Assembly: GCF_038594945.1 (NCBI RefSeq)
Contig: NZ_JBCFYD010000002.1
Coordinates: 806,001-870,000, forward strand
From: Fodinibius sp. Rm-B-1B1-1
GTDB taxonomy: Bacteria > Bacteroidota > Rhodothermia > Balneolales > Balneolaceae
DNA: 64,000 nucleotides
Reading direction: 5' to 3'
Shown: positions 1 through 64,000 of the stretch, in pieces
Layout: each line of letters opens with the position of its first letter
Position numbering within the stretch: the first letter of the stretch is position 1
Position numbers and translations under genes: made by a program
Notes under the pieces: model-generated
Seen by the model: only the letters and a program-made list of their open reading frames with translations
The model's database searches: none
Told to the model about the DNA's origin: nothing

Positions 1-1017
1 ACTGGTGTAGTTACACAAATGGGTAATCAGGGTAATTCTGCGGAAGGTATTCGAAAAATTTGTGAATGGATATGGAATGGGGAGATTGGCGAAGTTAAAG
101 AAGTGCATGCATGGACAAATCGCCCCATTTGGCCGCAGGGATTAGAACAACCATCCGAGACCCCTTCTACACCTCCAACATTAAATTGGGATCTGTTTGT
201 AGGTCCCGCTCCGTGGCGTCCCTATCATCCTTCATATACGCCCTGGAATTGGAGAGCTTGGTGGGATTATGGAACGGGTGCGCTCGGCGACATGGGATGT
301 CATATTATTGATCCGGTATTCAAAGCACTGCAGCTGGGACATCCTGATACCATTGAAGGTAGTTCTACGCAACTCAATACCCAAAGTGCTCCGTTATCAG
401 AGAAGGTGATCTACGAATTTCCCCGCAGACCTAAGAAAGGCAATATTGAGATGCCGCCAGTTAAATTCACTTGGTACGACGGTGGATTGATGCCCGAACG
501 TCCGGAAAGTATTCCCGAAGGGAAAACGATGGGTGATAGTGGTGGAGGGGCTATGTTTGTTGGTTCTAAAGGAACCCTTATCTGTAGCACGTACGCTCTT
601 GACCCCTATATTATTGGCCGAGAAGAAAATCCCCCCGAGGCTCCGGAAGTGTTTCGTCGTATTCCTGATGCTATGAATGGTGGCCACGAAATGGATTGGG
701 TAGAAGCTTGTAAAGAAAATGACCCAGAGAAACCCAGTTCAAATTTTGAGTATGCTGGTCCTTTAAATGAAGTAGTTGTGATGGGAAATCTGGCTGTTCG
801 GTTGCAAGGTCTGAAGCGAACATTACAATGGGATGGCGAAAATATGGAGATTACTAATATCGCTAAGGATGATGAAATTCGTGTCGTAACCAGCGACCGT
901 TTTGAGGTTGTTAATGGAGATCCTCGTTTTGATACTTCATATGAGACTATTAATGCCAAAACAGCCGCTGGCCAATATATTAAAAGGTCATATCGTGACG
1001 GCTGGAGCTATAATTAA
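1..1017 (+). CDS. Gfo/Idh/MocA family oxidoreductase, 5' truncated by the window edge
   Basis: C-terminal 338 residues of an NAD(P)-dependent sugar oxidoreductase. The reading frame is open from base 1 ([13 protein letters not shown]...), so the ATG at 19 is internal and the N-terminal Rossmann fold lies outside the window. The segment QMGNQGNS, then [13 protein letters not shown] and [20 protein letters not shown], is typical of the Bacteroidota/Planctomycetes branch of the family, including the GFO_IDH_MocA_C2-type C-terminal domain. These enzymes oxidise or reduce sugars and their keto derivatives; many are exported by the Tat pathway, which cannot be judged here because the N-terminus is missing. 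It is followed 38 bp later by a DUF1080 lipoprotein gene, which suggests a role with 3-keto-sugars. Family assignment is firm; substrate unknown. Confidence 0.9.
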
Positions 1018-1055
1018 AAAGTTAATTCGTAATCAATCATTAAAAATTAAATATT

Positions 1056-1844
1056 ATGAAACTGAGTAATACCCTATTAATTATTTTGCTGGGAGCAAGT
1101 TTGTTGATAGCAGGCTGCCAGTCTTCAGAGGAAGATGAATCCCAATCTCAAACCAAGGATGAAGTTGCTGTGAATACGTTAACCGAAGCTGAAAAAGAGG
1201 AAGGCTGGCAATTACTATTCGATGGAGAAGAGCCCAGTAAAAACTGGCGCGGTTACTGCAGTGAGACTTTTCCTGACAGTGGTTGGGTAGTAGAAGATAA
1301 CGCGCTCAAAGTTATGGGCTCGGGACAAGGTGAAGCCGGTGGAAGTGGTGGTGACATTATCACTAAAGAAAAGTATGGCAACTTTGAACTCGAGCTGGAA
1401 TGGAAGGTAGAAGAAGGGGGTAACAGCGGCATTTTTTATCTGGCCGAAGAGCTATGTGATGAAGGTGAACCAATCTGGAAAGCAGCTCCTGAATTTCAGA
1501 TTCTGGATAATGAAAATCATCCCGATGCAGAGCTTGGTGAGGATGGAAATCGTCAGGCCGCGGCTCTCTACGATATGGTTCCTGCAGATCCACAAAATGC
1601 TAATCCGTATGGTGAGTGGAATAAAGCACGCATTTTAGTATACCAGGGGACCGTAGTTCACTTCCAGAACGGGGAAAAAGTACTTGAGTATCATCTTTGG
1701 ACTGATGATTGGGAAGAAATGGTGGCTAACAGTAAATTCAATGACTTTCCCGGTTTTGCTGATGTAGCCAAAGAAGGATACATCGGCCTACAGGATCACG
1801 GAAATGATGTGTGGTTCCGAAATATCAAAATTAGAAAAAGATAG
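1056..1844 (+). CDS. DUF1080 lipoprotein, probable 3-keto-disaccharide hydrolase
   Basis: 262 residues. The N-terminus is a lipoprotein signal peptide with lipobox LIAG-C21, followed by an acidic linker, so the protein should be lipid-anchored in the periplasm or outer membrane. The rest (about 45-262) is one DUF1080 / 3-keto-disaccharide hydrolase domain of the concanavalin-like fold: opening GWQLLFDGEEPSKNWRGY, the GGNSGIFYLAEE strand, PEFQILDNENHPDA, and closing GYIGLQDHGNDVWFRNIKI. Members of this family cleave 3-keto-glycosides. Its position between a Gfo/Idh/MocA enzyme and a GMC dehydrogenase with its small subunit fits that role closely. Substrate cannot be read from sequence. Confidence 0.9.
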   Translation: MKLSNTLLIILLGASLLIAGCQSSEEDESQSQTKDEVAVNTLTEAEKEEGWQLLFDGEEPSKNWRGYCSETFPDSGWVVEDNALKVMGSGQGEAGGSGGDIITKEKYGNFELELEWKVEEGGNSGIFYLAEELCDEGEPIWKAAPEFQILDNENHPDAELGEDGNRQAAALYDMVPADPQNANPYGEWNKARILVYQGTVVHFQNGEKVLEYHLWTDDWEEMVANSKFNDFPGFADVAKEGYIGLQDHGNDVWFRNIKIRKR

Positions 1845-1863
1845 GTCTGAAGCAGCTTATAGT

Positions 1864-1893
1864 ATGGTCTTCTTCCAGCGGGGAGGAGACCAT
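1864..1893 (+). other. Intergenic hairpin between the DUF1080 and GMC genes
   Basis: ATGGTCT (1864-1870) pairs with AGACCAT (1887-1893), with further partial pairing inside. No T-run follows, so it is not a normal intrinsic terminator. It may be an mRNA stability or attenuation element inside the sugar cluster, whose genes here are 112 bp apart. Confidence 0.4.
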
Positions 1894-1956
1894 CTTTGGG
1901 CCACCACAATTCAGTAGAAGGTTTTGCCAATTAAAAGTTTAAATAGTTAACGTTTT

Positions 1957-3669
1957 ATGCAGATTATAGAAAGCGCAGAAGAATACGATGTATGTATCGT
2001 TGGATCGGGAGCTGGTGGCGGGATGGCAGCTCATGAATTAACAAAAGCCGGAGCAAATGTGTTAATGTTGGAGGCAGGCGGCTGGTTCGATTCAGAAGAT
2101 TTTGCCATGTTTAACTGGCCCTATGAATCCCCGCGGCGTGGCGGTCCTACCCGCCGGCAGCCGTTCGGGGAATTTGATGCCTGCTTTGGCGGATGGGATA
2201 TAGAAGGGGAGCCTTATACTACTACTGAAGGCACTGAGTTTGATTGGTTTCGGGGACGGATGCTTGGTGGCAGAACTAATCACTGGGGACGTATATCTCT
2301 GCGTTTTGGTCCGGATGATTTTCGGGCTCGAAGTAAAGATGGAATGGGGGATGACTGGCCGATAAGCTATCAAGACGTTAAACCATATTATGATCGTTTG
2401 GATCGACTGATTGGTATTTTTGGCACGAATGAAGGAATTCCCAATGCACCGGGAGGCATCTATATGGATCCGCCGGAACCTCGATGTTATGAGCATTTAA
2501 TTAAAGATGCCTGTGACGATATGGATATTCCCTGCATCCCATCCCGTCTATCTATTCTCACGGAACCACACAACGGCCGTGCTGCTTGTCACTATTGTGG
2601 TCAGTGTAATCGAAGCTGCTCTACGCATTCCAATTTTTCCAGTCCATCAGTACTACTACCTCCCGCGCTGGAAACGGGTAACCTTGAGATTATCAATAAT
2701 GCCATGGTTCGGGAAGTTACATACGAAGATGGTAAAGCTACGGGAGTTTCGTATGTGAATAAAGAGAATGGAAAAGAGTATAAGGTGAAGTCCAAGGTAG
2801 TGGTATTGGCGGCAAGTGCCTGTGAATCTGCGCGATTGTTATTGAATTCCAAATCGTCAGATTTTCCTAACGGATTGGCGAATAGCAGTGGCGTAGTGGG
2901 TAAGTATTTAATGGATTCTACCGGTACGTCTGTTATGGGACTTATTCCTGATTTAATGAATATGCCAGCACATAATGAAGACGGCACTGGCGGCATGCAT
3001 CTATATATTCCATGGTGGAAGGATAACAGCAATCTTGATTTTGCCCGTGGATATCATGTAGAATTATGGGGTGGACGAGGTATGCCCAGCTATGGGTTTA
3101 TGGGTGGTATTCAAAACTATAATGATCTTTTTCAGGATGGTCCTAAAAGATCTGGTGGTTATGGTAAAGAATTAAAAGACGATTATCGATGCTATTATGG
3201 ATCGATGGTTGGATTCTCAGGCCGAGGTGAAAGTATTGCCTATGAAGACAATTACTGCGAAATAGATCCTGATATGGTGGATGAATGGGGAATACCGGTC
3301 CTTCGATTTAATTACAACTGGAGTGACCAAGAGTACAAACAGGTTAAACACATGCAGGAAACCTTCCGCAATATTATTGATGAAATGGGAGGTGAGGCAA
3401 TGGGAGATATGCCTTCTAAAGAAGATGGATATGGTATTACTAACCCTGGCCAAATTATTCATGAAGTAGGGACCACTCGTATGGGGGATGATCCCAAGAA
3501 GTCGGTATTAAACGAGTATTGTCAGGCTCATGATGTAGACAACTTGTTTGTAACTGATGGAGGATCGTTTGTTTCGCAGCCGCATAAAAATCCAACGTGG
3601 ACTATTATGGCTCTTTCAATGCGGGCTTCTGAATATATTGTGGATCAGATGGAAAAAAGAAATCTCTAA
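1957..3669 (+). CDS. GMC family oxidoreductase, probable large subunit of a glycoside/gluconate-type dehydrogenase
   Basis: 570 residues. An FAD-binding Rossmann motif is near the N-terminus (VGSGAGGGMAAHEL then VLMLEAG), and GGRTNHWGR follows further on. C-terminal GMC domain has the expected active-site pair H543 and N545 in QPHKNPTW. A cysteine cluster C211-x2-C214-x2-C217-x3-C221 is present; such cysteines are seen in the gluconate-2-dehydrogenase/glucoside-3-dehydrogenase branch. There is no signal peptide of its own; the next gene, 15 bp downstream, encodes a Tat-like small subunit that would carry it across the membrane. The likely job is oxidation of a sugar or glycoside, passing electrons to a cytochrome that is not encoded in this window. 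Confidence 0.9.
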   Translation: MQIIESAEEYDVCIVGSGAGGGMAAHELTKAGANVLMLEAGGWFDSEDFAMFNWPYESPRRGGPTRRQPFGEFDACFGGWDIEGEPYTTTEGTEFDWFRGRMLGGRTNHWGRISLRFGPDDFRARSKDGMGDDWPISYQDVKPYYDRLDRLIGIFGTNEGIPNAPGGIYMDPPEPRCYEHLIKDACDDMDIPCIPSRLSILTEPHNGRAACHYCGQCNRSCSTHSNFSSPSVLLPPALETGNLEIINNAMVREVTYEDGKATGVSYVNKENGKEYKVKSKVVVLAASACESARLLLNSKSSDFPNGLANSSGVVGKYLMDSTGTSVMGLIPDLMNMPAHNEDGTGGMHLYIPWWKDNSNLDFARGYHVELWGGRGMPSYGFMGGIQNYNDLFQDGPKRSGGYGKELKDDYRCYYGSMVGFSGRGESIAYEDNYCEIDPDMVDEWGIPVLRFNYNWSDQEYKQVKHMQETFRNIIDEMGGEAMGDMPSKEDGYGITNPGQIIHEVGTTRMGDDPKKSVLNEYCQAHDVDNLFVTDGGSFVSQPHKNPTWTIMALSMRASEYIVDQMEKRNL

Positions 3670-3684
3670 ATTAATTCAAAAACG

Positions 3685-4290
3685 ATGGACAGACGAGAAC
3701 TTTTAAAAACATTATCGCTTGGTACGTTGGGGGCAACGTTTGCATTAACAGGTTGTACTACAGCTCCCAAAGAGAAAGCAGAGGAGCATCCTTTTTGGAA
3801 ACATGTTACTGAAGAAGACCTGGAACACTGGGAGACCCAATTCTTTACCGACCATGAATTTGAAACGGTGCGTCAGTTAGCCAATTTAGTTATCCCGGCT
3901 GATGAACGATCTGGCAATGCGGAAGAGGCGGGGGTACCAGAGTTTATTGATTTTATGATGTTAGACCAGCCTGAGAATCAAACGCCCATACGCGGAGGAC
4001 TCAAATGGTTAGATTTGCAGTGCCAAAAACAGTTTAACAATAGGTTTATCGAATGTTCAAAAAACGAACAAAAAGAGATGCTGGATCAAATTGCTTATCC
4101 CGATGAAGCAGAACCGGAAATGAAACCTGGCGTTAACTTCTTTAATCAATTTAGGGATTTGGTTGCCTCAGGATTTTGGTCCAGTAAGATTGGGATTGAA
4201 GATATTGGTTATATGGGTAATCAGGCATTTGGTTGGCAGGGCTGTTCGGAGGAAGCATTGGATAAATTGGGTTTGGAGGATAAAATTTGA
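3685..4290 (+). CDS. Gluconate 2-dehydrogenase subunit 3 family protein (small subunit of the GMC dehydrogenase)
   Basis: 201 residues. The N-terminus MDRRELLKTLSLGTLGAT has an RR pair at 3-4 followed by a hydrophobic stretch and a lipobox-like LTG-C24, consistent with a Tat-exported, possibly lipid-anchored protein. The body matches the gluconate_2-dh3 family (for example FTDHEFETVRQLANLVIPAD and GVPEFIDFMMLDQP). In known glucoside-3-dehydrogenases and gluconate-2-dehydrogenases this small subunit partners the GMC flavoprotein and provides the export signal. It starts 15 bp after the GMC stop, so the two are almost certainly co-translated partners. Confidence 0.9.
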   Translation: MDRRELLKTLSLGTLGATFALTGCTTAPKEKAEEHPFWKHVTEEDLEHWETQFFTDHEFETVRQLANLVIPADERSGNAEEAGVPEFIDFMMLDQPENQTPIRGGLKWLDLQCQKQFNNRFIECSKNEQKEMLDQIAYPDEAEPEMKPGVNFFNQFRDLVASGFWSSKIGIEDIGYMGNQAFGWQGCSEEALDKLGLEDKI

Positions 4291-4407
4291 TCATTGCTGG
4301 ATATGATTAACCTTCCCTTTTTGTTTACAGTCCCTTGCATGTTGTGATACTGCGACTAAAATTACTTATTAAATCAAATATTTGAGTACAAATTTAATTA
4401 CTGTTTT

Positions 4408-5583
4408 ATGGATTTAAATCGAAAAATCCGTTACGGAATGGTCGGTGGCGGGCCCGGAGCTTTTATTGGAGAAATCCACCGTATGGCCGCTGCGTTAGAT
4501 GGCAAAATTGAACTGGTTGGTGGAGCGTTTTCTTCCGATCCCCAGAAATCGAGAAAAATAGGTCAAGATCTTAATTTAGCCGAAAATAGGGTATATGGAT
4601 CTTATAAGAAGATGGCCCAAAAAGAAGCACAGTTGCCTCCCGAAGAGCGCATTGATTTTGTGTCGGTAGTGACCCCAAACCACCTGCATTTCGATGTCTG
4701 TAAGACGTTTATAGAAGCGGGTATTCATGTAGTGTGCGACAAGCCTCTGACCAATAAAATAGAGGATGCGGAAGAATTGTGTCGCCTTGTTAAAAATAAT
4801 GATGTGATTTTCGCATTAACGCATACGTATACCGGCTATCCAATGATAAAAGAAGCCAGGAAACTGGTCCGAAATGGAAAATTAGGCATCCTTCGGAAGG
4901 TTGTGGTTGAATATCCGCAGGGATGGTTATCTCAACCTATAGAAAAGGAAGGGAACAAACAGGCTGCATGGCGAACCGATCCACAGAAAGCAGGCGTTTC
5001 TTCTGCTGTGGCTGATATTGGTACCCATGCCGAAAATCTTGTTGAATATATTACCGGTCTCAGACTTAAAAAGTTGTATGCTGATGTTACTTCTTTTGTA
5101 GAAGGGCGTTCGCTTGAGGATGATGCCAACATGTTGGTGCATTACGAAAGTGATGTTCGAGGAGTGATGTATTGTTCACAAATTTCAGTAGGGGAAGAAA
5201 ATGATTTAAACATTCGTATTTACGGGGATGAAGCGTCGCTGGAATGGCACCAGGAAAATCCAAACTATTTGAATATTAAGTATCCCGATAAACCGGAAGA
5301 AATTTATAAACGAGGAAACACCTATCTCTCTAATGAGGCAAAGGTTGTAAATCGTATTCCACCGGGGCATCCGGAAGGCTTCATTGAAGCTTTTGCAAAT
5401 ATTTATTCAAATGTTGCTGATGCTATTACTGCTCGGATTAAAGGAGAAGAACCCGATCCAAAAGCATTAGACTTTCCCACGGTTTATGATGGTGCTATCG
5501 GCGTTCATTTCACTCATAAAGTGATAGAAAGTGGTAAGAAGCAGGCATGGGTTGATATGGATTATAATCCGCCGGGAAGGTAA
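4408..5583 (+). CDS. Gfo/Idh/MocA family oxidoreductase (cytoplasmic type)
   Basis: 391 residues, full length. N-terminal dinucleotide-binding fold with GMVGGGPGAFIGEIHR (about 9-24), a CDKPLTNKIEDAEEL motif carrying the conserved Lys-Pro of the family, and a downstream DIGTHAENLVEYITGL region that provides the active-site histidine. There is no signal peptide, unlike many members of the family that work in the periplasm. A gap of 117 bp separates it from the dehydrogenase small subunit, but the shared direction and the common terminator after it (5652-5682) place it in the same cluster. It probably reduces or oxidises the sugar product after uptake. Substrate unknown. Confidence 0.9.
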   Translation: MDLNRKIRYGMVGGGPGAFIGEIHRMAAALDGKIELVGGAFSSDPQKSRKIGQDLNLAENRVYGSYKKMAQKEAQLPPEERIDFVSVVTPNHLHFDVCKTFIEAGIHVVCDKPLTNKIEDAEELCRLVKNNDVIFALTHTYTGYPMIKEARKLVRNGKLGILRKVVVEYPQGWLSQPIEKEGNKQAAWRTDPQKAGVSSAVADIGTHAENLVEYITGLRLKKLYADVTSFVEGRSLEDDANMLVHYESDVRGVMYCSQISVGEENDLNIRIYGDEASLEWHQENPNYLNIKYPDKPEEIYKRGNTYLSNEAKVVNRIPPGHPEGFIEAFANIYSNVADAITARIKGEEPDPKALDFPTVYDGAIGVHFTHKVIESGKKQAWVDMDYNPPGR

Positions 5584-5651
5584 AATATAGCGTTATTATA
5601 TAATGTAGCCACTCGACTGCCTACGGTTAATGCGAAGAAACTCAAAATAAA

Positions 5652-5682
5652 AAAGGCGACCATATTGTATACGGTCGCCTTT
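5652..5682. terminator. Bidirectional intrinsic terminator
   Basis: AAAGGCGACC (5652-5661) pairs perfectly with GGTCGCCTTT (5673-5682). A-run on the left and T-run on the right let it end both the sugar cluster on the plus strand and the converging TPR-protein transcript on the minus strand. Confidence 0.8.
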
Positions 5683-5699
5683 AATTCTTTGGCTGCGAA

Positions 5700-6386
5700 T
5701 TATTCTGCAACAGCCAGCATACCCAATAGCTGTTCAGCTTGTGTTACCTGATCACTATCATCGTATTCATCAACAATTTTTTGAGCATACTCTTGTGCTC
5801 TTTCTTTGTCCGAAGCATCGTGATAGGCATTAGCTGCTTCTAAATAATTATATGGTGTGGTAGACTCATTAACATCCCATTCGGCTGCTTTAACATAGAG
5901 TTCCGCAGCTTGGGCATGGTTACCTAATTCGGTATGTATAGCCGCATGAAAGGAGAGGGGACCAACGCCCATAATTCCTTCAGGAACCTCATAATTTTGA
6001 ATATACTGTAAGGCCTCTTGAGAATTTCCAAGCTTAAAAGCACTTACCGAAGCGTAATATTGGGCAAGATTAGCAGCTTCTGTCATGCTATAATTATTTA
6101 TAATTTGCTCAAATCCAACAGTAAAATCAGCATCTGAGCCATTCAGAGCTTCCTCATAATTACCTTGCAGGTACGCTTGGGTAGCTTGACCCATTAATTG
6201 CTGAGCTTCAGATTCTTGAGCCTCAGAATAGTAATAGTATCCTACCGAACCACCGATTAAGATGACAAGGGCAATGGCTGCACCTATAACGCTGTTTTTG
6301 TTTTGATCGTAAAAGCTTTGCGCTTTAGAAAATGTTTCTAATAGAACGTCTTGTTCTAATTCTTCTTTTACTTGTTTCTTACTCAT
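5700..6386 (-). CDS. YfgM-like tetratricopeptide protein, single-pass inner membrane
   Basis: 228 residues. A short charged cytoplasmic N-terminus is followed by one transmembrane helix (about 34-52, VIGAAIALVILIGGSVGYYY) and a periplasmic helical-repeat domain with TPR-like units (QATQAYLQGNYEEAL, AHAAELY-like and EAANAYHDASDKERA). The layout is that of YfgM-type proteins, which associate with the Sec translocon and periplasmic chaperones. It is the last gene of the long minus-strand block, 67 bp after the LolD-type ATPase, and is probably co-transcribed with it. The function is inferred from architecture only. Confidence 0.7.
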   Translation of the reverse strand: MSKKQVKEELEQDVLLETFSKAQSFYDQNKNSVIGAAIALVILIGGSVGYYYYSEAQESEAQQLMGQATQAYLQGNYEEALNGSDADFTVGFEQIINNYSMTEAANLAQYYASVSAFKLGNSQEALQYIQNYEVPEGIMGVGPLSFHAAIHTELGNHAQAAELYVKAAEWDVNESTTPYNYLEAANAYHDASDKERAQEYAQKIVDEYDDSDQVTQAEQLLGMLAVAE

Positions 6387-6453
6387 GGTTTAAGCTTGTT
6401 ATCGTTAAATTCAGACGTAGCTGAAAATATAATTGTTTTAAATGATAGTAAAA

Positions 6454-7137
6454 TTAAAGAGCTTCTAATTTTCCTTTAGACAGCTGGTATACATTATCGG
6501 ATCGCTGGGCAATGCCCTTTTCGTGAGTGATCAATAGTATACTCACATTTTCTATATCTCTAAGGTTATACAGGTAGTCAAGGATAATGTCAGTATTTTC
6601 TTCATCCAAATTACCTGTGGGTTCATCGGCCAAAATTAGATCGGGACTGTTCATTAGGGCACGTGCCATGGCTACACGTTGCTGTTCGCCGCCAGAAAGT
6701 TGTGTAGGGCGGTGTTCTGCCCGGTCAGGGATCCCAAACTCGTTCAACAGATACTTAGCTCTTTCACCAGCCTTTTCAGAAGAATCTCCGTTAATCAAAG
6801 CCGGCATCATAATATTTTCAAGAGCTGTAAATTCTGGCAAAAGGTGATGAAATTGGAAAACAAAACCTAAATTGGTGTTTCGAAAATGTGCCAATGATTG
6901 ACGATCCATATCATAAATGGAGTTGTCTCTCCAAAGCACCGTTCCAGAATTGGGATGATCTAATCCTCCAAGGATATGCAAAAGTGTACTTTTTCCACTA
7001 CCGCTAACGCCAACGACCGTAGACACCGAGCCTTCTTCAATACTGATGGAGGTATTATCCAATACGGTAAGTGTACCATCGCCAGACTCCGTTTTATATT
7101 GTTTGGTAATATGTTGGCCTTCCAGAATTACGGACAT
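6454..7137 (-). CDS. ABC transporter ATP-binding protein, LolD/MacB type
   Basis: 227 residues, a single ABC domain. Walker [10 protein letters not shown] at 43-51, Q-loop in [17 protein letters not shown], signature [15 protein letters not shown], Walker [13 protein letters not shown], and switch histidine in LLITHEKG. The closeness of the signature and Q-loop sequences to LolD suggests a subunit of a lipoprotein-releasing or MacB-like exporter. No permease gene is adjacent, so the membrane partner (LolC/E-like) must lie elsewhere. It starts 6 bp after the metallophosphoesterase stop, so it is in the same operon. Confidence 0.85.
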
Positions 7138-7143
7138 ATCTTA

Positions 7144-7965
7144 TTACCCCTCAATATTACTCGAATTAAATTCCGGATAAATGATGGGTTCTATATGCTC
7201 ACATTTAGATGTTTCTGGATCTACTTTAGCAAGAATAGCACAAAGGTGATTATTCCCATTTGCTAATTTATAACGATGAGGGGTACCTAATTTAAAACGA
7301 TTCATTGATACATTTTTATCCATACCCAGCACAGAATCAAACGAGCCAGTCATCCCCACATCGCTGATATACCCGGTACCATGTGGGAAAATCCGTGCAT
7401 CATTTGTTGGGATATGTGTGTGAGTTCCAACCATTACAGAAATATCACCGTCTAAATCCCATGCCAATGCAAGCTTTTCGGCTGTTGCCTCGGCATGAAA
7501 ATCAAGAAAAATAAAATCTGTTTCTTCTTTAATACGATCAATAACCCAGTCGGCAGTATTAAAGGGACAATCAATATCCTGCATAAAAGTACGTCCCTGT
7601 AAATTAATAACACCGATTTTAAAATCGGTATTGGGAATGTCGTAGGTCCCAAACCCATAACCAGGATTTCCACGGGGATAATTCATAGGACGCAAAATAT
7701 TGCCGTCCTCTTTCATGTAGTCAAAAACTTTCCACTTTGCAAAGGAGTGATTTCCCCCCGTAATAACATGTACGCCAAGATCATAAAGACGTTTTATGAT
7801 GGATCGGTTAATCCCTTTTCCTTTATGTGAATTTTCGCCGTTAGCAATAACAAAATCAGCCTCATGTTTATCAATGAGACTTGGTAAAATGGTTTCAAGA
7901 AGGCTAAGGCCGGGCTCACCGACAATATCACCTACAAAAAGTATATTGACTAAATTCTTAGACAT
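7144..7965 (-). CDS. YmdB-type metallophosphoesterase (TIGR00282 family)
   Basis: 273 residues. Metal-binding motifs are in family order: LFVGDIVGEPG near the N-terminus, IANGENSHKGKGI, TGGNHSF, LDFHAEATAEK and VGTHTHIPT. Homologues such as Bacillus YmdB are cyclic-nucleotide phosphodiesterases that influence developmental choices and RNase Y-dependent mRNA levels. In many bacteria the gene lies next to rny (RNase Y); here rny is absent and zapA lies upstream instead. Direct substrate cannot be told from sequence. Confidence 0.85.
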   Translation of the reverse strand: MSKNLVNILFVGDIVGEPGLSLLETILPSLIDKHEADFVIANGENSHKGKGINRSIIKRLYDLGVHVITGGNHSFAKWKVFDYMKEDGNILRPMNYPRGNPGYGFGTYDIPNTDFKIGVINLQGRTFMQDIDCPFNTADWVIDRIKEETDFIFLDFHAEATAEKLALAWDLDGDISVMVGTHTHIPTNDARIFPHGTGYISDVGMTGSFDSVLGMDKNVSMNRFKLGTPHRYKLANGNNHLCAILAKVDPETSKCEHIEPIIYPEFNSSNIEG

Positions 7966-8052
7966 GTTCGAATGTTGAATCCCAAAATAGCTTTGAAAAT
8001 GAAGCTGTTAAAGTAAGGAAAATAACGCCCTTATCAGAATTGGATTAAGCAC

Positions 8053-8346
8053 CTATTCTCGGATTTCTTCGAGAAAACTCTCAAGAGATTTATTAACGTT
8101 TTGGAGAACTTTATCTTCCTGTTGATTGAGTTCCCGATTGCGTTTACGCTCTTCAAAAAGTTCTTCAGCGATACTGAGGGCAGCAAGGGTCATAATAGTG
8201 GTATCCGGCTGTTTGTTAAGCTCCTTTTTATATTGACGAAATTTATCATCAACATATCCGGCAATCCGCTTCATGGCTTCCTCTTCGGAATCCTCAACTT
8301 TAAGCGGAAACTCTTTGCCAAGTATTGTGACTTTGATTGATTTCAT
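8053..8346 (-). CDS. zapA: Cell division protein ZapA
   Basis: 97 residues, normal ZapA size. N-terminal globular part MKSIKVTILGKEFPLKVED, a helical region containing TTIMTLAALSIAEELF, and a C-terminal coiled coil of Glu/Arg/Lys-rich heptads. ZapA binds and bundles FtsZ at the division site. Its start overlaps the stop of the upstream coiled-coil gene in an ATGA arrangement, so the two are translationally coupled; together they sit directly downstream of pheT, a common location for zapA. Confidence 0.85.
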   Translation of the reverse strand: MKSIKVTILGKEFPLKVEDSEEEAMKRIAGYVDDKFRQYKKELNKQPDTTIMTLAALSIAEELFEERKRNRELNQQEDKVLQNVNKSLESFLEEIRE

Positions 8347-8600
8347 TCGTTATCCTCCAAATGATTATCAATTTTAGATATGAGCCCCAATACCTGGTGC
8401 CGCAGCGAAAGACGCTCCGATTCCGAAATGGCCGAATAAATGTCGGTTTGCCCATCTTGGATTTCTTTGAGCTTGGAACGCAAATCACTGTTTTCTTTTT
8501 TAAGCTCCTTGATTTCATCATTCAGAGATTGAATCTCTTCACGAATCTCGTCGAGCAGCTCATGAAATTGCTCTTGGTATGGACTTTCGTTTGATAACAC
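8343..8600 (-). CDS. Small coiled-coil protein coupled to ZapA
   Basis: 85 residues, almost entirely predicted coiled coil: EIREEIQSLNDEIKELKKEN followed by SDLRSKLKEIQ, then a shorter C-terminal helix. Cytoplasmic, no signal. It lies 9 bp after pheT and overlaps zapA by 4 bp, so it is translated with ZapA. Size, coiled-coil nature and coupling are reminiscent of ZapB or a similar ZapA-binding divisome component, but I do not see enough sequence identity to name it. Function is inference. Confidence 0.75.
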   Translation of the reverse strand: MLSNESPYQEQFHELLDEIREEIQSLNDEIKELKKENSDLRSKLKEIQDGQTDIYSAISESERLSLRHQVLGLISKIDNHLEDNE

Positions 8601-8609
8601 GATCCGGAA

Positions 8610-11018
8610 TTATTGTCGAAGTTTAGCTGAATATGTTTTTTCCAGCTCCTTTAGAACTTTATTAATAATAGGTTCTACATCCTTGATAGTCAAAGTCTTT
8701 TCTTTATCAAGGAAAGAAAGTCTAAAGGCAATACTCTTTTTATTTTCTCCCAACGATTCGCCCTCAAAAACGTCGAATACATCAAGCTCTTGAAGAGACG
8801 ATCCGGCTGTTTCCCGGATCGTTTTGAGCAGGTCACCTGCTTTAATATGACTGTCTACAACGACGCCAAAGTCAAAGTCGAAAGCTGGAAATTTTGAAAC
8901 CGGTTCGTACTTGCCGGTTCCAACCTGGGTGCGAACGTTGTGAATATTTGTAAGTGAGAGTTCGGCTGCAAAAGCAGGAAGCTCGATATCATAGTGATCT
9001 CGTAATGCTTTGGGGATCTCAAAAATTCGTCCCACTTTTTTATCCTCAAAAGTATAGATGAGTTCGTTCTCATCATTCGATTGTTGCGTAAGAGCATCCA
9101 GCACATCCAGCTGATCGAGAAAACTTTCGACGGAAGCTTTAAGATCAAAAACGTCAAAATGTTTGGGATCCGTTTTCCAGTGTTCAATAGTTCTAAATCC
9201 GGCTAATCCAAAAAGAATATTGGTTTGTTCCTTTATATTTGGATGGTAGGTGCCTTCATCAGCCTTTTCAAAAACATTACCAATTTCAAAAAATCGAACT
9301 TGCGTGGCTTTGCGGTTAAAGTTATAGGCCACCGATGACAAGAAACCGTATAGCAGGGAAGGGCGGAGCGTGGTCATATCTGTAGATATGGGATTGAGCG
9401 TATGAATCATGTCATCGAGATCCCCCAACAACGCTGCATCATCTTCCGGCATCAGCGAGTTCGAATAAATTTCACGGAATCGCATCCCCTTAGCTGTTTC
9501 TTTTGCCTTGTTTTTTAGTTGTTCCCATTCTGTTAGCGGTTCCGGTGATGTAAATTTGCCGTGTTTAGGCGTGGGGATGTTGTTGTAATCAAAAAGCCGA
9601 CCCACTTCTTCAATGAGATCTACCTCACGTTCCAAATCGGGACGGAAGGTTGGAATAGCATAAGAAAGGGTTTCTTCATCCTTATCCAGTAATGTGAACT
9701 CTAATCCCGATAGAATGTCTTCAATTTTATCGATAGAAAAGTCGGTACCTAACAAACGGTTGACGTACGATTTCCGAAGCGTTAGTTCCTTTTGTTCCGT
9801 TTGGGTAGGATGTACATCAGTGCAGGCATCTACAATAGTTCCATCGGCAATATCAGCAATAAGTTTAGCTGTTCGCTCAGCTGCAATGCGCTGGAGCTGG
9901 GGATCTACGCCACGCTCAAATCGATATGAGGCATCCGATTGCAATACTTGTTCTTTGGCTGTTTTTCGGATGGTAGCGGGATCAAAATAGGCGCTCTCAA
10001 TGAGAACATTTGTTGTATTTTTACTGACTTCTGAGTCTACACCGCCCATGATACCCGCCATAGCTACAGGTTCTTCCCCGTCACAGATAAAAAGTGTTCC
10101 AGCTGAGCAGGTTCGTTGTATATGGTCAAGAGTTTCAAATTCGATTTCCTCATCGAAATCTTTGACCACAATTTTATCACCTTTAATTGTGTTGGCATCA
10201 AAACCATGAAGTGGTTGCCCCAATTCGAACATGACATAATTTGTGATATCAACGACATTATTTACGGGGCGTACGTCAATGGCTTTTAATCGATTTTTAA
10301 GCCAGTTAGGAGATTCTTCAACTGTAACACCTTTTACCATTTTACCGACATAGCGGTGGCACTTTTTAGGTGCTTCAATCGTAATATCGATATCATCCAG
10401 TGTCTTTGTCTTATCAAATTCGGTATCAAAAGGTTTGTTTAGTTTAAGATCAAGCGCAGCGGCCAAGTCGCGAGCTACCCCAAGGTGACAGGTAGCATCA
10501 GGACGATTAGGGGTAATTTCGATCTCAATAATATAATCTTGATATAAGTCAATAGCTTCATGGAGCGGTGTGCCAGGTGTAAGTGTGTTATCTAAAACCA
10601 TAATACCGCTGTGATCGTCGCCCAGTCCAAGCTCATCTTCAGCGCAGATCATGCCGTTTGATTTTTCTCCACGCAGTTTTGCCTTACGAATGATGAAGGG
10701 TTCTCCATTGTCAGTTTCTATAGGAAGGGTAGTGCCAACAGTTGCCACGGGCACTTTCTGTCCGGCAGCCACATTATCGGCCCCGCAAATGATCTGGTTC
10801 TGTTCCGACCCAATATCAACCTGACAGATACGCAGGCGGTCTGCATTGGGGTGGTCGTTAACATCGAGCACCTCTCCAACGACAACGCCCTCGAGCTTAC
10901 TTCCAAACTGCGTTACTTCTTCTACCTCTAAGCCAATAAGCGTCAGCTTCTCGGCCGTTTCTTCCGGTGAGAGATCGAGATCAATAAATTCATTGAGCCA
11001 GTTGTAAGAAATCTTCAT
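8610..11018 (-). CDS. pheT: Phenylalanine-tRNA ligase beta subunit
   Basis: 802 residues, usual bacterial PheT length. Domains in order: N-terminal MKISYNWLNEFIDLDLSPEE; EMAP/tRNA-binding domain (about 40-150; VVVGEVLDVNDHPNADRLRI); B3/4 editing domain (HRYVGKMVKGV and DVRPVNNVVDITNYVMFELG); B5 domain; catalytic-like core (SNSLMPEDDA, RPSLLYGFLSS); and the FDX-ACB anticodon-binding domain at the C-terminus (KFPAFDFDFGVVVD). It forms the alpha2-beta2 enzyme with PheS, encoded 106 bp upstream. Confidence 0.97.
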   Translation of the reverse strand: MKISYNWLNEFIDLDLSPEETAEKLTLIGLEVEEVTQFGSKLEGVVVGEVLDVNDHPNADRLRICQVDIGSEQNQIICGADNVAAGQKVPVATVGTTLPIETDNGEPFIIRKAKLRGEKSNGMICAEDELGLGDDHSGIMVLDNTLTPGTPLHEAIDLYQDYIIEIEITPNRPDATCHLGVARDLAAALDLKLNKPFDTEFDKTKTLDDIDITIEAPKKCHRYVGKMVKGVTVEESPNWLKNRLKAIDVRPVNNVVDITNYVMFELGQPLHGFDANTIKGDKIVVKDFDEEIEFETLDHIQRTCSAGTLFICDGEEPVAMAGIMGGVDSEVSKNTTNVLIESAYFDPATIRKTAKEQVLQSDASYRFERGVDPQLQRIAAERTAKLIADIADGTIVDACTDVHPTQTEQKELTLRKSYVNRLLGTDFSIDKIEDILSGLEFTLLDKDEETLSYAIPTFRPDLEREVDLIEEVGRLFDYNNIPTPKHGKFTSPEPLTEWEQLKNKAKETAKGMRFREIYSNSLMPEDDAALLGDLDDMIHTLNPISTDMTTLRPSLLYGFLSSVAYNFNRKATQVRFFEIGNVFEKADEGTYHPNIKEQTNILFGLAGFRTIEHWKTDPKHFDVFDLKASVESFLDQLDVLDALTQQSNDENELIYTFEDKKVGRIFEIPKALRDHYDIELPAFAAELSLTNIHNVRTQVGTGKYEPVSKFPAFDFDFGVVVDSHIKAGDLLKTIRETAGSSLQELDVFDVFEGESLGENKKSIAFRLSFLDKEKTLTIKDVEPIINKVLKELEKTYSAKLRQ

Positions 11019-11039
11019 GTAGCTACAAATAATTTTTAG

Positions 11040-11123
11040 TAGAACGCGGATGATGCAGATAAGGCGGCTATCTACAGATGTAACAATGCATACCTTGCTT
11101 TGATCCGCGTTATCCGTGTTCTA
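11040..11123. repeat. Imperfect inverted repeat of the GCGGAT type between pheS and pheT
   Basis: Left arm 11040-11060 (TAGAACGCGGATGATGCAGA...) and right arm 11102-11123 are inverted copies sharing the pattern TAGAACRCGGATRAYGC. The short phased GCGGAT/ACGGAT units resemble a dispersed intergenic repeat found in many unrelated bacterial genomes. In the pheST transcript it would fold into a long hairpin. It has no adjacent T-run, so it is not a typical terminator. Confidence 0.6.
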
Positions 11124-11124
11124 T

Positions 11125-12135
11125 TTAATGAAATTGTTCCAAAAATCGAACGTCATTGTTATAAAATATACGTATGTCATCAATTTGATGACGAAGCATG
11201 GCAATACGTTCAACACCCATACCCCAGGCAAAGCCGGTATATTCTTCAGGATCTATATTTACTGCTTTTAGCACGTTGGGATCAACCATGCCCGAACCTA
11301 AAATTTCGAGCCATTTTCCATCATCATTTGGATTATTGGTTTCCCACCAAACATCCATCTCTAAACTGGGTTCAGTAAAAGGGAAATATCCGGGACGTAG
11401 TCGGTATTTTACATCAGAGCCAAACATGAGCTTGGCAAAACTAATGAGTGTTTCTTTGAGTTCGGCAATGCTTACGTCAGTATCGATATAAAGAGCTTCA
11501 ACCTGATGAAAGAGGAAGTAAGATTTTGGAGAAACTGCCTCATTGCGATAAACACGTCCAGGCATAATAGAACGAATGGGCGGTTCCTGCTCCTGCATCA
11601 ACCGAATTTGAACAGGAGAGGTGTGTGTACGCATCACCAAATCTTGATCGTTCTCATTTTTTTCGACAAAAAAGGTATCCTGCTCATCGCGGGCTGGATG
11701 ATTGGGTGGAAAATTTAATGCCGTAAAATTATGGAAGTCGTCTTCAATCTCCGGGCCGTCAGCGATGGAAAATCCCAAACGGTAAAAAATATTTTTCATC
11801 TCCTCCATGGTCTGTGTAAGAGGATGGTATGAGCCCAGCGAATAGGGCGCTGCGGGAAGGGTAATATCATCGGTCGCATCAAGATCAGCCGCTTCTTCGC
11901 GTTCTAAACGAGCCTTAGCCTCATCAAACGTTTGCTGAGCCAGGTTTTTAACCTCGTTCATTGCCCGCCCGACTTCCGCCTTTTTTTCATTAGGTATTTC
12001 ACTCATCCGCGAAAACATATCCTGCACTTTGCCATTTCGCGACAGAAATTCCAGACGGAAAGATTCTAACTCGTCTTTGTTGGCAATGCTATAATTTGTT
12101 ACTTCTTCTTTTAAAGATGCAATATCGTCGAGCAT
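11125..12135 (-). CDS. pheS: Phenylalanine-tRNA ligase alpha subunit
   Basis: 336 residues, typical PheS length. N-terminal coiled-coil tRNA-binding arm (about 1-90), then the class II synthetase core: GSYHPLTQTMEEMKNIFYRLG, motif 2 region MPGRVYRNEAVS, and motif 3 near the end, GFAWGMGVERIAMLRHQIDD. It charges tRNA-Phe together with PheT. The terminator before it (12261-12305) suggests pheST is transcribed from its own promoter in 12136-12260, separately from rpmI-rplT. Confidence 0.97.
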   Translation of the reverse strand: MLDDIASLKEEVTNYSIANKDELESFRLEFLSRNGKVQDMFSRMSEIPNEKKAEVGRAMNEVKNLAQQTFDEAKARLEREEAADLDATDDITLPAAPYSLGSYHPLTQTMEEMKNIFYRLGFSIADGPEIEDDFHNFTALNFPPNHPARDEQDTFFVEKNENDQDLVMRTHTSPVQIRLMQEQEPPIRSIMPGRVYRNEAVSPKSYFLFHQVEALYIDTDVSIAELKETLISFAKLMFGSDVKYRLRPGYFPFTEPSLEMDVWWETNNPNDDGKWLEILGSGMVDPNVLKAVNIDPEEYTGFAWGMGVERIAMLRHQIDDIRIFYNNDVRFLEQFH

Positions 12136-12260
12136 GATAATATTTCGAAAATGATTTCAGCTAAATTTGAAATAGGCAACACGCTTTATAATTACGGTTG
12201 GCGTATTGGGATAGAAATAGTTGAATCTATCTAATTCGAGCAAGCCCATCAATGGGAAAT

Positions 12261-12305
12261 AAAAAAACCGATCCTCCCGAAGATACGAGGGGACCGGCTT
12301 TTAAA
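12261..12305 (-). terminator. Intrinsic terminator after rplT
   Basis: Read on the minus strand, GCCGGTCCCCTCG pairs with CGGGAGGATCGGT (wobbles and one mismatch) around a TATCTT loop and is followed by a run of seven T. It lies just after the rplT stop. Confidence 0.8.
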
Positions 12306-12319
12306 ATCATTACACGCTA

Positions 12320-12667
12320 TTAGCTTTGTGCTTCTTCAACAATAGCGGTGAATGTCTCCGGATCATTGACGGCAAGATCAGCCAAGACCTTGCGATTGAT
12401 CTGAATATCTTTCTGTCCTAAGGCTCCCATCAGTCGCGAGTAGGTAGTACCGTTTTGACGGGCAGCAGCATTAATGCGTGTGATCCAGAGTTTCCTGAAT
12501 TCACGTTTGCGAACTTTGCGGTCGCGATACTGATACAGCATCCCTTTTTCAACCGTATTTTTCGCAAACTTATAAACATTTTTACGCTTGCCCCAGTAAC
12601 CTTTCGCCTGCTTTAAAATTTTGCGGCGACGGCGACGGGAAGCCACCTTATTTCTTGATCGTGGCAT
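12320..12667 (-). CDS. rplT: 50S ribosomal protein L20
   Basis: 115 residues. Starts [20 protein letters not shown], very basic N-terminal arm, then the conserved [20 protein letters not shown] and [21 protein letters not shown]20 is an early assembly protein of the large subunit and in several bacteria also represses its own operon. It follows rpmI by 34 bp and ends at a strong terminator. Confidence 0.98.
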
Positions 12668-12701
12668 TTTGTCTAATGTTTAAGAGTTAGTATTGATTTT
12701 A

Positions 12702-12899
12702 TTAGCTATATGGAAGCATCTGTTCGACATTGTCTTTCTGAGTGTCATTAACCTCAGTTACCTTGCCGAGTTTGCGCTTCTTTCTACTTGTTTTCTTTGT
12801 GAGGATATGAGCCTTTCCAGCTTTTTTGCGCATATACTTACCGGAAGCGGTTTTCTTAAAACGCTTTTTTGCCCCACTATGTGTTTTCATTTTTGGCAT
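12702..12899 (-). CDS. rpmI: 50S ribosomal protein L35
   Basis: 65 residues when started at the ATG at 12899 ([20 protein letters not shown]), the universal L35 N-terminus. A longer open frame continues upstream to an ATG at 12959, but that extension has no L35 similarity. An AAAGGG stretch about nine bases before the chosen ATG can serve as ribosome binding site. Located between infC and rplT as in most bacteria. Confidence 0.97.
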
Positions 12900-13012
12900 A
12901 ACGAAATACCCTTTTAAGAATTTCTTGGAATTATGGCTTCGAAGATAAGCAATTACCAATACAGATTAAACAATTAAATCAATGAAAAATCTATATTCGT
13001 GTTAAATCAAAA

Positions 13013-13043
13013 AGGATACTATCGCTTGAAGCGATAGTATCCT
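13013..13043 (-). terminator. Strong hairpin terminator or attenuator between infC and rpmI
   Basis: AGGATACTATCGCTT (13013-13027) and AAGCGATAGTATCCT (13029-13043) are perfect 15-base inverted repeats. Read on the minus strand the hairpin is followed by TTTTTGATTT. It lies inside the infC-rpmI-rplT operon, so it either ends infC transcription, leaving rpmI-rplT to a promoter in about 12910-13010, or acts as an attenuator controlling ribosomal protein synthesis. Confidence 0.8.
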
Positions 13044-13080
13044 AAAGTAAGCTTATAAAATTTGAAAGTATTTTAAAACA

Positions 13081-13641
13081 CTATGAACCGCCTTTACCGG
13101 TAGGTGCCAACATCATAATCATTCGGCGACCTTCCATATTTGGTTTGGATTCAATCTCGCTAACATCATCTAATTTTTCAGCCAAATCCTGAAGTAGTTC
13201 TTCTCCCTTTTCGGTGTAGAGCATGTCACGGCCTCGGAATTGAACCGTAGCCTTAACTTTATCTCCACCTTCGAGAAATTCACGAGCATGACGTGTTTTA
13301 AATTCCAAGTCATGGTCGTCAGTATTAGGACGGAACCGAAGCTCTTTAACCTGAACAGTATGCTGCTTCTTTTTGGCTTCTTTCTCCTGCTTCTTCTTTT
13401 TATACATAAACTTGCCAAAATCAAGCACCTTGCATACCGGGGGTTTGGCATTCGGAGCTACCTCAACAAGGTCAAGTCCGTATGATTCGGCAATTTCAAG
13501 AGCCCGATCAATAGGAACAATCTCGTGCTCTTTTTCTACATCTTCGGGATGTACTACCCGTACTTTGGATGCTCGAATTTCCTCATTGGAGTTAGGGCGA
13601 TCGTCGTTGCCCCGTGGACGTCGTCGTCTTCTTTTTGCGAT
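13081..13641 (-). CDS. infC: Translation initiation factor IF-3 with an AUC start codon
   Basis: 186 residues when started at ATC (13641-13639). The frame downstream reads AKRRRRRPRGNDDRPNSNEE, then IRASKVRVV, IAESYGLDLVEVAPNAKPPV and CKVLDFGKFMYKKKK, the complete IF3 N-terminal domain, followed by the C-terminal domain to RMIMMLAPTGKGGS. The only ATG in reach (13428) is inside the conserved DFGKFM segment and would delete the N-terminal domain. Upstream in frame come CTT then a TAA stop, so ATC is the only possible start; a GAGG at 13648-13651 sits six bases before it. IF3 proofreads start codons and represses its own non-AUG-started mRNA, which explains the rare start. It lies 35 bp after thrS. 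Confidence 0.95.
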   Translation of the reverse strand: MAKRRRRRPRGNDDRPNSNEEIRASKVRVVHPEDVEKEHEIVPIDRALEIAESYGLDLVEVAPNAKPPVCKVLDFGKFMYKKKKQEKEAKKKQHTVQVKELRFRPNTDDHDLEFKTRHAREFLEGGDKVKATVQFRGRDMLYTEKGEELLQDLAEKLDDVSEIESKPNMEGRRMIMMLAPTGKGGS

Positions 13642-13651
13642 AAGTTACCTC
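13639..13651 (-). promoter_or_regulatory. infC: Shine-Dalgarno and AUC start of infC
   Basis: On the minus strand GAGG (13651-13648), six bases, then ATC (13641-13639). An in-frame TAA at 13647-13645 blocks any start further upstream. This combination is the likely site of IF3 autoregulation through start-codon discrimination. Confidence 0.85.
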
Positions 13652-13676
13652 TATTTGTTTTTATTAGAATTTAAGA

Positions 13677-15623
13677 CTAATGATTTGGTACTTCTTTGTT
13701 ATCAATCTCGGTAGTGAGATTAGAAAGAAATTTAGAAAAATCAAAAGTTCCAATATCACCTTCTTTATGGCGACGAACCGATACGGTACCGTCGGATTCT
13801 TCATCACCACCTACTATTAACATATATGGAATCTTGCTCGTTTCAGCATCGCGAATTTTTCCACCAATAGGTTCGCTTCGAGTATCAACTTCAACACGAA
13901 CATCATGTTCTTTTAGTTTTGATGCACACTTAAAAGCGTACTCATTAAAATCATCCGATACAGGAATAACCTGCACCTGCTGTGGTGCCAACCATACCGG
14001 AAAATCACCGGCAAAATGCTCAATAAGAATGCTTGTAAATCGTTCCATAGAGCCGAAGGGAGCCCGGTGAATAATGACCGGACGATGTTTCTCATTATCA
14101 GAACCGACATATGTTAAGTCAAAGCGCTCTGGCATCACATAATCAACCTGTATAGTGCCCAGTTGCCACTTTCGGCCAATGGCATCGCGAATAATAAAGT
14201 CGATTTTGGGGCCGTAAAAACTGGCTTCGCCCCGGCCAATGGTATAGTCAAGATCCATCTCATCAGCGACCTCTTTAATTTCACGTTCAGCGCGATCCCA
14301 ATATTCCGTAGCACCACCATATTTGTCATCGTTATCATCTCGGTAGGAAAGACGAATATCAACCGGCATCTCAAAAGTACCAAATACAAGCTCGGTTAGT
14401 TCAATGACGTTGATGATCTCGTCTTTGAGCTGGTCGTGTGTACAGTAGATATGAGCATCATCCTGGGTAAATCCTCGAACGCGTGAAAGCCCGTTTAGCT
14501 CTCCGGATTGTTCGTACCGATATACACTACCGAATTCTGCTAACCGCAAGGGGAGATCCCGATAGCTGCGCAGCTCGTTCGAGTAAATGCGGTGATGGTG
14601 TGGGCAGTTCATTGGCTTTAACAGATATCCTTCGTCCTCATCATTCATTTGGATAGGATTATACTGAGACTCCCGATAGTAGGGAAAGTGCCCGGAGGTA
14701 CGATATAATTCTAAGTTTCCAATATGTGGTGTGATAACTTCTTTATAGCCACGCTTCTTTTGTTCTTCGCGTAGAAATGATTCCAGCGTTCTACGGAGCA
14801 CCGTTCCATTGGGCAGCCATACGGGTAAGCCTTGACCAACCATCTGATCAATCATATAAATACCGAGCTCTTTGCCAAGCTTCTTGTGGTCGCGCTTTTT
14901 GGCTTCCTCAACTCGTTCAATGTATTGATTGAGCAACTTCTGTTTGGGGAAAGATATTCCATAAATACGAGTGAGCTGCTCGTTATTTTCATCACCGCGC
15001 CAGTAAGCACCGGCAAGGCTTGTAAGTTTTACAGCTTTGATACGTCCCGTATCAGGGATATGCGGTCCTTGGCAAAGGTCTGTGAAATCACCTTGCTCAT
15101 AAAATGTGATATCGCCGTCCTGAAGATCTTCAATGAGTTCAACCTTATATTCATTTCCGATATCCTTATAGAACTCCAACGCATCCTCTTTAGAAATAGG
15201 CTTACGAGAAAATTCATTTTTCTCCCGGGCCAGTTCAATTATTTTTTCTTCAATCTCTTCGAGATCGTCCTGACCAATGGTTTGATCCCCGAAATCGATA
15301 TCATAATAAAAGCCATTTTCTACGGGGGGGCCAATGGCAAACTTTGCGTTGGGATACAGTTCTTGAATGGCCTCTGCCAAAACGTGTGCCGAGGAGTGCC
15401 AGAAGGTGTACTTCCCGTCTTCGCTATCCCACGTATTAATAGTAATGGTACCGTCACGATTAATAGGATGATCTAAATCCATGATTTCATCGTCCAGCGT
15501 AATACTAAGCGCCTCGCGAGCTAAACCTTTTGAAATAGATTCAGCAACTTCGTATCCGGTTACACCCTTTGGAAATTTCTTTTCGCTCCCATCAGGAAAT
15601 GTAATAGTTATTTGTTCAGCCAT
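13677..15623 (-). CDS. thrS: Threonine-tRNA ligase
   Basis: 648 residues, usual length. N-terminal TGS domain (ITITFPDGSEKKFPKGVTG), then the editing/SAD domain with HSSAHVLAEAIQELYP and FTDLCQGPHIPDTG, the class II core with PMNCPHHHRIY, FGSVYRYEQSGELNGLSRVR and GFTQDDAHIYC (zinc-binding Cys/His residues), motif 3 at RAPFGSMERF, and the anticodon-binding domain (QVQVIPVSDDFNEYA). It attaches threonine to tRNA-Thr and heads the thrS-infC-rpmI-rplT block. The 207 bp before it is a divergent promoter region shared with the PAS kinase. Confidence 0.98.
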   Translation of the reverse strand: MAEQITITFPDGSEKKFPKGVTGYEVAESISKGLAREALSITLDDEIMDLDHPINRDGTITINTWDSEDGKYTFWHSSAHVLAEAIQELYPNAKFAIGPPVENGFYYDIDFGDQTIGQDDLEEIEEKIIELAREKNEFSRKPISKEDALEFYKDIGNEYKVELIEDLQDGDITFYEQGDFTDLCQGPHIPDTGRIKAVKLTSLAGAYWRGDENNEQLTRIYGISFPKQKLLNQYIERVEEAKKRDHKKLGKELGIYMIDQMVGQGLPVWLPNGTVLRRTLESFLREEQKKRGYKEVITPHIGNLELYRTSGHFPYYRESQYNPIQMNDEDEGYLLKPMNCPHHHRIYSNELRSYRDLPLRLAEFGSVYRYEQSGELNGLSRVRGFTQDDAHIYCTHDQLKDEIINVIELTELVFGTFEMPVDIRLSYRDDNDDKYGGATEYWDRAEREIKEVADEMDLDYTIGRGEASFYGPKIDFIIRDAIGRKWQLGTIQVDYVMPERFDLTYVGSDNEKHRPVIIHRAPFGSMERFTSILIEHFAGDFPVWLAPQQVQVIPVSDDFNEYAFKCASKLKEHDVRVEVDTRSEPIGGKIRDAETSKIPYMLIVGGDEESDGTVSVRRHKEGDIGTFDFSKFLSNLTTEIDNKEVPNH

Positions 15624-15830
15624 TCAATAATTAAACTGCGTTTAGAAAAAATTATTACTATAATTTGAGCTTCTAAAGATATAAAAATTAAAAAAGAGGC
15701 ACAGGAAGATTTTGGGTATTTTTGAAATTCAAAAAATGGTAGTTTTATTTATTGATTAAGAATTATAGATTATGAACCGATAATCGGCGGTGGCTTAGCT
15801 AAATAAGGACAGTTTTAGTTTCTATATAAA

Positions 15831-18302
15831 ATGGATAATCCCCAATCCTCATTTTTTGATGATCAACCTATCTTTATTCTTGATCATCAAACTCTTGAAA
15901 TCGTAGACATAAATAGGGCAGCAGTCGAATTTTATGGCTACAGCAGGGATGAATTTCTTGCGATGTCGGTATATGACCTGGGAGAAAAATACAAGCGTAC
16001 TGAACTAATTGATGGTCTCCCTGATAATAAAAAGAGTGTCGATAAAATTTGGGTTCAGCATAAGAAAAATGGCGAAAAAGTTTATGTGCAGTATACTTAT
16101 CACACTTTTTATCATAAAAACAAACCGGCAAAAATTGCCATTGCCCATGATGTGAGTAGATTAGTTGAAGAAAATAAAGAGCGTAGAATAGAATATCCTA
16201 AGTTTGTTACGCATGAATCAAATTTTCCTTTAGCAAGAATCGAGTGGGGAGCTGACAGGCGTATTAAAAATTGGTCTGAAAAAGCAGAAGAGCTTTTTGG
16301 GTGGCGAGAAGATGAGGTTGTTGGATGGGAAGATTTTCTGGAAAAATTGATACCGGCTGATGAGCTTGAGGAAGCCCGTCAGAATTTGGCTAATGCCATA
16401 GAAGAGCATAAAACTCACTATTCAGTAGAAGGGAAGTCGCTCACCAAAGAGGGGGAAACAATTATTTGTGAGTGGTACAATTCCTTGGTTTTTGATGAAA
16501 ATGATGACCTTCATTCTGTTCATTCGCTGGTTACGGATATTACAGAACGAAAAGAGTCGCAACAGTTATTTCGTAAACTTTCTGAAAAATCATTGGTGGG
16601 TGTGTTCTTAATTCAGGGTGGGAGGTTTAAATATGTGAATCCTCGCTTTGCAGAAATATTTGGATATGATCAACAAGAGATTGTTGATAAGTTTAAACCA
16701 CAAGAACTGGTTCATCCTGATGACCAGGGGCTGATACTTGCCAATATAGAAGACCGCTTAAGTGGGAATCCCGAAGCGGAAGAAGAATATGAAATTAAGG
16801 GCATAACCAAAGGGGGACGAGTTATCGACGCCAGCCTTTATGGGTCGAAGACGATGTATCAGGGAAAACCCGCTATTGTAGGTACATTGGTTGATATTAC
16901 TAAGGATAAAGAGATCTTCCGGAAGTATAGGTCCAGTGTCGAAACCTTCCAGAACCTGTTCGATTCTATTAGTGATGCGGTATACATCCAAGATGGAGAT
17001 GGGCGTTTTTTGGAAGTTAATTCCGGTGCGGTAGATATGTATGGTTATGATCAATCATTCTTTATCGGTAAAAAGCCAAAAGCATTGGCTGCGCCCGGTA
17101 AGGTGAAGTTGGATGAAATGCAACGACGTATTAAAGGGGCTATGAATGGGGAAGCTCAAAGTTTTGAATGGTGGGGAAAGCGTAAAAACGGAGAGGTTTT
17201 TCCACAAGAAGTTGTGATTAGTAGTGGTAATTATTTTGGTGATGAGGTAGTGATTACTATTGCCCGTGATATTAGTGAACGCTATGATGCTGAGGAACAG
17301 CTTCGCAAAAATGAAGAAATGTTCCGTCAGTTATTCCAAAATTCCCCGATTCCCATTACACTTCTGGATAAGCGTCAGGAGATTCGCCAAGTTAATGAGG
17401 CTTTTAGTGATACCTTTGGTTATCAGACCGAAGAGATTGAGGGATTGGATCTCGATCAACTTATTGTTCCCGAAGAGGAAAAAGAGGAGGCCCATAGTAT
17501 ATCAAATGCAATTTTTGACGGTAAAACCACATTTAATTCTGGAAAGCGTCTGGCTAAAGATGGCAGTTATGTGGATGTGCTTATCTATGGGGTGCCGGTT
17601 ATTGTCCATGGTAAAACAGTCGCCATTTTTGGAACCTATGTTGATATCACAGAACGTAAACAGGCCGAGGAAAAGGTTAAAAAATCGCTAAAAGAAAAAG
17701 AGGTTTTGTTAGCAGAGATCCATCACCGTGTAAAAAATAATCTTGCTGTAATAACAGGATTATTGGAGCTTCAGGCTTTAAATACAAGCTCTGATGAGGC
17801 CAAGGATGTGCTCGAAATAAGCCAGATGCGTGTTAACTCTATTGCTTTGATTCATGAAAAGCTCTATCAAAACGAGAATCTATCGGAGATTTGCCTGGAG
17901 CAGTACTTACAAGAATTGACGGATGTGATTCTTGCCTCTATGAAACCGCAGGAGTCAGATATTGAGGTAAATCTAACTATTGATCCGGTTGAACTGACCA
18001 TTAATCAAGCGATTCCGTGTGGACTCATTTTGAATGAAATTATCACCAATTCATTTAAACACGCCTATCCCGAAAAAGATGAAGGAACGATCAATATCGA
18101 TGTAGATAGGAGGGATGAGGACATCTATTTATCAATTGTTGATGATGGTATTGGCATTCCCCAAGAGATTGATCTCGAAAATCCTCAATCACTGGGAATA
18201 AAGCTGATTCGAACCCTTTCGAAGCAATTAAATGCTGAGGCGGAGTTTAGTAATGCCAATCCGGGTACAAAATTTGCGCTGCACTTTACACTTGAAAAGT
18301 AA
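15831..18302 (+). CDS. Five-PAS cytosolic sensor histidine kinase, HisKA_2 type
   Basis: 823 residues with no transmembrane helix. Five PAS/PAC units follow one another: about 1-110, 125-240, 250-355, 365-480 and 490-605, each ending in a motif like VDITERKQAEE or ARDISERYDAEE. Then a HisKA_2 dimerisation domain with EIHHRVKNNLAVITGLLELQ (phospho-acceptor His at 631/632) and a HATPase_c domain with LILNEIITNSFKHAYPEKDE and VDDGIGIP. HisKA_2 kinases often feed single-domain or PAS-linked response regulators; none is encoded nearby, so this is an orphan. It probably senses intracellular redox, ligand or light cues, but no cofactor residue is obvious. No clear Shine-Dalgarno precedes the start. 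Confidence 0.9.
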   Translation: MDNPQSSFFDDQPIFILDHQTLEIVDINRAAVEFYGYSRDEFLAMSVYDLGEKYKRTELIDGLPDNKKSVDKIWVQHKKNGEKVYVQYTYHTFYHKNKPAKIAIAHDVSRLVEENKERRIEYPKFVTHESNFPLARIEWGADRRIKNWSEKAEELFGWREDEVVGWEDFLEKLIPADELEEARQNLANAIEEHKTHYSVEGKSLTKEGETIICEWYNSLVFDENDDLHSVHSLVTDITERKESQQLFRKLSEKSLVGVFLIQGGRFKYVNPRFAEIFGYDQQEIVDKFKPQELVHPDDQGLILANIEDRLSGNPEAEEEYEIKGITKGGRVIDASLYGSKTMYQGKPAIVGTLVDITKDKEIFRKYRSSVETFQNLFDSISDAVYIQDGDGRFLEVNSGAVDMYGYDQSFFIGKKPKALAAPGKVKLDEMQRRIKGAMNGEAQSFEWWGKRKNGEVFPQEVVISSGNYFGDEVVITIARDISERYDAEEQLRKNEEMFRQLFQNSPIPITLLDKRQEIRQVNEAFSDTFGYQTEEIEGLDLDQLIVPEEEKEEAHSISNAIFDGKTTFNSGKRLAKDGSYVDVLIYGVPVIVHGKTVAIFGTYVDITERKQAEEKVKKSLKEKEVLLAEIHHRVKNNLAVITGLLELQALNTSSDEAKDVLEISQMRVNSIALIHEKLYQNENLSEICLEQYLQELTDVILASMKPQESDIEVNLTIDPVELTINQAIPCGLILNEIITNSFKHAYPEKDEGTINIDVDRRDEDIYLSIVDDGIGIPQEIDLENPQSLGIKLIRTLSKQLNAEAEFSNANPGTKFALHFTLEK

Positions 18303-18336
18303 TTGGGTAATCAGCTACAATGGTTAAGGCCCGCTG

Positions 18337-18360
18337 AACGGCGGCTGGTTACCGCCGTTT
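18337..18360 (+). terminator. Hairpin after the PAS kinase
   Basis: AACGGCGG (18337-18344) pairs with CCGCCGTT (18352-18359). Only a short T-run follows, so termination may be partial. Confidence 0.5.
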
Positions 18361-18382
18361 AACGAGTCCTCATTTTTACTTA

Positions 18383-21082
18383 CTAATTTATCCGATCTTC
18401 AATTTCTTTCATTTTTCGACCGAATTCCTCCCAGTTTCCATCTTTCAACGCTTGATGGGCCTCGTTCCACAAGTTTCGAAGTTCAGAATAATCTTGCGTA
18501 GCTTGGGGTTGTTCCGGTAGTGTTGTTGTAGTATCAACACCTGTAGTTGCAATACGCTCATCACGTTTTCCATACAGCGCTTCAATTGATTGCCAGAGCG
18601 TTGGCTGCATGGCTATTTTTTCACCTGTGGTAGCAATAACCCGCTGTAGCTGTGGAATATCGACCCCTTCTGCAATCAGGAAGACCGGTTCCACATATAT
18701 AAATGAATCTTCTATGGGGATAACCATTAGGTTACCGCGAATCACGCGCGATCCCCGTTGATCCCAGAGGGCAAGCTGACGTGATATTTCGGTATCCTGA
18801 TCGATACGAGCCTCAATCTGGGCTGGTCCCAGGATGAGACGATCTTTGGGCAATTGATAAACCGATACCTCTCCATAGTTCGGGTAATCTGAATTCGCTG
18901 CCATCCACCCAATCATATTGTCACGGTTATTGGGAGTGAGCGGACTAATCAATAAATATTGCAACTCTTCTTGCCCCGGCAGCTTTGTCAGTACATAGTA
19001 GGGCTCCATTTTAATGGATTGTCCACCATATTTCTCATTGGGACGAGTCCACAGGTCTTCATTATTATAAAACACCTGGGGATCAGTCATATGGTACTTG
19101 TTATACTTGTCTAACTGAGCTTTAAAATAGTAGATTGGGTATCGGACGTGCTGTTTCAACGTACCCGGCATGTTATCAATAGGTTTAAACATATTCGGAA
19201 AAATATCCTCGTACATACTTAAAATAGGGTCGTTCTCATCGGAGGTATAAAAATCTACTGAGCCGTTATATGCATCGACCACCACTTTAACTGAGTTGCG
19301 AAGATAGTTAAATGAGTTATTGAACGGGTCAGAGTAAGGGTAATTGGATGAGGTGGTATATGCATCTTGTATCCAATATAGCTTGCCATTATCAAGTACT
19401 AAATAAGGATCGTCTTCAAGACGAAGGAATGGAGCAATATTTTTGACCCGATCTTGAATGCGTTTCCAGAAAATGATTTTGCTATCGTCATGGATATAAT
19501 CCGTAAGGAGGATGTTCATATCCCCAAAATTCCATGCAAAAAGCAGGCGTGTAAAAATATTCCCAATAGGGACACCACTGCTGCCTTGATAGTTGGTATA
19601 GACATTCTCATCTCCCTGCGGATAATCAAGCTCACGAACATTCGTATTAACGATCTTGTAATCGTTATTGTGTTCTCCGTAGTAAATAGCTGGTTGATTA
19701 ACCTCAAAATCCATGTCACTTACCGGGGGAATATCCTTGATGGTAAGGCGTGGATCACCCTGTGATCCCTCTTGTGCTACGGGACTCATTACAAGTCCAT
19801 AGCCATGAGTATATTGTAATCGACGGTTTACCCAGGTGTCTGACCCTTCGGGCATTTGTTCCGAAAGTTCGCGGGCTGCTACCATCATTTGTAGATATCC
19901 TTCGTTGGAGTGGTAGCGGTCGACATCAACATTGTAAAACTGGTAATAGAGCCTGATTTCCTGCAGTTGACGATAGGTTTGAATTAGTAGGCGCGGATCC
20001 CACAGTCGGATATTCTCAACTGTCTCCTCATTGCGATCAATGGCATTCCATCCCATTTCTTCAGCTGGCTGGGCACTGTAAGGCTGTGTTTTCATTTCAT
20101 CCAGCGCATACGCATTGCGGGTCTGCTCTATACTATTTTCGATGTATTGCTCTTCGAGTTGTAGCTCACTGGGCTGTACAACAAATTGTTGGATCATTCC
20201 CGGCAGAAAACCATTGCCCACCACTCCTATGATAATGGTAGCGGCTCCTGTATAAATGATCCATTTCAAGCGATCTTTATACACTTGGAAAAATGAAAGC
20301 AGACTCATGATAAAAGTTAGTCCGCATAAGATCCAGATGACGGGCAACTTTACGTTCATATCCACATAGGAGGCGCCGTACAATGCCCCCGAACTGTTAT
20401 AAAGCAGATTATAACGTTCCAGATAGTAACCCCAGGAAAGCAATAGTAGCCAAACGCCTAAATTGATAAAGATGTGTTTCTTTATACCCTTTGGTGCATT
20501 TATGCTACGAATAGATTTAAGTGAAAGTGCACCTGAGTAGATGTACAGAATAATAGTACCAACAGTGATGAAAAACACCAGAGAGGTAAGGCTGTTCTGG
20601 ATGAGCTCAATAAACGGGAGGCGAAATATATAGAAGCCAATATCATGACCAAAGATAGGATCAACTTCGCCGAACATCTCACTCCAGTGGAACCGGAAGT
20701 ACGTATCCCAACGCATAAAAAACGCCAGTGAAAAGAATACACTTATGGCGGCGCCAGCTCCAAGGAAAGCCGTTTTTATTTTCTTAGGGTCTATCTCGTG
20801 CAACTTTAGTTGCGCCAGCGGCGATTGCCCAAAATGCATGGTACTAAACTTCTTACCCAGTTGACTCATATTGGGTAGCACATAGAGTAATGCTACACCC
20901 AATGCCGATATCAGTAGCAAGGCTTGCGTTACTTTAATAGTCCAGAAGACCTGATCGTACCCCAGGTTGTCAAGCCACATCCATTCAATGATCCAGTCAG
21001 AAAATGCCCCTACCAAGAGAACAAATAGAAATAGGGGGATAACGATTTTGAATAATTTTGACGATCCTAACGACTTGCTCAT
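18383..21082 (-). CDS. UPF0182 (COG1615) family large membrane protein
   Basis: 899 residues, the normal UPF0182 length. About seven transmembrane helices occupy the first 300 residues (for example IVIPLFLFVLLVGAFSDWII, then WLDNLGYDQVFWTIKVTQAL). A large extracytoplasmic region follows with the family's conserved blocks, such as NAIDRNEETVENIRLWDPR, TYGYGLVMSPV-like text, VPIGNIFTRLLFAWNFGDMN and GSVDFYTSDENDPI. A proline/threonine linker precedes the C-terminal helix. The family is widespread in actinobacteria, cyanobacteria and some Bacteroidota; its function is unknown. It is encoded alone and convergent with the PAS kinase. Confidence 0.9.
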   Translation of the reverse strand: MSKSLGSSKLFKIVIPLFLFVLLVGAFSDWIIEWMWLDNLGYDQVFWTIKVTQALLLISALGVALLYVLPNMSQLGKKFSTMHFGQSPLAQLKLHEIDPKKIKTAFLGAGAAISVFFSLAFFMRWDTYFRFHWSEMFGEVDPIFGHDIGFYIFRLPFIELIQNSLTSLVFFITVGTIILYIYSGALSLKSIRSINAPKGIKKHIFINLGVWLLLLSWGYYLERYNLLYNSSGALYGASYVDMNVKLPVIWILCGLTFIMSLLSFFQVYKDRLKWIIYTGAATIIIGVVGNGFLPGMIQQFVVQPSELQLEEQYIENSIEQTRNAYALDEMKTQPYSAQPAEEMGWNAIDRNEETVENIRLWDPRLLIQTYRQLQEIRLYYQFYNVDVDRYHSNEGYLQMMVAARELSEQMPEGSDTWVNRRLQYTHGYGLVMSPVAQEGSQGDPRLTIKDIPPVSDMDFEVNQPAIYYGEHNNDYKIVNTNVRELDYPQGDENVYTNYQGSSGVPIGNIFTRLLFAWNFGDMNILLTDYIHDDSKIIFWKRIQDRVKNIAPFLRLEDDPYLVLDNGKLYWIQDAYTTSSNYPYSDPFNNSFNYLRNSVKVVVDAYNGSVDFYTSDENDPILSMYEDIFPNMFKPIDNMPGTLKQHVRYPIYYFKAQLDKYNKYHMTDPQVFYNNEDLWTRPNEKYGGQSIKMEPYYVLTKLPGQEELQYLLISPLTPNNRDNMIGWMAANSDYPNYGEVSVYQLPKDRLILGPAQIEARIDQDTEISRQLALWDQRGSRVIRGNLMVIPIEDSFIYVEPVFLIAEGVDIPQLQRVIATTGEKIAMQPTLWQSIEALYGKRDERIATTGVDTTTTLPEQPQATQDYSELRNLWNEAHQALKDGNWEEFGRKMKEIEDRIN

Positions 21083-21141
21083 GGTATATTTCTGATTAAT
21101 TGATTTGCCACCGTGTTATTTTAAGCGACCTTAAAATAGTA

Positions 21142-21151
21142 ACCATTTGGT
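21142..21151. promoter_or_regulatory. Isolated operator-like palindrome
   Basis: ACCATTTGGT, arms ACCA/TGGT, lies in the same divergent intergenic region as the three phased palindromes before satD and shares their AACCA core. It is nearer the UPF0182 gene start. Possibly a fourth binding site. Confidence 0.4.
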
Positions 21152-21205
21152 AGAAAATAGAATTTAAACAATCCTTATACACGAAAATATATTACCCGTT
21201 CATAT

Positions 21206-21276
21206 AACCCATATAGTTTAAAAACTATTTATTAAACCATAATAGTTAAATATTGATATTTTAAACCAAAATGGTT
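21206..21276. promoter_or_regulatory. Three operator-like palindromes with an exact 29-bp period upstream of satD
   Basis: Sites 21206-21218 (AACCC ATA TAGTT), 21235-21247 (AACCA TAA TAGTT) and 21264-21276 (AACCA AAA TGGTT) fit the pattern AACCN-N3-TRGTT and start 29 bp apart each. A further inverted repeat, ATAGTTT-AA-AAACTAT, spans 21213-21228. The last site ends 18 bp before the satD ATG, so binding there would block transcription or translation initiation. SatD itself carries a C-terminal helix-turn-helix, which makes autoregulation plausible. Confidence 0.65.
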
Positions 21277-21294
21277 ATATAAAAAGAAAAAGTT

Positions 21295-21939
21295 ATGGAA
21301 AAGGTATTAGTGTTAATAGGGGATGTGGAAGATTCTCAATCCATTCCCCCAAAAGACAGAGAAGTACTACAGCAAAATCTTGCTGATGTATTAGAAGGTA
21401 TCAATGATGCAATGTCAGATTGTATTACATCGCCATATACCATAACACTGGGGGATGAATTTCAGGCTGTTTTTAGTGATGCAATGCCTGTTTTTGAGCA
21501 TATAATAACGATTATGGCACGCCTTCACCCCGTTCAGGTACGATTTTCTCTGGGGGTTGGACCTCTTGATACACCGATTAATAAGGAACAAGCCATAGGG
21601 ATGGATGGGCCGGCCTTTCATGTAGCCCGAAAAGGAATTGATTATCTAAAGGAGAACGAAGAGCTTTTTCATATCTCAATAGTCGATGATAATTCTACTG
21701 AGCTGAAGATTATAAATAGCAGCTTGCAGCTTATATCGGGACAAATGCGAAGCTGGAACAAAAGACGCTTAACGATCTTAGAGATGATTAAGCAGGGCTA
21801 TGATTACAAAGAAATTTCCGAGGCTGTAGGCATTTCAAAGCCAGCTTTTTATAAGAATAAAGAAGCTGGCATGTTGGATGTTATTGATGATATGAGTGAT
21901 AATATCGCTTCATTTTTAAATCAATATATAACAAAATGA
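21295..21939 (+). CDS. SatD family protein with C-terminal helix-turn-helix
   Basis: 214 residues. The N-terminal two thirds match the SatD family: LIGDVEDSQSIPPKDREVLQ, TITLGDEFQAVFSDA and RFSLGVGPLDTPINKEQA, GMDGPAFHVARKGIDYLK. The pattern resembles a degenerate nucleotide-cyclase-like fold. Residues about 155-185 form a helix-turn-helix (GYDYKEISEAVGISKPAFY), suggesting DNA binding. SatD was named from a streptococcal acid-tolerance operon, but its biochemical role is not established. The stop overlaps the next gene in an ATGA, so the pair is translationally coupled. The phased palindromes upstream suggest tight control. Confidence 0.8.
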   Translation: MEKVLVLIGDVEDSQSIPPKDREVLQQNLADVLEGINDAMSDCITSPYTITLGDEFQAVFSDAMPVFEHIITIMARLHPVQVRFSLGVGPLDTPINKEQAIGMDGPAFHVARKGIDYLKENEELFHISIVDDNSTELKIINSSLQLISGQMRSWNKRRLTILEMIKQGYDYKEISEAVGISKPAFYKNKEAGMLDVIDDMSDNIASFLNQYITK

Positions 21940-22679
21940 ATTATTCAATATTTTTAGGAGTTTTAACCCTTATTCTTATAGCTCGACTGCGGCTTATTTC
22001 AAAAGATAGGGGAATAACCCAGAGGGATATTTGGATTATATCAGCTATTCCTTTAGTAAGCCTGTTGTTTTTACAATTTAGTTTGGGATGGTATTTATTG
22101 GCTATCTACCTAATCAGCCATCCTGCGTTATTATGGCTTTCGGAGCAAAATACAGGGAGGTTTAATCAAAATAGGCTTTTATTGTTTTTGCTCCACTTTT
22201 TAACCGTTGGTATCTTATGCAGCCCACTCTTTCAACTGTCAGCAAATAGCCTGGCGACCAGTATTCTTAGCGGTATCGATCAGATGATATTTTTGAATTC
22301 ATCTTTAACACCAGCTGCGGTAACTACGGTACAACTTTTTCTTTTTGGTTTGCTGCTGATATTAAATGAGGCCAATATCTTTTTGCGGTACTTGCTAAAA
22401 CTTATGGGATTAAAATCACTGGGGAGGAGTACCGAAGTAGATCAGAAGGAATATAACACCGGTCGCATTATCGGGTTGCTTGAACGTATATTTGTATTTC
22501 TGTTTGTACTACTAAATCAATATACGGCCATAGGCTTTATTCTTGCAGCAAAAGGGGTAACGCGTTTCAAAGACTTTGAGAGCCGAACATTTGCCGAATA
22601 TGTATTAGTTGGAACATTGTTATCTGCGTTGTTAGCGATGAGCGTCGGTTATTTGGTAAAGTGGGGGATGGGTATTTAG
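21936..22679 (+). CDS. SatD-coupled polytopic membrane protein (DUF3307-like C-terminal part)
   Basis: 247 residues, about seven hydrophobic helices, no signal peptide. The C-terminal third (TGRIIGLLERIFVFLFVLL, then QYTAIGFILAAKGVTRF and AEYVLVGTLLSALLAMSVG) resembles the end of DUF3307-type membrane proteins that are often encoded next to SatD. The N-terminal half is divergent and I cannot place it. The ATG overlaps the satD stop by four bases, so the two proteins are made together and probably act as a pair: a cytoplasmic DNA-binding or nucleotide-binding SatD and a membrane partner. Function unknown. Confidence 0.7.
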   Translation: MNYSIFLGVLTLILIARLRLISKDRGITQRDIWIISAIPLVSLLFLQFSLGWYLLAIYLISHPALLWLSEQNTGRFNQNRLLLFLLHFLTVGILCSPLFQLSANSLATSILSGIDQMIFLNSSLTPAAVTTVQLFLFGLLLILNEANIFLRYLLKLMGLKSLGRSTEVDQKEYNTGRIIGLLERIFVFLFVLLNQYTAIGFILAAKGVTRFKDFESRTFAEYVLVGTLLSALLAMSVGYLVKWGMGI

Positions 22680-22844
22680 TGGGGAGGAAAGGATGGATGT
22701 AATGAGAGATCTTACAGCGGATGGGGTGTTTCTTGATAGACTATATTGTATTGATGAATGTAAATTATGATTAGAAAAGGGATAAGAACTATCCCCGAGA
22801 CCTATGCTGATACCATGGCGGTATAAGGTTAGGTTGAATCATTA

Positions 22845-22961
22845 ATGAGCAATACTATGGATCCCAAAACCGGAAAAAAGGCTAAAAAATCCCAGCCCAA
22901 ACGTTCTCAAAAAGCTGCTGATACCAAGCGTGAAGAGCCCAAAAGAACAACGAAAAAATAA
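22845..22961 (+). CDS. Candidate 38-residue lysine-rich miniprotein
   Basis: Open frame MSNTMDPKTGKKAKKSQPKR followed by SQKAADTKREEPKRTTKK. It is very basic with several Lys-Lys pairs and no hydrophobic stretch, so would be disordered and could bind nucleic acid. The preceding sequence AAGGTTAGGTTGAATC is only a weak ribosome site. The coherent composition is the main argument that it is real. No family recognised. Confidence 0.4.
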   Translation: MSNTMDPKTGKKAKKSQPKRSQKAADTKREEPKRTTKK

Positions 22962-23001
22962 TTGAATTTGATGTACCATTGTAGGTGATACGTCAATACA
23001 T

Positions 23002-23071
23002 AAAAAGAGCATTTTCCCTAAGGAAAACGTACCTGCATAAGGTATATGAAAGAAGGGGAGATGCTCTTTTT
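23002..23071 (+). ncRNA. Branched RNA-like fold ending in a T-run
   Basis: Outer stem AAAAAGAGCA (23002-23011) with TGCTCTTTTT (23062-23071), enclosing a 6-bp hairpin TTTTCC-CTAA-GGAAAA (23012-23027) and a small stem TACC/GGTA (23030-23033 with 23041-23044). Together they give a three-way junction, and the 3' side is U-rich. It could be a terminator with a long structured loop or the 3' end of a small RNA. It lies in a gene-poor stretch. No RNA family recognised. Confidence 0.4.
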
Positions 23072-23306
23072 AGTTTTAATTTTACCTATAAATACGGGTA
23101 AAAGTGAAATTTACTTTAAGTTGTTGATAATACTTACCTTATGATTAAGTATGGGCCGACAGTCTGTTGGAGAAAATTATTAGATGATCCTTGCAAAACA
23201 CTTGTATTCAATGTTTTAGAGCGATATATCTATAAAAATTGTAGATACAGTATTAGCCGAATTATTAATCGCATTTTTGGGATGAAAGCTTATTCGATTC
23301 AGTTTT

Positions 23307-23453
23307 TTATGATCGGAGTTGAGAGATCAATCCTAAGAAGAAAAGTCCGAAAACCAGTGTTACAATACCTTCGATAGTCATAAGATGAGCAATAATAAAA
23401 TCAATCCCTATAGCAACATACACTTCCATTTTGTTTATGAATTCATCGATCAT
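23307..23453 (-). CDS. Candidate 48-residue membrane miniprotein
   Basis: Minus-strand frame MIDEFINKMEVYVAIGIDFI, then IAHLMTIEGIVTLVFGLFFL and GLISQLRS, stop at 23307. A short charged N-terminus is followed by one long or two short hydrophobic helices and a positively charged tail, a convincing membrane-peptide pattern. It also could start at the internal ATG after INK. No clear Shine-Dalgarno. The opposite-strand frame over the same bases (23141-23377) is Arg/Lys/Cys-rich without protein-like character. Function unknown. Confidence 0.5.
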   Translation of the reverse strand: MIDEFINKMEVYVAIGIDFIIAHLMTIEGIVTLVFGLFFLGLISQLRS

Positions 23454-23562
23454 AGTTTGGCCAATTAGTTACGGTGATAATTAGCCGTTTATATGATCGA
23501 GAGTAGAGAATGTTCCTTTTGAAATGAAAGAAATGATTTAGATGCCGGTACCTTGACAGGTA

Positions 23563-24405
23563 TTATTTAACAAGGTAAATACCGTCATCCTCAATACGAA
23601 TAATCTCTTTTTTATAAAGTTGACCAATTGCTTTCTTAAAGGTCTTCTTACTCATTTCAAGTCGATTGTGAATTTCTTCCGGATCACTTTTGTCATGCAG
23701 GTCCATGTACCCACCCAGTTGCTTGAGTCGTTGTAGAATAAATTCGGCATTGGGAGTGACTTTTTCGTATCCAATGGGACGCAGAGTGACATCTATTTTG
23801 TTATCATCTCTAATCTGTTTGATATAGCCCTTGGTTTGATCCCCGGTATCAATATCATGGTAAAACTCATCGTGGTAGACCAGTCCTTCGTGTTTGTCAT
23901 TGATGATAACTTTGTAGCCTAAATCAGTCTTTGCCCATATCCACAGATTAACTTCATCGCCTTCTTCTACGGTGATGGTTTCGTTATCCAAAAACTTATC
24001 CAACTTAGCACTGGCAGCGAGACGATCTGTTTTTTTATCGAGATACATGCATACCAGGTGAGATTCGCCCTCACGCATGGAGCCAATTTGCTCGCGGTGG
24101 GGAACAAAGAGATCTTTGTCTAACCCCCAGTCGAGATACGCCCCGTGCTGTGGAGCAGCCTTAACAGTGAGGTAGGCAAAGTTGTTTAGCGTAATCTTCG
24201 GCTCCTGCATAGTGGCCGTTAGCCGTTCTTCTCCATCTTTATAAAGAAAAACACGCACATTTTCTCCTTTCTTGAGATCACGAAAAGCCAGCTTATTGGG
24301 AAGCAAAACTACGTCATCACTTTTGCTTGATGTATTTTGAAGAAAATAACCGTGATCGGTAATTCGAGCTACATTTAGCGTTTGATATGTGCCGAGATTA
24401 AACAT
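23563..24405 (-). CDS. CvfB/YitL-type S1-like RNA-binding protein
   Basis: 280 residues, the CvfB family length. Tandem S1-like OB folds: the first holds LGTYQTLNVARITDHGYFLQ, the next KAAPQHGAYLDWGLDKDLFV with PHREQ, the third VNLWIWAKTDLGYKVIINDK. A C-terminal winged helix (HNRLEMSKKTFKKAIGQLYK, then IRIEDDGIYLV) completes it. In staphylococci CvfB affects virulence gene expression and binds RNA; elsewhere it is a general post-transcriptional factor. Encoded first in a minus-strand run but separated from its neighbour by 75 bp. Confidence 0.9.
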   Translation of the reverse strand: MFNLGTYQTLNVARITDHGYFLQNTSSKSDDVVLLPNKLAFRDLKKGENVRVFLYKDGEERLTATMQEPKITLNNFAYLTVKAAPQHGAYLDWGLDKDLFVPHREQIGSMREGESHLVCMYLDKKTDRLAASAKLDKFLDNETITVEEGDEVNLWIWAKTDLGYKVIINDKHEGLVYHDEFYHDIDTGDQTKGYIKQIRDDNKIDVTLRPIGYEKVTPNAEFILQRLKQLGGYMDLHDKSDPEEIHNRLEMSKKTFKKAIGQLYKKEIIRIEDDGIYLVK

Positions 24406-24480
24406 GGGAATTGGTAAGCTGAAAGGTGAAAATGAATCAGGTAAGATAAGGGCATCTACACGGATTCCCCAATGATTATT

Positions 24481-25485
24481 TTATGGATTTTCTTTTCCCA
24501 GTATCATATTGAGATACGTACTTCTAAGTGAAGATGTTGATTCACGAAATGTCTTGAATGGTAGGTGTTTATCAGGATTAGTTGAATCAATTTTTATACC
24601 CCATAGTGGACTCATCCGAGTTGGGAGCATGGCATAGCGTCCATCCCCAATAACATTTTTTTCATGGGGATGTTTGATCAGGAATCCCTCCGACAATTTA
24701 TCAAATCGTTTAATATCCTGGTAAAGAGTTGTACCCCGAAAGGGGGCGTATTGCCGTTTCCAGTTTAGGAGAGGAGCAGATTCACCATCATAAATTTGTG
24801 AATTTCCAGATAGCCCCAACTGAACACCGTGTGCATACAAAGTATCCTGATGAATATACCGGATGCTCCATAAAAGCTGGTTGCCAAGTGTAGGTTTTAC
24901 AACTAATCTATCGATCGTATGACCTTGTTGCTGGGCAATAGATTGGGCTACCTGTTTTGCGCGTTGCTGCTGTATAATAGCCATAGATAAATACAGCGCT
25001 ATCCATCCCCAGACAAGCCAGCTTATCCTGGGATTTTTTTTATAAAGGGTGATGGCCACGCAAGCGAATATACCTGCTGAAAAAAGTGGATCAAAAACCG
25101 ACATCAGGTTCCAGGCAAATCGATCATCTACAAAGGGCCAATAGAGCTTGGTGCCATAACTGGTTAAGGTGTCAGTAAGGCCGGCGGTAGCGTATCCCAA
25201 AAGGCTAAAGCCATATATCTGTCTGAACGTTAATTTGTGCCTAAGGAAATACCACAAAAGAACAGTAGCAATGAGGGCTCCAATGGGAATAAAAATAAGA
25301 GAGTGCGAGAATTGTCGATGCAGCTCGATGTTGAGAAGGGGATCAGAAGCAGAAGTAATAAATACATCTAAATCAGCCAGCATGGCCGAAACTAACCCAA
25401 TAAGGGAGGCCGGCCAAAGCTGATCGTTGGTACTTGCTGATTGTGATGCCGAAGCACCGATTAATCCGTGGGTAACGGGATCCAT
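24481..25485 (-). CDS. YdjM-like membrane-bound metal-dependent hydrolase (DUF457)
   Basis: 334 residues. Starts with the family signature MDPVTHGLIGAS, followed by ELHRQFSHSLIFIP and GLTDTLTSYGTKLYWPF, which supply the conserved His/Asp residues thought to bind metal, and several transmembrane helices in the first 180 residues. A soluble C-terminal part (about 190-334) follows. Related proteins are called inner-membrane metal-dependent hydrolases and one Bacillus relative is linked to the SOS response; the substrate is unknown. Its stop is about 75 bp after the CvfB-type start. Confidence 0.85.
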   Translation of the reverse strand: MDPVTHGLIGASASQSASTNDQLWPASLIGLVSAMLADLDVFITSASDPLLNIELHRQFSHSLIFIPIGALIATVLLWYFLRHKLTFRQIYGFSLLGYATAGLTDTLTSYGTKLYWPFVDDRFAWNLMSVFDPLFSAGIFACVAITLYKKNPRISWLVWGWIALYLSMAIIQQQRAKQVAQSIAQQQGHTIDRLVVKPTLGNQLLWSIRYIHQDTLYAHGVQLGLSGNSQIYDGESAPLLNWKRQYAPFRGTTLYQDIKRFDKLSEGFLIKHPHEKNVIGDGRYAMLPTRMSPLWGIKIDSTNPDKHLPFKTFRESTSSLRSTYLNMILGKENP

Positions 25486-25557
25486 TCTAATTTATTGAAG
25501 ATGCACGAAAGTGACGTTCAAAATACGAATCTGAATATTACGATCGAAATGGGTTGG

Positions 25558-25905
25558 CTATTCCTCTTCGTCACTTTTATTCACAAATAAAATGGTGATA
25601 AGCAGGATCGAATCACGAATAGCACTTAATGAATGCGCCTGATTGCGACTCAGGTATAACCAGTCGCCGCTGGTTAATACGTGTTTCTCTCCTTCAACAT
25701 AAAATTCCGTTTTCCCTTCCAGGCATTGCACCGATATTTGTCCGTCTACGCTGTGCTCGGTAACATCTTTTTCTTTGGGTAAAATCATCCGTATGACCTC
25801 CATATCCTGCGTTTTCATCAGGGCAAGGGTAGCATCGTCGGGCAGGTCGCTGGGTAGTGAATAAAGATTAACAACCTCTGCAGGTTTTATTTTACGTTGG
25901 GCCAT
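25558..25905 (-). CDS. Small single-domain cupin
   Basis: 115 residues. One cupin barrel: VTEHSVDGQISVQCLEGKTE, GEKHVLTSGDWLYLSRNQAH and SLSAIRDSILLITILF. Expected metal residues are reduced (an H at EHS and H in QAHSL), so metal binding is uncertain. Proteins of this size and order are often called cupins of unknown ligand, commonly near stress genes. It stands alone between the DUF457 and acetyltransferase genes. Confidence 0.8.
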   Translation of the reverse strand: MAQRKIKPAEVVNLYSLPSDLPDDATLALMKTQDMEVIRMILPKEKDVTEHSVDGQISVQCLEGKTEFYVEGEKHVLTSGDWLYLSRNQAHSLSAIRDSILLITILFVNKSDEEE

Positions 25906-25980
25906 AGCGAATACTTTTTAGTTAATTTTGTAGCGCATTGGTAATGTACAATGCGAAAGAATAACTGCAAAGGTAAGTGA

Positions 25981-26493
25981 CTAATTAAGATCGATTTCAA
26001 AAAGGGAAGTTGGGCCCTCAAAATCATCCAAATAAACCTCTTTTTGGAAAGTAAATCCAATTTTTTCAAGCACTCGAATCGATCCTTTATTTTCTGGATG
26101 GGTGATGGCGGCGATTCGATCAATATTTAAATGCTGTTTGGTATAGTTAACGACCGCAGAGCCTGCTTCGGTGGCATACCCATGACCCCAACTGCTACTT
26201 AAAAATGCATATCCTAAATCAGGGATGTCAAGAGCTGCCCGGTTTTTGAGCCCACAGATTCCGACAGATACCCCTGAGGTCTTTTCTGTAACATGATAAA
26301 GTCCGTAGCCAAAATTGGTATAATTGGCAATGGGACCATTATTGAGATAATTTAAGGCATCTGTTTCTGTTCGTACTCCTTTGTCACCAATATATTTATG
26401 GAAAGCGGGTTCATTCAGTAGTTCTAAAATAAAAGAGGTGTCATTTGGGGTAAGGGGCCGAATTATTAGTCGTTTTGTTTTGATGATATCCAT
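25981..26493 (-). CDS. GNAT family N-acetyltransferase, RimJ/RimL type
   Basis: 170 residues, one GNAT domain. Opens MDIIKTKRLIIRPLTPNDTS, the usual RimJ/RimL N-terminus, then GVSVGICGLKNRAALDIPDL, the acetyl-CoA loop region SSWGHGYATEAGSAVVNYTK and the closing ENKGSIRVLEKIGFTFQKEV. It would transfer acetyl from acetyl-CoA to an amine; the acceptor (ribosomal protein N-terminus, antibiotic or small amine) cannot be told. It begins 6 bp after the stop of the metalloprotease gene, so both belong to one transcript. Confidence 0.9.
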   Translation of the reverse strand: MDIIKTKRLIIRPLTPNDTSFILELLNEPAFHKYIGDKGVRTETDALNYLNNGPIANYTNFGYGLYHVTEKTSGVSVGICGLKNRAALDIPDLGYAFLSSSWGHGYATEAGSAVVNYTKQHLNIDRIAAITHPENKGSIRVLEKIGFTFQKEVYLDDFEGPTSLFEIDLN

Positions 26494-26499
26494 TAAACG

Positions 26500-27426
26500 T
26501 TAATTACACTGTTGTTGAAGGGCAGTAATGTCCTCATCGGTAAGCTGAAGGTTCCCCATATTTTGTTCAGCCATCATTTTGTGCATAATGGATTTCGGGT
26601 TCGACACATGCTTCAAACCAAGAGCATGGCCTACCTCGTGGGCCAATACGGTCTTAAGCTGAGCCCGATTTCTAAATTGGTAAATATTAATTTCTTCCTG
26701 TGTTCCTTGTTTAACAAATCGTCCCTGGTCAAAACGTCGAGGTTCACTATATCGCTCGTTATATTCATCAATCAACTGATTGTATTCGTTAACCAAGCGA
26801 TTAAGTTGTTCGGTCTTGTTATTTGCTTGCTGGTGAAGTTGTTGCAGATTTTTCTTTTTATGCTTTAAATCAGCTTCAAGATTTTTTATCTGCTGTTCCA
26901 GCTTTTTAAATTTGGCTATAATTTCTGATGTAGCTTCTTTCCCTTTCCATTTTTGGGCTAATTCATTATAGGTTGAAGCAGTCTCATTGTACGTTTCAAG
27001 TGTTTGTTGGACGTCCTGCTTTTTTTGTTCATACCGCTTAGATAGTCGGTCAAACTCACGACGTGCCACCTCTTCTTCCTGTTCTTTAGCTTTAATTCGA
27101 TTTGAAAACTGCCGCTCAGCATCGGTACGCTGCTGTTCCTCACTGTAAATCAAGTGGACTAACACTGTTCCTGATTCAGAAAAGTCTACAACATCTCTTC
27201 CAAGGGCAGAACTCCATAGGGCTTCTACTTCTTCAAGTACTTCAATGAGCTCGTGCTCTGAAATATCAAATCGGGAATCGATATCTCCAAGCTGGTAGGT
27301 GAGAGGTTGTTGACAGGGGACTGATTTCGAGTTTTCGGTGTTTGTGAACGTAAATCCCTCATCTAATACAACCCATCCACCAATGAGGATTACAAGTAAG
27401 AGAGTGGAGTATAATTTTGCGTTCAC
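26500..27426 (-). CDS. Matrixin-like zinc metalloprotease with a long coiled coil
   Basis: 308 residues. An N-terminal hydrophobic segment (YSTLLLVILIGGWVVL) acts as signal anchor. Residues about 110-225 are a long Glu/Lys/Gln-rich coiled coil. The C-terminal part has the metzincin zinc motif HEVGHALGLKH (H263, E264, H267, H273) and a downstream Met-turn SIMHKMM (M281), so the catalytic site is complete. The protease domain is split around the coiled coil: the first part (about 40-105, including WSSALGRDVVDF) precedes it. Probably secreted to the periplasm; substrate unknown. Confidence 0.85.
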   Translation of the reverse strand: MNAKLYSTLLLVILIGGWVVLDEGFTFTNTENSKSVPCQQPLTYQLGDIDSRFDISEHELIEVLEEVEALWSSALGRDVVDFSESGTVLVHLIYSEEQQRTDAERQFSNRIKAKEQEEEVARREFDRLSKRYEQKKQDVQQTLETYNETASTYNELAQKWKGKEATSEIIAKFKKLEQQIKNLEADLKHKKKNLQQLHQQANNKTEQLNRLVNEYNQLIDEYNERYSEPRRFDQGRFVKQGTQEEINIYQFRNRAQLKTVLAHEVGHALGLKHVSNPKSIMHKMMAEQNMGNLQLTDEDITALQQQCN

Positions 27427-27505
27427 AATATCAGAGATTTAGTTAGCTACATATCATCAGATCAGCTAACAACGATGTATATATAATAAAGCCCCAGACT
27501 TGGAT

Positions 27506-28264
27506 TTATAGTCGAGCCTGTTTGGCAAGGTCCAGAACGGCCTGTGTATATAAGCTACTGGGATTATATCGCAAGACGGCTGTTTCGATGTCTCCAGTGC
27601 GCTTCTTGAAGTATGCTAAGTAGTTTGCCACCGACATGATGTTGTTGGTCATGTCAAAAATATCATCGCCAACAAACCATTTATTAAGCGAATAGGGAAT
27701 AAACTGAGCGTAGGCCATAGCTCCGGCGTAACTGGACTTTAGCTCAAATACATCAATATTATGGCGTTCTGTAAATTCAAGAAGCTCTACAATCTGTGCC
27801 TTGGCAAACTCTTGTCGATATTCGTTAGCATACATCGATACATAGGCATTAAAAGGATTATAGGAGCCAATATTTCTACCAAAATCAGATTCAATACCAA
27901 TGATTGCGGCAATGACCGAAGCAGAAATCCCGTACTGCTGTTCTGCTTTATTAAGTTGTTCTGAATGTTCTTCAATAAACTGATCTAATTGACGGGCCTT
28001 ACTATCAAATCCGAGTATTCTTTTATATGAGTCGAGCGTGTGCGATTTCTTTTCGGCGGATTTTTTAAATCGCTCTGCAATATCTTCATAAATTTCAAAC
28101 CGGGAATCCTCTAACAGAGGATTAATATCAAATCCCTTTTCTTGCATATAGTTGACAAGCGTGGGCAACTTATTGGGCTTAGAAGTGCCAAAAGCAAGGA
28201 GAGGAGTCGTTATCAGTGTGAGCAAAGCGTACACCAACAGTGCTTTAAGTCGTGATCCAGTCAT
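27506..28264 (-). CDS. MltB-like lytic murein transglycosylase
   Basis: 252 residues. Signal peptide at the N-terminus (LLVYALLTLITTPLLAFG), then an SLT_2-type domain with YGISASVIAAIIGIESDFGR, where E125 is the expected catalytic acid, and NPFNAYVSMY, SYAGAMAYAQFIPYSLNKWF and DIFDMTNNIMSVANYLAYFK. Members cleave the MurNAc-GlcNAc bond of peptidoglycan leaving anhydro-MurNAc. Shorter than full MltB (about 360 residues) and without the peptidoglycan-binding repeat. Encoded alone between the metalloprotease and DsbA-like genes. Confidence 0.85.
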   Translation of the reverse strand: MTGSRLKALLVYALLTLITTPLLAFGTSKPNKLPTLVNYMQEKGFDINPLLEDSRFEIYEDIAERFKKSAEKKSHTLDSYKRILGFDSKARQLDQFIEEHSEQLNKAEQQYGISASVIAAIIGIESDFGRNIGSYNPFNAYVSMYANEYRQEFAKAQIVELLEFTERHNIDVFELKSSYAGAMAYAQFIPYSLNKWFVGDDIFDMTNNIMSVANYLAYFKKRTGDIETAVLRYNPSSLYTQAVLDLAKQARL

Positions 28265-28413
28265 AATTCCGTCTGTAAGTTATTAGCCAAGTCTGTTTTT
28301 AATTATAACAAATCTGATCCAAAAAGGAAGTCATTTTAAATTTTTTTGCGAATAATGACTTCTGAATGCATCGCAATGTGTTAACGTAATTTATACAGAC
28401 AAAAGTATGTTCA

Positions 28414-29070
28414 TTATTCCTGAGGATCTTCTTGGAGCTGTGCATTCCACGACTGTTTAAGAGCTTTCAAGAATACTTCCGTTTCCCGAGCTCCAGAAAC
28501 AGCAAACTTTTGATTAAAGAGAAAGAAAGGCACGCCTGTAATGTTAATATTTTTGGCAAGTTGGATGTCGTGTTTTACGGCATTGGCATATGAATTATTC
28601 TCTAAAATACTCTTTGCCTCTGTCGGATCGATGCCAATATTTTCGGCAAGTTCAATCAGGGTTGCATGCTCGGCCGTATTTTTGCCATCTGTAAAATAGG
28701 CCTTAAATAATGCTTCTTCCATTTCGCTTCCTTTGCCGCGATCTTTAGCAAATTGCACAAGTTGATGGGCATCAAATGAATTTGCTACAACTGCTTGCTC
28801 CATATTGTATTCCAGTCCCTCTTCGGCCGCCATATTGGTAACTCGTTTATTCATCTGTCGAGCTTGCTCCAACGACCACCCCTTCGCTTCAGCGAGGTAT
28901 TCATTAATATTTGCTTCGGGATCAGTTTCCATATCGGGATTCAGTTGAAAACTCCGCCAAATGATTTCTACCTCATCTGAATATTCGAAACTCTCCATCG
29001 CCTTTTCGAAGCGGCGCTTACCGATATAGCAAAAGGGGCACATGACATCAGACCAAATTTCTACTTTCAT
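28414..29070 (-). CDS. DsbA family oxidoreductase, FrnE-like
   Basis: 218 residues. N-terminal CPFC motif (C11-x2-C14) right after the first beta strand (MKVEIWSDVM), an inserted helical domain, and the cis-Pro loop GVPFFLFNQKFAVSGA. No signal peptide, as in cytoplasmic FrnE-type disulfide oxidoreductases, which have been linked to oxidative stress resistance. The ANINEYLAEAKGWSLEQARQ helix and the closing REVFLKALKQSWN-type tail match the 2-hydroxychromene isomerase/DsbA superfamily. Confidence 0.9.
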   Translation of the reverse strand: MKVEIWSDVMCPFCYIGKRRFEKAMESFEYSDEVEIIWRSFQLNPDMETDPEANINEYLAEAKGWSLEQARQMNKRVTNMAAEEGLEYNMEQAVVANSFDAHQLVQFAKDRGKGSEMEEALFKAYFTDGKNTAEHATLIELAENIGIDPTEAKSILENNSYANAVKHDIQLAKNINITGVPFFLFNQKFAVSGARETEVFLKALKQSWNAQLQEDPQE

Positions 29071-29129
29071 AGGAAATAATTTTTTTGACGTTGAATTTCA
29101 CCTAATAAACAAAATGAGAGCAAAAAGGT

Positions 29130-30053
29130 TCATTCTTGATTGGGCAGTTGCCAGATGTCTACTCGGTTGAGGGCAATATATGGGACTGCTACCCGGTTCC
29201 GTTTGGTATCAACGCCTATATCGGCAGGTTTGCCGGGGACGTTCACGAAAATTTGCCCCGATCCATTCTTGATCAGCTGCAGCGTTGAATCGGCTTGACT
29301 GGTAACGATAAAACTATTTTTACTAATCGGTTCGATGCCGTCATAATTACCGCCGAGGCCGGTGCCGGCACTGTCGAGTGTGTTGCTGCTTGGTTGCCAC
29401 GTTAAAAATGTTTTTCCGTCCTCCCAGGCAGCCATCACCAGCCGCTGGTTGGCCTCATCAAGCATGATTCCGTTGTTGACATGAGAAAGGGAATCAACGG
29501 CGATTGAAACAGTTTTGCCTGATATTTGATAGAGCTGGGGTTTGCGACTGTCCGTAACATACAGTTGACCTTGCGGACCGAGGGCAATGTCGTTCAGAAA
29601 ACCAGGCTCAAAATCCGTAAAATCGATAAAGGAGATATGGGTACCGGAATGACGATTGAAGCCGTGAATGCCTTTTTGGTCGGCAACGAAAAGCGTATCG
29701 CCTTTAATCGTCATTCCACGCGGGCCATGCAGGGGATGGGCGGTGGTGCCGGTTATAAATTTCAGCGAATCGATAGTGCCATCCGGTTGTGCCCGGCTGA
29801 TAAATCCATTGGAATCGGCCGCTGCATCTCCGTTAAAATTCGAGATGAAAAACAGGTCTTGTTCCGAATCGTACTGCACCGATTCGGGGCCTTTGAGTCC
29901 GCCCTGAATAGTGAGAACCCGATCTGTGCTGTCTTGCACAGTATTCCAGGTTGGGCTTTTATCTGGGGATTTATCGCCGGAATGACATCCCACAGACAAG
30001 AAAACGATAACAATGGATGCAAATAAAAGCCGAAATGGAGGTCGTAAATTCAT
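29130..30053 (-). CDS. SMP-30/gluconolactonase-like beta-propeller lipoprotein
   Basis: 307 residues. Lipoprotein signal: hydrophobic stretch then LSVG-C23. The rest is a six-bladed beta-propeller: repeated blocks such as GPESVQYDSEQDLFFISNFN, GPRGMTIKGDTLFVADQKGI and FLNDIALGPQGQLYVTDSRK, then PADIGVDTKRNRVAVPYIAL. Resembles SMP-30/gluconolaconase and NHL-type repeat proteins; catalytic metal residues are not obvious, so it may be a binding protein rather than a lactonase. Encoded alone, lipid-anchored. Confidence 0.8.
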   Translation of the reverse strand: MNLRPPFRLLFASIVIVFLSVGCHSGDKSPDKSPTWNTVQDSTDRVLTIQGGLKGPESVQYDSEQDLFFISNFNGDAAADSNGFISRAQPDGTIDSLKFITGTTAHPLHGPRGMTIKGDTLFVADQKGIHGFNRHSGTHISFIDFTDFEPGFLNDIALGPQGQLYVTDSRKPQLYQISGKTVSIAVDSLSHVNNGIMLDEANQRLVMAAWEDGKTFLTWQPSSNTLDSAGTGLGGNYDGIEPISKNSFIVTSQADSTLQLIKNGSGQIFVNVPGKPADIGVDTKRNRVAVPYIALNRVDIWQLPNQE

Positions 30054-30231
30054 ATCAATATATTGGTTAGAAGATTATGAGCACCGATAAATAAACTATT
30101 TTGTGAGAAGGACCCCAAATTTAATGATGCAGTAAAAAGCGTTGATCAAAGTTGTCAAAGAGTTGGTCGCGTTGGTGTGAAAGAGAATCTTATGTGAGTT
30201 CGGCCAGCAGATCTTGGACATCCAGTGGTTG

Positions 30232-30441
30232 TTAGTTACCGAAAAAGTCCAGAACATTTTCCAGGGTACTGGAAGCCGTTTTATACATCTCCGTGTAATG
30301 GCACTGCGAACAGGTAATGGTGGTAAACTTCTGATTCTGGATATTAAAAAACTTCGAAAAGAATCCACCGGTTCCGGAGACCTGTCCGGTTTTAAAGTTG
30401 CGGTTACTACACTTTGGGCATTTCCAGTTGCGATGTTGCAT
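30232..30441 (-). CDS. Small zinc-ribbon protein
   Basis: 69 residues. Two CxxC knuckles, C8-x2-C11 and C44-x2-C47, with a Gly/Phe-rich loop between them (GTGGFFSKFFNIQNQKF). The layout matches small bacterial zinc-ribbon nucleic-acid-binding proteins (zinc ribbon domain ending in NVLDFFGN). Ligand could be DNA, RNA or a partner protein. It lies between the propeller lipoprotein and the osmC-like gene on the same strand. Confidence 0.8.
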   Translation of the reverse strand: MQHRNWKCPKCSNRNFKTGQVSGTGGFFSKFFNIQNQKFTTITCSQCHYTEMYKTASSTLENVLDFFGN

Positions 30442-30512
30442 GTCTTTATTTTTGCTTTAAAATTAAAATTTGAGTGACCTAAGGATGATCGTACGAACGA
30501 AAGTCACTATGG

Positions 30513-30995
30513 TTATGTCACAGATTTTTCACTCATTAATGATTCTATCTCGACATTGGTTTTTACGGAATTGGCAATAAAACACTGTTTGCCTGCTTGT
30601 TCATGAATGTTCTGATTCTCTTCAGGACTTGGAGCATGACCATTTTTATAGGTAACATGCGGGAAGAGGGTTACTTGAGTGATAGCTTGTTTGCCAAGAT
30701 CATCTTCCGATAGGATGCCTGTTGCTTTATCTACGTACTGCTCAACAACAAAACCGGCTTTGGCAGCGATAGATAAAAACCAGAGCATATGGCAACTGGA
30801 AAGCGCCGCCACAAAAGCTTCTTCGGGATCAACGGCAGAGGGATCCGCATAGGGTGTGGGAACTACATTGGGAGAGGCGGAAGCGCGAATAACCTGGCCA
30901 CTGTCAAACTTCCATTTGTGGACTCTTGAGTATTTATTATCTGTGAATGTCTGGCCATCACGCGACCAGTTTGTAGTTGCAGTATATTTTGACAT
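30513..30995 (-). CDS. OsmC/Ohr family peroxiredoxin-like protein
   Basis: 160 residues. Typical OsmC fold: GGTs-type N-terminus (TNWSRDGQTFTDNKYSRVH), EEAFVAALSSCHMLWFLSIA with C68, and GKQCFIANSVKTNVEI with C138. The two cysteines are the redox pair that reduces organic hydroperoxides in this family. The spacing is closer to OsmC than Ohr. Encoded just before the repeat-rich gap and rmuC, on the opposite strand. Confidence 0.9.
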   Translation of the reverse strand: MSKYTATTNWSRDGQTFTDNKYSRVHKWKFDSGQVIRASASPNVVPTPYADPSAVDPEEAFVAALSSCHMLWFLSIAAKAGFVVEQYVDKATGILSEDDLGKQAITQVTLFPHVTYKNGHAPSPEENQNIHEQAGKQCFIANSVKTNVEIESLMSEKSVT

Positions 30996-31052
30996 GGTAT
31001 TTTGAGTTAGATTTCGTCAATAATTAAGTGCCTGGTTCTTAAAATTTTGAAC

Positions 31053-31115
31053 ACAAGTTTGAAACTTGTCACAACGGGATGCCAATATGTTGTCAGAGTA
31101 ACTTTGTAAGTTACT
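31053..31115. repeat. Two short perfect inverted repeats between osmC and rmuC
   Basis: ACAAGTTT-G-AAACTTGT (31053-31069) and AGTAACTT-TGT-AAGTTACT (31097-31115) lie 27 bp apart in the divergent gap. Each would form an 8-bp hairpin in DNA or RNA. They could be a REP-type intergenic repeat or operators for the two divergent genes. Confidence 0.5.
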
Positions 31116-31223
31116 GGAAAGTGGATGCCAGAACTGTGATATTTCCATATCTTCCTGGGTTTCCAATGTCCGACATCCGGCTCTAATATCTAACTTCAAT
31201 ATTTTAACTTCCAACTAACTTTT

Positions 31224-32603
31224 ATGGAATTAATTTCTATTCTCTTACTGATTGTTGGTCTTATCTTAGGCTATGCTATCGCTCATTTTCAGAATAAAAG
31301 CAATCAGCTACTGAGCCGGGAGGAGGTCGTAACCTTAGAGCAGGACTACGACCAGGCCATGCAAACCATCTCGCGGCTGGAGGAGCGCAACGAAAATCTA
31401 TCGGTCCAGCTTGAGGAGGTTCAGAAAGAAGAAAAAGAGGCCGACCGTCGGGCCAATGAAGCAGAGAAACAGCTTGCTGAGCTCAATGCGGATTACCGAA
31501 ATCTAAAAGAGCGACTGGGTGAACAAAAAGAGGAGATGGAGAATCTCCAGGATCGTTTTAAGGATGAGTTTGAAAACTTGGCGAATAAAATTCTCGAGGA
31601 AAAGTCCCAGAAGTTTACTGAGCAGAATAAGGAGAAGTTGGATCAGCTGTTGAAGCCGCTGGGCGAAAAGATGGAGGAGTTCAAAAAGAAAGTGGAGGAG
31701 ACGCACAAAGAAGATATTGAAGGGCGCAGTTCGCTGAAACAGCATTTGGAGCACCTGAAAGAGATGAATCAACAGATGGCGCAAGAGGCCAAAGATTTAA
31801 CGAAGGCGCTTAAAGGTGATACCAAAACCCAGGGTAGTTGGGGAGAAGTGATCTTGCAGCGTATCCTTGAGAAGTCGGGGTTGACGAAAGGCCGGGAGTA
31901 CGAAATCCAGGAAAATCATCGCAGTGAGGATGGGCGTAACCTCTATCCGGATGTAGTCGTTTATTTGCCCGATGACAAGCGGCTTGTGATCGATTCAAAG
32001 GTATCACTCAAGGCATATGAACAGTTTAGTTCCGCCGAGGAGGAGCAGGAACGACAGCAATATTTGAAGCAGCATATTAATTCGCTGCGGAGTCATGTTA
32101 AAGGATTGAGCAGCAAAAATTACGAACAGCTGTACGGTGGCAATAGTCCCGATTTTGTACTCATGTTCGTACCCATTGAATCTGCTTTTGGCGTAGCGCT
32201 GCAGCATGATTCAAGCCTTTATTATGATGCTTTCGACAAAAATATTGTAATCGTAAGCCCATCAACATTGCTGGCTACGTTAGCAACAATCGACAGTGTA
32301 TGGAAGCAAGAATATCAGACAAAAAATGCCCAGAAAATTGCTGAACGTGGTGGAAAACTATATGACAAATTTGTGCTTTTTGTAGAGAGCCTGGAGGAGA
32401 TTGGTATGCGCATTCGTCAATCACAGGAGAGTTACGATCAGGCAATGAATCGCTTGAAAACAGGTCGGGGGGATCTTATTGGTCAGGCCGATAAGCTGCG
32501 AAAGTTGGGGGCAAATAACAGTAAAAAGCTTTCAAGCGATCTTATAGAGAAAGATACTATTACTGATTCGGTTGATCAGAATGGTTCTGATGAGGATTCG
32601 TAA
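31224..32603 (+). CDS. rmuC: DNA recombination protein RmuC
   Basis: 459 residues. N-terminal membrane anchor (LISILLLIVGLILGYAIAHF), a long coiled coil (about 30-190, many Glu/Lys/Gln heptads), then the RmuC nuclease-like core: DTKTQGSWGEVILQRILEKS, NLYPDVVVYLPDDKRLVIDS and KVSLKAYEQF, followed by DFVLMFVPIESAFGVALQHD. RmuC limits inverted-repeat recombination. A polar tail ends the protein. Encoded alone on the plus strand. Confidence 0.95.
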   Translation: MELISILLLIVGLILGYAIAHFQNKSNQLLSREEVVTLEQDYDQAMQTISRLEERNENLSVQLEEVQKEEKEADRRANEAEKQLAELNADYRNLKERLGEQKEEMENLQDRFKDEFENLANKILEEKSQKFTEQNKEKLDQLLKPLGEKMEEFKKKVEETHKEDIEGRSSLKQHLEHLKEMNQQMAQEAKDLTKALKGDTKTQGSWGEVILQRILEKSGLTKGREYEIQENHRSEDGRNLYPDVVVYLPDDKRLVIDSKVSLKAYEQFSSAEEEQERQQYLKQHINSLRSHVKGLSSKNYEQLYGGNSPDFVLMFVPIESAFGVALQHDSSLYYDAFDKNIVIVSPSTLLATLATIDSVWKQEYQTKNAQKIAERGGKLYDKFVLFVESLEEIGMRIRQSQESYDQAMNRLKTGRGDLIGQADKLRKLGANNSKKLSSDLIEKDTITDSVDQNGSDEDS

Positions 32604-32647
32604 CGAATCTTTTCTTTTTTGGCAAAGCATTTTCATATTCTGCTCTT

Positions 32648-33238
32648 ATGAAAAGAACAATTTTATTACTGCTATTACTATTTGGCTTCTCACTACTTGT
32701 ACAAGCACAAAGCGAAGTTGGCATCAACCGTCCCTTTGCCGGTGATGGACAAAAAAGCGTTTCGAAGGCAAGGAGTATTGCCCTAACAAATACTGTTTTG
32801 TCTATTGGCACGGGCATATCGGCGGTGGCTCTTTTTGATAATGATAATATTCAAAAGGTTGGGGCGTACCTCACCATCTATGGCATTGTGGCGGGGGCAT
32901 CTACTGGTAACTTTTATGCTGAAGACTATCCCCGCGGTGTTATTGGGATGGGAGCACGAGCTGTTGGTTCTATTTTGATGATTGACGCTACCAGCGAAAT
33001 ATTTGGCCATCGTTTTGAAAGAACTTTAAATATCGATGATAAAAAAGTATCGCTGACCGACACCAAAATGCTCATCGGAGAAGCATTTATCTTGGGAGGC
33101 TTTATCTATAATTTAATTAGTTTGAAAAGTTCAGTTGAGGAGTATAATTCGGGAGGCAGGCAGTTTTCAGTGAACGTAAATTCTGCTGTTGTTAATAATC
33201 AGGTGGCCCCGGTACTTACGGCTCAAATCAACTTTTAA
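32648..33238 (+). CDS. Secreted hypothetical membrane-associated protein
   Basis: 196 residues with a classical signal peptide (MKRTILLLLLLFGFSLLVQA). The mature part has glycine-rich hydrophobic stretches (TNTVLSIGTGISAVALFDND, VGAYLTIYGIVAGASTGNFY, MGARAVGSILMIDATSE) and a C-terminus ending in aromatic F, as in outer-membrane or inner-membrane small proteins. I do not recognise a family. Its stop is immediately adjacent to the stop of the convergent anti-sigma-like gene. Confidence 0.65.
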   Translation: MKRTILLLLLLFGFSLLVQAQSEVGINRPFAGDGQKSVSKARSIALTNTVLSIGTGISAVALFDNDNIQKVGAYLTIYGIVAGASTGNFYAEDYPRGVIGMGARAVGSILMIDATSEIFGHRFERTLNIDDKKVSLTDTKMLIGEAFILGGFIYNLISLKSSVEEYNSGGRQFSVNVNSAVVNNQVAPVLTAQINF

Positions 33239-34141
33239 TCATCGATTAGTATATCCAAGCGGTTTTACGAGAGAAGCCAGTGTATTACCATCATGATTGG
33301 AGATGGCGGTATACCAAATGTCATTCCACTTCCAGGAAACAACATGCTTGCCATTAACATTACGGACATGAAAATCTTGAGATTTGGTACAAGTATTTAC
33401 CGCCTCTTCATTGCGTACCAGTTTGCCAAACTCTTCCATCTTATCAAGCCTAAAGGCAAAAATATAGATATATTGATCTTCTTCCGATAAGTGATATTCC
33501 AGCAATGGAGCACTGTAGCCAGGTACAAATTCATCATAAACCACTCCTTTAAACTCCGCTTTTTCTAATTCAGGAATGGTCATGGGCATATCATAATCTT
33601 GTGCCAATTGAATTTCTGCAAATCCCAAACTTGCTGTTGATATGGTAGGAGAAACGAGTCTGCCGTCATGTTTTGTAAAGTGCTGGTAGGCATATTCTTC
33701 AAGATTATAGACCGAAGAATTTGCTGTGGAGTTAAAATAACTCATGGATCCCCAAAGCAAAGCGGTAATTAATACGACTGCCGCAGTAGCAAAATACCAC
33801 CAATTTGAGAAGTCATGGTCATCACCGGGTTGTTCCGGGTTGTTATGAGAACTTACTGTCTGCTTACATGGAACATCGTAGATGGGAGGGGCTTCAGCTT
33901 CTGATAATTCAGAACTACATAACGATGACAAGAATTTTTTGAGACTATCGGGAGCTTTGGCGCTCGGACATCGAGAACGAACTACAGATTTCAAGGCTTT
34001 CATGGCTTGATACTCCTGTCTTACTTCGTCGTCGTGGGCAATATATGCCATGAAAGCCTCCCGTTCTTCGGCACTTGCCTCATTATCAATAACAGGCGTT
34101 ATCAGCTCCAGAGCCTCAGATTTCGTAAGTTTGCCATTCAT
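33239..34141 (-). CDS. Anti-sigma factor-like membrane protein
   Basis: 300 residues. N-terminal acidic region LITPVIDNEASAEEREAFMAY with AHDDEVRQEYQAMKALKSVV, which resembles the N-terminal domain of membrane anti-sigma factors; the zinc Cys/His set of zf-HC2 is not intact. One transmembrane helix follows (about 117-135, WWYFATAAVVLITALLWG) and a large extracytoplasmic domain to the C-terminus. No sigma factor gene is adjacent; the nearest, at 38225, has its own probable regulator. So this is an orphan candidate. Confidence in topology is good, in the role moderate. Confidence 0.6.
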   Translation of the reverse strand: MNGKLTKSEALELITPVIDNEASAEEREAFMAYIAHDDEVRQEYQAMKALKSVVRSRCPSAKAPDSLKKFLSSLCSSELSEAEAPPIYDVPCKQTVSSHNNPEQPGDDHDFSNWWYFATAAVVLITALLWGSMSYFNSTANSSVYNLEEYAYQHFTKHDGRLVSPTISTASLGFAEIQLAQDYDMPMTIPELEKAEFKGVVYDEFVPGYSAPLLEYHLSEEDQYIYIFAFRLDKMEEFGKLVRNEEAVNTCTKSQDFHVRNVNGKHVVSWKWNDIWYTAISNHDGNTLASLVKPLGYTNR

Positions 34142-34245
34142 AATGCTACCGGCTCGTATTGCAACGTTTTAGATTTGAGAAATGCTATATCCTCAACACA
34201 GTAGTAAAATAATGTGTTCCAATTACCCGCTAATTTTTTATGAAT

Positions 34246-35139
34246 CTAAGTAACCTGTTGCAATTGGCGGGCAACTAATACATAAAATCCCTTTAAAACC
34301 GATAGAGAAGTTCCCGTGTGCAACTGCAATTCTGATGAAACAGAAGCCCGATCATATTGTTTCTCAATGTTAAAATCGTGTTCGCTAAGCAAATTTCGAA
34401 AAGCGTCGATTGATTTATGCAGTTGCAGCTGTTCACCGACGGATTTAACTCCTATTTCAAATGTCCACCGGTGATGTGCAGGAAGCTCATCCAAGGCAAA
34501 GTGCGTTGTAATTAGCAGGGGAGCGGGCTCAAAATATTGATTAATTTGAGAGAGAATTTGTTTTGTCAGATCAGTCGTTACATAATCAAAAAAACCCTCG
34601 GCAACGATAATTGTTTTTTTATGGGGATCAATTGCCGATTCTTTAAAGGGCAAATGAGGATTACTATTGGTAAGATAGCAACCCAAAACATCAGGTATTT
34701 TATTAGTAGAATAACATCTGTTTAGAAAATCTCGTTTGTAGTCGGCCATTTTGGGAACATCAATTTCAAAACAATCCCAGCCTTTTTGAGCAAAACTGTA
34801 GGAAAGATCATCGAATCCAGCTCCTAAGACAATAATCTGTTCATATCCTTCTTTTTTATGGGATGCTATTTGCTGTCGGATATACCACTTGCGGGCAATA
34901 ACATGCAGCAGATCGCCTGGTAGTAGTAACTCTTCTGACCAAAGGTATAGTTTGCGAATCCAGCTGAACTTGAGCCAATAATGATAATAACACAACGGTG
35001 CCGGTAAATGTGCTACCATCCGATCGTAAAAGGTAATTACTGAATCATCGAAAAGATTTCGAAAGGCGGGGATACGCGTGAGTCCATAAAACTTGATGGC
35101 AAGAAAGGCGGCCGTTTTGCTAATTTGATCAGATTTCAT
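34246..35139 (-). CDS. Class I SAM-dependent methyltransferase, LCMT/PPM-like
   Basis: 297 residues. SAM-binding motif I QIIVLGAGFDDLSYSFAQKG and the following acidic strand WDCFEIDVPKMADYKRDFL match the leucine carboxyl methyltransferase-like family of bacterial methyltransferases. Also typical are TIIVAEGFFDYVTTDLTKQI and the C-terminal FDI-like helix. Substrate unknown, often annotated as O-methyltransferase. It begins 4 bp after the stop of the pseudouridine synthase gene, so the two are co-transcribed. Confidence 0.85.
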   Translation of the reverse strand: MKSDQISKTAAFLAIKFYGLTRIPAFRNLFDDSVITFYDRMVAHLPAPLCYYHYWLKFSWIRKLYLWSEELLLPGDLLHVIARKWYIRQQIASHKKEGYEQIIVLGAGFDDLSYSFAQKGWDCFEIDVPKMADYKRDFLNRCYSTNKIPDVLGCYLTNSNPHLPFKESAIDPHKKTIIVAEGFFDYVTTDLTKQILSQINQYFEPAPLLITTHFALDELPAHHRWTFEIGVKSVGEQLQLHKSIDAFRNLLSEHDFNIEKQYDRASVSSELQLHTGTSLSVLKGFYVLVARQLQQVT

Positions 35140-35143
35140 GCCG

Positions 35144-35836
35144 TCATTTATGAGCTATTGCAAATTGGGTCCACGGGTGTTGGGATGGAGGGGCCAACTC
35201 AAATCGAATTTCCTGGTTGGTTTTCGGATGGTTGAAAACCAACTCCACAGCTCGTAGCGCCATTTTTCGTCCATCGGGTTGATCCTTGCCGTATTTATAA
35301 TCGCCCCAGATAGGATACCCTTCATGCGCCAGCTGCACGCGAATTTGGTGTGGGCGTCCGGTTTGAAGATGTACTGACAGGAGATTCAACTCATCATTTT
35401 GCTCCAACTTTGCAAACGACAGAATAGCTTCCTTTGCCTTCCGTTGGCCGGCTTGAACGACTTCCACAATATTAGTATCACGATCTTTAGAAAGATGATG
35501 GGTTAACACGCCGTTTTGTGGCGGACTCCCTGAAGTTATGGTCCAGTAGGTTTTTTGTAGCGTACGATCCCGAATTTGTTGCGATAGGCTATCAGCAGCA
35601 GAACGATTTTTTGCAAGCAGCATCAATCCACTGACGGGGCGATCGAGCCGATGGACCAGCCCCAAGTAGGGAGTGTTATTTGCAGAGCGGCTCAAATACT
35701 GTTTACACAAACTGAGCACATCAGCATCCCCGGTATGATCTTCTTGCGAAAGTACCCCGGCTGGTTTATCAATAATAAGCAGGTGGTCGTCCTCGTAAAT
35801 AATAGTGATATTCGGTTGTGTTTGAGTTTGAAGCAT
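35144..35836 (-). CDS. RluA family pseudouridine synthase
   Basis: 230 residues, the short form of the family without an S4 domain. Catalytic motif GLVHRLDRPVSGLMLLAKN with the nucleophile D65, substrate-clamp motif HPKTNQEIRFE and the GRPHQIRVQLAHEGYPIWGD block that are diagnostic. It isomerises uridine to pseudouridine in rRNA or tRNA. Target cannot be read; size resembles RluA/TruC-type enzymes. Confidence 0.9.
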   Translation of the reverse strand: MLQTQTQPNITIIYEDDHLLIIDKPAGVLSQEDHTGDADVLSLCKQYLSRSANNTPYLGLVHRLDRPVSGLMLLAKNRSAADSLSQQIRDRTLQKTYWTITSGSPPQNGVLTHHLSKDRDTNIVEVVQAGQRKAKEAILSFAKLEQNDELNLLSVHLQTGRPHQIRVQLAHEGYPIWGDYKYGKDQPDGRKMALRAVELVFNHPKTNQEIRFELAPPSQHPWTQFAIAHK

Positions 35837-36015
35837 CTATGGGATCAATTTACAATACTTGTTAGATTATCACCGAGAAACTAATGATTTTGGATGTGCG
35901 TTCGAAAGGATTGGAGAATAAATTTTTATTTTAAAAAATCTGTTCTGGTTACATTCCAGCATTAGGATCAATATGTTTAGCAGTCGTTAAAACAGCGTTG
36001 AAATTTCATCTTTTT

Positions 36016-37875
36016 ATGAGCACAGAAGAAAAATCTACGGTAGATGTTAAAGAGAAGGTCGATAATCTTCCCCTTGTACCGGGAGTCTATATGTTTAAGG
36101 ATAAAAAAGATCGTTTGTTATATGTAGGTAAGGCCAAACGTCTGCGGCATCGGGTGCGGTCATATTTTCAAGACTCCAGCGATCACGATGGACGTATTCG
36201 CGTGATGATTCGCAAGATTGATGACCTGGAAGTAATTGTTACGGACTCGGAGGCTGAGGCGCTTATCCTCGAAAATAATCTCATCAAAAAACATCATCCG
36301 CGGTATAATATTTTATATAGGGATGATAAAACCTATCCCTATATCTGTGTGACAAATGATGAGCGTCCACGGGTTTATCCCACAAGAACGGTTATTAACG
36401 ATGGTAGCAAATATTATGGTCCGTATGACAGCGTTACCCACATGAAGCGCATGCTCGATACTATCCGTAAGGCATTTGATTTATGTACCTGTGCGGTGTC
36501 TCGTAAGAATGTGAATCGCGAAAAGGGGGCGCCGAAGTGGCATTCCTGTTTTGATGATTACCTTGAGAGCTGTTCTGGTGATTGGGATCTGGAAGAATAT
36601 CAGTCGACTATTGATAAAGTTGAGCGCATGCTTAACGGGCGCACTGATGCGCTTATTCGGGATTTAAAAGAAGAGATGTCGATAGCATCTGATGCGCTTG
36701 CCTTTGAAAAAGCAGCTCGTATTCGCGATAGCTATGAAGCGGTCAAAAAATATAGCAAAAAAATGAAAATGGTGGCCGATAAAAAGGTGGATCGTGATCT
36801 TTTTGCTGTTAAAGTAGATGAAGAGATCAACGAAGCCTGCGGCGTGTTATTTAAAGTGCGGGAAGGAAAACTCATTAGTAAATTTCATCGATTTTTGAAA
36901 AACATTAAGCATCTTGAAAAAGGAGAGATGTTGCAATCGTTTGTAGAGGATTATTACACGGGACAACATGCTGGTGGAATTCCCGATGAAGTGTATGTAA
37001 GTGATGAATTAGTCAATGAAGAGCCCCTGGCACAATATCTTTGGGAAGAACGGGGCAAGAAAGTTCGAATTCATCGTCCACAACGCGGGGACAAAGCCAA
37101 GATGATTCGCATGGCCCTTTCCAACGCTAAATATCTGCTCGGAGAACGGAAGCTTGAAAAAGAGAAGGCTGCTCAAAAGCGTATTCCACATTCTGTTAAA
37201 GAGCTTAAAGAACAACTTAACTTGCAGCGGCTGCCTCGTCGTATAGAATGTTTTGATAACTCAAACTTGCAGGGTAGCGATCCGGTAGCCTCAATGGTTT
37301 GTTTTGTGGATGCACGTGCCAAGAAAAGTGAGTATAAGCGATTCCATATTAAAACGGTGGAGGGGCCTGATGATTTTGCTTCGATGAAAGAAGTGCTCAG
37401 TCGTCGCTATAAAAGAGTGATGGATGAGAAACAACAAATTCCTGATTTAATTGTGGTGGATGGGGGGAAAGGACAGCTCAGCAGCGCAATTGAAGCACTG
37501 AAAGAGATCGGTTTTTATGGAGAATGTGAGATTATTGGTTTGGCAAAGCGTCTTGAAGAGGTGTTTGTCCCTGGCAAGTCTAATCCCATTATGATCCCCA
37601 AAAAATCGTCGGCACTGAAGTTGTTGCAGCAAGTACGGGATGAAGCGCACCGGTTTGCGGTTTCTTTCCACCGTAAGAAACGTTCTAAAAGGACTATCAA
37701 AACAGAGCTCACTCAAATTGAGGGCATCGGACAGAAAAAAGCTCAGCAGCTGCTCAAAGAATTCGGCTCGGTAAAGTCAGTGCGAGAAGCCCCATTAGAG
37801 CAGCTCCAACACGAGATAGGGGATAAGACGGGGCAAAAGATTTATGCTTACTTTCATGAGACTGAAGAAGTGTAA
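36016..37875 (+). CDS. uvrC: Excinuclease ABC subunit C
   Basis: 619 residues when started at ATG 36016 (MSTEEKSTVDVKEK); a TTG six codons upstream is possible but less likely. N-terminal GIY-YIG nuclease (GVYMFKDKKDRLLYVGKAKR), UVR interaction motif (about 205-240, EEMSIASDALAFEKAARIRD), RNase H-like endonuclease domain (IECFDNSNLQGSDPVASMVC, IVVDGGKGQLSSAIE) and C-terminal helix-hairpin-helix pair (IEGIGQKKAQQLLKEFGSVK). It makes both incisions in nucleotide excision repair with UvrA and UvrB. Confidence 0.98.
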   Translation: MSTEEKSTVDVKEKVDNLPLVPGVYMFKDKKDRLLYVGKAKRLRHRVRSYFQDSSDHDGRIRVMIRKIDDLEVIVTDSEAEALILENNLIKKHHPRYNILYRDDKTYPYICVTNDERPRVYPTRTVINDGSKYYGPYDSVTHMKRMLDTIRKAFDLCTCAVSRKNVNREKGAPKWHSCFDDYLESCSGDWDLEEYQSTIDKVERMLNGRTDALIRDLKEEMSIASDALAFEKAARIRDSYEAVKKYSKKMKMVADKKVDRDLFAVKVDEEINEACGVLFKVREGKLISKFHRFLKNIKHLEKGEMLQSFVEDYYTGQHAGGIPDEVYVSDELVNEEPLAQYLWEERGKKVRIHRPQRGDKAKMIRMALSNAKYLLGERKLEKEKAAQKRIPHSVKELKEQLNLQRLPRRIECFDNSNLQGSDPVASMVCFVDARAKKSEYKRFHIKTVEGPDDFASMKEVLSRRYKRVMDEKQQIPDLIVVDGGKGQLSSAIEALKEIGFYGECEIIGLAKRLEEVFVPGKSNPIMIPKKSSALKLLQQVRDEAHRFAVSFHRKKRSKRTIKTELTQIEGIGQKKAQQLLKEFGSVKSVREAPLEQLQHEIGDKTGQKIYAYFHETEEV

Positions 37876-38224
37876 AAAATATATACTCGGTTAGGAAAAC
37901 TGCTCATTATTAGTTTTACTAATGCATTCTGTCAGATATTTGGGTTACGGCATAATAATTGCGATAAAATTACCATGTAACATTAACATGTTATAGATCA
38001 TCGGCAGGCCAACAATTACCATAGAAATAGCATGGATGAGAAACAGACCTTAACCGATGAGGAACAAACTTTTATTGTAATTGTTAGTACCTACTAACAC
38101 GAGGACATGAACTCTTATTAATTAAAATTTTGTTCTGATTGATGGATAAGGTCAAAATGCAGGGAGTAGATAAATACTTGTTGCATCGATGACTAATATT
38201 TCTTAAATCAGGAACGAGGTTATT
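37876..38224. other. Gap of 349 bp between uvrC and the sigma factor gene
   Basis: No protein-like frame seen. It contains a short inverted repeat just after uvrC (ATTAGT-TTT-ACTAAT, 37909-37923) and a perfect 16-bp palindrome GTTAGTACCTACTAAC (38083-38098), listed separately. The promoter of the sigma operon must lie in the second half; I cannot assign a -10/-35 with confidence. The start of the sigma gene has a good GAGG site. Confidence 0.5.
38083..38098. promoter_or_regulatory. Palindrome upstream of the sigma operon
   Basis: GTTAGTACCTACTAAC, arms of seven bases around a two-base centre, 127 bp before the sigma factor ATG. The symmetry suggests a dimeric repressor or activator site. Confidence 0.45.
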
Positions 38225-38872
38225 ATGAAGCTCGAACAGTCAAACCACATAAGTAAGAAATATCAACAGCTGGATGACAAAGATCTTGTTCGTTTTTATC
38301 GCCAAAATGGTGATGAACAGGCATTCAGCGAGTTAATGAATCGTCATCAGACGAAGATATATTCCTATATATACAGTATGGTAAAGGATGGCGGGACGGC
38401 TGATGATATTTTCCAGGAAACGTTTACGAAAGTCATCACCAAAATGGATGACACGTATAATGAACAGGGCAAATGGATTGCCTGGGTGATGCGTATAGCT
38501 CATAATGCAACAATCGATTATTTAAGAAAACAAAAACGGTTTGTAGACGTTAGTTCTAACTACGATAAGGAATCAAACACTGATTTCTATGATCGTTTGC
38601 CTGATGAAGATTTGGTCAGCGCACAGGAACAGCTCGAAAAAGATGAGGCAAAAAGCAGTTTAATGCGTCATATTGACGAGCTTCCAAAGGAACAACGTCA
38701 AGTAGTTATGTTGCGACATTATTATGAAATGCCGTTTAAAGAAATTGCAGAACTTACAGATGTTTCCATTAATACTGCACTGGGACGTATGCGGTATGCG
38801 TTAATAAATCTTCGAAAACTTTTTGATAAAGAAAAAGAACAAGAAGAAAACAGTTATGCGGAACGAGGATAA
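38225..38872 (+). CDS. ECF sigma-70 family RNA polymerase sigma factor
   Basis: 215 residues. Region 2 (FSELMNRHQTKIYSYIYSMV, then TADDIFQETFTKVITKMDD) recognises the -10 element and region 4 (LPKEQRQVVMLRHYYEMPFK, then EIAELTDVSINTALGRMRYA) the -35 element; a short linker replaces region 3, as in ECF factors. Good Shine-Dalgarno (GAGG six bases before ATG). The following gene overlaps its 3' end and encodes a membrane-spanning, probably inhibitory, partner, the usual sigma/anti-sigma pair. The palindrome at 38083 may be its control site. Confidence 0.95.
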   Translation: MKLEQSNHISKKYQQLDDKDLVRFYRQNGDEQAFSELMNRHQTKIYSYIYSMVKDGGTADDIFQETFTKVITKMDDTYNEQGKWIAWVMRIAHNATIDYLRKQKRFVDVSSNYDKESNTDFYDRLPDEDLVSAQEQLEKDEAKSSLMRHIDELPKEQRQVVMLRHYYEMPFKEIAELTDVSINTALGRMRYALINLRKLFDKEKEQEENSYAERG

Positions 38873-39566
38873 TGATTGTATTCGGTATCTGATGAAGGAG
38901 ATGGATCCTTCTGAAGAACTACTTATGGAACGGGAGATGATGGAGGATGAGGATCTCCTTATTGAAGTCGAAAGTATGCGTCAGACGCTCAAAAAACTCG
39001 ACCGGCTGCCCGAGGTCGAGCCTCCATCTCATGTTCAGGAATCTATAATGCAAAAAGCTGCCGAACAGGCGGAAAAGAATCGGAGTAATAACAGCTCTGT
39101 AAAACCTATATTTAAGTATGCTGTTGCTGCGACGCTTGCCCTTACTGTTTCGGCGGGTGGTGCTTGGTTGTTTATTGGAGAGGAAAAGGTTGATTCACAG
39201 CAGACCACGACCACAATGACAGCTTCATCACCGGCATCTGCTACTACGCCGACATCCACACAAGGCATCAATCAAGTTAGTGCCGGTGCAACAGGAGGAT
39301 CAGCTAATACTGAAGTTTCTGCCACACAGTTTGCTGGCAGCAATGTAGAAAGACAATCCCCATCAACGTCAGCACCACAGCGTAGTTCTGTTGATCCTTG
39401 GATTGATCGCGACGATATTTTGCATTTTGAAGATCAGTTCTCCAATCAGGATTCTCAATTTCAAACAATTCTTCAGCAATCCACACAGAAGTTACAGTTA
39501 ATTCAGGAATCAACATTCCAAAATAACCGGGTTAATTCTATTCAACTAACGGGATCTGGGAATTAA
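38856..39566 (+). CDS. Membrane protein coupled to the ECF sigma factor, probable anti-sigma factor
   Basis: 236 residues from the ATG at 38856, which overlaps the last 17 bases of the sigma gene; a longer frame to 38823 is less likely. Cytoplasmic N-terminus rich in acidic residues (CIRYLMKEMDPSEELLMERE), one transmembrane helix near residues 85-103 (YAVAATLALTVSAGGAWLFI), then a long Ser/Thr/Gln-rich low-complexity extracytoplasmic tail. No zinc cysteine pattern. Position and topology argue for an anti-sigma factor that holds the sigma factor at the membrane. Confidence 0.7.
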   Translation: MRNEDNDCIRYLMKEMDPSEELLMEREMMEDEDLLIEVESMRQTLKKLDRLPEVEPPSHVQESIMQKAAEQAEKNRSNNSSVKPIFKYAVAATLALTVSAGGAWLFIGEEKVDSQQTTTTMTASSPASATTPTSTQGINQVSAGATGGSANTEVSATQFAGSNVERQSPSTSAPQRSSVDPWIDRDDILHFEDQFSNQDSQFQTILQQSTQKLQLIQESTFQNNRVNSIQLTGSGN

Positions 39567-39636
39567 TAAAACTGGTATTCAAGTTATAAAGCTTCTATAC
39601 TTCTTTATCCAACGTTACGATTATAATGGATAGAGA

Positions 39637-40374
39637 ATGATTACCCATACCGAAGCTATTATATTTAAATCTGTTGATTACCAGGAATCCAGTAAAATTG
39701 TTACCGCTTTTACCCATGAACATGGCAAAATAGCCCTGATGGTTCGTGGTGTTAAAAAGCCCAAAAGTAAATTTTCCGGACTTATCGAGATCGGGAATAT
39801 TCTGGATGTTGTTTATTACTATAAGTCATCAAGGTCGGTTCAAATCCTTTCTGAAGCCAGTTACGCGGTTAAAAACAAAAATCTACGTGCCGATTTTGAG
39901 AAAATGGCAACGATGACCTCGGCTATTGAGTTAATTAGTCAGCTATTGCACGACAATGAAATCAATAAACCACTGTTTGATTTTTCTAAAAACCTGTTGT
40001 GTTGGTTGGATTCGGCTCAACTACATCCCCCCAAAGTTTTTCCCTACATTCAAATTCGATTGGCCGAGCTTACAGGGATTGGATTACAATTGGAAGTTAA
40101 TCCCCAGAAGGATGAAACGAACTATTTAAACCTCGAATCGGGTTTAATTACTAACAAACAGGTTTCTTCGCATTCTTATAAGCTGACCCCTAAGCAGTTC
40201 AGATTTATAAAAATTGCGTTGATGGCCAAAAGTTCTAAATTATTTGAGATAAATTTTGATACCGGAGAACTAAAACAGCTTATTAATTACCTTGATCGCT
40301 ATTTAAAGTATCATGTAGAGGGCCTCAAAGCTCGAAAATCGGATGCTATTTTTGAACAAATACTGCAGGAGTGA
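39637..40374 (+). CDS. recO: DNA repair protein RecO
   Basis: 245 residues. N-terminal OB fold: MITHTEAIIFKSVDYQESSK, IVTAFTHEHGKIALMVRGVK and KPKSKFSGLIEIGNILDVVY, then the helical C-terminal domain. RecO loads RecA on SSB-coated single strands with RecR. The C-terminal zinc-finger cysteines found in many RecO proteins are absent; the single cysteine lies in NLLCWLD. The stop overlaps the following protease gene region. Confidence 0.95.
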   Translation: MITHTEAIIFKSVDYQESSKIVTAFTHEHGKIALMVRGVKKPKSKFSGLIEIGNILDVVYYYKSSRSVQILSEASYAVKNKNLRADFEKMATMTSAIELISQLLHDNEINKPLFDFSKNLLCWLDSAQLHPPKVFPYIQIRLAELTGIGLQLEVNPQKDETNYLNLESGLITNKQVSSHSYKLTPKQFRFIKIALMAKSSKLFEINFDTGELKQLINYLDRYLKYHVEGLKARKSDAIFEQILQE

Positions 40375-40376
40375 TT

Positions 40377-41948
40377 ATGAAAAAAAGTAATCGTTATTTA
40401 ACAGGGATTCTGCTAATCCTTATTGGTATTATTATTGGCAGTTTATTTGCAATATTTAGCTTTTATAATCCGGTAGATGATCGAGCCGATGTAGAGGTTA
40501 CGGAAGTAAAACATAGTTCACAGCCACTATTTACCGATGAAGAACTGGGAAAGTTAGATGCCCGATTTCTTTTTAAACAGGTGGCCGAGCGGGTTACTCC
40601 GATGGTTGTTTACATTGAGGCCAGTGTGCCATTTTCAAAGAGCGATATGCCAGATGATGAGTTTCATGATGAGGATAGTTTTTGGGGAGATATTATTCCG
40701 CGAAGAGCCCGAACGGTTGGTTCTGGTATCGTCATTAGTACGGATGGTTATATTTTGACCAATAATCATGTTATTGATGGGGCAGAAGCGGATAACATTG
40801 AAGTTGTACTTAACGATAAGCGAACATTTCAGGGACGAATTGTAGGACAGGATCCTACGACGGATTTAGCAGTTCTTAAAATAGATGCTCGAGGATTACC
40901 AGCTATTACTATTGGAAATTCTGATGAGGTAAGAGTAGGAGAGTGGGTATTAGCTATTGGCAATCCGTTTAGACTCAGATCTACCGTTACTGCGGGTATT
41001 GTGAGTGCGCTTAGCCGAGATGTTCAAATTATTAATGATCAAATGCGGGTAGAAAGTTTTATTCAAACGGATGCCGCCATTAATAAGGGAAATAGTGGTG
41101 GTGCCTTGGTAAATACAAGCGGAGAGCTCATTGGTGTTAACACGGCTATAGCATCCCAAAGCGGCAATTACCAGGGCTATGGTTTTGCAGTGCCGTCTAA
41201 CTTGGCCTCGAAAGTGGCCGAGGATATTATCGAATATGGACACGTGCGCCGTGCATTACTGGGGGTTACTATTGTTAGTGTTGATGCTGAAATGGCGGAA
41301 ATGCTGGATATGGATAGTATACGTGGAGTATATGTATCAGGAGTTGCTACGGGCAGTGCGGCTGCAAAGCATGATATCCGCAGTGATGACGTAATATTGC
41401 GGGTGAATGGTGAGACTGTTAATGAATCGAATCAACTTCAGCAGAAAATTGCTGTGTTAAATCCCGGTGCGATTGTTGACTTGGCAATATTACGGGATGG
41501 GAAAGAAATGAGTAAGCAGGTAGTACTGGGAATGTTGGAGCGTAATGAAGAGGAGTTGGCCAACAGGTCCGAAAGCCCTCCTAATGATCAAGATTCCGTT
41601 AAACCCGAACGACAAAATTTTGAAAAGGATAATAAAAGTAGTCAGGATCGAAAGAAGCTGAATGATGTTTCGTTTGCCGAATTTGATTTAGGTTTTCGGG
41701 CCATGGCGATAGGAGAGAAGGATAAGAGTAATAAATATAAGATATTGGTCACGGATGTTGTTGATGGTTCAACAGCGGCTCGAATCGGTATTACAGAGGG
41801 ACAACAAATATTAAAAGTAAACAATCAAGAAGTTGAAGATCTGGAATCTTTGAAGCATCTTATAGTCCAAAATTCTGAGTCTGAGAATAAATTAACTATT
41901 GAAATACAAACTCAGAGCGGAAAAATAAAAACATTACAATTCCAATAG
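40377..41948 (+). CDS. HtrA/Deg family periplasmic serine protease with two PDZ domains
   Basis: 523 residues from the ATG at 40377, preceded by AGGAG at 40367-40371 with good spacing; an in-frame GTG at 40371 is also open. N-terminal membrane anchor (YLTGILLILIGIIIGSLFAI). Trypsin-like domain with complete triad: H131 in TNNHVID, D163 in PTTDLAVL, S240 in GNSGGALV. Two PDZ domains follow (about 285-375 and 435-523, the first with RRALLGVTIVSVDAEMAEML). It degrades or refolds damaged envelope proteins. The recO stop at 40374 lies between the alternative starts, so the genes are translationally close and share a transcript. Confidence 0.95.
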   Translation: MKKSNRYLTGILLILIGIIIGSLFAIFSFYNPVDDRADVEVTEVKHSSQPLFTDEELGKLDARFLFKQVAERVTPMVVYIEASVPFSKSDMPDDEFHDEDSFWGDIIPRRARTVGSGIVISTDGYILTNNHVIDGAEADNIEVVLNDKRTFQGRIVGQDPTTDLAVLKIDARGLPAITIGNSDEVRVGEWVLAIGNPFRLRSTVTAGIVSALSRDVQIINDQMRVESFIQTDAAINKGNSGGALVNTSGELIGVNTAIASQSGNYQGYGFAVPSNLASKVAEDIIEYGHVRRALLGVTIVSVDAEMAEMLDMDSIRGVYVSGVATGSAAAKHDIRSDDVILRVNGETVNESNQLQQKIAVLNPGAIVDLAILRDGKEMSKQVVLGMLERNEEELANRSESPPNDQDSVKPERQNFEKDNKSSQDRKKLNDVSFAEFDLGFRAMAIGEKDKSNKYKILVTDVVDGSTAARIGITEGQQILKVNNQEVEDLESLKHLIVQNSESENKLTIEIQTQSGKIKTLQFQ

Positions 41949-41963
41949 ATTAAGTTTTATTCA

Positions 41964-42515
41964 ATGCAACGTATTTTTTATTTCTTAGTCATTTTATCAC
42001 TATCTGGGTTACTGATTTCGTGTTCTGGGACGGGTGAGGTTTCTCAGCAACAAGAGAATAAGCAACAAGAGGTATCTCAATATCCCAACTGGTATCCTCA
42101 GCAAGAATTTGTATCCAATGATACGGAGCTCTTGGCTTATGCTACAGCTATTGATACTGATTCTGCTGCTGCCGTTCAAAAAGCAAAATCTTGGGCGATA
42201 AAACAGTTAGAATCGTCAGTATCGGATAAGCTGGAAGAAATACGCTCCGAAGTTGCTGTTGAGGAAGGTAGTGGATCAGGATTAGAAGAAGCACGATTTT
42301 TGATGGCTTTACGAAAGGCACCCAGGGCAGTGCAACCGTTGGTTAAAACCAAAAATATTGATACTCAAACGGTCGAAGGATATGAAAGTGTTCGTGGATT
42401 TACAGAAATCAGCGTTCCCAAAGATCAGCTTATTGAACGAATCGGCAAACGATTGGGGGGACATGAAAAGGCCTGGAATTTGATGAAAAATTCTAAAGCT
42501 TTCGCAAAATTCTAA
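41964..42515 (+). CDS. LPP20-like lipoprotein
   Basis: 183 residues. Lipoprotein signal with lipobox LLIS-C20, a Gln-rich linker, then an LPP20-type domain: YPNWYPQQEFVSNDTELLAY, DSAAAVQKAKSWAIKQLESS, and ESVRGFTEISVPKDQLIERI. LPP20 family proteins are outer-membrane lipoproteins of unknown molecular role. It starts 15 bp after the protease stop and ends just before a terminator, so it closes the operon. Confidence 0.8.
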   Translation: MQRIFYFLVILSLSGLLISCSGTGEVSQQQENKQQEVSQYPNWYPQQEFVSNDTELLAYATAIDTDSAAAVQKAKSWAIKQLESSVSDKLEEIRSEVAVEEGSGSGLEEARFLMALRKAPRAVQPLVKTKNIDTQTVEGYESVRGFTEISVPKDQLIERIGKRLGGHEKAWNLMKNSKAFAKF

Positions 42516-42527
42516 TCTTTTTTTCTA

Positions 42528-42556
42528 AAGGACCTTGTGTTTTAAGCAAGGTTCTT
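42528..42556 (+). terminator. Intrinsic terminator after the LPP20-like gene
   Basis: AAGGACCTTG (42528-42537) pairs with CAAGGTTCTT (42547-42556, one G-U), followed by ATTTCTCTTTTC. Confidence 0.6.
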
Positions 42557-42705
42557 ATTTCTCTTTTCATTTAAGATCGCCTTTCTTTTCTATTTTCTGT
42601 AGAAATTTAGAGATTAAATTATTGTTAATTTTATCTCACCTCCCTTATTTTTAAGAGATTTTACATCTCATCATATTTCTTAACTCTAATTAATAGCCTT
42701 TACAA

Positions 42706-45700
42706 ATGAAGAAACTTCTACATGTTTTAATGCCGCTTGCTATATGCGGATTGGTGATGTTATCCGTCACTGATAGCGTGCATGCACAGGTTACGACCGC
42801 TTCTATTGAGGGAATTGTTGTTGATCAGAATGGCGAACCTTTGCCTGGAGCAAATGTTATCGCCATCCACGAACCTTCGGGTACCGAACGTGGAGTCTCT
42901 ACTCGGACAAATGGACGGTTCACCCTGAATAACTTACGAGTTGGTGGGCCTTATACTGTAACAGCAAGCTTTGTTGGATTTGAGCCTCAACGACAGGATG
43001 AAATAACGTTGACGCTCGGCAAAACCCATAGCGTACGCTTTCAGCTTGTTGAAAATGTTGAAGGACTTGAAGAAGTAGTAGTCACAGCGGGGACCGAAGA
43101 TATTAATGACAGCCGTACGGGTGCGGCCACAACCATTGATAATGCGGAGCTACAAAATTTGCCTACGATTACACGCTCTGCGCAAGATATCTACCGGTTA
43201 TCTCCGTCATCGGATGGTAATTCTTTTGCGGGGCGTAATGATCAGTATAATAATTTTTCGTTGGATGGCTCTATCTTTAATAATCCCTTTGGGTTGGATG
43301 CCGCTACGCCGGGCGGACAGTCAAACGCTCAGCCCATTTCGCTGGATGCTATCGATCAAATTCAGGTATCGGTTGCTCCTTATGATGTAACACAGTCTGG
43401 TTTTACCGGTGCGGCTGTTAATGCCGTAACAAAAAGTGGTACCAACACTTTTAAAGCTTCTGCATTTAGCTATTACCGAAATGAAGATTTTACCGGTGGT
43501 ACCGTAAGTGGAAATGATATTTTTGTGCCCGATTTAACCCAGTTACAGTCAGGAATAAGCCTGAGTGGACCTATCGTTGAAGACAAACTCTTTTTCTTTG
43601 CCAATTTTGAATTGGAACGACGAGGAGACTTAGGCACAAACTTCCTGGCGGCTGACAGTCCAAGTGCAATTGGAACGGGAAATGTCTCACGAGTGCTTGA
43701 GAGTGATCTTGAGATGGTGAGCAATCTACTGGAGTCTCGTTATGGTTATCAAACCGGGCCAGCACAACGATACTCGCACGATACCGATAATAACAAAGGA
43801 ATTTTAAAGTTCGACTGGAATATTAACAAAAAGCATTCCCTTACTGCTACGTATAATTTTTTGGATGCTTTCCGGGAGCAGAATGCCCACCCTTCTGCCA
43901 TAGGACGCCGGGGGCCGGACGCGACAACACTCCAGTTTTATAACTCCGGTTACCGGATCAACAATGATATTCAGTCAGGTATCGTAGAGCTTCGTTCGCT
44001 TTTTGGCAACAAGTATTCCAACAAGCTTCAGGTTGGTTATACCCATTTTGATGACAGCCGCGATCCGTTTAGTGAGCCATTTCCGGTGGTAAATATTTCT
44101 AAAGATGGTTCTCGATATATTGTTGCCGGGCATGAGCCATTTTCTATCCACAATCGTCTGGATCAAAAAGTCTTCCAGGCTACCAATAACTTCGATATTT
44201 TTGCCAATGACCATACGATAACGATAGGTAGTTCTTTCGAGGCTTTTTTGTTTGATAATTCATTCAACTTAGGTGCCTATTATATTGGTCAACCCGGAGG
44301 TACATTTTCAGGAGCTGGAATTCCAATTGAGGATTTCCAAAGTGTAATTAATAATGGAGCCCTCGATCCAGCCGTACAAAATGCTCGCGATGTGTTTGAA
44401 ACAAATAACGCCAACGACAGCTGGGCCTTAGCTGAAACCAACGTTGGGCAATGGGCTGTTTATGCTCAGGATAAATGGGCGGTAAAAGATAACCTTACCC
44501 TTACGTTCGGTTTGCGAATGGATCTGCCTTTATACTTTAATACCAAAGAAAAAATCCGGGAAAATATCGAAAGAGTTGGTGGTTATGCCCCCGACCTTAC
44601 GTATTACGATGAAGATGGAAACCCCATTCAGTTTGATCATACAAAGCTACCTGATCAGGATCCGTTGTTTTCGCCTCGGTTTGGCTTTAATTGGGATGTC
44701 TTTAGTGACCAAACCCTTCAGCTTCGTGGTGGTTCAGGACTGTTTGCAGGACGTCTGCCATTTGTGTGGATTGGAAACCAGGTAGCAAATCCAGGCGCCG
44801 GTTTCTACCAGGTAACTTCGCCCGACTTTGATTTCCCACAGGTATGGAGAAGCAACCTGGGTATAGAAAAAACGCTTGAAGGTGGATGGTTACTATCGAC
44901 CGACATAATCTATACCAAAGATGTTAACGGAGCCATTGTCCGAAATTATGGCTTCCGACCTCCATCAGGAAACCTTAACGGACCAGATAACCGGGCTTAT
45001 TATTTGCCTTCTGATTATGCTGAAGACCCAGATGGTAATAGGGTAGGAGCCTTTGGGGGGCCGGCTCAAAATGCCTATGTGTTTACAAACACCAACAAAG
45101 GCTACAGTTTTAACTGGACGGCCGAGGTAAAGAAACGGTTCGATAATGGACTTTTTGCTTCATTAGCATATAACTATCTGGATTCCAAGGATTTGAGCTC
45201 GATTGAGGCTGAAATTTCAAGTGATGCTTTTGACCGTAATCCCGCATTTGGTAATGTAAACAAACCAGAATTGGCACCATCACTATATGGAAATAAACAT
45301 CGTTTTGTAGGTCAGCTTAACAAAACCTTTAACTACGGCGATGGCATGTGGGCAACTACCGTTTCACTGTTTTTTGAATATAACCAAGGCGGCCGATACA
45401 GCTACACCTATTCCGGGGATGCCAACGGCGATGGTTCAGATCTCAATGACCTTATGTATATCCCTACAGAGTCTGAGCTTACCAGCTATAACTTCAGTGG
45501 AGATGCTACTCAACAAGAAGCGCAGCGCAGTGCATTCAATGAATATATTGAACAGGATGATTACCTGAGCAGTCACCGGGGTGAGTATATGGAAAAATAT
45601 GCAATCTTAAGCCCCTGGAACAGCCGGTGGGATCTGCGCGTATTGCAGGCCCTAAATCTTGGAAATAATGCGCTCAAATTTAGCATGGACGTTCTCAACG

Positions 45701-45894
45701 TGGGTAACCTGATTAACTCAGATTGGGGCGTGCGGCAGGCACCGGTTAACACGCAGCCTGTTGGTATTTCTGTGGATGGAAGTCAAAATCCAACCTATAG
45801 TTTTGATACTGACTTACAAAACACCTACACCGATCAGTTTAACCTGGCCTCCAGATGGCAGATTCAGTTCGGATTACGTTACGAGTTTAACTAA
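42706..45894 (+). CDS. TonB-dependent receptor with N-terminal carboxypeptidase-regulatory-like domain
   Basis: 1062 residues. Signal peptide ending VHAQ near residue 28. Carboxypeptidase-regulatory domain (about 30-110: ASIEGIVVDQNGEPLPGANV then NGRFTLNNLRVGGPYTVTAS), plug domain (about 130-240: TIDNAELQNLPTITRSAQDI, NDQYNNFSLDGSIFNNPFGL, and the TonB-family AVNAVTKSGTNTFKASAFSY), then a 22-strand barrel to the C-terminal aromatic-ended LRYEFN. It imports a large or scarce substrate across the outer membrane with TonB energy. No SusD-like partner follows, so the substrate is not obviously a polysaccharide. No clear Shine-Dalgarno; long leader of 190 bp. Confidence 0.95.
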   Translation: MKKLLHVLMPLAICGLVMLSVTDSVHAQVTTASIEGIVVDQNGEPLPGANVIAIHEPSGTERGVSTRTNGRFTLNNLRVGGPYTVTASFVGFEPQRQDEITLTLGKTHSVRFQLVENVEGLEEVVVTAGTEDINDSRTGAATTIDNAELQNLPTITRSAQDIYRLSPSSDGNSFAGRNDQYNNFSLDGSIFNNPFGLDAATPGGQSNAQPISLDAIDQIQVSVAPYDVTQSGFTGAAVNAVTKSGTNTFKASAFSYYRNEDFTGGTVSGNDIFVPDLTQLQSGISLSGPIVEDKLFFFANFELERRGDLGTNFLAADSPSAIGTGNVSRVLESDLEMVSNLLESRYGYQTGPAQRYSHDTDNNKGILKFDWNINKKHSLTATYNFLDAFREQNAHPSAIGRRGPDATTLQFYNSGYRINNDIQSGIVELRSLFGNKYSNKLQVGYTHFDDSRDPFSEPFPVVNISKDGSRYIVAGHEPFSIHNRLDQKVFQATNNFDIFANDHTITIGSSFEAFLFDNSFNLGAYYIGQPGGTFSGAGIPIEDFQSVINNGALDPAVQNARDVFETNNANDSWALAETNVGQWAVYAQDKWAVKDNLTLTFGLRMDLPLYFNTKEKIRENIERVGGYAPDLTYYDEDGNPIQFDHTKLPDQDPLFSPRFGFNWDVFSDQTLQLRGGSGLFAGRLPFVWIGNQVANPGAGFYQVTSPDFDFPQVWRSNLGIEKTLEGGWLLSTDIIYTKDVNGAIVRNYGFRPPSGNLNGPDNRAYYLPSDYAEDPDGNRVGAFGGPAQNAYVFTNTNKGYSFNWTAEVKKRFDNGLFASLAYNYLDSKDLSSIEAEISSDAFDRNPAFGNVNKPELAPSLYGNKHRFVGQLNKTFNYGDGMWATTVSLFFEYNQGGRYSYTYSGDANGDGSDLNDLMYIPTESELTSYNFSGDATQQEAQRSAFNEYIEQDDYLSSHRGEYMEKYAILSPWNSRWDLRVLQALNLGNNALKFSMDVLNVGNLINSDWGVRQAPVNTQPVGISVDGSQNPTYSFDTDLQNTYTDQFNLASRWQIQFGLRYEFN

Positions 45895-45915
45895 AGGTTT
45901 ACTACCAGATTGATT

Positions 45916-45948
45916 AAAGCCCGCTGTTCGAAAGAGCAGTGGGCTTTT
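45916..45948 (+). terminator. Intrinsic terminator after the TonB receptor
   Basis: AAAGCCCGCTGTTC pairs with GAGCAGTGGGCTTT, followed by a T-run. A standard strong terminator. Confidence 0.9.
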
Positions 45949-46046
45949 TTAATATAGCTAAGATAAGTATCCAGTCTATTGAGAGTTACTAAACCTTGAC
46001 TGTATTCAGTTATTCCTTAGTTATGGCAAGCATTACAAAATAAAAA

Positions 46047-46073
46047 CCCACAAAGTCGGGGGGACCTTGTGGG
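46047..46073 (-). terminator. Intrinsic terminator after icd
   Basis: On the minus strand CCCACAAGGTC pairs with GACTTTGTGGG (one mismatch), followed by TTTTTATTTT. Confidence 0.85.
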
Positions 46074-46097
46074 CTATAAAGAATGAGGGTCAAGAGA

Positions 46098-47345
46098 CTA
46101 CATATTTTCAATAATCTCATCACCAAACTCTGAACACTTCAGGAGTGTAGCATCATCCATAAGTCGTTCAAAGTCATAAGTTACACGCTTACTTGATATT
46201 GCCGCTTCAAGTCCTTTTTCAATAAGGTCAGCAGCTTCGCCCCATCCCAGGTAATTAAGCATAATAACCCCTGAAAGAATGAGTGATCCCGGATTTACCT
46301 TATCTTGCCCGGTATACTTTGGTGCGGTGCCGTGTGTTGCTTCAAATACCGCTAATCCGGTGTTGTAATTAATGTTGGCACCGGGAGCGATACCAATACC
46401 ACCTACACAGGCAGCAAGGGCGTCAGAGACGTAATCACCGTTGAGGTTCATCGTTGCAATCACGTCGTATTCTGCCGGACGTGTTAAAATCTGTTGCAAG
46501 AAGGCATCCGCAATGGCATCCTTAACAACAATTCCATTAGGCAACTTACACCACGGACCTTCACCAATCACTTCAGCATCGTATTCTTCACGGGCTACTT
46601 CATATCCCCAATCTTTGAAGCTACCTTCGGTAAATTTCATGATATTTCCTTTATGAACGAGCGTCACGCTGTCACGTCCTTCTTCGATAGCATAATCAAT
46701 AGCAGAACGAACTAATCGCTTCGTTCCTTCCTCAGAAATAGGTTTGATTCCCAGCGAAGTGGTATCGGGGAATCGAATTTGGTCAACCCCCATATCATTT
46801 ATTAAAAAGTCCTTTAACTTCTTGTTTTCGGGTGTGCCCGTCTGATATTCAATCCCTGCATAAATATCTTCAGTATTTTCACGGAAGATCACCATATCTG
46901 TTTTTTCGGGATGCTTTACGGGACTTGGCGTACCATTGTAATACTTAACAGGACGTACACAAGCGAAAAGATCCTTTTCTTGACGAATAGCAACGTTTAA
47001 CGATCGGATACCTCCGCCAACAGGAGTGGTTAAGGGTCCTTTAATAGCTACCTTATAATCTTCAATGGCATTAAGCGTATCTTGAGGCAACCATTCACCT
47101 TCGCCATAGAAATCAACTGCCTTTTCACCGGCATAAACTTCGAACCATTCAATTTTCTTTTGACCGTTGTAGGCTTTTTCCACGGCACTATCTAACACTT
47201 TGCGCATGGTTGGGGTAATGTCAATACCAATTCCATCACCCTGTATAAAGGGAATAATAGGATTATCTCCGACTACAAGTGATCCGTCGGATTCCACTTT
47301 AATTTTTGTACCGTTCTCGGGAGCTGTGATTTTCTCGTAACTCAT
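46098..47345 (-). CDS. icd: NADP-dependent isocitrate dehydrogenase
   Basis: 415 residues, the length of the E. coli-type enzyme. Substrate-binding segment [20 protein letters not shown] with R114, S115, N117 and R121, then [20 protein letters not shown] and [14 protein letters not shown]. The nucleotide-binding segment [20 protein letters not shown] is of the NADP type. The serine equivalent to the regulatory Ser113 of E. coli is kept (S115), so phosphorylation by an AceK-like kinase is possible. It oxidises isocitrate to 2-oxoglutarate in the TCA cycle. Encoded alone. Confidence 0.97.
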
Positions 47346-47511
47346 GAATACTTAGGGAATAATGTTCGGATTAAATTTGGATTGATAAGTATAGTAAAAA
47401 AAATCCCCATCTGCATGCTATCAAACCGAGGTGAAACGGATAAAAATTGAATGAAATTCTGGTTATATTATGTTCTGATAAAACAACGCCAGATAAGAAA
47501 AGGTTGCTGTT

Positions 47512-47712
47512 ATGATTAAAGGAATGTTTGGATACCGGCCCAAGAACAAAAAATTCAAGTACCAATACCGGTACTATGATCCTGAAAAAGAGATGAGTCG
47601 CCGTGAACGCATCAAAATTCGACGAACTCGAAAAAAATACCATCAGGGTCGATCAGTAATGTTATATGCTTTAGGACTTTGTTTGGTAATCTACATTATG
47701 TACCTCTTGTAG
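47512..47712 (+). CDS. Small basic membrane protein upstream of mutL
   Basis: 66 residues. Strongly basic N-terminus with aromatic residues (YRPKNKKFKYQYRYYDPEKE, RRERIKIRRTRKKYHQG), then a single C-terminal transmembrane helix (MLYALGLCLVIYIMYLL). The charge pattern predicts N-in topology. No family recognised, but composition and length are convincing. It precedes mutL by 93 bp and diverges from icd. Role unknown, perhaps a ribosome- or membrane-associated small protein. Confidence 0.65.
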   Translation: MIKGMFGYRPKNKKFKYQYRYYDPEKEMSRRERIKIRRTRKKYHQGRSVMLYALGLCLVIYIMYLL

Positions 47713-47805
47713 GATGCATCGGTAGATCTAAATCATTCTTACATCGAGGCCGATATTTTCGTATCATCACGCCAATCCCAAAATCAATAAAAGAAACGCA
47801 GACAT

Positions 47806-49656
47806 TTGAGTCAGCAAACGGAATCTGAACAGTCTATAATACGGCAACTTCCTCCCGAAATCTCCAATAAAATTGCCGCTGGTGAAGTTATTCAACGTCC
47901 CAGCTCTGTGGTTAAAGAGTTGTTGGATAACGCTATTGATGCTGGTGCAGACCAGTTAAAGATCGTCATCCAGAATGCGGGACGTACACTCATACAAGTT
48001 ATTGATAACGGCTGTGGTATGGGAAAGGAGGATATTCGTCTTTGTTTTGAGCAGCATGCCACGTCCAAAATTCAGGATGTAAATGATCTTTTCAGAGTAA
48101 GAACACTGGGGTTTCGCGGGGAGGCGATGGCGTCCATTGCTTCGGTGGCCCAGGTTACCCTCAAGACCAAACGCCCCGGCGATGAGATGGGCTATAAATA
48201 TGAAATTTGGGGTAGCGAAGAAAAATCAATGGAGCCTGCAGCTGTAGAAAATGGGACGTCGGTTGAGGTTCGAAATCTTTTTTTTAATGTCCGTGCCCGG
48301 CGACAGTTTTTAAAGACGGATGCTACCGAGTTTCGTCATATCCTCAAAACGGTTCAGCAAGCTGCCCTGGCCAATCCCGATTTAGGATTTACCCTGATTG
48401 CCGATACCGATACTATCTACGATCTGCCGAAAGAGCAGAGTATTAAAGATCGTATTACCGAAATGTTTGGCAAGAGCTACAAGGCCAGCCTCATTCACTT
48501 TCGGGAGGAGACCAGTTATTTGACTGTTCATGGGGTGCTGGCCGATCCCAAGCTTACCAAACGCAGTCGCGGGGAGCAGTTTTTGTTTGTCAACGGCCGA
48601 CCTATTCAGCACCGCTACTTAACGCATGTCATCCTCAATATTTATGATGCATGGACAGGAGATAAAGATTATCCCTTTTATGCTATTTTCTTGGATATTG
48701 ATCCTAAACAGGTGGATGTAAATGTTCATCCTGCCAAGGAGGAAGTTAAATTTGAGGATGAACGCAGTGTGATCAAACTGACGAAATCGGTGGTCAAAAA
48801 GGCACTGCACGAAGAATTTATGGTGCCTGATGTGTCGGAGGGAGAAGATCGTGATCGCAGCTTTTCATCTTCAAAAGGTTTTTCTTCTGATTTTAATTTT
48901 GGTGGGGCAAAGAATACCCAGCAGAATAAAGGCAAAAAGAAACCGGTAAAATTTCCATCTCGTATTAACTTTGATCGCTCCAAGCCGCAGAAAGGAGATC
49001 AAAATAATTTTTCGCAGCAACTCTATGATTTTGAAGAATCATCAAAAGACAGGCAGTCAAAAAGTGATCAAGATGATCGACCCAAACGGATGCGGGACAG
49101 GGGGTTTTGGCAGCTTCATGATCGCTATATTTTAACGCAGACGCGCTCGGGATTGTGTATGATAGATCAGCATGCGGCCCACAAACGTATTATTTTTGAG
49201 AAAGCATTGAGTGCAACAGAGGCTGCTATTCCCAGTACACAGCAACTGCTTTTTGCTCAAACTCTGGAGTTTTCAGCATCAGAATTTTCGCTTTTAGAAG
49301 AGCTGCATCCTATTATTCAGCGTATGGGTTTTAACATTCAGCTGATGAGCGGTAACACAGCAATGATTAGCGGTGTGCCAGCCGATATTGATGTCGGGGA
49401 TGAACAATCCGTTTTAAAGTCCATGTTGCAGCAATACCGGGAGCTGGATGGAAAATTTGAGTTTGATGAGCGCCGTAAATTAGCAATCGCTTTTGCATCA
49501 AAGACGGCTATTCCAAAGGGGAAAAAGCTTACGGATATGGAAATGGAGAATCTACTTGATCAGCTTTTTGCTTGCGATGAGCCCTATAAAGATCCCCTTG
49601 GTAAACCGGCACTCGAATACATTCCACTTGAAGATATCGAAGCTCGCTTTCGATAA
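47806..49656 (+). CDS. mutL: DNA mismatch repair protein MutL, TTG start, altered endonuclease motif
   Basis: 616 residues. N-terminal GHKL ATPase with IIRQLPPEISNKIAAGEVIQ, ELLDNAIDAGA, VIDNGCGMG and TLGFRGEAMASIASVAQ. C-terminal dimerisation domain (about 430-616). The start must be TTG 47806: the frame has a stop at 47788-47790 and no other start codon before the first family motif. The nuclease signature reads DQHAAHKRIIFE (454-465), with K460 where endonuclease-active MutL proteins have Glu, and the usual CPHGRP region reads DPLGKP. This implies weakened or absent endonuclease activity. MutL couples MutS to the nick and helicase. Confidence 0.97.
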   Translation: MSQQTESEQSIIRQLPPEISNKIAAGEVIQRPSSVVKELLDNAIDAGADQLKIVIQNAGRTLIQVIDNGCGMGKEDIRLCFEQHATSKIQDVNDLFRVRTLGFRGEAMASIASVAQVTLKTKRPGDEMGYKYEIWGSEEKSMEPAAVENGTSVEVRNLFFNVRARRQFLKTDATEFRHILKTVQQAALANPDLGFTLIADTDTIYDLPKEQSIKDRITEMFGKSYKASLIHFREETSYLTVHGVLADPKLTKRSRGEQFLFVNGRPIQHRYLTHVILNIYDAWTGDKDYPFYAIFLDIDPKQVDVNVHPAKEEVKFEDERSVIKLTKSVVKKALHEEFMVPDVSEGEDRDRSFSSSKGFSSDFNFGGAKNTQQNKGKKKPVKFPSRINFDRSKPQKGDQNNFSQQLYDFEESSKDRQSKSDQDDRPKRMRDRGFWQLHDRYILTQTRSGLCMIDQHAAHKRIIFEKALSATEAAIPSTQQLLFAQTLEFSASEFSLLEELHPIIQRMGFNIQLMSGNTAMISGVPADIDVGDEQSVLKSMLQQYRELDGKFEFDERRKLAIAFASKTAIPKGKKLTDMEMENLLDQLFACDEPYKDPLGKPALEYIPLEDIEARFR

Positions 49657-49690
49657 TTATCAAAAGTAACTGTTTATATTTTATTATCGT

Positions 49691-49715
49691 GTCATCCTGA
49701 ACTTGTTTCAGGATC
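49691..49715 (+). repeat. Short REP-like hairpin repeat
   Basis: GTCATCCTGAACTTGTTTCAGGATC: ATCCTGAA (49694-49701) and TTCAGGAT (49707-49714) around a CTTGT loop. This exact type of sequence occurs dispersed between genes in many bacterial genomes. It lies between mutL and the glycosyltransferase gene. Confidence 0.6.
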
Positions 49716-49777
49716 TGAATAACTTCATATTAGAACTCAAATAGAAAGTTACTTGAGTTCATAAATTATTTATTCTA

Positions 49778-50911
49778 ATGAATATTCTGGCTGTAGAGCC
49801 GTTTTTTAGCGGTTCCCATAAAGCATTTTTAAAGGGATTGGAACAGTATTCTCAGCATAATATTATCCCGGTTAACCTAAGTTATAAGGGACGAAAGTGG
49901 CGCATGCACGGTAATTCGGTGGTACTGGCCGGAATGGCACAGGAGATTGAGGAAGAAATTGACCTGCTTTTAGTAAGTAGTATGACGAATTTACCGGCTT
50001 TTCTCTCGTTGACGAATCCTCGCTTTGCTAATATTCCCAAGGTGATGTACATGCACGAGAATCAGTTTACTCAGCCCATGCCCGAGGGGGAGGAGCGCGA
50101 CCAAACCTATTGCTATCTCAATTATTTGAGTATGCTTTCGGCTGATCGGCTTATTTTCTCCTCGAAATTCCATCGGAACGATTTTTTAAAAGCCCTTCCG
50201 GATTTTTTAGAGAATTATCCTGACGACAAATATTACTATCCCGTTGATAAGATTGCCGAAAAGAGTGTAGTATTGTATCCCGGGCTTGATTTAAAACGCT
50301 TTGATCAAGAGGCCGATAATCGAGAAGAGAATAACAACCCGGTTATCGTGTGGAATCAACGCTGGCAGTTCGATCGCAATCCGGCTATGTTTTTTCGCGT
50401 GTTAAATCGATTAAATGACATAGATCTTACTTTTGATCTTATTTTGGCAGGGGATACCCAACACGAAAAGCCCGAAGAATTCGAAAAAGCCTGGCAGCGA
50501 TACGGCCGCCATATTACGCATTTTGGATATGTCGAGGATCGGGAAAACTACAGTCGATTATTGCACAACGGTGATATCGTTGTCTCTACAGCGACCTATG
50601 AATTTTTTTGCGTAGCTATTATGGAAGCCATCTATTGCGGTTGCCATCCGTTGGTGCCCAATCGCTTACATTATCCTGAACTTATTCCTGAAAGCCTCCA
50701 TAAACCACTATTACACGCTCCGGTGTTATATGATACTGAAGACGATCTTTTTCACTATCTAAAGGATCTTCTTACGGGAGAAAGCAAGCCTCTACCTAAG
50801 GAATCCCTCCAAAAAATTAACAGTCATCTGGATTGGTCTAACCGCATCGAAGCCTTTGATTCGATGTTTGAAGAGTGCCGAGAAATTGATATCTCTTCTG
50901 CTTTATCGTAG
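49778..50911 (+). CDS. DUF3524/QTMAN-type glycosyltransferase (tRNA-queuosine mannosyltransferase family)
   Basis: 377 residues. N-terminal DUF3524 domain: MNILAVEPFFSGSHKAFLKG, then KWRMHGNSVVLAGMA and MYMHENQFTQPMPEGEERDQ, FSSKFHRNDFLKALPDF. C-terminal GT4-like fold: VVLYPGLDLKRFDQ, VIVWNQRWQFDRNPAMFFRV, FGYVEDRENYSRLLHNGDIV and FFCVAIMEAIYCGCHPLVPN (nucleotide-sugar binding). The pattern matches GTDC1/QTMAN, the enzyme that in animals adds mannose to queuosine in tRNA-Asp. A bacterial copy suggests queuosine glycosylation; alternatives are other glycosylations. Encoded alone. Confidence 0.85.
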   Translation: MNILAVEPFFSGSHKAFLKGLEQYSQHNIIPVNLSYKGRKWRMHGNSVVLAGMAQEIEEEIDLLLVSSMTNLPAFLSLTNPRFANIPKVMYMHENQFTQPMPEGEERDQTYCYLNYLSMLSADRLIFSSKFHRNDFLKALPDFLENYPDDKYYYPVDKIAEKSVVLYPGLDLKRFDQEADNREENNNPVIVWNQRWQFDRNPAMFFRVLNRLNDIDLTFDLILAGDTQHEKPEEFEKAWQRYGRHITHFGYVEDRENYSRLLHNGDIVVSTATYEFFCVAIMEAIYCGCHPLVPNRLHYPELIPESLHKPLLHAPVLYDTEDDLFHYLKDLLTGESKPLPKESLQKINSHLDWSNRIEAFDSMFEECREIDISSALS

Positions 50912-51097
50912 TAGGTGATTACTTTTTCTATAGTGGTCGCATTCGTTATTTATAAGCTCTTCTTTTGTTTGGAGATCGTTTTTTATAGATTATATCACAT
51001 CATATTGATTAATAAATGATGTTGATGCACTGGTCTTAGGCTATGAGGTTATCACTGTCAAAATCTGTTAAAGCAACTAAAAACGAAAAGGAGAGTT

Positions 51098-51478
51098 ATG
51101 GGACAAAAAGCCATATCAATACTGTTTTTATTTTTAATGATAATTTCATTTCAATCGCAGGCTCAAACTGAACGAGATACGGTTTTTTATGAGATTAAAC
51201 CTGACATGATAGTCCAAACAAGAATAGTAGAGGATGAAGTACAGGTAGATAAGTATCGAGTACTGGTGCGACTCAAAAAAGAATATCATTCTAAATTTGA
51301 ACAGCTAACAGAGGAAAACATTGATAACTTTTTGGGTGTTAAACAGGATGGGGAAATACTATCCCCAAGTTTTCCAGTAATAAAAGCAAAAATACCCGGT
51401 GGTCGGTTTTTACTACTTTTCGACTCTAAGGAAGAAGCCAGAAAAGTTGTTAACCAAATTAAAGGAGAAGACGAATAA
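51098..51478 (+). CDS. Secreted hypothetical protein
   Basis: 126 residues. Good ribosome site (AAGGAG before ATG) and a classical signal peptide (ISILFLFLMIISFQSQA), cleaved after AQA. Mature part is about 105 residues, mixed charged and hydrophobic (KPDMIVQTRIVEDEVQVDKY, RVLVRLKKEYHSKFEQLTEE), with no cysteine and no repeats. I do not recognise a family. Confidence 0.7.
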   Translation: MGQKAISILFLFLMIISFQSQAQTERDTVFYEIKPDMIVQTRIVEDEVQVDKYRVLVRLKKEYHSKFEQLTEENIDNFLGVKQDGEILSPSFPVIKAKIPGGRFLLLFDSKEEARKVVNQIKGEDE

Positions 51479-51487
51479 GTCATCTTT

Positions 51488-51529
51488 AAGTATCCACCAC
51501 TTCCAAAGGGGCAAATACTTCCTTTTTTT
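51488..51529 (+). terminator. Weak terminator after the secreted hypothetical gene
   Basis: AAGTAT (51488-51493) pairs with ATACTT (51515-51520), followed by CC and a seven-T run. Short stem with a large loop. Confidence 0.4.
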
Positions 51530-53513
51530 AATACTGGATTAGCTGGCTCAAAGTATCTTTCAACCGGTTATCTGCCAAATAATGTTTTTCCAGCTTGGGA
51601 CTAAAGGGCACAGGCATATCCAGTGATGAACAGCGCATAACCGGAGCATCCAATTCTTCGAAGCATTCTTCGGTAATTAAGGAAGAAATTTCGCTCATAG
51701 GTCCCAGTTTAGTCGAGGGCTCTTGCAGAAGCAGTACCTTATTGGTTTTGGCTACTGATCGGCTGATGGTTTCCATATCCAGCGGAGCCAGGCATCGCAA
51801 ATCAACAATTTCAATATCAACTCCTTGGTCTTGGTATTCATCGACTATCTCCTGCGCCCAGTGTACGCCCATTCCGTAGGTGATAATGGTAGCATCGGTT
51901 CCTTTACGGACAATCTTAGCTTTACCGAGTTCTTCTGGGATACAGTGATCAGGTGTAATCTCTCGAATACTGCGATAGAGCTTTTTATGCTCGAAAAACA
52001 GCACAGGATTGGGATCGTGTAGTGCGCTATACAATAGGTTTTGAGCATCATCCACTGAAGAAGGAACGACAATTTTTAGTCCCGGATGTTGCATAAACCA
52101 GCTTTCGGGTGACTGTGAGTGAAACGGACCTGCGCCAACGCCCGCACCATGAGGCGCCCGGATCGTGATGTTGAGAGGCGGCATCCAACGATACTGTCCC
52201 TTGGCTATGTTGTTGATGATCTGATTAAATCCACAGGAGATAAAATCGGCAAACTGCATTTCTACAATTGGTTTAAATCCTTCCATGGCTAATCCCAGCG
52301 CAGCCCCGAGAGCGCCCGATTCAATAATAGGAGTGTTGCGGATTCGATCTTTGCCAAACTGCTCAGTAAACCCCTCAGTAATCTTAAAAACGCCGCCATA
52401 CTCGGCAATATCCTGACCCATAATGAGGAAGTCTTCATTCTCCTCAAATGCTTGGCGCAGCGAAAACTGGATTGCATCCACAAAGCGTTTTTCAGAAGTA
52501 GAATCGCTATTAGCTGTTTTATCCGGTAGTTGAACTGGAGTAAAAATTCGTCCGGTTTGTTCTTCTAAATCAAAAGTAGGTTCATCAGCCTCAAGAGCCC
52601 GATCTAATTCGGGAAGAAACGATTCATCAACTTCATCCTGGATAGCAGCTAACTCATCATCCCCCGAAACAACCTGTTCTGATGTTAGCCATCTGGCCAA
52701 ACGGTCGATAGGATCTTTTTCGCCCCAACGTTCAAACTTTTCATCGGGCACGTAAAAAGTCCCGGAGGCTTCTTCGTGTCCGCGCATCCGAAAGGTCTTG
52801 GCCTCGATAAATACCGGACCGTTGTTTAAGGCATGATTGCGAGCATCAGCAACTGCATCCATAACTTCAAAAACGTCATTGCCGTCAATTTTTACGCCAT
52901 GCATGCCGTACCCTTTAGCACGATCTACCAAATCATCACAGGCATATTGTTCGCTGGTGGGCGTTGAGAGCCCATATCCATTATTTTCGATTACAAATAT
53001 AGCCGGGAGTTCCCACACCGCTGCCAGATTTAAGGCTTCGTGGAAATCGGCCTCGCTGGTCCCACCATCCCCACAAAAGCTGGCGGCTACAAATTCTTCG
53101 TTGCGGAGTTTCGAGGCAAGGGCCAATCCATCTGCAACAGGCATGGTGGCTGCGAGATGCGAGATCATTCCCACAATGCGCTTTTCGGGCACACCAAAGT
53201 GGAACGAGCGATCACGTCCGCCCGTAAAGCCATCGGCCTTTCCCAAAAGTTGACAAAAAAGTGTATATAGGTCGACACCACGAGTAGTAAAAAGTCCCAG
53301 ATTACGGTGCATAGGCAACAGGTAATCCTGATCGGAAAGGGCAGAGGTGACGCCTACTGATATAGCCTCTTGTCCCATACCAGAAAACCACTTACTGATT
53401 TTATTCTGTCGCAGTAGCTTAAGCATGCGCTCTTCAATACGGCGGGGAAGAAGCAGGTTTTTATAAAGAGTGAGGGCTTGATCGTCGGAAGTTTCCGTTT
53501 TCGGCTGAATCAT
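51528..53513 (-). CDS. Fused alpha-beta E1 component of a 2-oxoacid dehydrogenase
   Basis: 661 residues. N-terminal half (about 1-320) is E1 alpha with the thiamine diphosphate motif GDGGTSEADFHEALN...NN (148-178) and the phosphorylation-loop-like RMRGHEEASGTFYVP. The C-terminal half (about 340-661) is E1 beta: IMGQDIAEYGGVFKITEGFT, ESGALGAALGLAMEG, RAPHGAGVGAGPFHSQSPES and the C-terminal transketolase domain. Alpha and beta are usually separate genes; here they are one chain. Best fit is branched-chain 2-oxoacid or pyruvate dehydrogenase E1. No E2 or E3 gene lies nearby. Confidence 0.93.
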   Translation of the reverse strand: MIQPKTETSDDQALTLYKNLLLPRRIEERMLKLLRQNKISKWFSGMGQEAISVGVTSALSDQDYLLPMHRNLGLFTTRGVDLYTLFCQLLGKADGFTGGRDRSFHFGVPEKRIVGMISHLAATMPVADGLALASKLRNEEFVAASFCGDGGTSEADFHEALNLAAVWELPAIFVIENNGYGLSTPTSEQYACDDLVDRAKGYGMHGVKIDGNDVFEVMDAVADARNHALNNGPVFIEAKTFRMRGHEEASGTFYVPDEKFERWGEKDPIDRLARWLTSEQVVSGDDELAAIQDEVDESFLPELDRALEADEPTFDLEEQTGRIFTPVQLPDKTANSDSTSEKRFVDAIQFSLRQAFEENEDFLIMGQDIAEYGGVFKITEGFTEQFGKDRIRNTPIIESGALGAALGLAMEGFKPIVEMQFADFISCGFNQIINNIAKGQYRWMPPLNITIRAPHGAGVGAGPFHSQSPESWFMQHPGLKIVVPSSVDDAQNLLYSALHDPNPVLFFEHKKLYRSIREITPDHCIPEELGKAKIVRKGTDATIITYGMGVHWAQEIVDEYQDQGVDIEIVDLRCLAPLDMETISRSVAKTNKVLLLQEPSTKLGPMSEISSLITEECFEELDAPVMRCSSLDMPVPFSPKLEKHYLADNRLKDTLSQLIQY

Positions 53514-53702
53514 TAACGAACTCTGATACGGTATAGGTTTAAATTTTTAGTAAAGGCAAACATGCAGCAGTTTATTTATAATTGCAACTCATAAGATCAA
53601 ACTTTTCAGGAATTGTTTAGCATTATTTAATTGTATTCAGAGATTAAAGGACAGAACAAAAGGTAACAATATTAAAAGTGCGGTTGGATTCTTCGTTCAA
53701 GA

Positions 53703-54662
53703 GTGTGTATCCTCTGTGCAACTTTTAAACTGCTGGACAATATCAATAAATCATTGTTTCTATCTAAAAACCGCTTAGCTTATTTCTACGTCTTTTTGGG
53801 GGCCGCACTATGGGGTGTTATTGGGCTTTTTATTGATCGTCTTGCACAAGCTGATTTTTCTGCTTTGCAAATCGTAACGCTTCGGGTGGTTAGCGCCTCA
53901 GCCATGCTTATGATGTTTGTCGGATTTAAAGATGCGAAACTATTAAAAATAGATCTCAAAGATTCGATGAGCTTTATTGGGACGGGGATTTTCAGCATCG
54001 TCTTTTTTAACTGGGCCTATTTTACAGCTATTGAAGAGGTGTCTCTTTCAATAGCCGTTATCTTACTATATACCGGACCTGCTTTTGTGATAATTTTGTC
54101 ACGTATTTTCTTTGGTGAACCAATGACAGGGCGCAAGGTTGGGGCGCTTGTTTTAACACTATTGGGATGTGTACTGGTTATTAAGGTTTTCCCCATTACG
54201 GCAGATCGCCTTTCGTGGTATGGACTGTTAGTAGGGCTGGGGTCAGGTTTTGGCTATGCGTTTTACAGCATTTTTGGCAAACACGCGCTCCAAAAGTATC
54301 ATCCACTCACCGTCATCACCTATACTTTTGTATTTGCTTCCATAGTGATGTTACCAACGAGTGGAATTACCATAGAAATAAAGCAGCTGGCATCTGTAGA
54401 TGTTTGGCTGCAAATTTTGGGGTTGGGATTCTTTCCTACAGCACTGGCGTATTATTTATACACTGTGGGACTATCAATGGTTGAAAGCGGCCGGGCTTCC
54501 ATTGCCGCCACTGTAGAACCCTTGGTGGCAACGTTACTGGGTGTTTGGATCTTTAATGATGTTCTGACCAGCTTCCAGATTATCGGAATGCTTTTCGTAT
54601 TATCTGCCGTTGTGTTGGTTCAGTTTAGGGGTAGAGTAAAAGCAGATTTAAAACAATATTAA
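53703..54662 (+). CDS. EamA/DMT family transporter
   Basis: About 300-319 residues, ten transmembrane helices in two EamA repeats: LGAALWGVIGLFIDRL and the second repeat beginning near GLLVGLGSGFGYAFYSIFGK, with the usual RASIAATVEPLVATLLGVWI before the last helices. DMT exporters move amino acids, purines or metabolites out of the cell. The start is uncertain: GTG at 53703 or TTG at 53754 (MFLSKNRLAYFYVFL), the latter closer to family starts. DUF1499 gene follows in 18 bp. Confidence 0.85.
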   Translation: MCILCATFKLLDNINKSLFLSKNRLAYFYVFLGAALWGVIGLFIDRLAQADFSALQIVTLRVVSASAMLMMFVGFKDAKLLKIDLKDSMSFIGTGIFSIVFFNWAYFTAIEEVSLSIAVILLYTGPAFVIILSRIFFGEPMTGRKVGALVLTLLGCVLVIKVFPITADRLSWYGLLVGLGSGFGYAFYSIFGKHALQKYHPLTVITYTFVFASIVMLPTSGITIEIKQLASVDVWLQILGLGFFPTALAYYLYTVGLSMVESGRASIAATVEPLVATLLGVWIFNDVLTSFQIIGMLFVLSAVVLVQFRGRVKADLKQY

Positions 54663-54680
54663 CTAATCAATAATAAGTGT

Positions 54681-55430
54681 ATGTATCAGCAATCAACTTC
54701 AAAATGGGCGTTGGCAAGTGTTGGATTTAGCATCGCAGCTGCAATAACAATAATACTTGCGGGATATGGATACCAGTGGAATTGGTGGGGACTGGGCACT
54801 GCCTTTACGTGGCTGCTGCCCGGTAGTGGAGTATTAGCTCTTATCGGTTTTTCACTGGCAGTGATATTTGGATTTGCCCGCAGGAATGAGCCCAAAATGG
54901 GTGGGGCCGGACTTGTGGCACTGGGGGTGATTCTTAGCATTGGGGTAATGGGAACGATCGGCTACTGGTTCACCGAGGCTCAGAAATATCCGCCTATCCA
55001 TGACATCAGTACGGATATTGAAAATCCCCCTACCTTTAAAGCGATTGTACCATTGCGTGCCGATGCGTCCAACGATACTACCTACGGCGACGCAGAAAAA
55101 GCAAACATACAGCGGGAAGCTTATCCTGATATCGAAACGTTATACCTGGATGTTGGATATAATGAGGCCTTTGATCGCGCCCTCACTGCTGCACAGCAGA
55201 TGCCGTGGGAAGAAATCGTGGCACAGGATCGAGAAGCTGGAATTATTGAAGCATACGATAAGCTGCCGTGGTTTGGTTTTATTGATGATGTGGTTATTCG
55301 TGTTGATACTGCACAAACGAATAGTGAAAGTAAAATTGATGTACGTTCAGTATCACGCATTGGCCGTGGTGATATTGGCGTCAATGCCCATCGCATTCGG
55401 AATTACCTCCAAGCAGTACGAAATCGATAG
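54681..55430 (+). CDS. DUF1499 membrane protein
   Basis: 249 residues. Three transmembrane segments in the first 105 residues (about 10-30, 40-65, 75-97) and a C-terminal DUF1499 domain (about 140-245): YPDIETLYLDVGYNEAFDRA, AQDREAGIIEAYDKLPWFGF, IDDVVIRVD and DVRSVSRIGRGDIGVNAHRI. The DUF1499 domain is found fused to such membrane helices in many bacteria; function unknown. It lies 18 bp after the transporter, likely same transcript. Confidence 0.85.
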   Translation: MYQQSTSKWALASVGFSIAAAITIILAGYGYQWNWWGLGTAFTWLLPGSGVLALIGFSLAVIFGFARRNEPKMGGAGLVALGVILSIGVMGTIGYWFTEAQKYPPIHDISTDIENPPTFKAIVPLRADASNDTTYGDAEKANIQREAYPDIETLYLDVGYNEAFDRALTAAQQMPWEEIVAQDREAGIIEAYDKLPWFGFIDDVVIRVDTAQTNSESKIDVRSVSRIGRGDIGVNAHRIRNYLQAVRNR

Positions 55431-55678
55431 TGTAAAACTACTCTTATCTATGAGTTAACTTCATTCCGTAGTTCTTATTGGAATAAAATCTCTATTAGGG
55501 CAATATGAGTGCAGGTATAATTAAAGCCTAAGACATTAATTTTTTTATACTTAGAGCAAAATTATATATTCAAAAATAGATTTATATGGTAATGAAGGGT
55601 TCTGCCTGTGCTTAAGTCATCTATTCAGATTGTTATCACCCCTCAAATAATAACAATCAAATGAACGAGAGGTTGACT

Positions 55679-56896
55679 ATGAGTGAACTAACATCTGAGA
55701 ATGACTATCGAAATAGAACGAGAGGGAAATTTTTAATATCTCTGATATTTTCCTGTCTTTTTTTGTTGCTGATATCATGTTCTGACAGTACGGTAAATAC
55801 TGCTGAAACCGCTTCTCATACTGAAAAACTGGTTTCGTTGAATAAGATAGACCATAACAGTTTCTTGAGTAGTGGGAATTTTAGTGGATTAGCAAGTAAA
55901 ACAAATAAGTCCCCAGTCAGATCTTCACAAAAGATAAAAAGTGAAGGATTCGTATCTCCGCTGTTTAGCTTGACTACGGCGCCAAACGGAGACATACTGG
56001 TTGCAGATGCCGGTGCGGGTATAATAACACTTGATGGTACTGACGATATACCGCTGCCCGGAGTTACTGATATGAGTCCAATCGGACGCGGATCAATGTG
56101 GGCTATAAAGGGATTGACTGGAGAGCCAGGTGAGGAAACCGGACAGGCCCTTTACAGGGTTTCACAAGGTAAAAATAGAGTAATCGCTGATCTTTTTGCT
56201 TTTGAACAGGAGTATAATCCTGACGGTGCCACACTTATTGATTCCAATCCTTTTGATGTCCATTCTTTCGATGGGCAGACTGCATTGGTAGTAGATGCTG
56301 CAGGTAATGATTTGCTCAGGATAGATAATCAGGGTCATATTGAAGTTGTTGCTGTATTTCCAAACGAGCTGGTTTCGACATCCAATGTCAAAAGTCTTGT
56401 AGGTTGTCCAATGGGTCCTGCAGGTATTTGTGGATTACCGGATGAAATCTCTGCACAACCTGTTCCAACCAGTATAGCAGTGGGACCTGACGGCTCTTAT
56501 TATATTGGAGAACTCAAAGGATTCCCCGCTCCAACCGGTGAGTCTAATATCTGGCGGATTTCACCTGATGCTTCGGATGTTATGTGCGGTGCCGGTCCGG
56601 ATTGTATGAAGGCTTTTGATGGAGGTTTCACTTCTATTATTGATATGTCATTCGACGATCAGGGAAATTTATATGTAGTAGAACTTGATGAGAATAGCTG
56701 GTTTGCACTTGAGATAGGATCAGGGATTCTCGCAGGAGGGACAATCAATAAGTGTGATTTAGAAGCAGGAACCTGCGTTGAAGTAGCTTCAGGAATTCCC
56801 ATACTGACTGCGATCACCTTTGGAAATGACGGCACGCTTTGGGCCACAAGAAATGCCCTTATTCCTGGAGCAGCTGAAGTCTTTATGGTTGAATAA
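55679..56896 (+). CDS. ScyD/ScyE family lipoprotein
   Basis: 405 residues from ATG 55679, chosen for the GAGAGG site just before it; an ATG at 55661 is six codons upstream in frame but has no such site. Signal with lipobox LLIS-C34. The mature protein is a beta-propeller of the ScyD/ScyE type: APNGDILVADAGAGIITLDG, MSPIGRGSMWAIKGL, DVHSFDGQTALVVDAAGNDL and TSIAVGPDGSYYIGELKGFP. The name comes from cyanobacterial scytonemin clusters, but the family is broad and its activity is unknown. Encoded alone. Confidence 0.85.
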   Translation: MSELTSENDYRNRTRGKFLISLIFSCLFLLLISCSDSTVNTAETASHTEKLVSLNKIDHNSFLSSGNFSGLASKTNKSPVRSSQKIKSEGFVSPLFSLTTAPNGDILVADAGAGIITLDGTDDIPLPGVTDMSPIGRGSMWAIKGLTGEPGEETGQALYRVSQGKNRVIADLFAFEQEYNPDGATLIDSNPFDVHSFDGQTALVVDAAGNDLLRIDNQGHIEVVAVFPNELVSTSNVKSLVGCPMGPAGICGLPDEISAQPVPTSIAVGPDGSYYIGELKGFPAPTGESNIWRISPDASDVMCGAGPDCMKAFDGGFTSIIDMSFDDQGNLYVVELDENSWFALEIGSGILAGGTINKCDLEAGTCVEVASGIPILTAITFGNDGTLWATRNALIPGAAEVFMVE

Positions 56897-56914
56897 TTGT
56901 GTGAGCTTGAGATT

Positions 56915-56957
56915 AAATATACCAACGGGTCGAGCCAATTGCCCCGTTGGTATATTT
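56915..56957. terminator. Strong bidirectional terminator after the ScyD/ScyE-like gene
   Basis: AAATATACCAACGGG (56915-56929) and CCCGTTGGTATATTT (56943-56957) are perfect 15-base inverted repeats with T-rich flanks on both sides, serving the two convergent genes. Confidence 0.85.
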
Positions 56958-57006
56958 TAAATGATGAAATTATAAGTTGCTTCAACTTTAAATTTAAAAT
57001 GAATAT

Positions 57007-57540
57007 TTACTTAGGGAGTTGATACCCCAGCGATTTACCTAATCCTGACAATATTCTCATAACGAACTGTGGTGGTTTTACGGAAATAACCTCTTGTTCG
57101 TGGGCTGAAAATAGCATACCCAATAGCAGGAATGACTTAAAATTATTTGGAGGTAAGTTCACGCCCTGTTCGGTAACAAGTTTTTGAAATCTTCGAAAAA
57201 AACGTTCGTATTCAAGGGCAGGCTGGTGCACATTTATTAATTCCACAGGTTCTTTGTTTCTAAATGTATGTGGAGTGCCTGGAGATACACTGTGCTTTTC
57301 GCCGGTATGTACCTGTTTCCATTCACCTTTAACTTTTACCTCCAATGTGCCAGATAATACTTCATAACTCTCTTCAGCTTTGGGATGGATGTGCACCGGG
57401 GGTGAATCTCCAGTTGTTGAATTAATCTCAAAACGCATCTCCAAATACTCACCATCAGTTTCTGCGGTCGAATGGATAATTTCCCATCGACCGGGAAAAC
57501 CACCAAAGTCTAAAATTCTATTCTGTTCTTCAGATTCCAT
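57007..57540 (-). CDS. Cupin domain protein
   Basis: 177 residues. Cupin barrel in the first 115 residues: PPVHIHPKAEESYEVLSGTL, EVKVKGEWKQVHTGEKHSVS and PGTPHTFRNKEPVELINVHQ. The metal ligands H, H, E and H of the first and second cupin motifs are present (HIHPKAEE, PGTPH). The C-terminal 60 residues are helical, without known domain. Substrate unknown. A longer version than the small cupin at 25558. Confidence 0.85.
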   Translation of the reverse strand: MESEEQNRILDFGGFPGRWEIIHSTAETDGEYLEMRFEINSTTGDSPPVHIHPKAEESYEVLSGTLEVKVKGEWKQVHTGEKHSVSPGTPHTFRNKEPVELINVHQPALEYERFFRRFQKLVTEQGVNLPPNNFKSFLLLGMLFSAHEQEVISVKPPQFVMRILSGLGKSLGYQLPK

Positions 57541-57860
57541 AATCTGGTTCCTCCCTTACTTTTTACATGCTGTATATAAGTGTTTTATAAAAGTAGATTA
57601 ACCAATAGATGATAGGAGAGCAAGGAAGGTTTATATATGCTTTTCAAGGGAATCTCCTTCTGCGGAAAATGTATTGATTTGCTGGTTATTTTTAGCCGGT
57701 TGGTTTATGGATTTTGAGATTTTTATTGAAGGTAGGTAAAAGGATTTAATAACAGGATAAGATCATAAACAAGGTTACTCTTTTGGGTTTACTTTTGTAC
57801 GGTTTTTTCGGTTTTTGATAGCACTTTAACCCCTGATATTTTTGGATCAAGCGAGGCTAC
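57541..57860. other. Gap of 320 bp upstream of recC
   Basis: No protein-like frame longer than 30 residues is seen. It is AT-rich and must hold the divergent promoters of the cupin and recC genes. A TACTTTTG at 57790-57797 matches the TAnnTTTG -7 element of Bacteroidota promoters, about 60 bp before recC, but no TTTG -33 element sits at proper distance, so the assignment is weak. Confidence 0.35.
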
Positions 57861-60800
57861 ATGCTCAAATTCTATTACGGAACAGAACTCGAAAAATTGG
57901 CCGACAAGCTTTTTAATGAGCTGGATGACCAAAAGCCTCAAAATCCACTTGCCAAAGAGACATTTGTGGTCCAGAATAATGGTATTGGTCAGTGGTTATC
58001 ACTGCGAATGGCCAGGCAGGAGGGTATTGCAGCGAATCTAACATTTGAATTTCCTTCCGAGCGAATATGGAGTCTCATTCGGCAGTGTAATCCCGACATC
58101 CCCGAAGATCTTCCGTCGGATCGTGGTCCCATGACGTGGACGCTGATGAACTTATTGAGCGATCCCGATTTTTTGGATGAATTCGAGAAATTGCACCATT
58201 ATATCAGATCTGAAGACCCGGAGCAGCAGGCGATGCGATCCTGGAAATTAGCTTCCAAAATTGCGGATGTTTTCGATCAGTATCTAATGTATCGTCCCCA
58301 AATGATTTTGGGTTGGGAAGAGGGAAAAGATACGACTCAAAATAGTACGGCCGAAAAATGGCAGGCCCAGTTGTGGTGTCGGTTAATGACCTACTGGGAA
58401 AATAATTATGAAGGCGATGCCTTGCATCGGGCACAGCTGTTACAAGAACTTTGGGACAAAATTGATAATGGTAATTTAGGCACTGACAGTATACCCGATC
58501 GCATTTCGGTTTTTGGGGTCTCATCAGCATCGCCGGCTTTTATTAAAACGATGGTTAAGCTGTCGAAATGTACCGAAGTCCATTTCTACCATTTAGCTAT
58601 CAATCCAAAAGCTAAAGCAAGCGAGGATTTTCAAAATCCATTACTACAGTCATTCGGGACAGAGGGCGTACATTTTATGTCGCTGTTTTCGAAATATGTA
58701 AAGGCGGAGCAAAAGGTAGCTGATAATAGACAATGGACTCAGGTTGGAAATACCAAAGATTCTACAGATACCTTATTTGAGGTTATACAGAAGGATGTAA
58801 CTAAGGACCATCCTCCATCAAAAGGAAAGGAGGAACTTGAACATATTGATAGCTCTATTCAGGTACATAACTGCCACAGTCCCATGCGAGAGGTAGAAGT
58901 GCTTTACGATCAGCTTCTGGCCTTGCTCGATAAAAATCCATCGCTTGATCCAGAGGATATTCTGATTATGACACCAGATATCGAAAGGTATAGTCCGATG
59001 ATTGAGGCGGTGTTTGGAACGCCGGATGAGGGACAACCGGAAATTCCTTATGCGATTGCCGATCGCAGCGTGACCCAAAGTGATTCCATTACACAAACGT
59101 TCACACAGATTCTAAATGTAGTTGAAAGTCGGTTTAAAGTTACTGACGTTCTCGACTTGTTGGATTCAAATGCGATCCGAACAAAATTTGAACTGACCGA
59201 AGATCATTTAAATCGGATTGAGCAGTGGGTTTCTGACAACAAAATACGCTGGGGCATAGATGGTGAGAACAAAAAACAGATAGGGCTGCCTCAGAGCGAT
59301 CATTTTACCTGGCGCTCGGGATTGCGGCGTGTCTTGCTGGGATATATGATGCGACCCTCAGAGGATCAATTGTATGATAATATTTTTGCCTACAATGAGA
59401 TTGAGCGTTCGGAAGATGCGGATTTGGCCGGACGCCTGTCTGCTTTTTTGAATCACCTGTTTGAAATAAACGAAACTGTTGATAAACCAAAGACGCCTGA
59501 TGAGTGGCAAAATATTTTTAACAGAGTATTTGATGATTTGTTGCCGGATTCTCGCGATTTCTTTTGGGAGGTATCGCAAATTAGGGAGACTATAAATGCC
59601 CTTGTTGAACATGCCCGGTTAGGCGGACATCAGCAAAAGATATCATTTGCAATTATACGTCGTTGGTTAGATGAACGTCTACAAAAGAAGTCAACCGGAG
59701 GAGGACGCATTGGTCAAGGAGTAACGTTTTGCTCGCTGATGCCCATGCGAAGCATCCCATTTAGCGTCATTGGTATGATTGGGATGAATGAAGATGCTTT
59801 CCCACGTTCCAGCATCCCCATAGAGTTTGATCTGATGCACTTGGATACGCAAGTCGGAGACCCCGTACAAGCACAGGAAGACCGATATCTTTTTTTAGAA
59901 AACCTGCTTTCCGCTCGAACAAACCTCTACTTCAGTTACGTAGGGCAAAGCAATCGTCAGGATGCGGAGTTTCCGCCTTCAGTAGTAATGGAAGAGCTTA
60001 TCGATATACTGGAGCAGCATTATGGCATTGATCTCAATGATCTTGTGCAAAAGCATCGTTTGCAGGCATTTAGTCCCAAGTATTTTACGGATAAAAACTT
60101 TTTTAGCTATTCTGATACCCAGAAAAAAGTAAGTCAACGGTTGGATGATTCTACGGCTGAAGGAACCCCATTTTTTGATGAAAAACTTCCTGAACCAGAC
60201 GAAGAGTGGAAACGGCTTTCTATCAATAATTTGATCAGTTTCTTTCAGCATCCCGCAAAATTTTTACTACAACATCGGTTGGGAATATATTTGCAAGAAG
60301 AAGAGGTGATTACCGATGATCGTGAACCGTTCGTATTATCAGGGCTTGAAAGTTATCAGGTTGGACAGGAATTATTGGATCGTTTTTTTAAGAATAAATC
60401 ACTGGATGACTATCATAAAAATGTGCAAGCTCGTGACTTATTGCCCGAGGGATGGAGCGGGGAACGAGCTTTTAATAAGCAGGTACATGAGGTAAAAGAG
60501 TTTGGCCATAATATCAAAGAAGTGTTAGATCAGCAGCATATCGAAGACCTCGAAGTAGATATAAACGTTGGTGACTTTCATGTCGTTGGAACCTTATCAG
60601 ATATGTACCAAAAGGCGCGTATCTCATATCGATTTGGAAGCATGCGTCCTAAAGATGTGATTGATTTATGGATACAACATCTCCTGTTGCAAAAAGTAAA
60701 ACCAGATAGTCATCCGGGCATAAGCCGACTTTTTACTCGGCACAAGCGCAAAAGCTTCGTAGAACACCGCCTGAGACCGGTAGAAAATTCTGAATTAGTA

Positions 60801-61097
60801 TTAGAGCAGCTTCTTGAGCGATATTGGCAAGGACTACAGGATAACTGTTACTTTTTTCCGGATGCTTCTTTTGCGTACGCCGAAAAAGTTTGTTTCAACA
60901 ATGAGGATAAAGAATCGGGATTATCTAAGGCCTATGGCAAATGGAAGCGCGAATATAGCTCTTATCCCGGAGAAGGGGAAGATCCCTATAATAAATTGCT
61001 GTTGGGGGACAAAAATCCACTGGAAACGGAGCAATTTCAAAAAGTGTCGGAATTGTTTTGGGACCCGTTCTTTGAATCAATAATAGGGGAATTGTAG
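57861..61097 (+). CDS. recC: Exodeoxyribonuclease V gamma subunit
   Basis: 1078 residues, usual RecC length. N-terminus LKFYYGTELEKLADKLFNEL and the hallmark FVVQNNGIGQWLSLRMARQE. Inactive helicase-like domains follow, with VTFCSLMPMRSIPFSVIGMI, then the C-terminal inactive nuclease-like region (NNLISFFQHPAKFLLQHRLG). RecC recognises Chi and splits the DNA strands in RecBCD. It is followed 3 bp later by recB, so the pair is co-translated; recD should follow outside the window. Confidence 0.95.
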   Translation: MLKFYYGTELEKLADKLFNELDDQKPQNPLAKETFVVQNNGIGQWLSLRMARQEGIAANLTFEFPSERIWSLIRQCNPDIPEDLPSDRGPMTWTLMNLLSDPDFLDEFEKLHHYIRSEDPEQQAMRSWKLASKIADVFDQYLMYRPQMILGWEEGKDTTQNSTAEKWQAQLWCRLMTYWENNYEGDALHRAQLLQELWDKIDNGNLGTDSIPDRISVFGVSSASPAFIKTMVKLSKCTEVHFYHLAINPKAKASEDFQNPLLQSFGTEGVHFMSLFSKYVKAEQKVADNRQWTQVGNTKDSTDTLFEVIQKDVTKDHPPSKGKEELEHIDSSIQVHNCHSPMREVEVLYDQLLALLDKNPSLDPEDILIMTPDIERYSPMIEAVFGTPDEGQPEIPYAIADRSVTQSDSITQTFTQILNVVESRFKVTDVLDLLDSNAIRTKFELTEDHLNRIEQWVSDNKIRWGIDGENKKQIGLPQSDHFTWRSGLRRVLLGYMMRPSEDQLYDNIFAYNEIERSEDADLAGRLSAFLNHLFEINETVDKPKTPDEWQNIFNRVFDDLLPDSRDFFWEVSQIRETINALVEHARLGGHQQKISFAIIRRWLDERLQKKSTGGGRIGQGVTFCSLMPMRSIPFSVIGMIGMNEDAFPRSSIPIEFDLMHLDTQVGDPVQAQEDRYLFLENLLSARTNLYFSYVGQSNRQDAEFPPSVVMEELIDILEQHYGIDLNDLVQKHRLQAFSPKYFTDKNFFSYSDTQKKVSQRLDDSTAEGTPFFDEKLPEPDEEWKRLSINNLISFFQHPAKFLLQHRLGIYLQEEEVITDDREPFVLSGLESYQVGQELLDRFFKNKSLDDYHKNVQARDLLPEGWSGERAFNKQVHEVKEFGHNIKEVLDQQHIEDLEVDINVGDFHVVGTLSDMYQKARISYRFGSMRPKDVIDLWIQHLLLQKVKPDSHPGISRLFTRHKRKSFVEHRLRPVENSELVLEQLLERYWQGLQDNCYFFPDASFAYAEKVCFNNEDKESGLSKAYGKWKREYSSYPGEGEDPYNKLLLGDKNPLETEQFQKVSELFWDPFFESIIGEL

Positions 61098-61100
61098 CAA

Positions 61101-64000
61101 ATGAAAGAACTCAAGCCATTCGACATTGCATTTTCTGGTATCAATCTCGTTGAAGCCAGTGCCGGCACGGGGAAAACGTATAACATTACCTCACTTTATA
61201 TCCGGGCACTTATTGAGCGTGATGTTTCGGTGAGCAATATTTTAGTGGTAACGTACACCGAAGCAGCTACTAAAGAGCTTAAAGATCGGCTGCTCAGTAG
61301 AATCCGAGAGTCCATTGCTGTTCTTAAAAAGGGAGAAGTGGATAATGAGAATGATCAATTTTTGCATGAGCTGCTTACACATACCGATGATCATAAACAG
61401 GCTATAGCTCGTCTTAACCGGGCTGTGCGGACTTTTGATGAGTCGGCCATTCATACCATTCACGGATTTTGTTATCAGGTACTGCAGGAGCAGGCTTTTG
61501 AGAGTCGCGCCATGTACGATGCAGAGATGATTGGAGATGATTCTGAGTTGGTGTTGGAGGCCGTAGATGATTACTGGCGCAATTGGGTCGCAGAGGTCTC
61601 CCAAAATCCCGCAAAAAAGCCATTGTATAACTTGCTTTTGAATAAGGGATATAATCCTGAAAAGTTTGCCGTTAAGGTCGGTCAGCATATTGGCAAATCT
61701 TATCTTGATATTATTCCCTCCAATGTTCCATCAGTCTCAGAAATACAACATGAGTTAAATGATCTGAGATCGATTTTTGAACAAATGCAAAACAATTGGA
61801 AAAGTGATCGTGATGAGATATTGTCACTTCTCCTTTCGGATTGTATGAATGGCCGTAAATACCGCAAGGATTATTTAGCAAACTGGTTTAGCTATATGGA
61901 TGAGTTTTTAACATCCGATTTTATTGATATTCAACCCTTCGAGCAGTTTACAAATTTCACGCAGTCGGTGCTTGAAGATAACCTTAACAAGGGATATGAC
62001 CAGATTCCAGCTCATTCCTTTTTTGATCTGGCCGAGGAATATCTTTCCCAATTAGATTCTATACTGCAGTTTGAAATCACCTTTAAAAAGGATCTACTGC
62101 ATTTTTTACGTAACGAGCTTGACCAGAAAAAAGAGGAGCTGCAAGTACTATCGTATGATGATTTGTTGTTGAGGCTGCGCAATGCTTTGCTGGATGGGGA
62201 GCAGGGGATCCATTTAGCAGACCGGTTGAGACAGAAATATCCCATTGCTATGGTTGATGAGTTTCAAGATACCGATCCCAATCAGTACGATATATTTCGC
62301 ACGGTGTATAAGGATTCGAATGGCGCCTTATTTATGATTGGGGATCCCAAACAGTCGATATACAGCTTTCGCGGGGCAGATGTATTTTCGTATCTCAAAG
62401 CAAAACGTGATGCACCAGCGGAAAATACTTTTGATTTGGGACGTAATTTTAGATCCGTGCCTACCCTCATTGAGGGATTGAATACCTTGTGGGGAGAGCA
62501 TGACAATCCTTTTATTCTTGATCAAATTCCGTACGAATCGGTGAAGCCCGGTAAAAACAGGGAGGATTATCAATCGTTGGTAGAATACGATAACAGGTAT
62601 CCACCTATTCGATTTCGTAATCTTTCGTTGGAGGATCGGGATCAATTTAACAAAGCAGAAGCGAAAGAGATGGTAGCCGAAGATACAGCTCAAGAAATTG
62701 AGCGACTGATTGAGGGCGGGAAATCTAAAGCAATCAAGATTGGGAAGAATAGCGTTGAAGCTAAAGATATAGCCGTGCTGGTGAGAACGCACGATCAGGC
62801 CTCAATGATGGCTGAGGCATTGCGCAAAAGGAAGATTAAAAGCGTACAGTACAGCCAGGAAAGTGTGTTCGACAGTGTGGAAGCCGGCTGGGTTGAAATA
62901 CTTTTGAAAGCAGTTGTTGAACCGGCGAACGAGTCGCGAATTAAAGCGGCACTGGCGTTACCATTAACAACTTTCTCAGCCAAAGAAATTTATGATATCG
63001 AAGAAGATGAACAGCGCTGGCTTTCTGTGTTGGAGCAATTTAGGGAATGGCACCAGCTATGGCAGGAGAAGAGTTTTTCGGCTATGTTTCGTTCGCTTAT
63101 TAATAAGACTAATATCGCTGAACATATCATTCAGCATAGTGAAGGAGAGCGTCGGCTGACAAATTTGCTGCATCTTGGAGAACTGTTGCAGGCCGAGTCT
63201 CGTAATCAAAAAAGCGGCATGCGAGGATTATTAAAATGGTTGGCAAAAAAACGTCAAGAGGATAACCGACAGCAGTGGGATGAGGAACAATTGCGACTTG
63301 AGAGCGACGAGGAACTGGTCAAAATTGTGACTATGCATCGAAGTAAAGGGCTTGAATATCCCATTGTGTTTTGTCCTTTTCTATGGCATGGTCCAAAGTA
63401 CAGCGATTATGGCAAACCGTTGGTGTATCACGATCCTGATAATCTCGAGAAAACATATTTGGATTTGCATGGTAAGTCTGATGATGATCGCAATGAAAAA
63501 CGATTGATCATTGCCAAAGAGGAACTATCCGAAAGTCTACGGTTGGCATATGTGGCGATGACCCGGGCTGAACATTGTTGTTATTTGAGCTGGGCTTATG
63601 CCAAGCGATCAGAATTTTCACCGTTAGGATATTTGTTTTTGGAACCTGAAAAGGTACATGACTTACTGGTCGAGACGATCAGTACGTCATATCGCGGGAT
63701 TGGAAATGAACCTTTTGAAGATAGTCTACAGCAATTATGCGAGGAATATCCTCAATATTTTACTTTGGAAGCTCCCAGTGCCAAGCCTACCATAGATAAG
63801 CAGACTAATCTGTTTGATGATAACGGTAAAAACGAGTTTTTGACGAAATCTTTTACAAGACAAACTCCACTCAATACTGGTTACCAGGTTTCCAGTTTTT
63901 CATCCCTGAGCAGCTGGATGGAAGAGGACGATCCTGACATGCCAGATTATGATCAATTTATGGATTATAATGATATCCAAGTTGATTCTGGCTACAAGAC
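61101..64000 (+). CDS. recB: Exodeoxyribonuclease V beta subunit, 3' truncated by the window edge
   Basis: 966 residues visible and open to the last base. UvrD/Rep-type superfamily 1A helicase: Walker A ASAGTGKT (K25), Walker B VDEFQDTD (385-392), motif with VTMHRSKGLEYPIVF (about 743-757) and motif VI RLAYVAMTRAEH (about 814-825). The text near the end, QVSSFSSLSSWME, is the linker that precedes the C-terminal RecB nuclease domain, which lies beyond 64000. With RecC it processes double-strand ends for recombination. Starts 3 bp after the recC stop; a GGGGA 16 bases upstream may be its ribosome site. Confidence 0.95.
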   Translation, partial: MKELKPFDIAFSGINLVEASAGTGKTYNITSLYIRALIERDVSVSNILVVTYTEAATKELKDRLLSRIRESIAVLKKGEVDNENDQFLHELLTHTDDHKQAIARLNRAVRTFDESAIHTIHGFCYQVLQEQAFESRAMYDAEMIGDDSELVLEAVDDYWRNWVAEVSQNPAKKPLYNLLLNKGYNPEKFAVKVGQHIGKSYLDIIPSNVPSVSEIQHELNDLRSIFEQMQNNWKSDRDEILSLLLSDCMNGRKYRKDYLANWFSYMDEFLTSDFIDIQPFEQFTNFTQSVLEDNLNKGYDQIPAHSFFDLAEEYLSQLDSILQFEITFKKDLLHFLRNELDQKKEELQVLSYDDLLLRLRNALLDGEQGIHLADRLRQKYPIAMVDEFQDTDPNQYDIFRTVYKDSNGALFMIGDPKQSIYSFRGADVFSYLKAKRDAPAENTFDLGRNFRSVPTLIEGLNTLWGEHDNPFILDQIPYESVKPGKNREDYQSLVEYDNRYPPIRFRNLSLEDRDQFNKAEAKEMVAEDTAQEIERLIEGGKSKAIKIGKNSVEAKDIAVLVRTHDQASMMAEALRKRKIKSVQYSQESVFDSVEAGWVEILLKAVVEPANESRIKAALALPLTTFSAKEIYDIEEDEQRWLSVLEQFREWHQLWQEKSFSAMFRSLINKTNIAEHIIQHSEGERRLTNLLHLGELLQAESRNQKSGMRGLLKWLAKKRQEDNRQQWDEEQLRLESDEELVKIVTMHRSKGLEYPIVFCPFLWHGPKYSDYGKPLVYHDPDNLEKTYLDLHGKSDDDRNEKRLIIAKEELSESLRLAYVAMTRAEHCCYLSWAYAKRSEFSPLGYLFLEPEKVHDLLVETISTSYRGIGNEPFEDSLQQLCEEYPQYFTLEAPSAKPTIDKQTNLFDDNGKNEFLTKSFTRQTPLNTGYQVSSFSSLSSWMEEDDPDMPDYDQFMDYNDIQVDSGYK

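Follow-up and report, generated by a model that had tools for sequence, protein, structure and literature searches.

Lambda cI/Cro and the antitoxins of toxin-antitoxin systems are autoregulators with tandem operators, and Pycsar and Panoptes (cyclase or mini-Cas10 systems) work with membrane effectors. The satD locus analyzed here is like lambda cI/Cro and the antitoxins in having several palindromes at the promoter of an operon whose first gene encodes the helix-turn-helix (HTH) protein. It is unlike them because the SatD array keeps a spacing of 28/29 bp across distant relatives while its letters change, and because the second domain of SatD is cyclase-like. SatD shares its predicted fold with the nucleotidyl cyclase/palm superfold (class III cyclases, GTP cyclohydrolase III, GGDEF, Cas10), but differs from the palm-superfold proteins compared in that its palm domain is fused to an HTH, and has 14% identity to 2qv6_C. 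By analogy, SatD would resemble Pycsar and Panoptes as a cyclase-fold protein encoded with a membrane protein and patchily distributed across genomes; unlike those systems, it carries its own HTH and operator array.

Little of this is found in the literature on satD. PMC11323703 links satD to the tolerance of acid stress in Streptococcus mutans, and describes the S. pyogenes gene as accessory (178 of 249 genomes) although it proved essential in the strains tested. An essential yet accessory gene would fit an antitoxin-like role in S. pyogenes. A Fusobacterium protein of the SatD family has a presumed acid-resistance role in PMC10326533. No paper on the operators, DNA targets or fold of SatD was found in open-licence PMC among the matches listed.

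The window, i.e. the whole stretch of 64,000 nucleotides from Fodinibius sp. Rm-B-1B1-1, carries satD on the + strand at 21295..21939. The product (214 aa) is a clear member of the SatD family by sequence (PF16264, 110.3 bits vs. a cut-off of 29), and the PF16264 model finds one copy in the genome. Three palindromes, none assigned to a strand, precede the gene and match the consensus AACCNNNNTRGTT exactly. Operator 1 (AACCCATATAGTT, 21206..21218) belongs to an array common to genus members; operator 2 (AACCATAATAGTT, 21235..21247) starts 29 bp after it, and operator 3 (AACCAAAATGGTT, 21264..21276), both arms of which match, 29 bp further on, ending 18 bp before the satD ATG at 21295. With at most one mismatch allowed, lone matches to AACCNNNNTRGTT are at chance level in the window (26 observed vs. 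27.0 expected). No cluster of three copies spanning 100 bp or less arose in 300 dinucleotide (Markov) surrogates of the whole window or in 20,000 surrogates of the 213-bp intergenic region. The cluster of three palindromes at 29 bp is real, not a chance arrangement, and the initial annotation, which had placed them at an exact 29-bp period 18 bp before satD, agrees with these coordinates and surrogate counts. The satD array is the sole place in the 3.41-Mb genome where AACYN5RGTT-N16-AACYN5RGTT occurs (two overlapping pairs); the reversed control of this two-copy pattern has no match in the same genome.

The fourth, partial copy that had been proposed at 21141 was discarded. The sequence AACCATTTGGTAG found there lies 65 bp before operator 1, out of register with the array (58 bp would be in register), and its equivalents in the close relatives L002-L004 (AACCATTTTGTAC, AACCATTTTGAAC and AACCATTTTATAC) all lack the right half. 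The surrounding stretch (21115-21165, around AACCATTT), near a UPF0182 gene divergent from satD (21082-18383), is similar in L002-L004 and is not palindromic there; it may belong to the leader of the UPF0182 gene.

A scan of named genomes confirmed 467 relatives, the best 80 of which were kept; the nearest are Fodinibius/Aliifodinibius (Balneolota). With 9 further loci of related genomes, the 80 make up a set of 89 upstream regions without duplicates, none longer than 300 bp, other L001-L026 loci being left out as duplicates or for want of upstream DNA, and L027-L030 being moved to a separate set (group B). AACY-N5-RGTT occurs upstream of satD in 75 of the 89 regions. The number of copies varies: 14 regions have none, 16 one, 26 two, 27 three, 5 four and 1 five. 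All 88 pairs of copies less than 48 bp apart are spaced by 27 (1 pair), 28 (32) or 29 bp (55), and distances pile up next at 56-58 bp. Sites reach a density of 6.8 per kb before satD (174 in 25,597 bases) and of 0.056 per kb in the remainder of the same loci (30 in 531,407 bases), where no two neighbouring sites lie within 60 bp. Most of the 14 regions without the AACY core bear another repeat, and L035 has none. Since satD homologues share the motif at matching spacing, the check proposed in the initial annotation is positive, and the non-conservation named there as evidence against its reading is not what is found.

Pairs spaced by 27-29 bp are seen, among the 80 named loci, under labels spanning 10 phyla: Pseudomonadota (13/22), Balneolota (11/13), Verrucomicrobiota (5/6), Bacteroidota (4/7), Ignavibacteriota (4/7), Chloroflexota (2/6), Myxococcota (1/2), Calditrichota (1/2), Rhodothermota (1/1) and Acidobacteriota (1/1), in addition to unranked records (2/3); the labels are those of the record titles, and appear wrong for some metagenome bins. 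No such AACY pair was found in Fermentibacterota (0/5), Spirochaetota (0/3), Thermodesulfobacteriota (0/1) and Zixiibacteriota (0/1). The Myxococcota pair-bearer L045 and the Acidobacteriota L044, from bins labelled Deltaproteobacteria and Holophaga, encode near-identical SatD proteins, reflecting either recent transfer or a mislabelled bin. L041 (labelled Rhodothermota) and L047 (labelled Bacteroidota) fall beside Balneolota rows in the tree.

Directly behind satD, a predicted membrane-protein gene (21936..22679, + strand, 247 aa) overlaps its end by 4 bp. The family is conserved in this position: a motif rule recognizes it after satD in 66 of 80 loci. The remaining 14 include four at a contig edge (L056, L102, L105, L106), four in which the motif is present and was missed by the rule (L039, L078, L100, L109), and six in which no convincing partner was found (L035, L053, L061, L076, L079, L094). 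L053, L061 and L094 keep their arrays, although no partner was detected in them. In L035 (F. halophilus) satD is not preceded by an array, and the partner gene is broken, with an internal stop and without the conserved C-terminal end; no rule linking array and partner is drawn from this one locus, because of the arrays kept in L053, L061 and L094. The partner of the window has no Pfam match at E 0.1, and scans of the bacterial family give stray weak matches only: DUF3307 (PF11750) is not among the 19 Pfam families matching 42 aligned members (the window and 41 of the 66 loci) at E up to 1. By contrast with the bacterial forms, the N-terminal half of a haloarchaeal partner (L159 2130-2888) matches DUF3307 with 59.9 bits, the C-terminal half being common to bacterial and haloarchaeal forms (hhalign probability 99.2%, 106 columns). 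Foldseek returned nothing convincing for the partner (best E 0.97). The top VIA-align rows, which include HCN1 and plant potassium channels, have Z scores of 5-6.5, within the noise of helical models, and were given no weight. PHROGs has no match for the partner and weak ones only for SatD (best E 2.1e-4), mostly in the HTH region. PADLOC likewise has none for the partner and weak ones for SatD (best E 0.0036, residues 148-184), and no phage record matches the SatD of the window at E 1e-5.

The palindromes are very probably a SatD operator array, through which SatD would autoregulate the operon formed by satD and the membrane-protein gene; the mode is probably repression. Promoters are recognized by consensus -35 and -10 hexamers. 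On the + strand of the window, the -35-like TTGATA (21253..21258) lies between operators 2 and 3, and the -10-like TATATA (21276..21281) follows 17 bp after it, its first base being touched by operator 3. Operator 3 thus sits within the 17-bp spacer of the pair, an arrangement which suggests repression, and a comparable layout is visible in genus members. A strict sigma-70 scan gave a match in 20 of 75 satD upstream regions, the pair of the window not being among them, and 13 of the 20 are in the frame that places the -10 on the right half of an operator; the scan has little weight and is partly circular, because the operator letters themselves resemble a -10. SatD could instead be an activator, or a nucleoprotein scaffold coupling DNA to the membrane partner, rather than a simple repressor. 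The up to five sites found before satD in some loci and the predicted membrane nature of the partner would suit such a role, but one operator of the window, as in genus members, lies within the promoter-like spacer, a common site of repression, which makes this alternative unlikely.

Autoregulation by SatD calls for a DNA-binding domain, which the initial annotation had attributed to the protein in the form of an HTH. The attribution is borne out by matches to HTH_23 in 57 of 80 SatD members at E up to 1 and by helices predicted at residues 156-166, 171-178 and 182-191. The SatD of the window scores 23.4 bits against HTH_23, slightly below the cut-off of 24.6, and the best solved chain by sequence is a resolvase (E 0.02). 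In the model (pLDDT 95.6, pTM 0.91) the C-terminal helices with the HTH span residues 156-213 (21760..21933, + strand), the predicted recognition helix being made up of residues 182-191 (21838..21867, + strand). Residues 1-132 (21295..21690, + strand) are predicted to form a palm domain like those of nucleotidyl cyclases and GTP cyclohydrolase III. Residues 2-132 align with GTP cyclohydrolase III (2qv6_C) with Z 12.8 and rmsd 2.5 over 114 residues, and the domain with class III cyclases at Z about 11-12; in Foldseek the best E is 3.3e-5, with TM-scores of 0.4-0.6. D10 is kept in 161 and D54 in 162 of 163 SatD sequences. They lie at the end of strand 1 and in a beta hairpin, respectively, and may, by their position in the fold, correspond to the two metal-binding acidic residues of class III cyclases. 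Given the cyclase-like fold of the model and the near-invariant D10 and D54, a nucleotide ligand for SatD is plausible. The gene resides in at least 55 of 195 related genomes and in at least 66 of 394 genomes of the phylum sample, and is scarcer in the other phyla sampled (at least 8/329 in the phylum of L070, 7/301 in that of L084 and 2/247 in that of L103), the centre genome being counted in each case.

Among the HTH positions tested, residue 183, which is part of the recognition helix, best predicts the base before AAC (R2 0.78; the shuffled mean is 0.12, and none of 1000 shuffles, which ignore relatedness, reaches 0.78). The set comprises those 66 of the 80 aligned rows in which AACY sites are present, L079 having been left unaligned. 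Arg is paired with G in 40/40 half-sites (8 loci), and Lys with C in 42/46 (12 loci); A or T accompanies Val or Pro in 88/88 (18 loci), and C or A accompanies Gln in 58/60 (15 loci). Several other HTH positions beat their shuffles too, at lower scores, as common ancestry would yield. When the HTH is left out of the tree, Arg and G change four times each, and the best tree has four independent Arg/G pairs; the tree is a quick one from few columns, with 34 of 77 inner branches open. Two independent Arg/G pairs are supported and both agree, a number too small for significance in a sign test, and the Lys/C and Val-Pro/AT tests are mostly uninformative on supported pairs. The covariation of residue 183 with the operator base is strong, but is not proof. 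Gln occupies position 187 in five Fermentibacterota proteins of one clade, whose genes carry a GAAGC-type palindrome in place of AACY.

The distribution of operator pairs follows that of satD. Of 97 relatives, 17 have pairs at 29 bp, and 15 of these have them at satD; those of G019 and G039 lie at contig ends, where satD would be cut off. In further genomes a pair resides at satD in 22 of 22 cases (by coordinates), two of these genomes carrying one extra pair. Pairs are nearly confined to satD in the genomes compared, and three (L151, L233, L234) were found away from it. In L151 (genome G021) an extra 29-bp pair (3033-3074) lies just before an ORF (3128-3736) for a membrane-protein-like product of 202 aa, in which an HEAGH motif is seen by eye and which matches nothing in Pfam; this ORF is a possible second target of SatD. 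The 28-bp pair of L234 (2478-2518, genome of L064) lies between two phoU-like ORFs, behind a pstB-like ORF (by eye). The 28-bp pair of L233 (1980-2020, genome of L060) shares bases with the end of an ORF of 224 aa, with a DNA-methyltransferase-like ORF close by; no obvious target gene is seen by eye among the surrounding ORFs. In the genome of the window, the 15-mer form of the single site occurs 98 times. A wide regulon is not supported in this genome, as the operator pair is unique and the single sites are rarer than matches to the reversed control pattern (251).

These data bear on a second alternative, according to which an unlinked regulator binds the palindromes and SatD is merely its target. 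Single sites elsewhere in the genome, though fewer than the reversed matches, and the three pairs away from satD would be expected of such a regulator; yet the operator letters track the SatD lineage and SatD residue 183, and pairs are nearly confined to satD, so that an unlinked regulator is highly improbable. SatD had been put forward at the outset as the candidate protein for the regular sites, and the covariation and the near-restriction to satD, as sequence comparisons, speak for it.

The spacing outlives the AACY motif. Palindromes read by eye before AACY-less or distant satD genes include some of the GAAGC type, GTAC..GTAC, GTTTCA..TGAAAC and others based on TATCG..CGATA. Repeats were therefore also monitored in a motif-free way, as the best 17-bp self-identity at lags of 18-40, ties being shared between lags, hence the decimal counts. 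Lags of 28/29 were chosen in 63.9/75 AACY regions, 11.5/13 AACY-less regions and 15/15 group B regions, vs. 3.0/73 control blocks taken 800-1000 bp upstream; L035 was omitted from the AACY-less set, and L029 and L124 (near duplicates), L128 and L131 (not parsed), L126 and L139 from group B. In a divergent satD sample fetched after the test had been fixed, the figure is 41.3/57. These 57 include 4 plasmid copies whose lag had already been seen, and L171 and L177, weak matches which may not be satD; L160, L164, L172 and L179 (duplicates) and L220 (a stray stretch) were omitted, and 170 bp upstream were used vs. 200-230 bp in the earlier sets. Five of eight plasmid satD records were examined: the best lag is 29 in each of two haloarchaeal copies, and 28 in each of two alphaproteobacterial copies. 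Over all 163 regions, 56.8 choose lag 28 and 78.5 lag 29 (135.3/163), and about 17% another lag. Counted by identity clusters, lags 28/29 account for 98.6/120 at 70%, 49.4/63 at 50% and 15.4/21 at 40%.

Palindromy itself recurs at the same distance. Under the first of three relaxed settings, 45 pairs of dyad centres 28-29 bp apart were found in set A vs. 0.6 in shuffles, and 21 in the divergent set vs. 0.7, and the excess is seen in both sets under all three. The criterion was loosened after the strict form, requiring all six arm pairs, had given too few centres: 5 pairs at 28-29 bp vs. 0.1 in shuffles in set A, and few centres, none paired at that distance, in the divergent set. As far as the letters tell, the pitch is retained across bacteria and some archaea, while the palindromes change. 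B-DNA has 10.5 bp per turn, so that 28-29 bp correspond to 2.67-2.76 helical turns. This is no whole number, hence neighbouring sites are rotated and not on one face of the helix; a protein array winding along the DNA would fit better than one-face contacts. A near-perfect 29-bp tandem repeat precedes the divergent satD of L195, which suggests that arrays can grow by duplication. Recent tandem duplication or simple-sequence repetition without function is a most improbable account of the arrays: some are near-perfect repeats as in L195, so that duplication may make copies, but the sequence between copies differs while palindromes and pitch persist, and identical pitch accompanies different palindromes in distant satD loci.

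The sequences compared show that the array is conserved, that its pitch stays constant as the letters change, that residue 183 covaries with an operator base, that pairs are nearly restricted to satD and that the two-gene order is kept; autoregulation by a SatD array draws on these observations, the domain fold of SatD being taken from a model. SatD dimers would bind each 13-bp palindrome via the C-terminal HTH. Contact between neighbouring dimers, probably by way of the N-terminal cyclase-fold domain, would set the 28/29-bp pitch; cooperative binding is inferred from the fixed spacing. The ordered nucleoprotein stretch formed over the promoter would control, and most likely repress, the operon of satD and the membrane-protein gene. 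The cyclase-like pocket may bind or convert a nucleotide, by which the array would be loosened or tightened. More tentatively, SatD may be a nucleotide-sensing, possibly nucleotide-making, cyclase-fold protein that lines up along DNA at a fixed helical pitch, forming with its membrane partner a patchy, widespread two-gene signalling or addiction/defence module the expression of which is set by this DNA-templated assembly. If this is true, lineages have changed the operator letters together with the recognition helix and retained the pitch.

The finding is larger than the initial annotation had stated, as it concerns a SatD operator array the pitch of which is kept across distant relatives. It poses a physical puzzle, namely why a distance of 28 or 29 bp, and not of whole helical turns, persists under changing letters; from the pitch one should be able to read the geometry of the SatD-SatD contact. 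Residue 183 reading the base next to AAC is a candidate DNA-recognition rule. A cyclase-like domain is linked to transcription and to a membrane protein, in an operon the function of which is directly testable, and the satD family, known mainly by name, gains a concrete job that can be put to the test.
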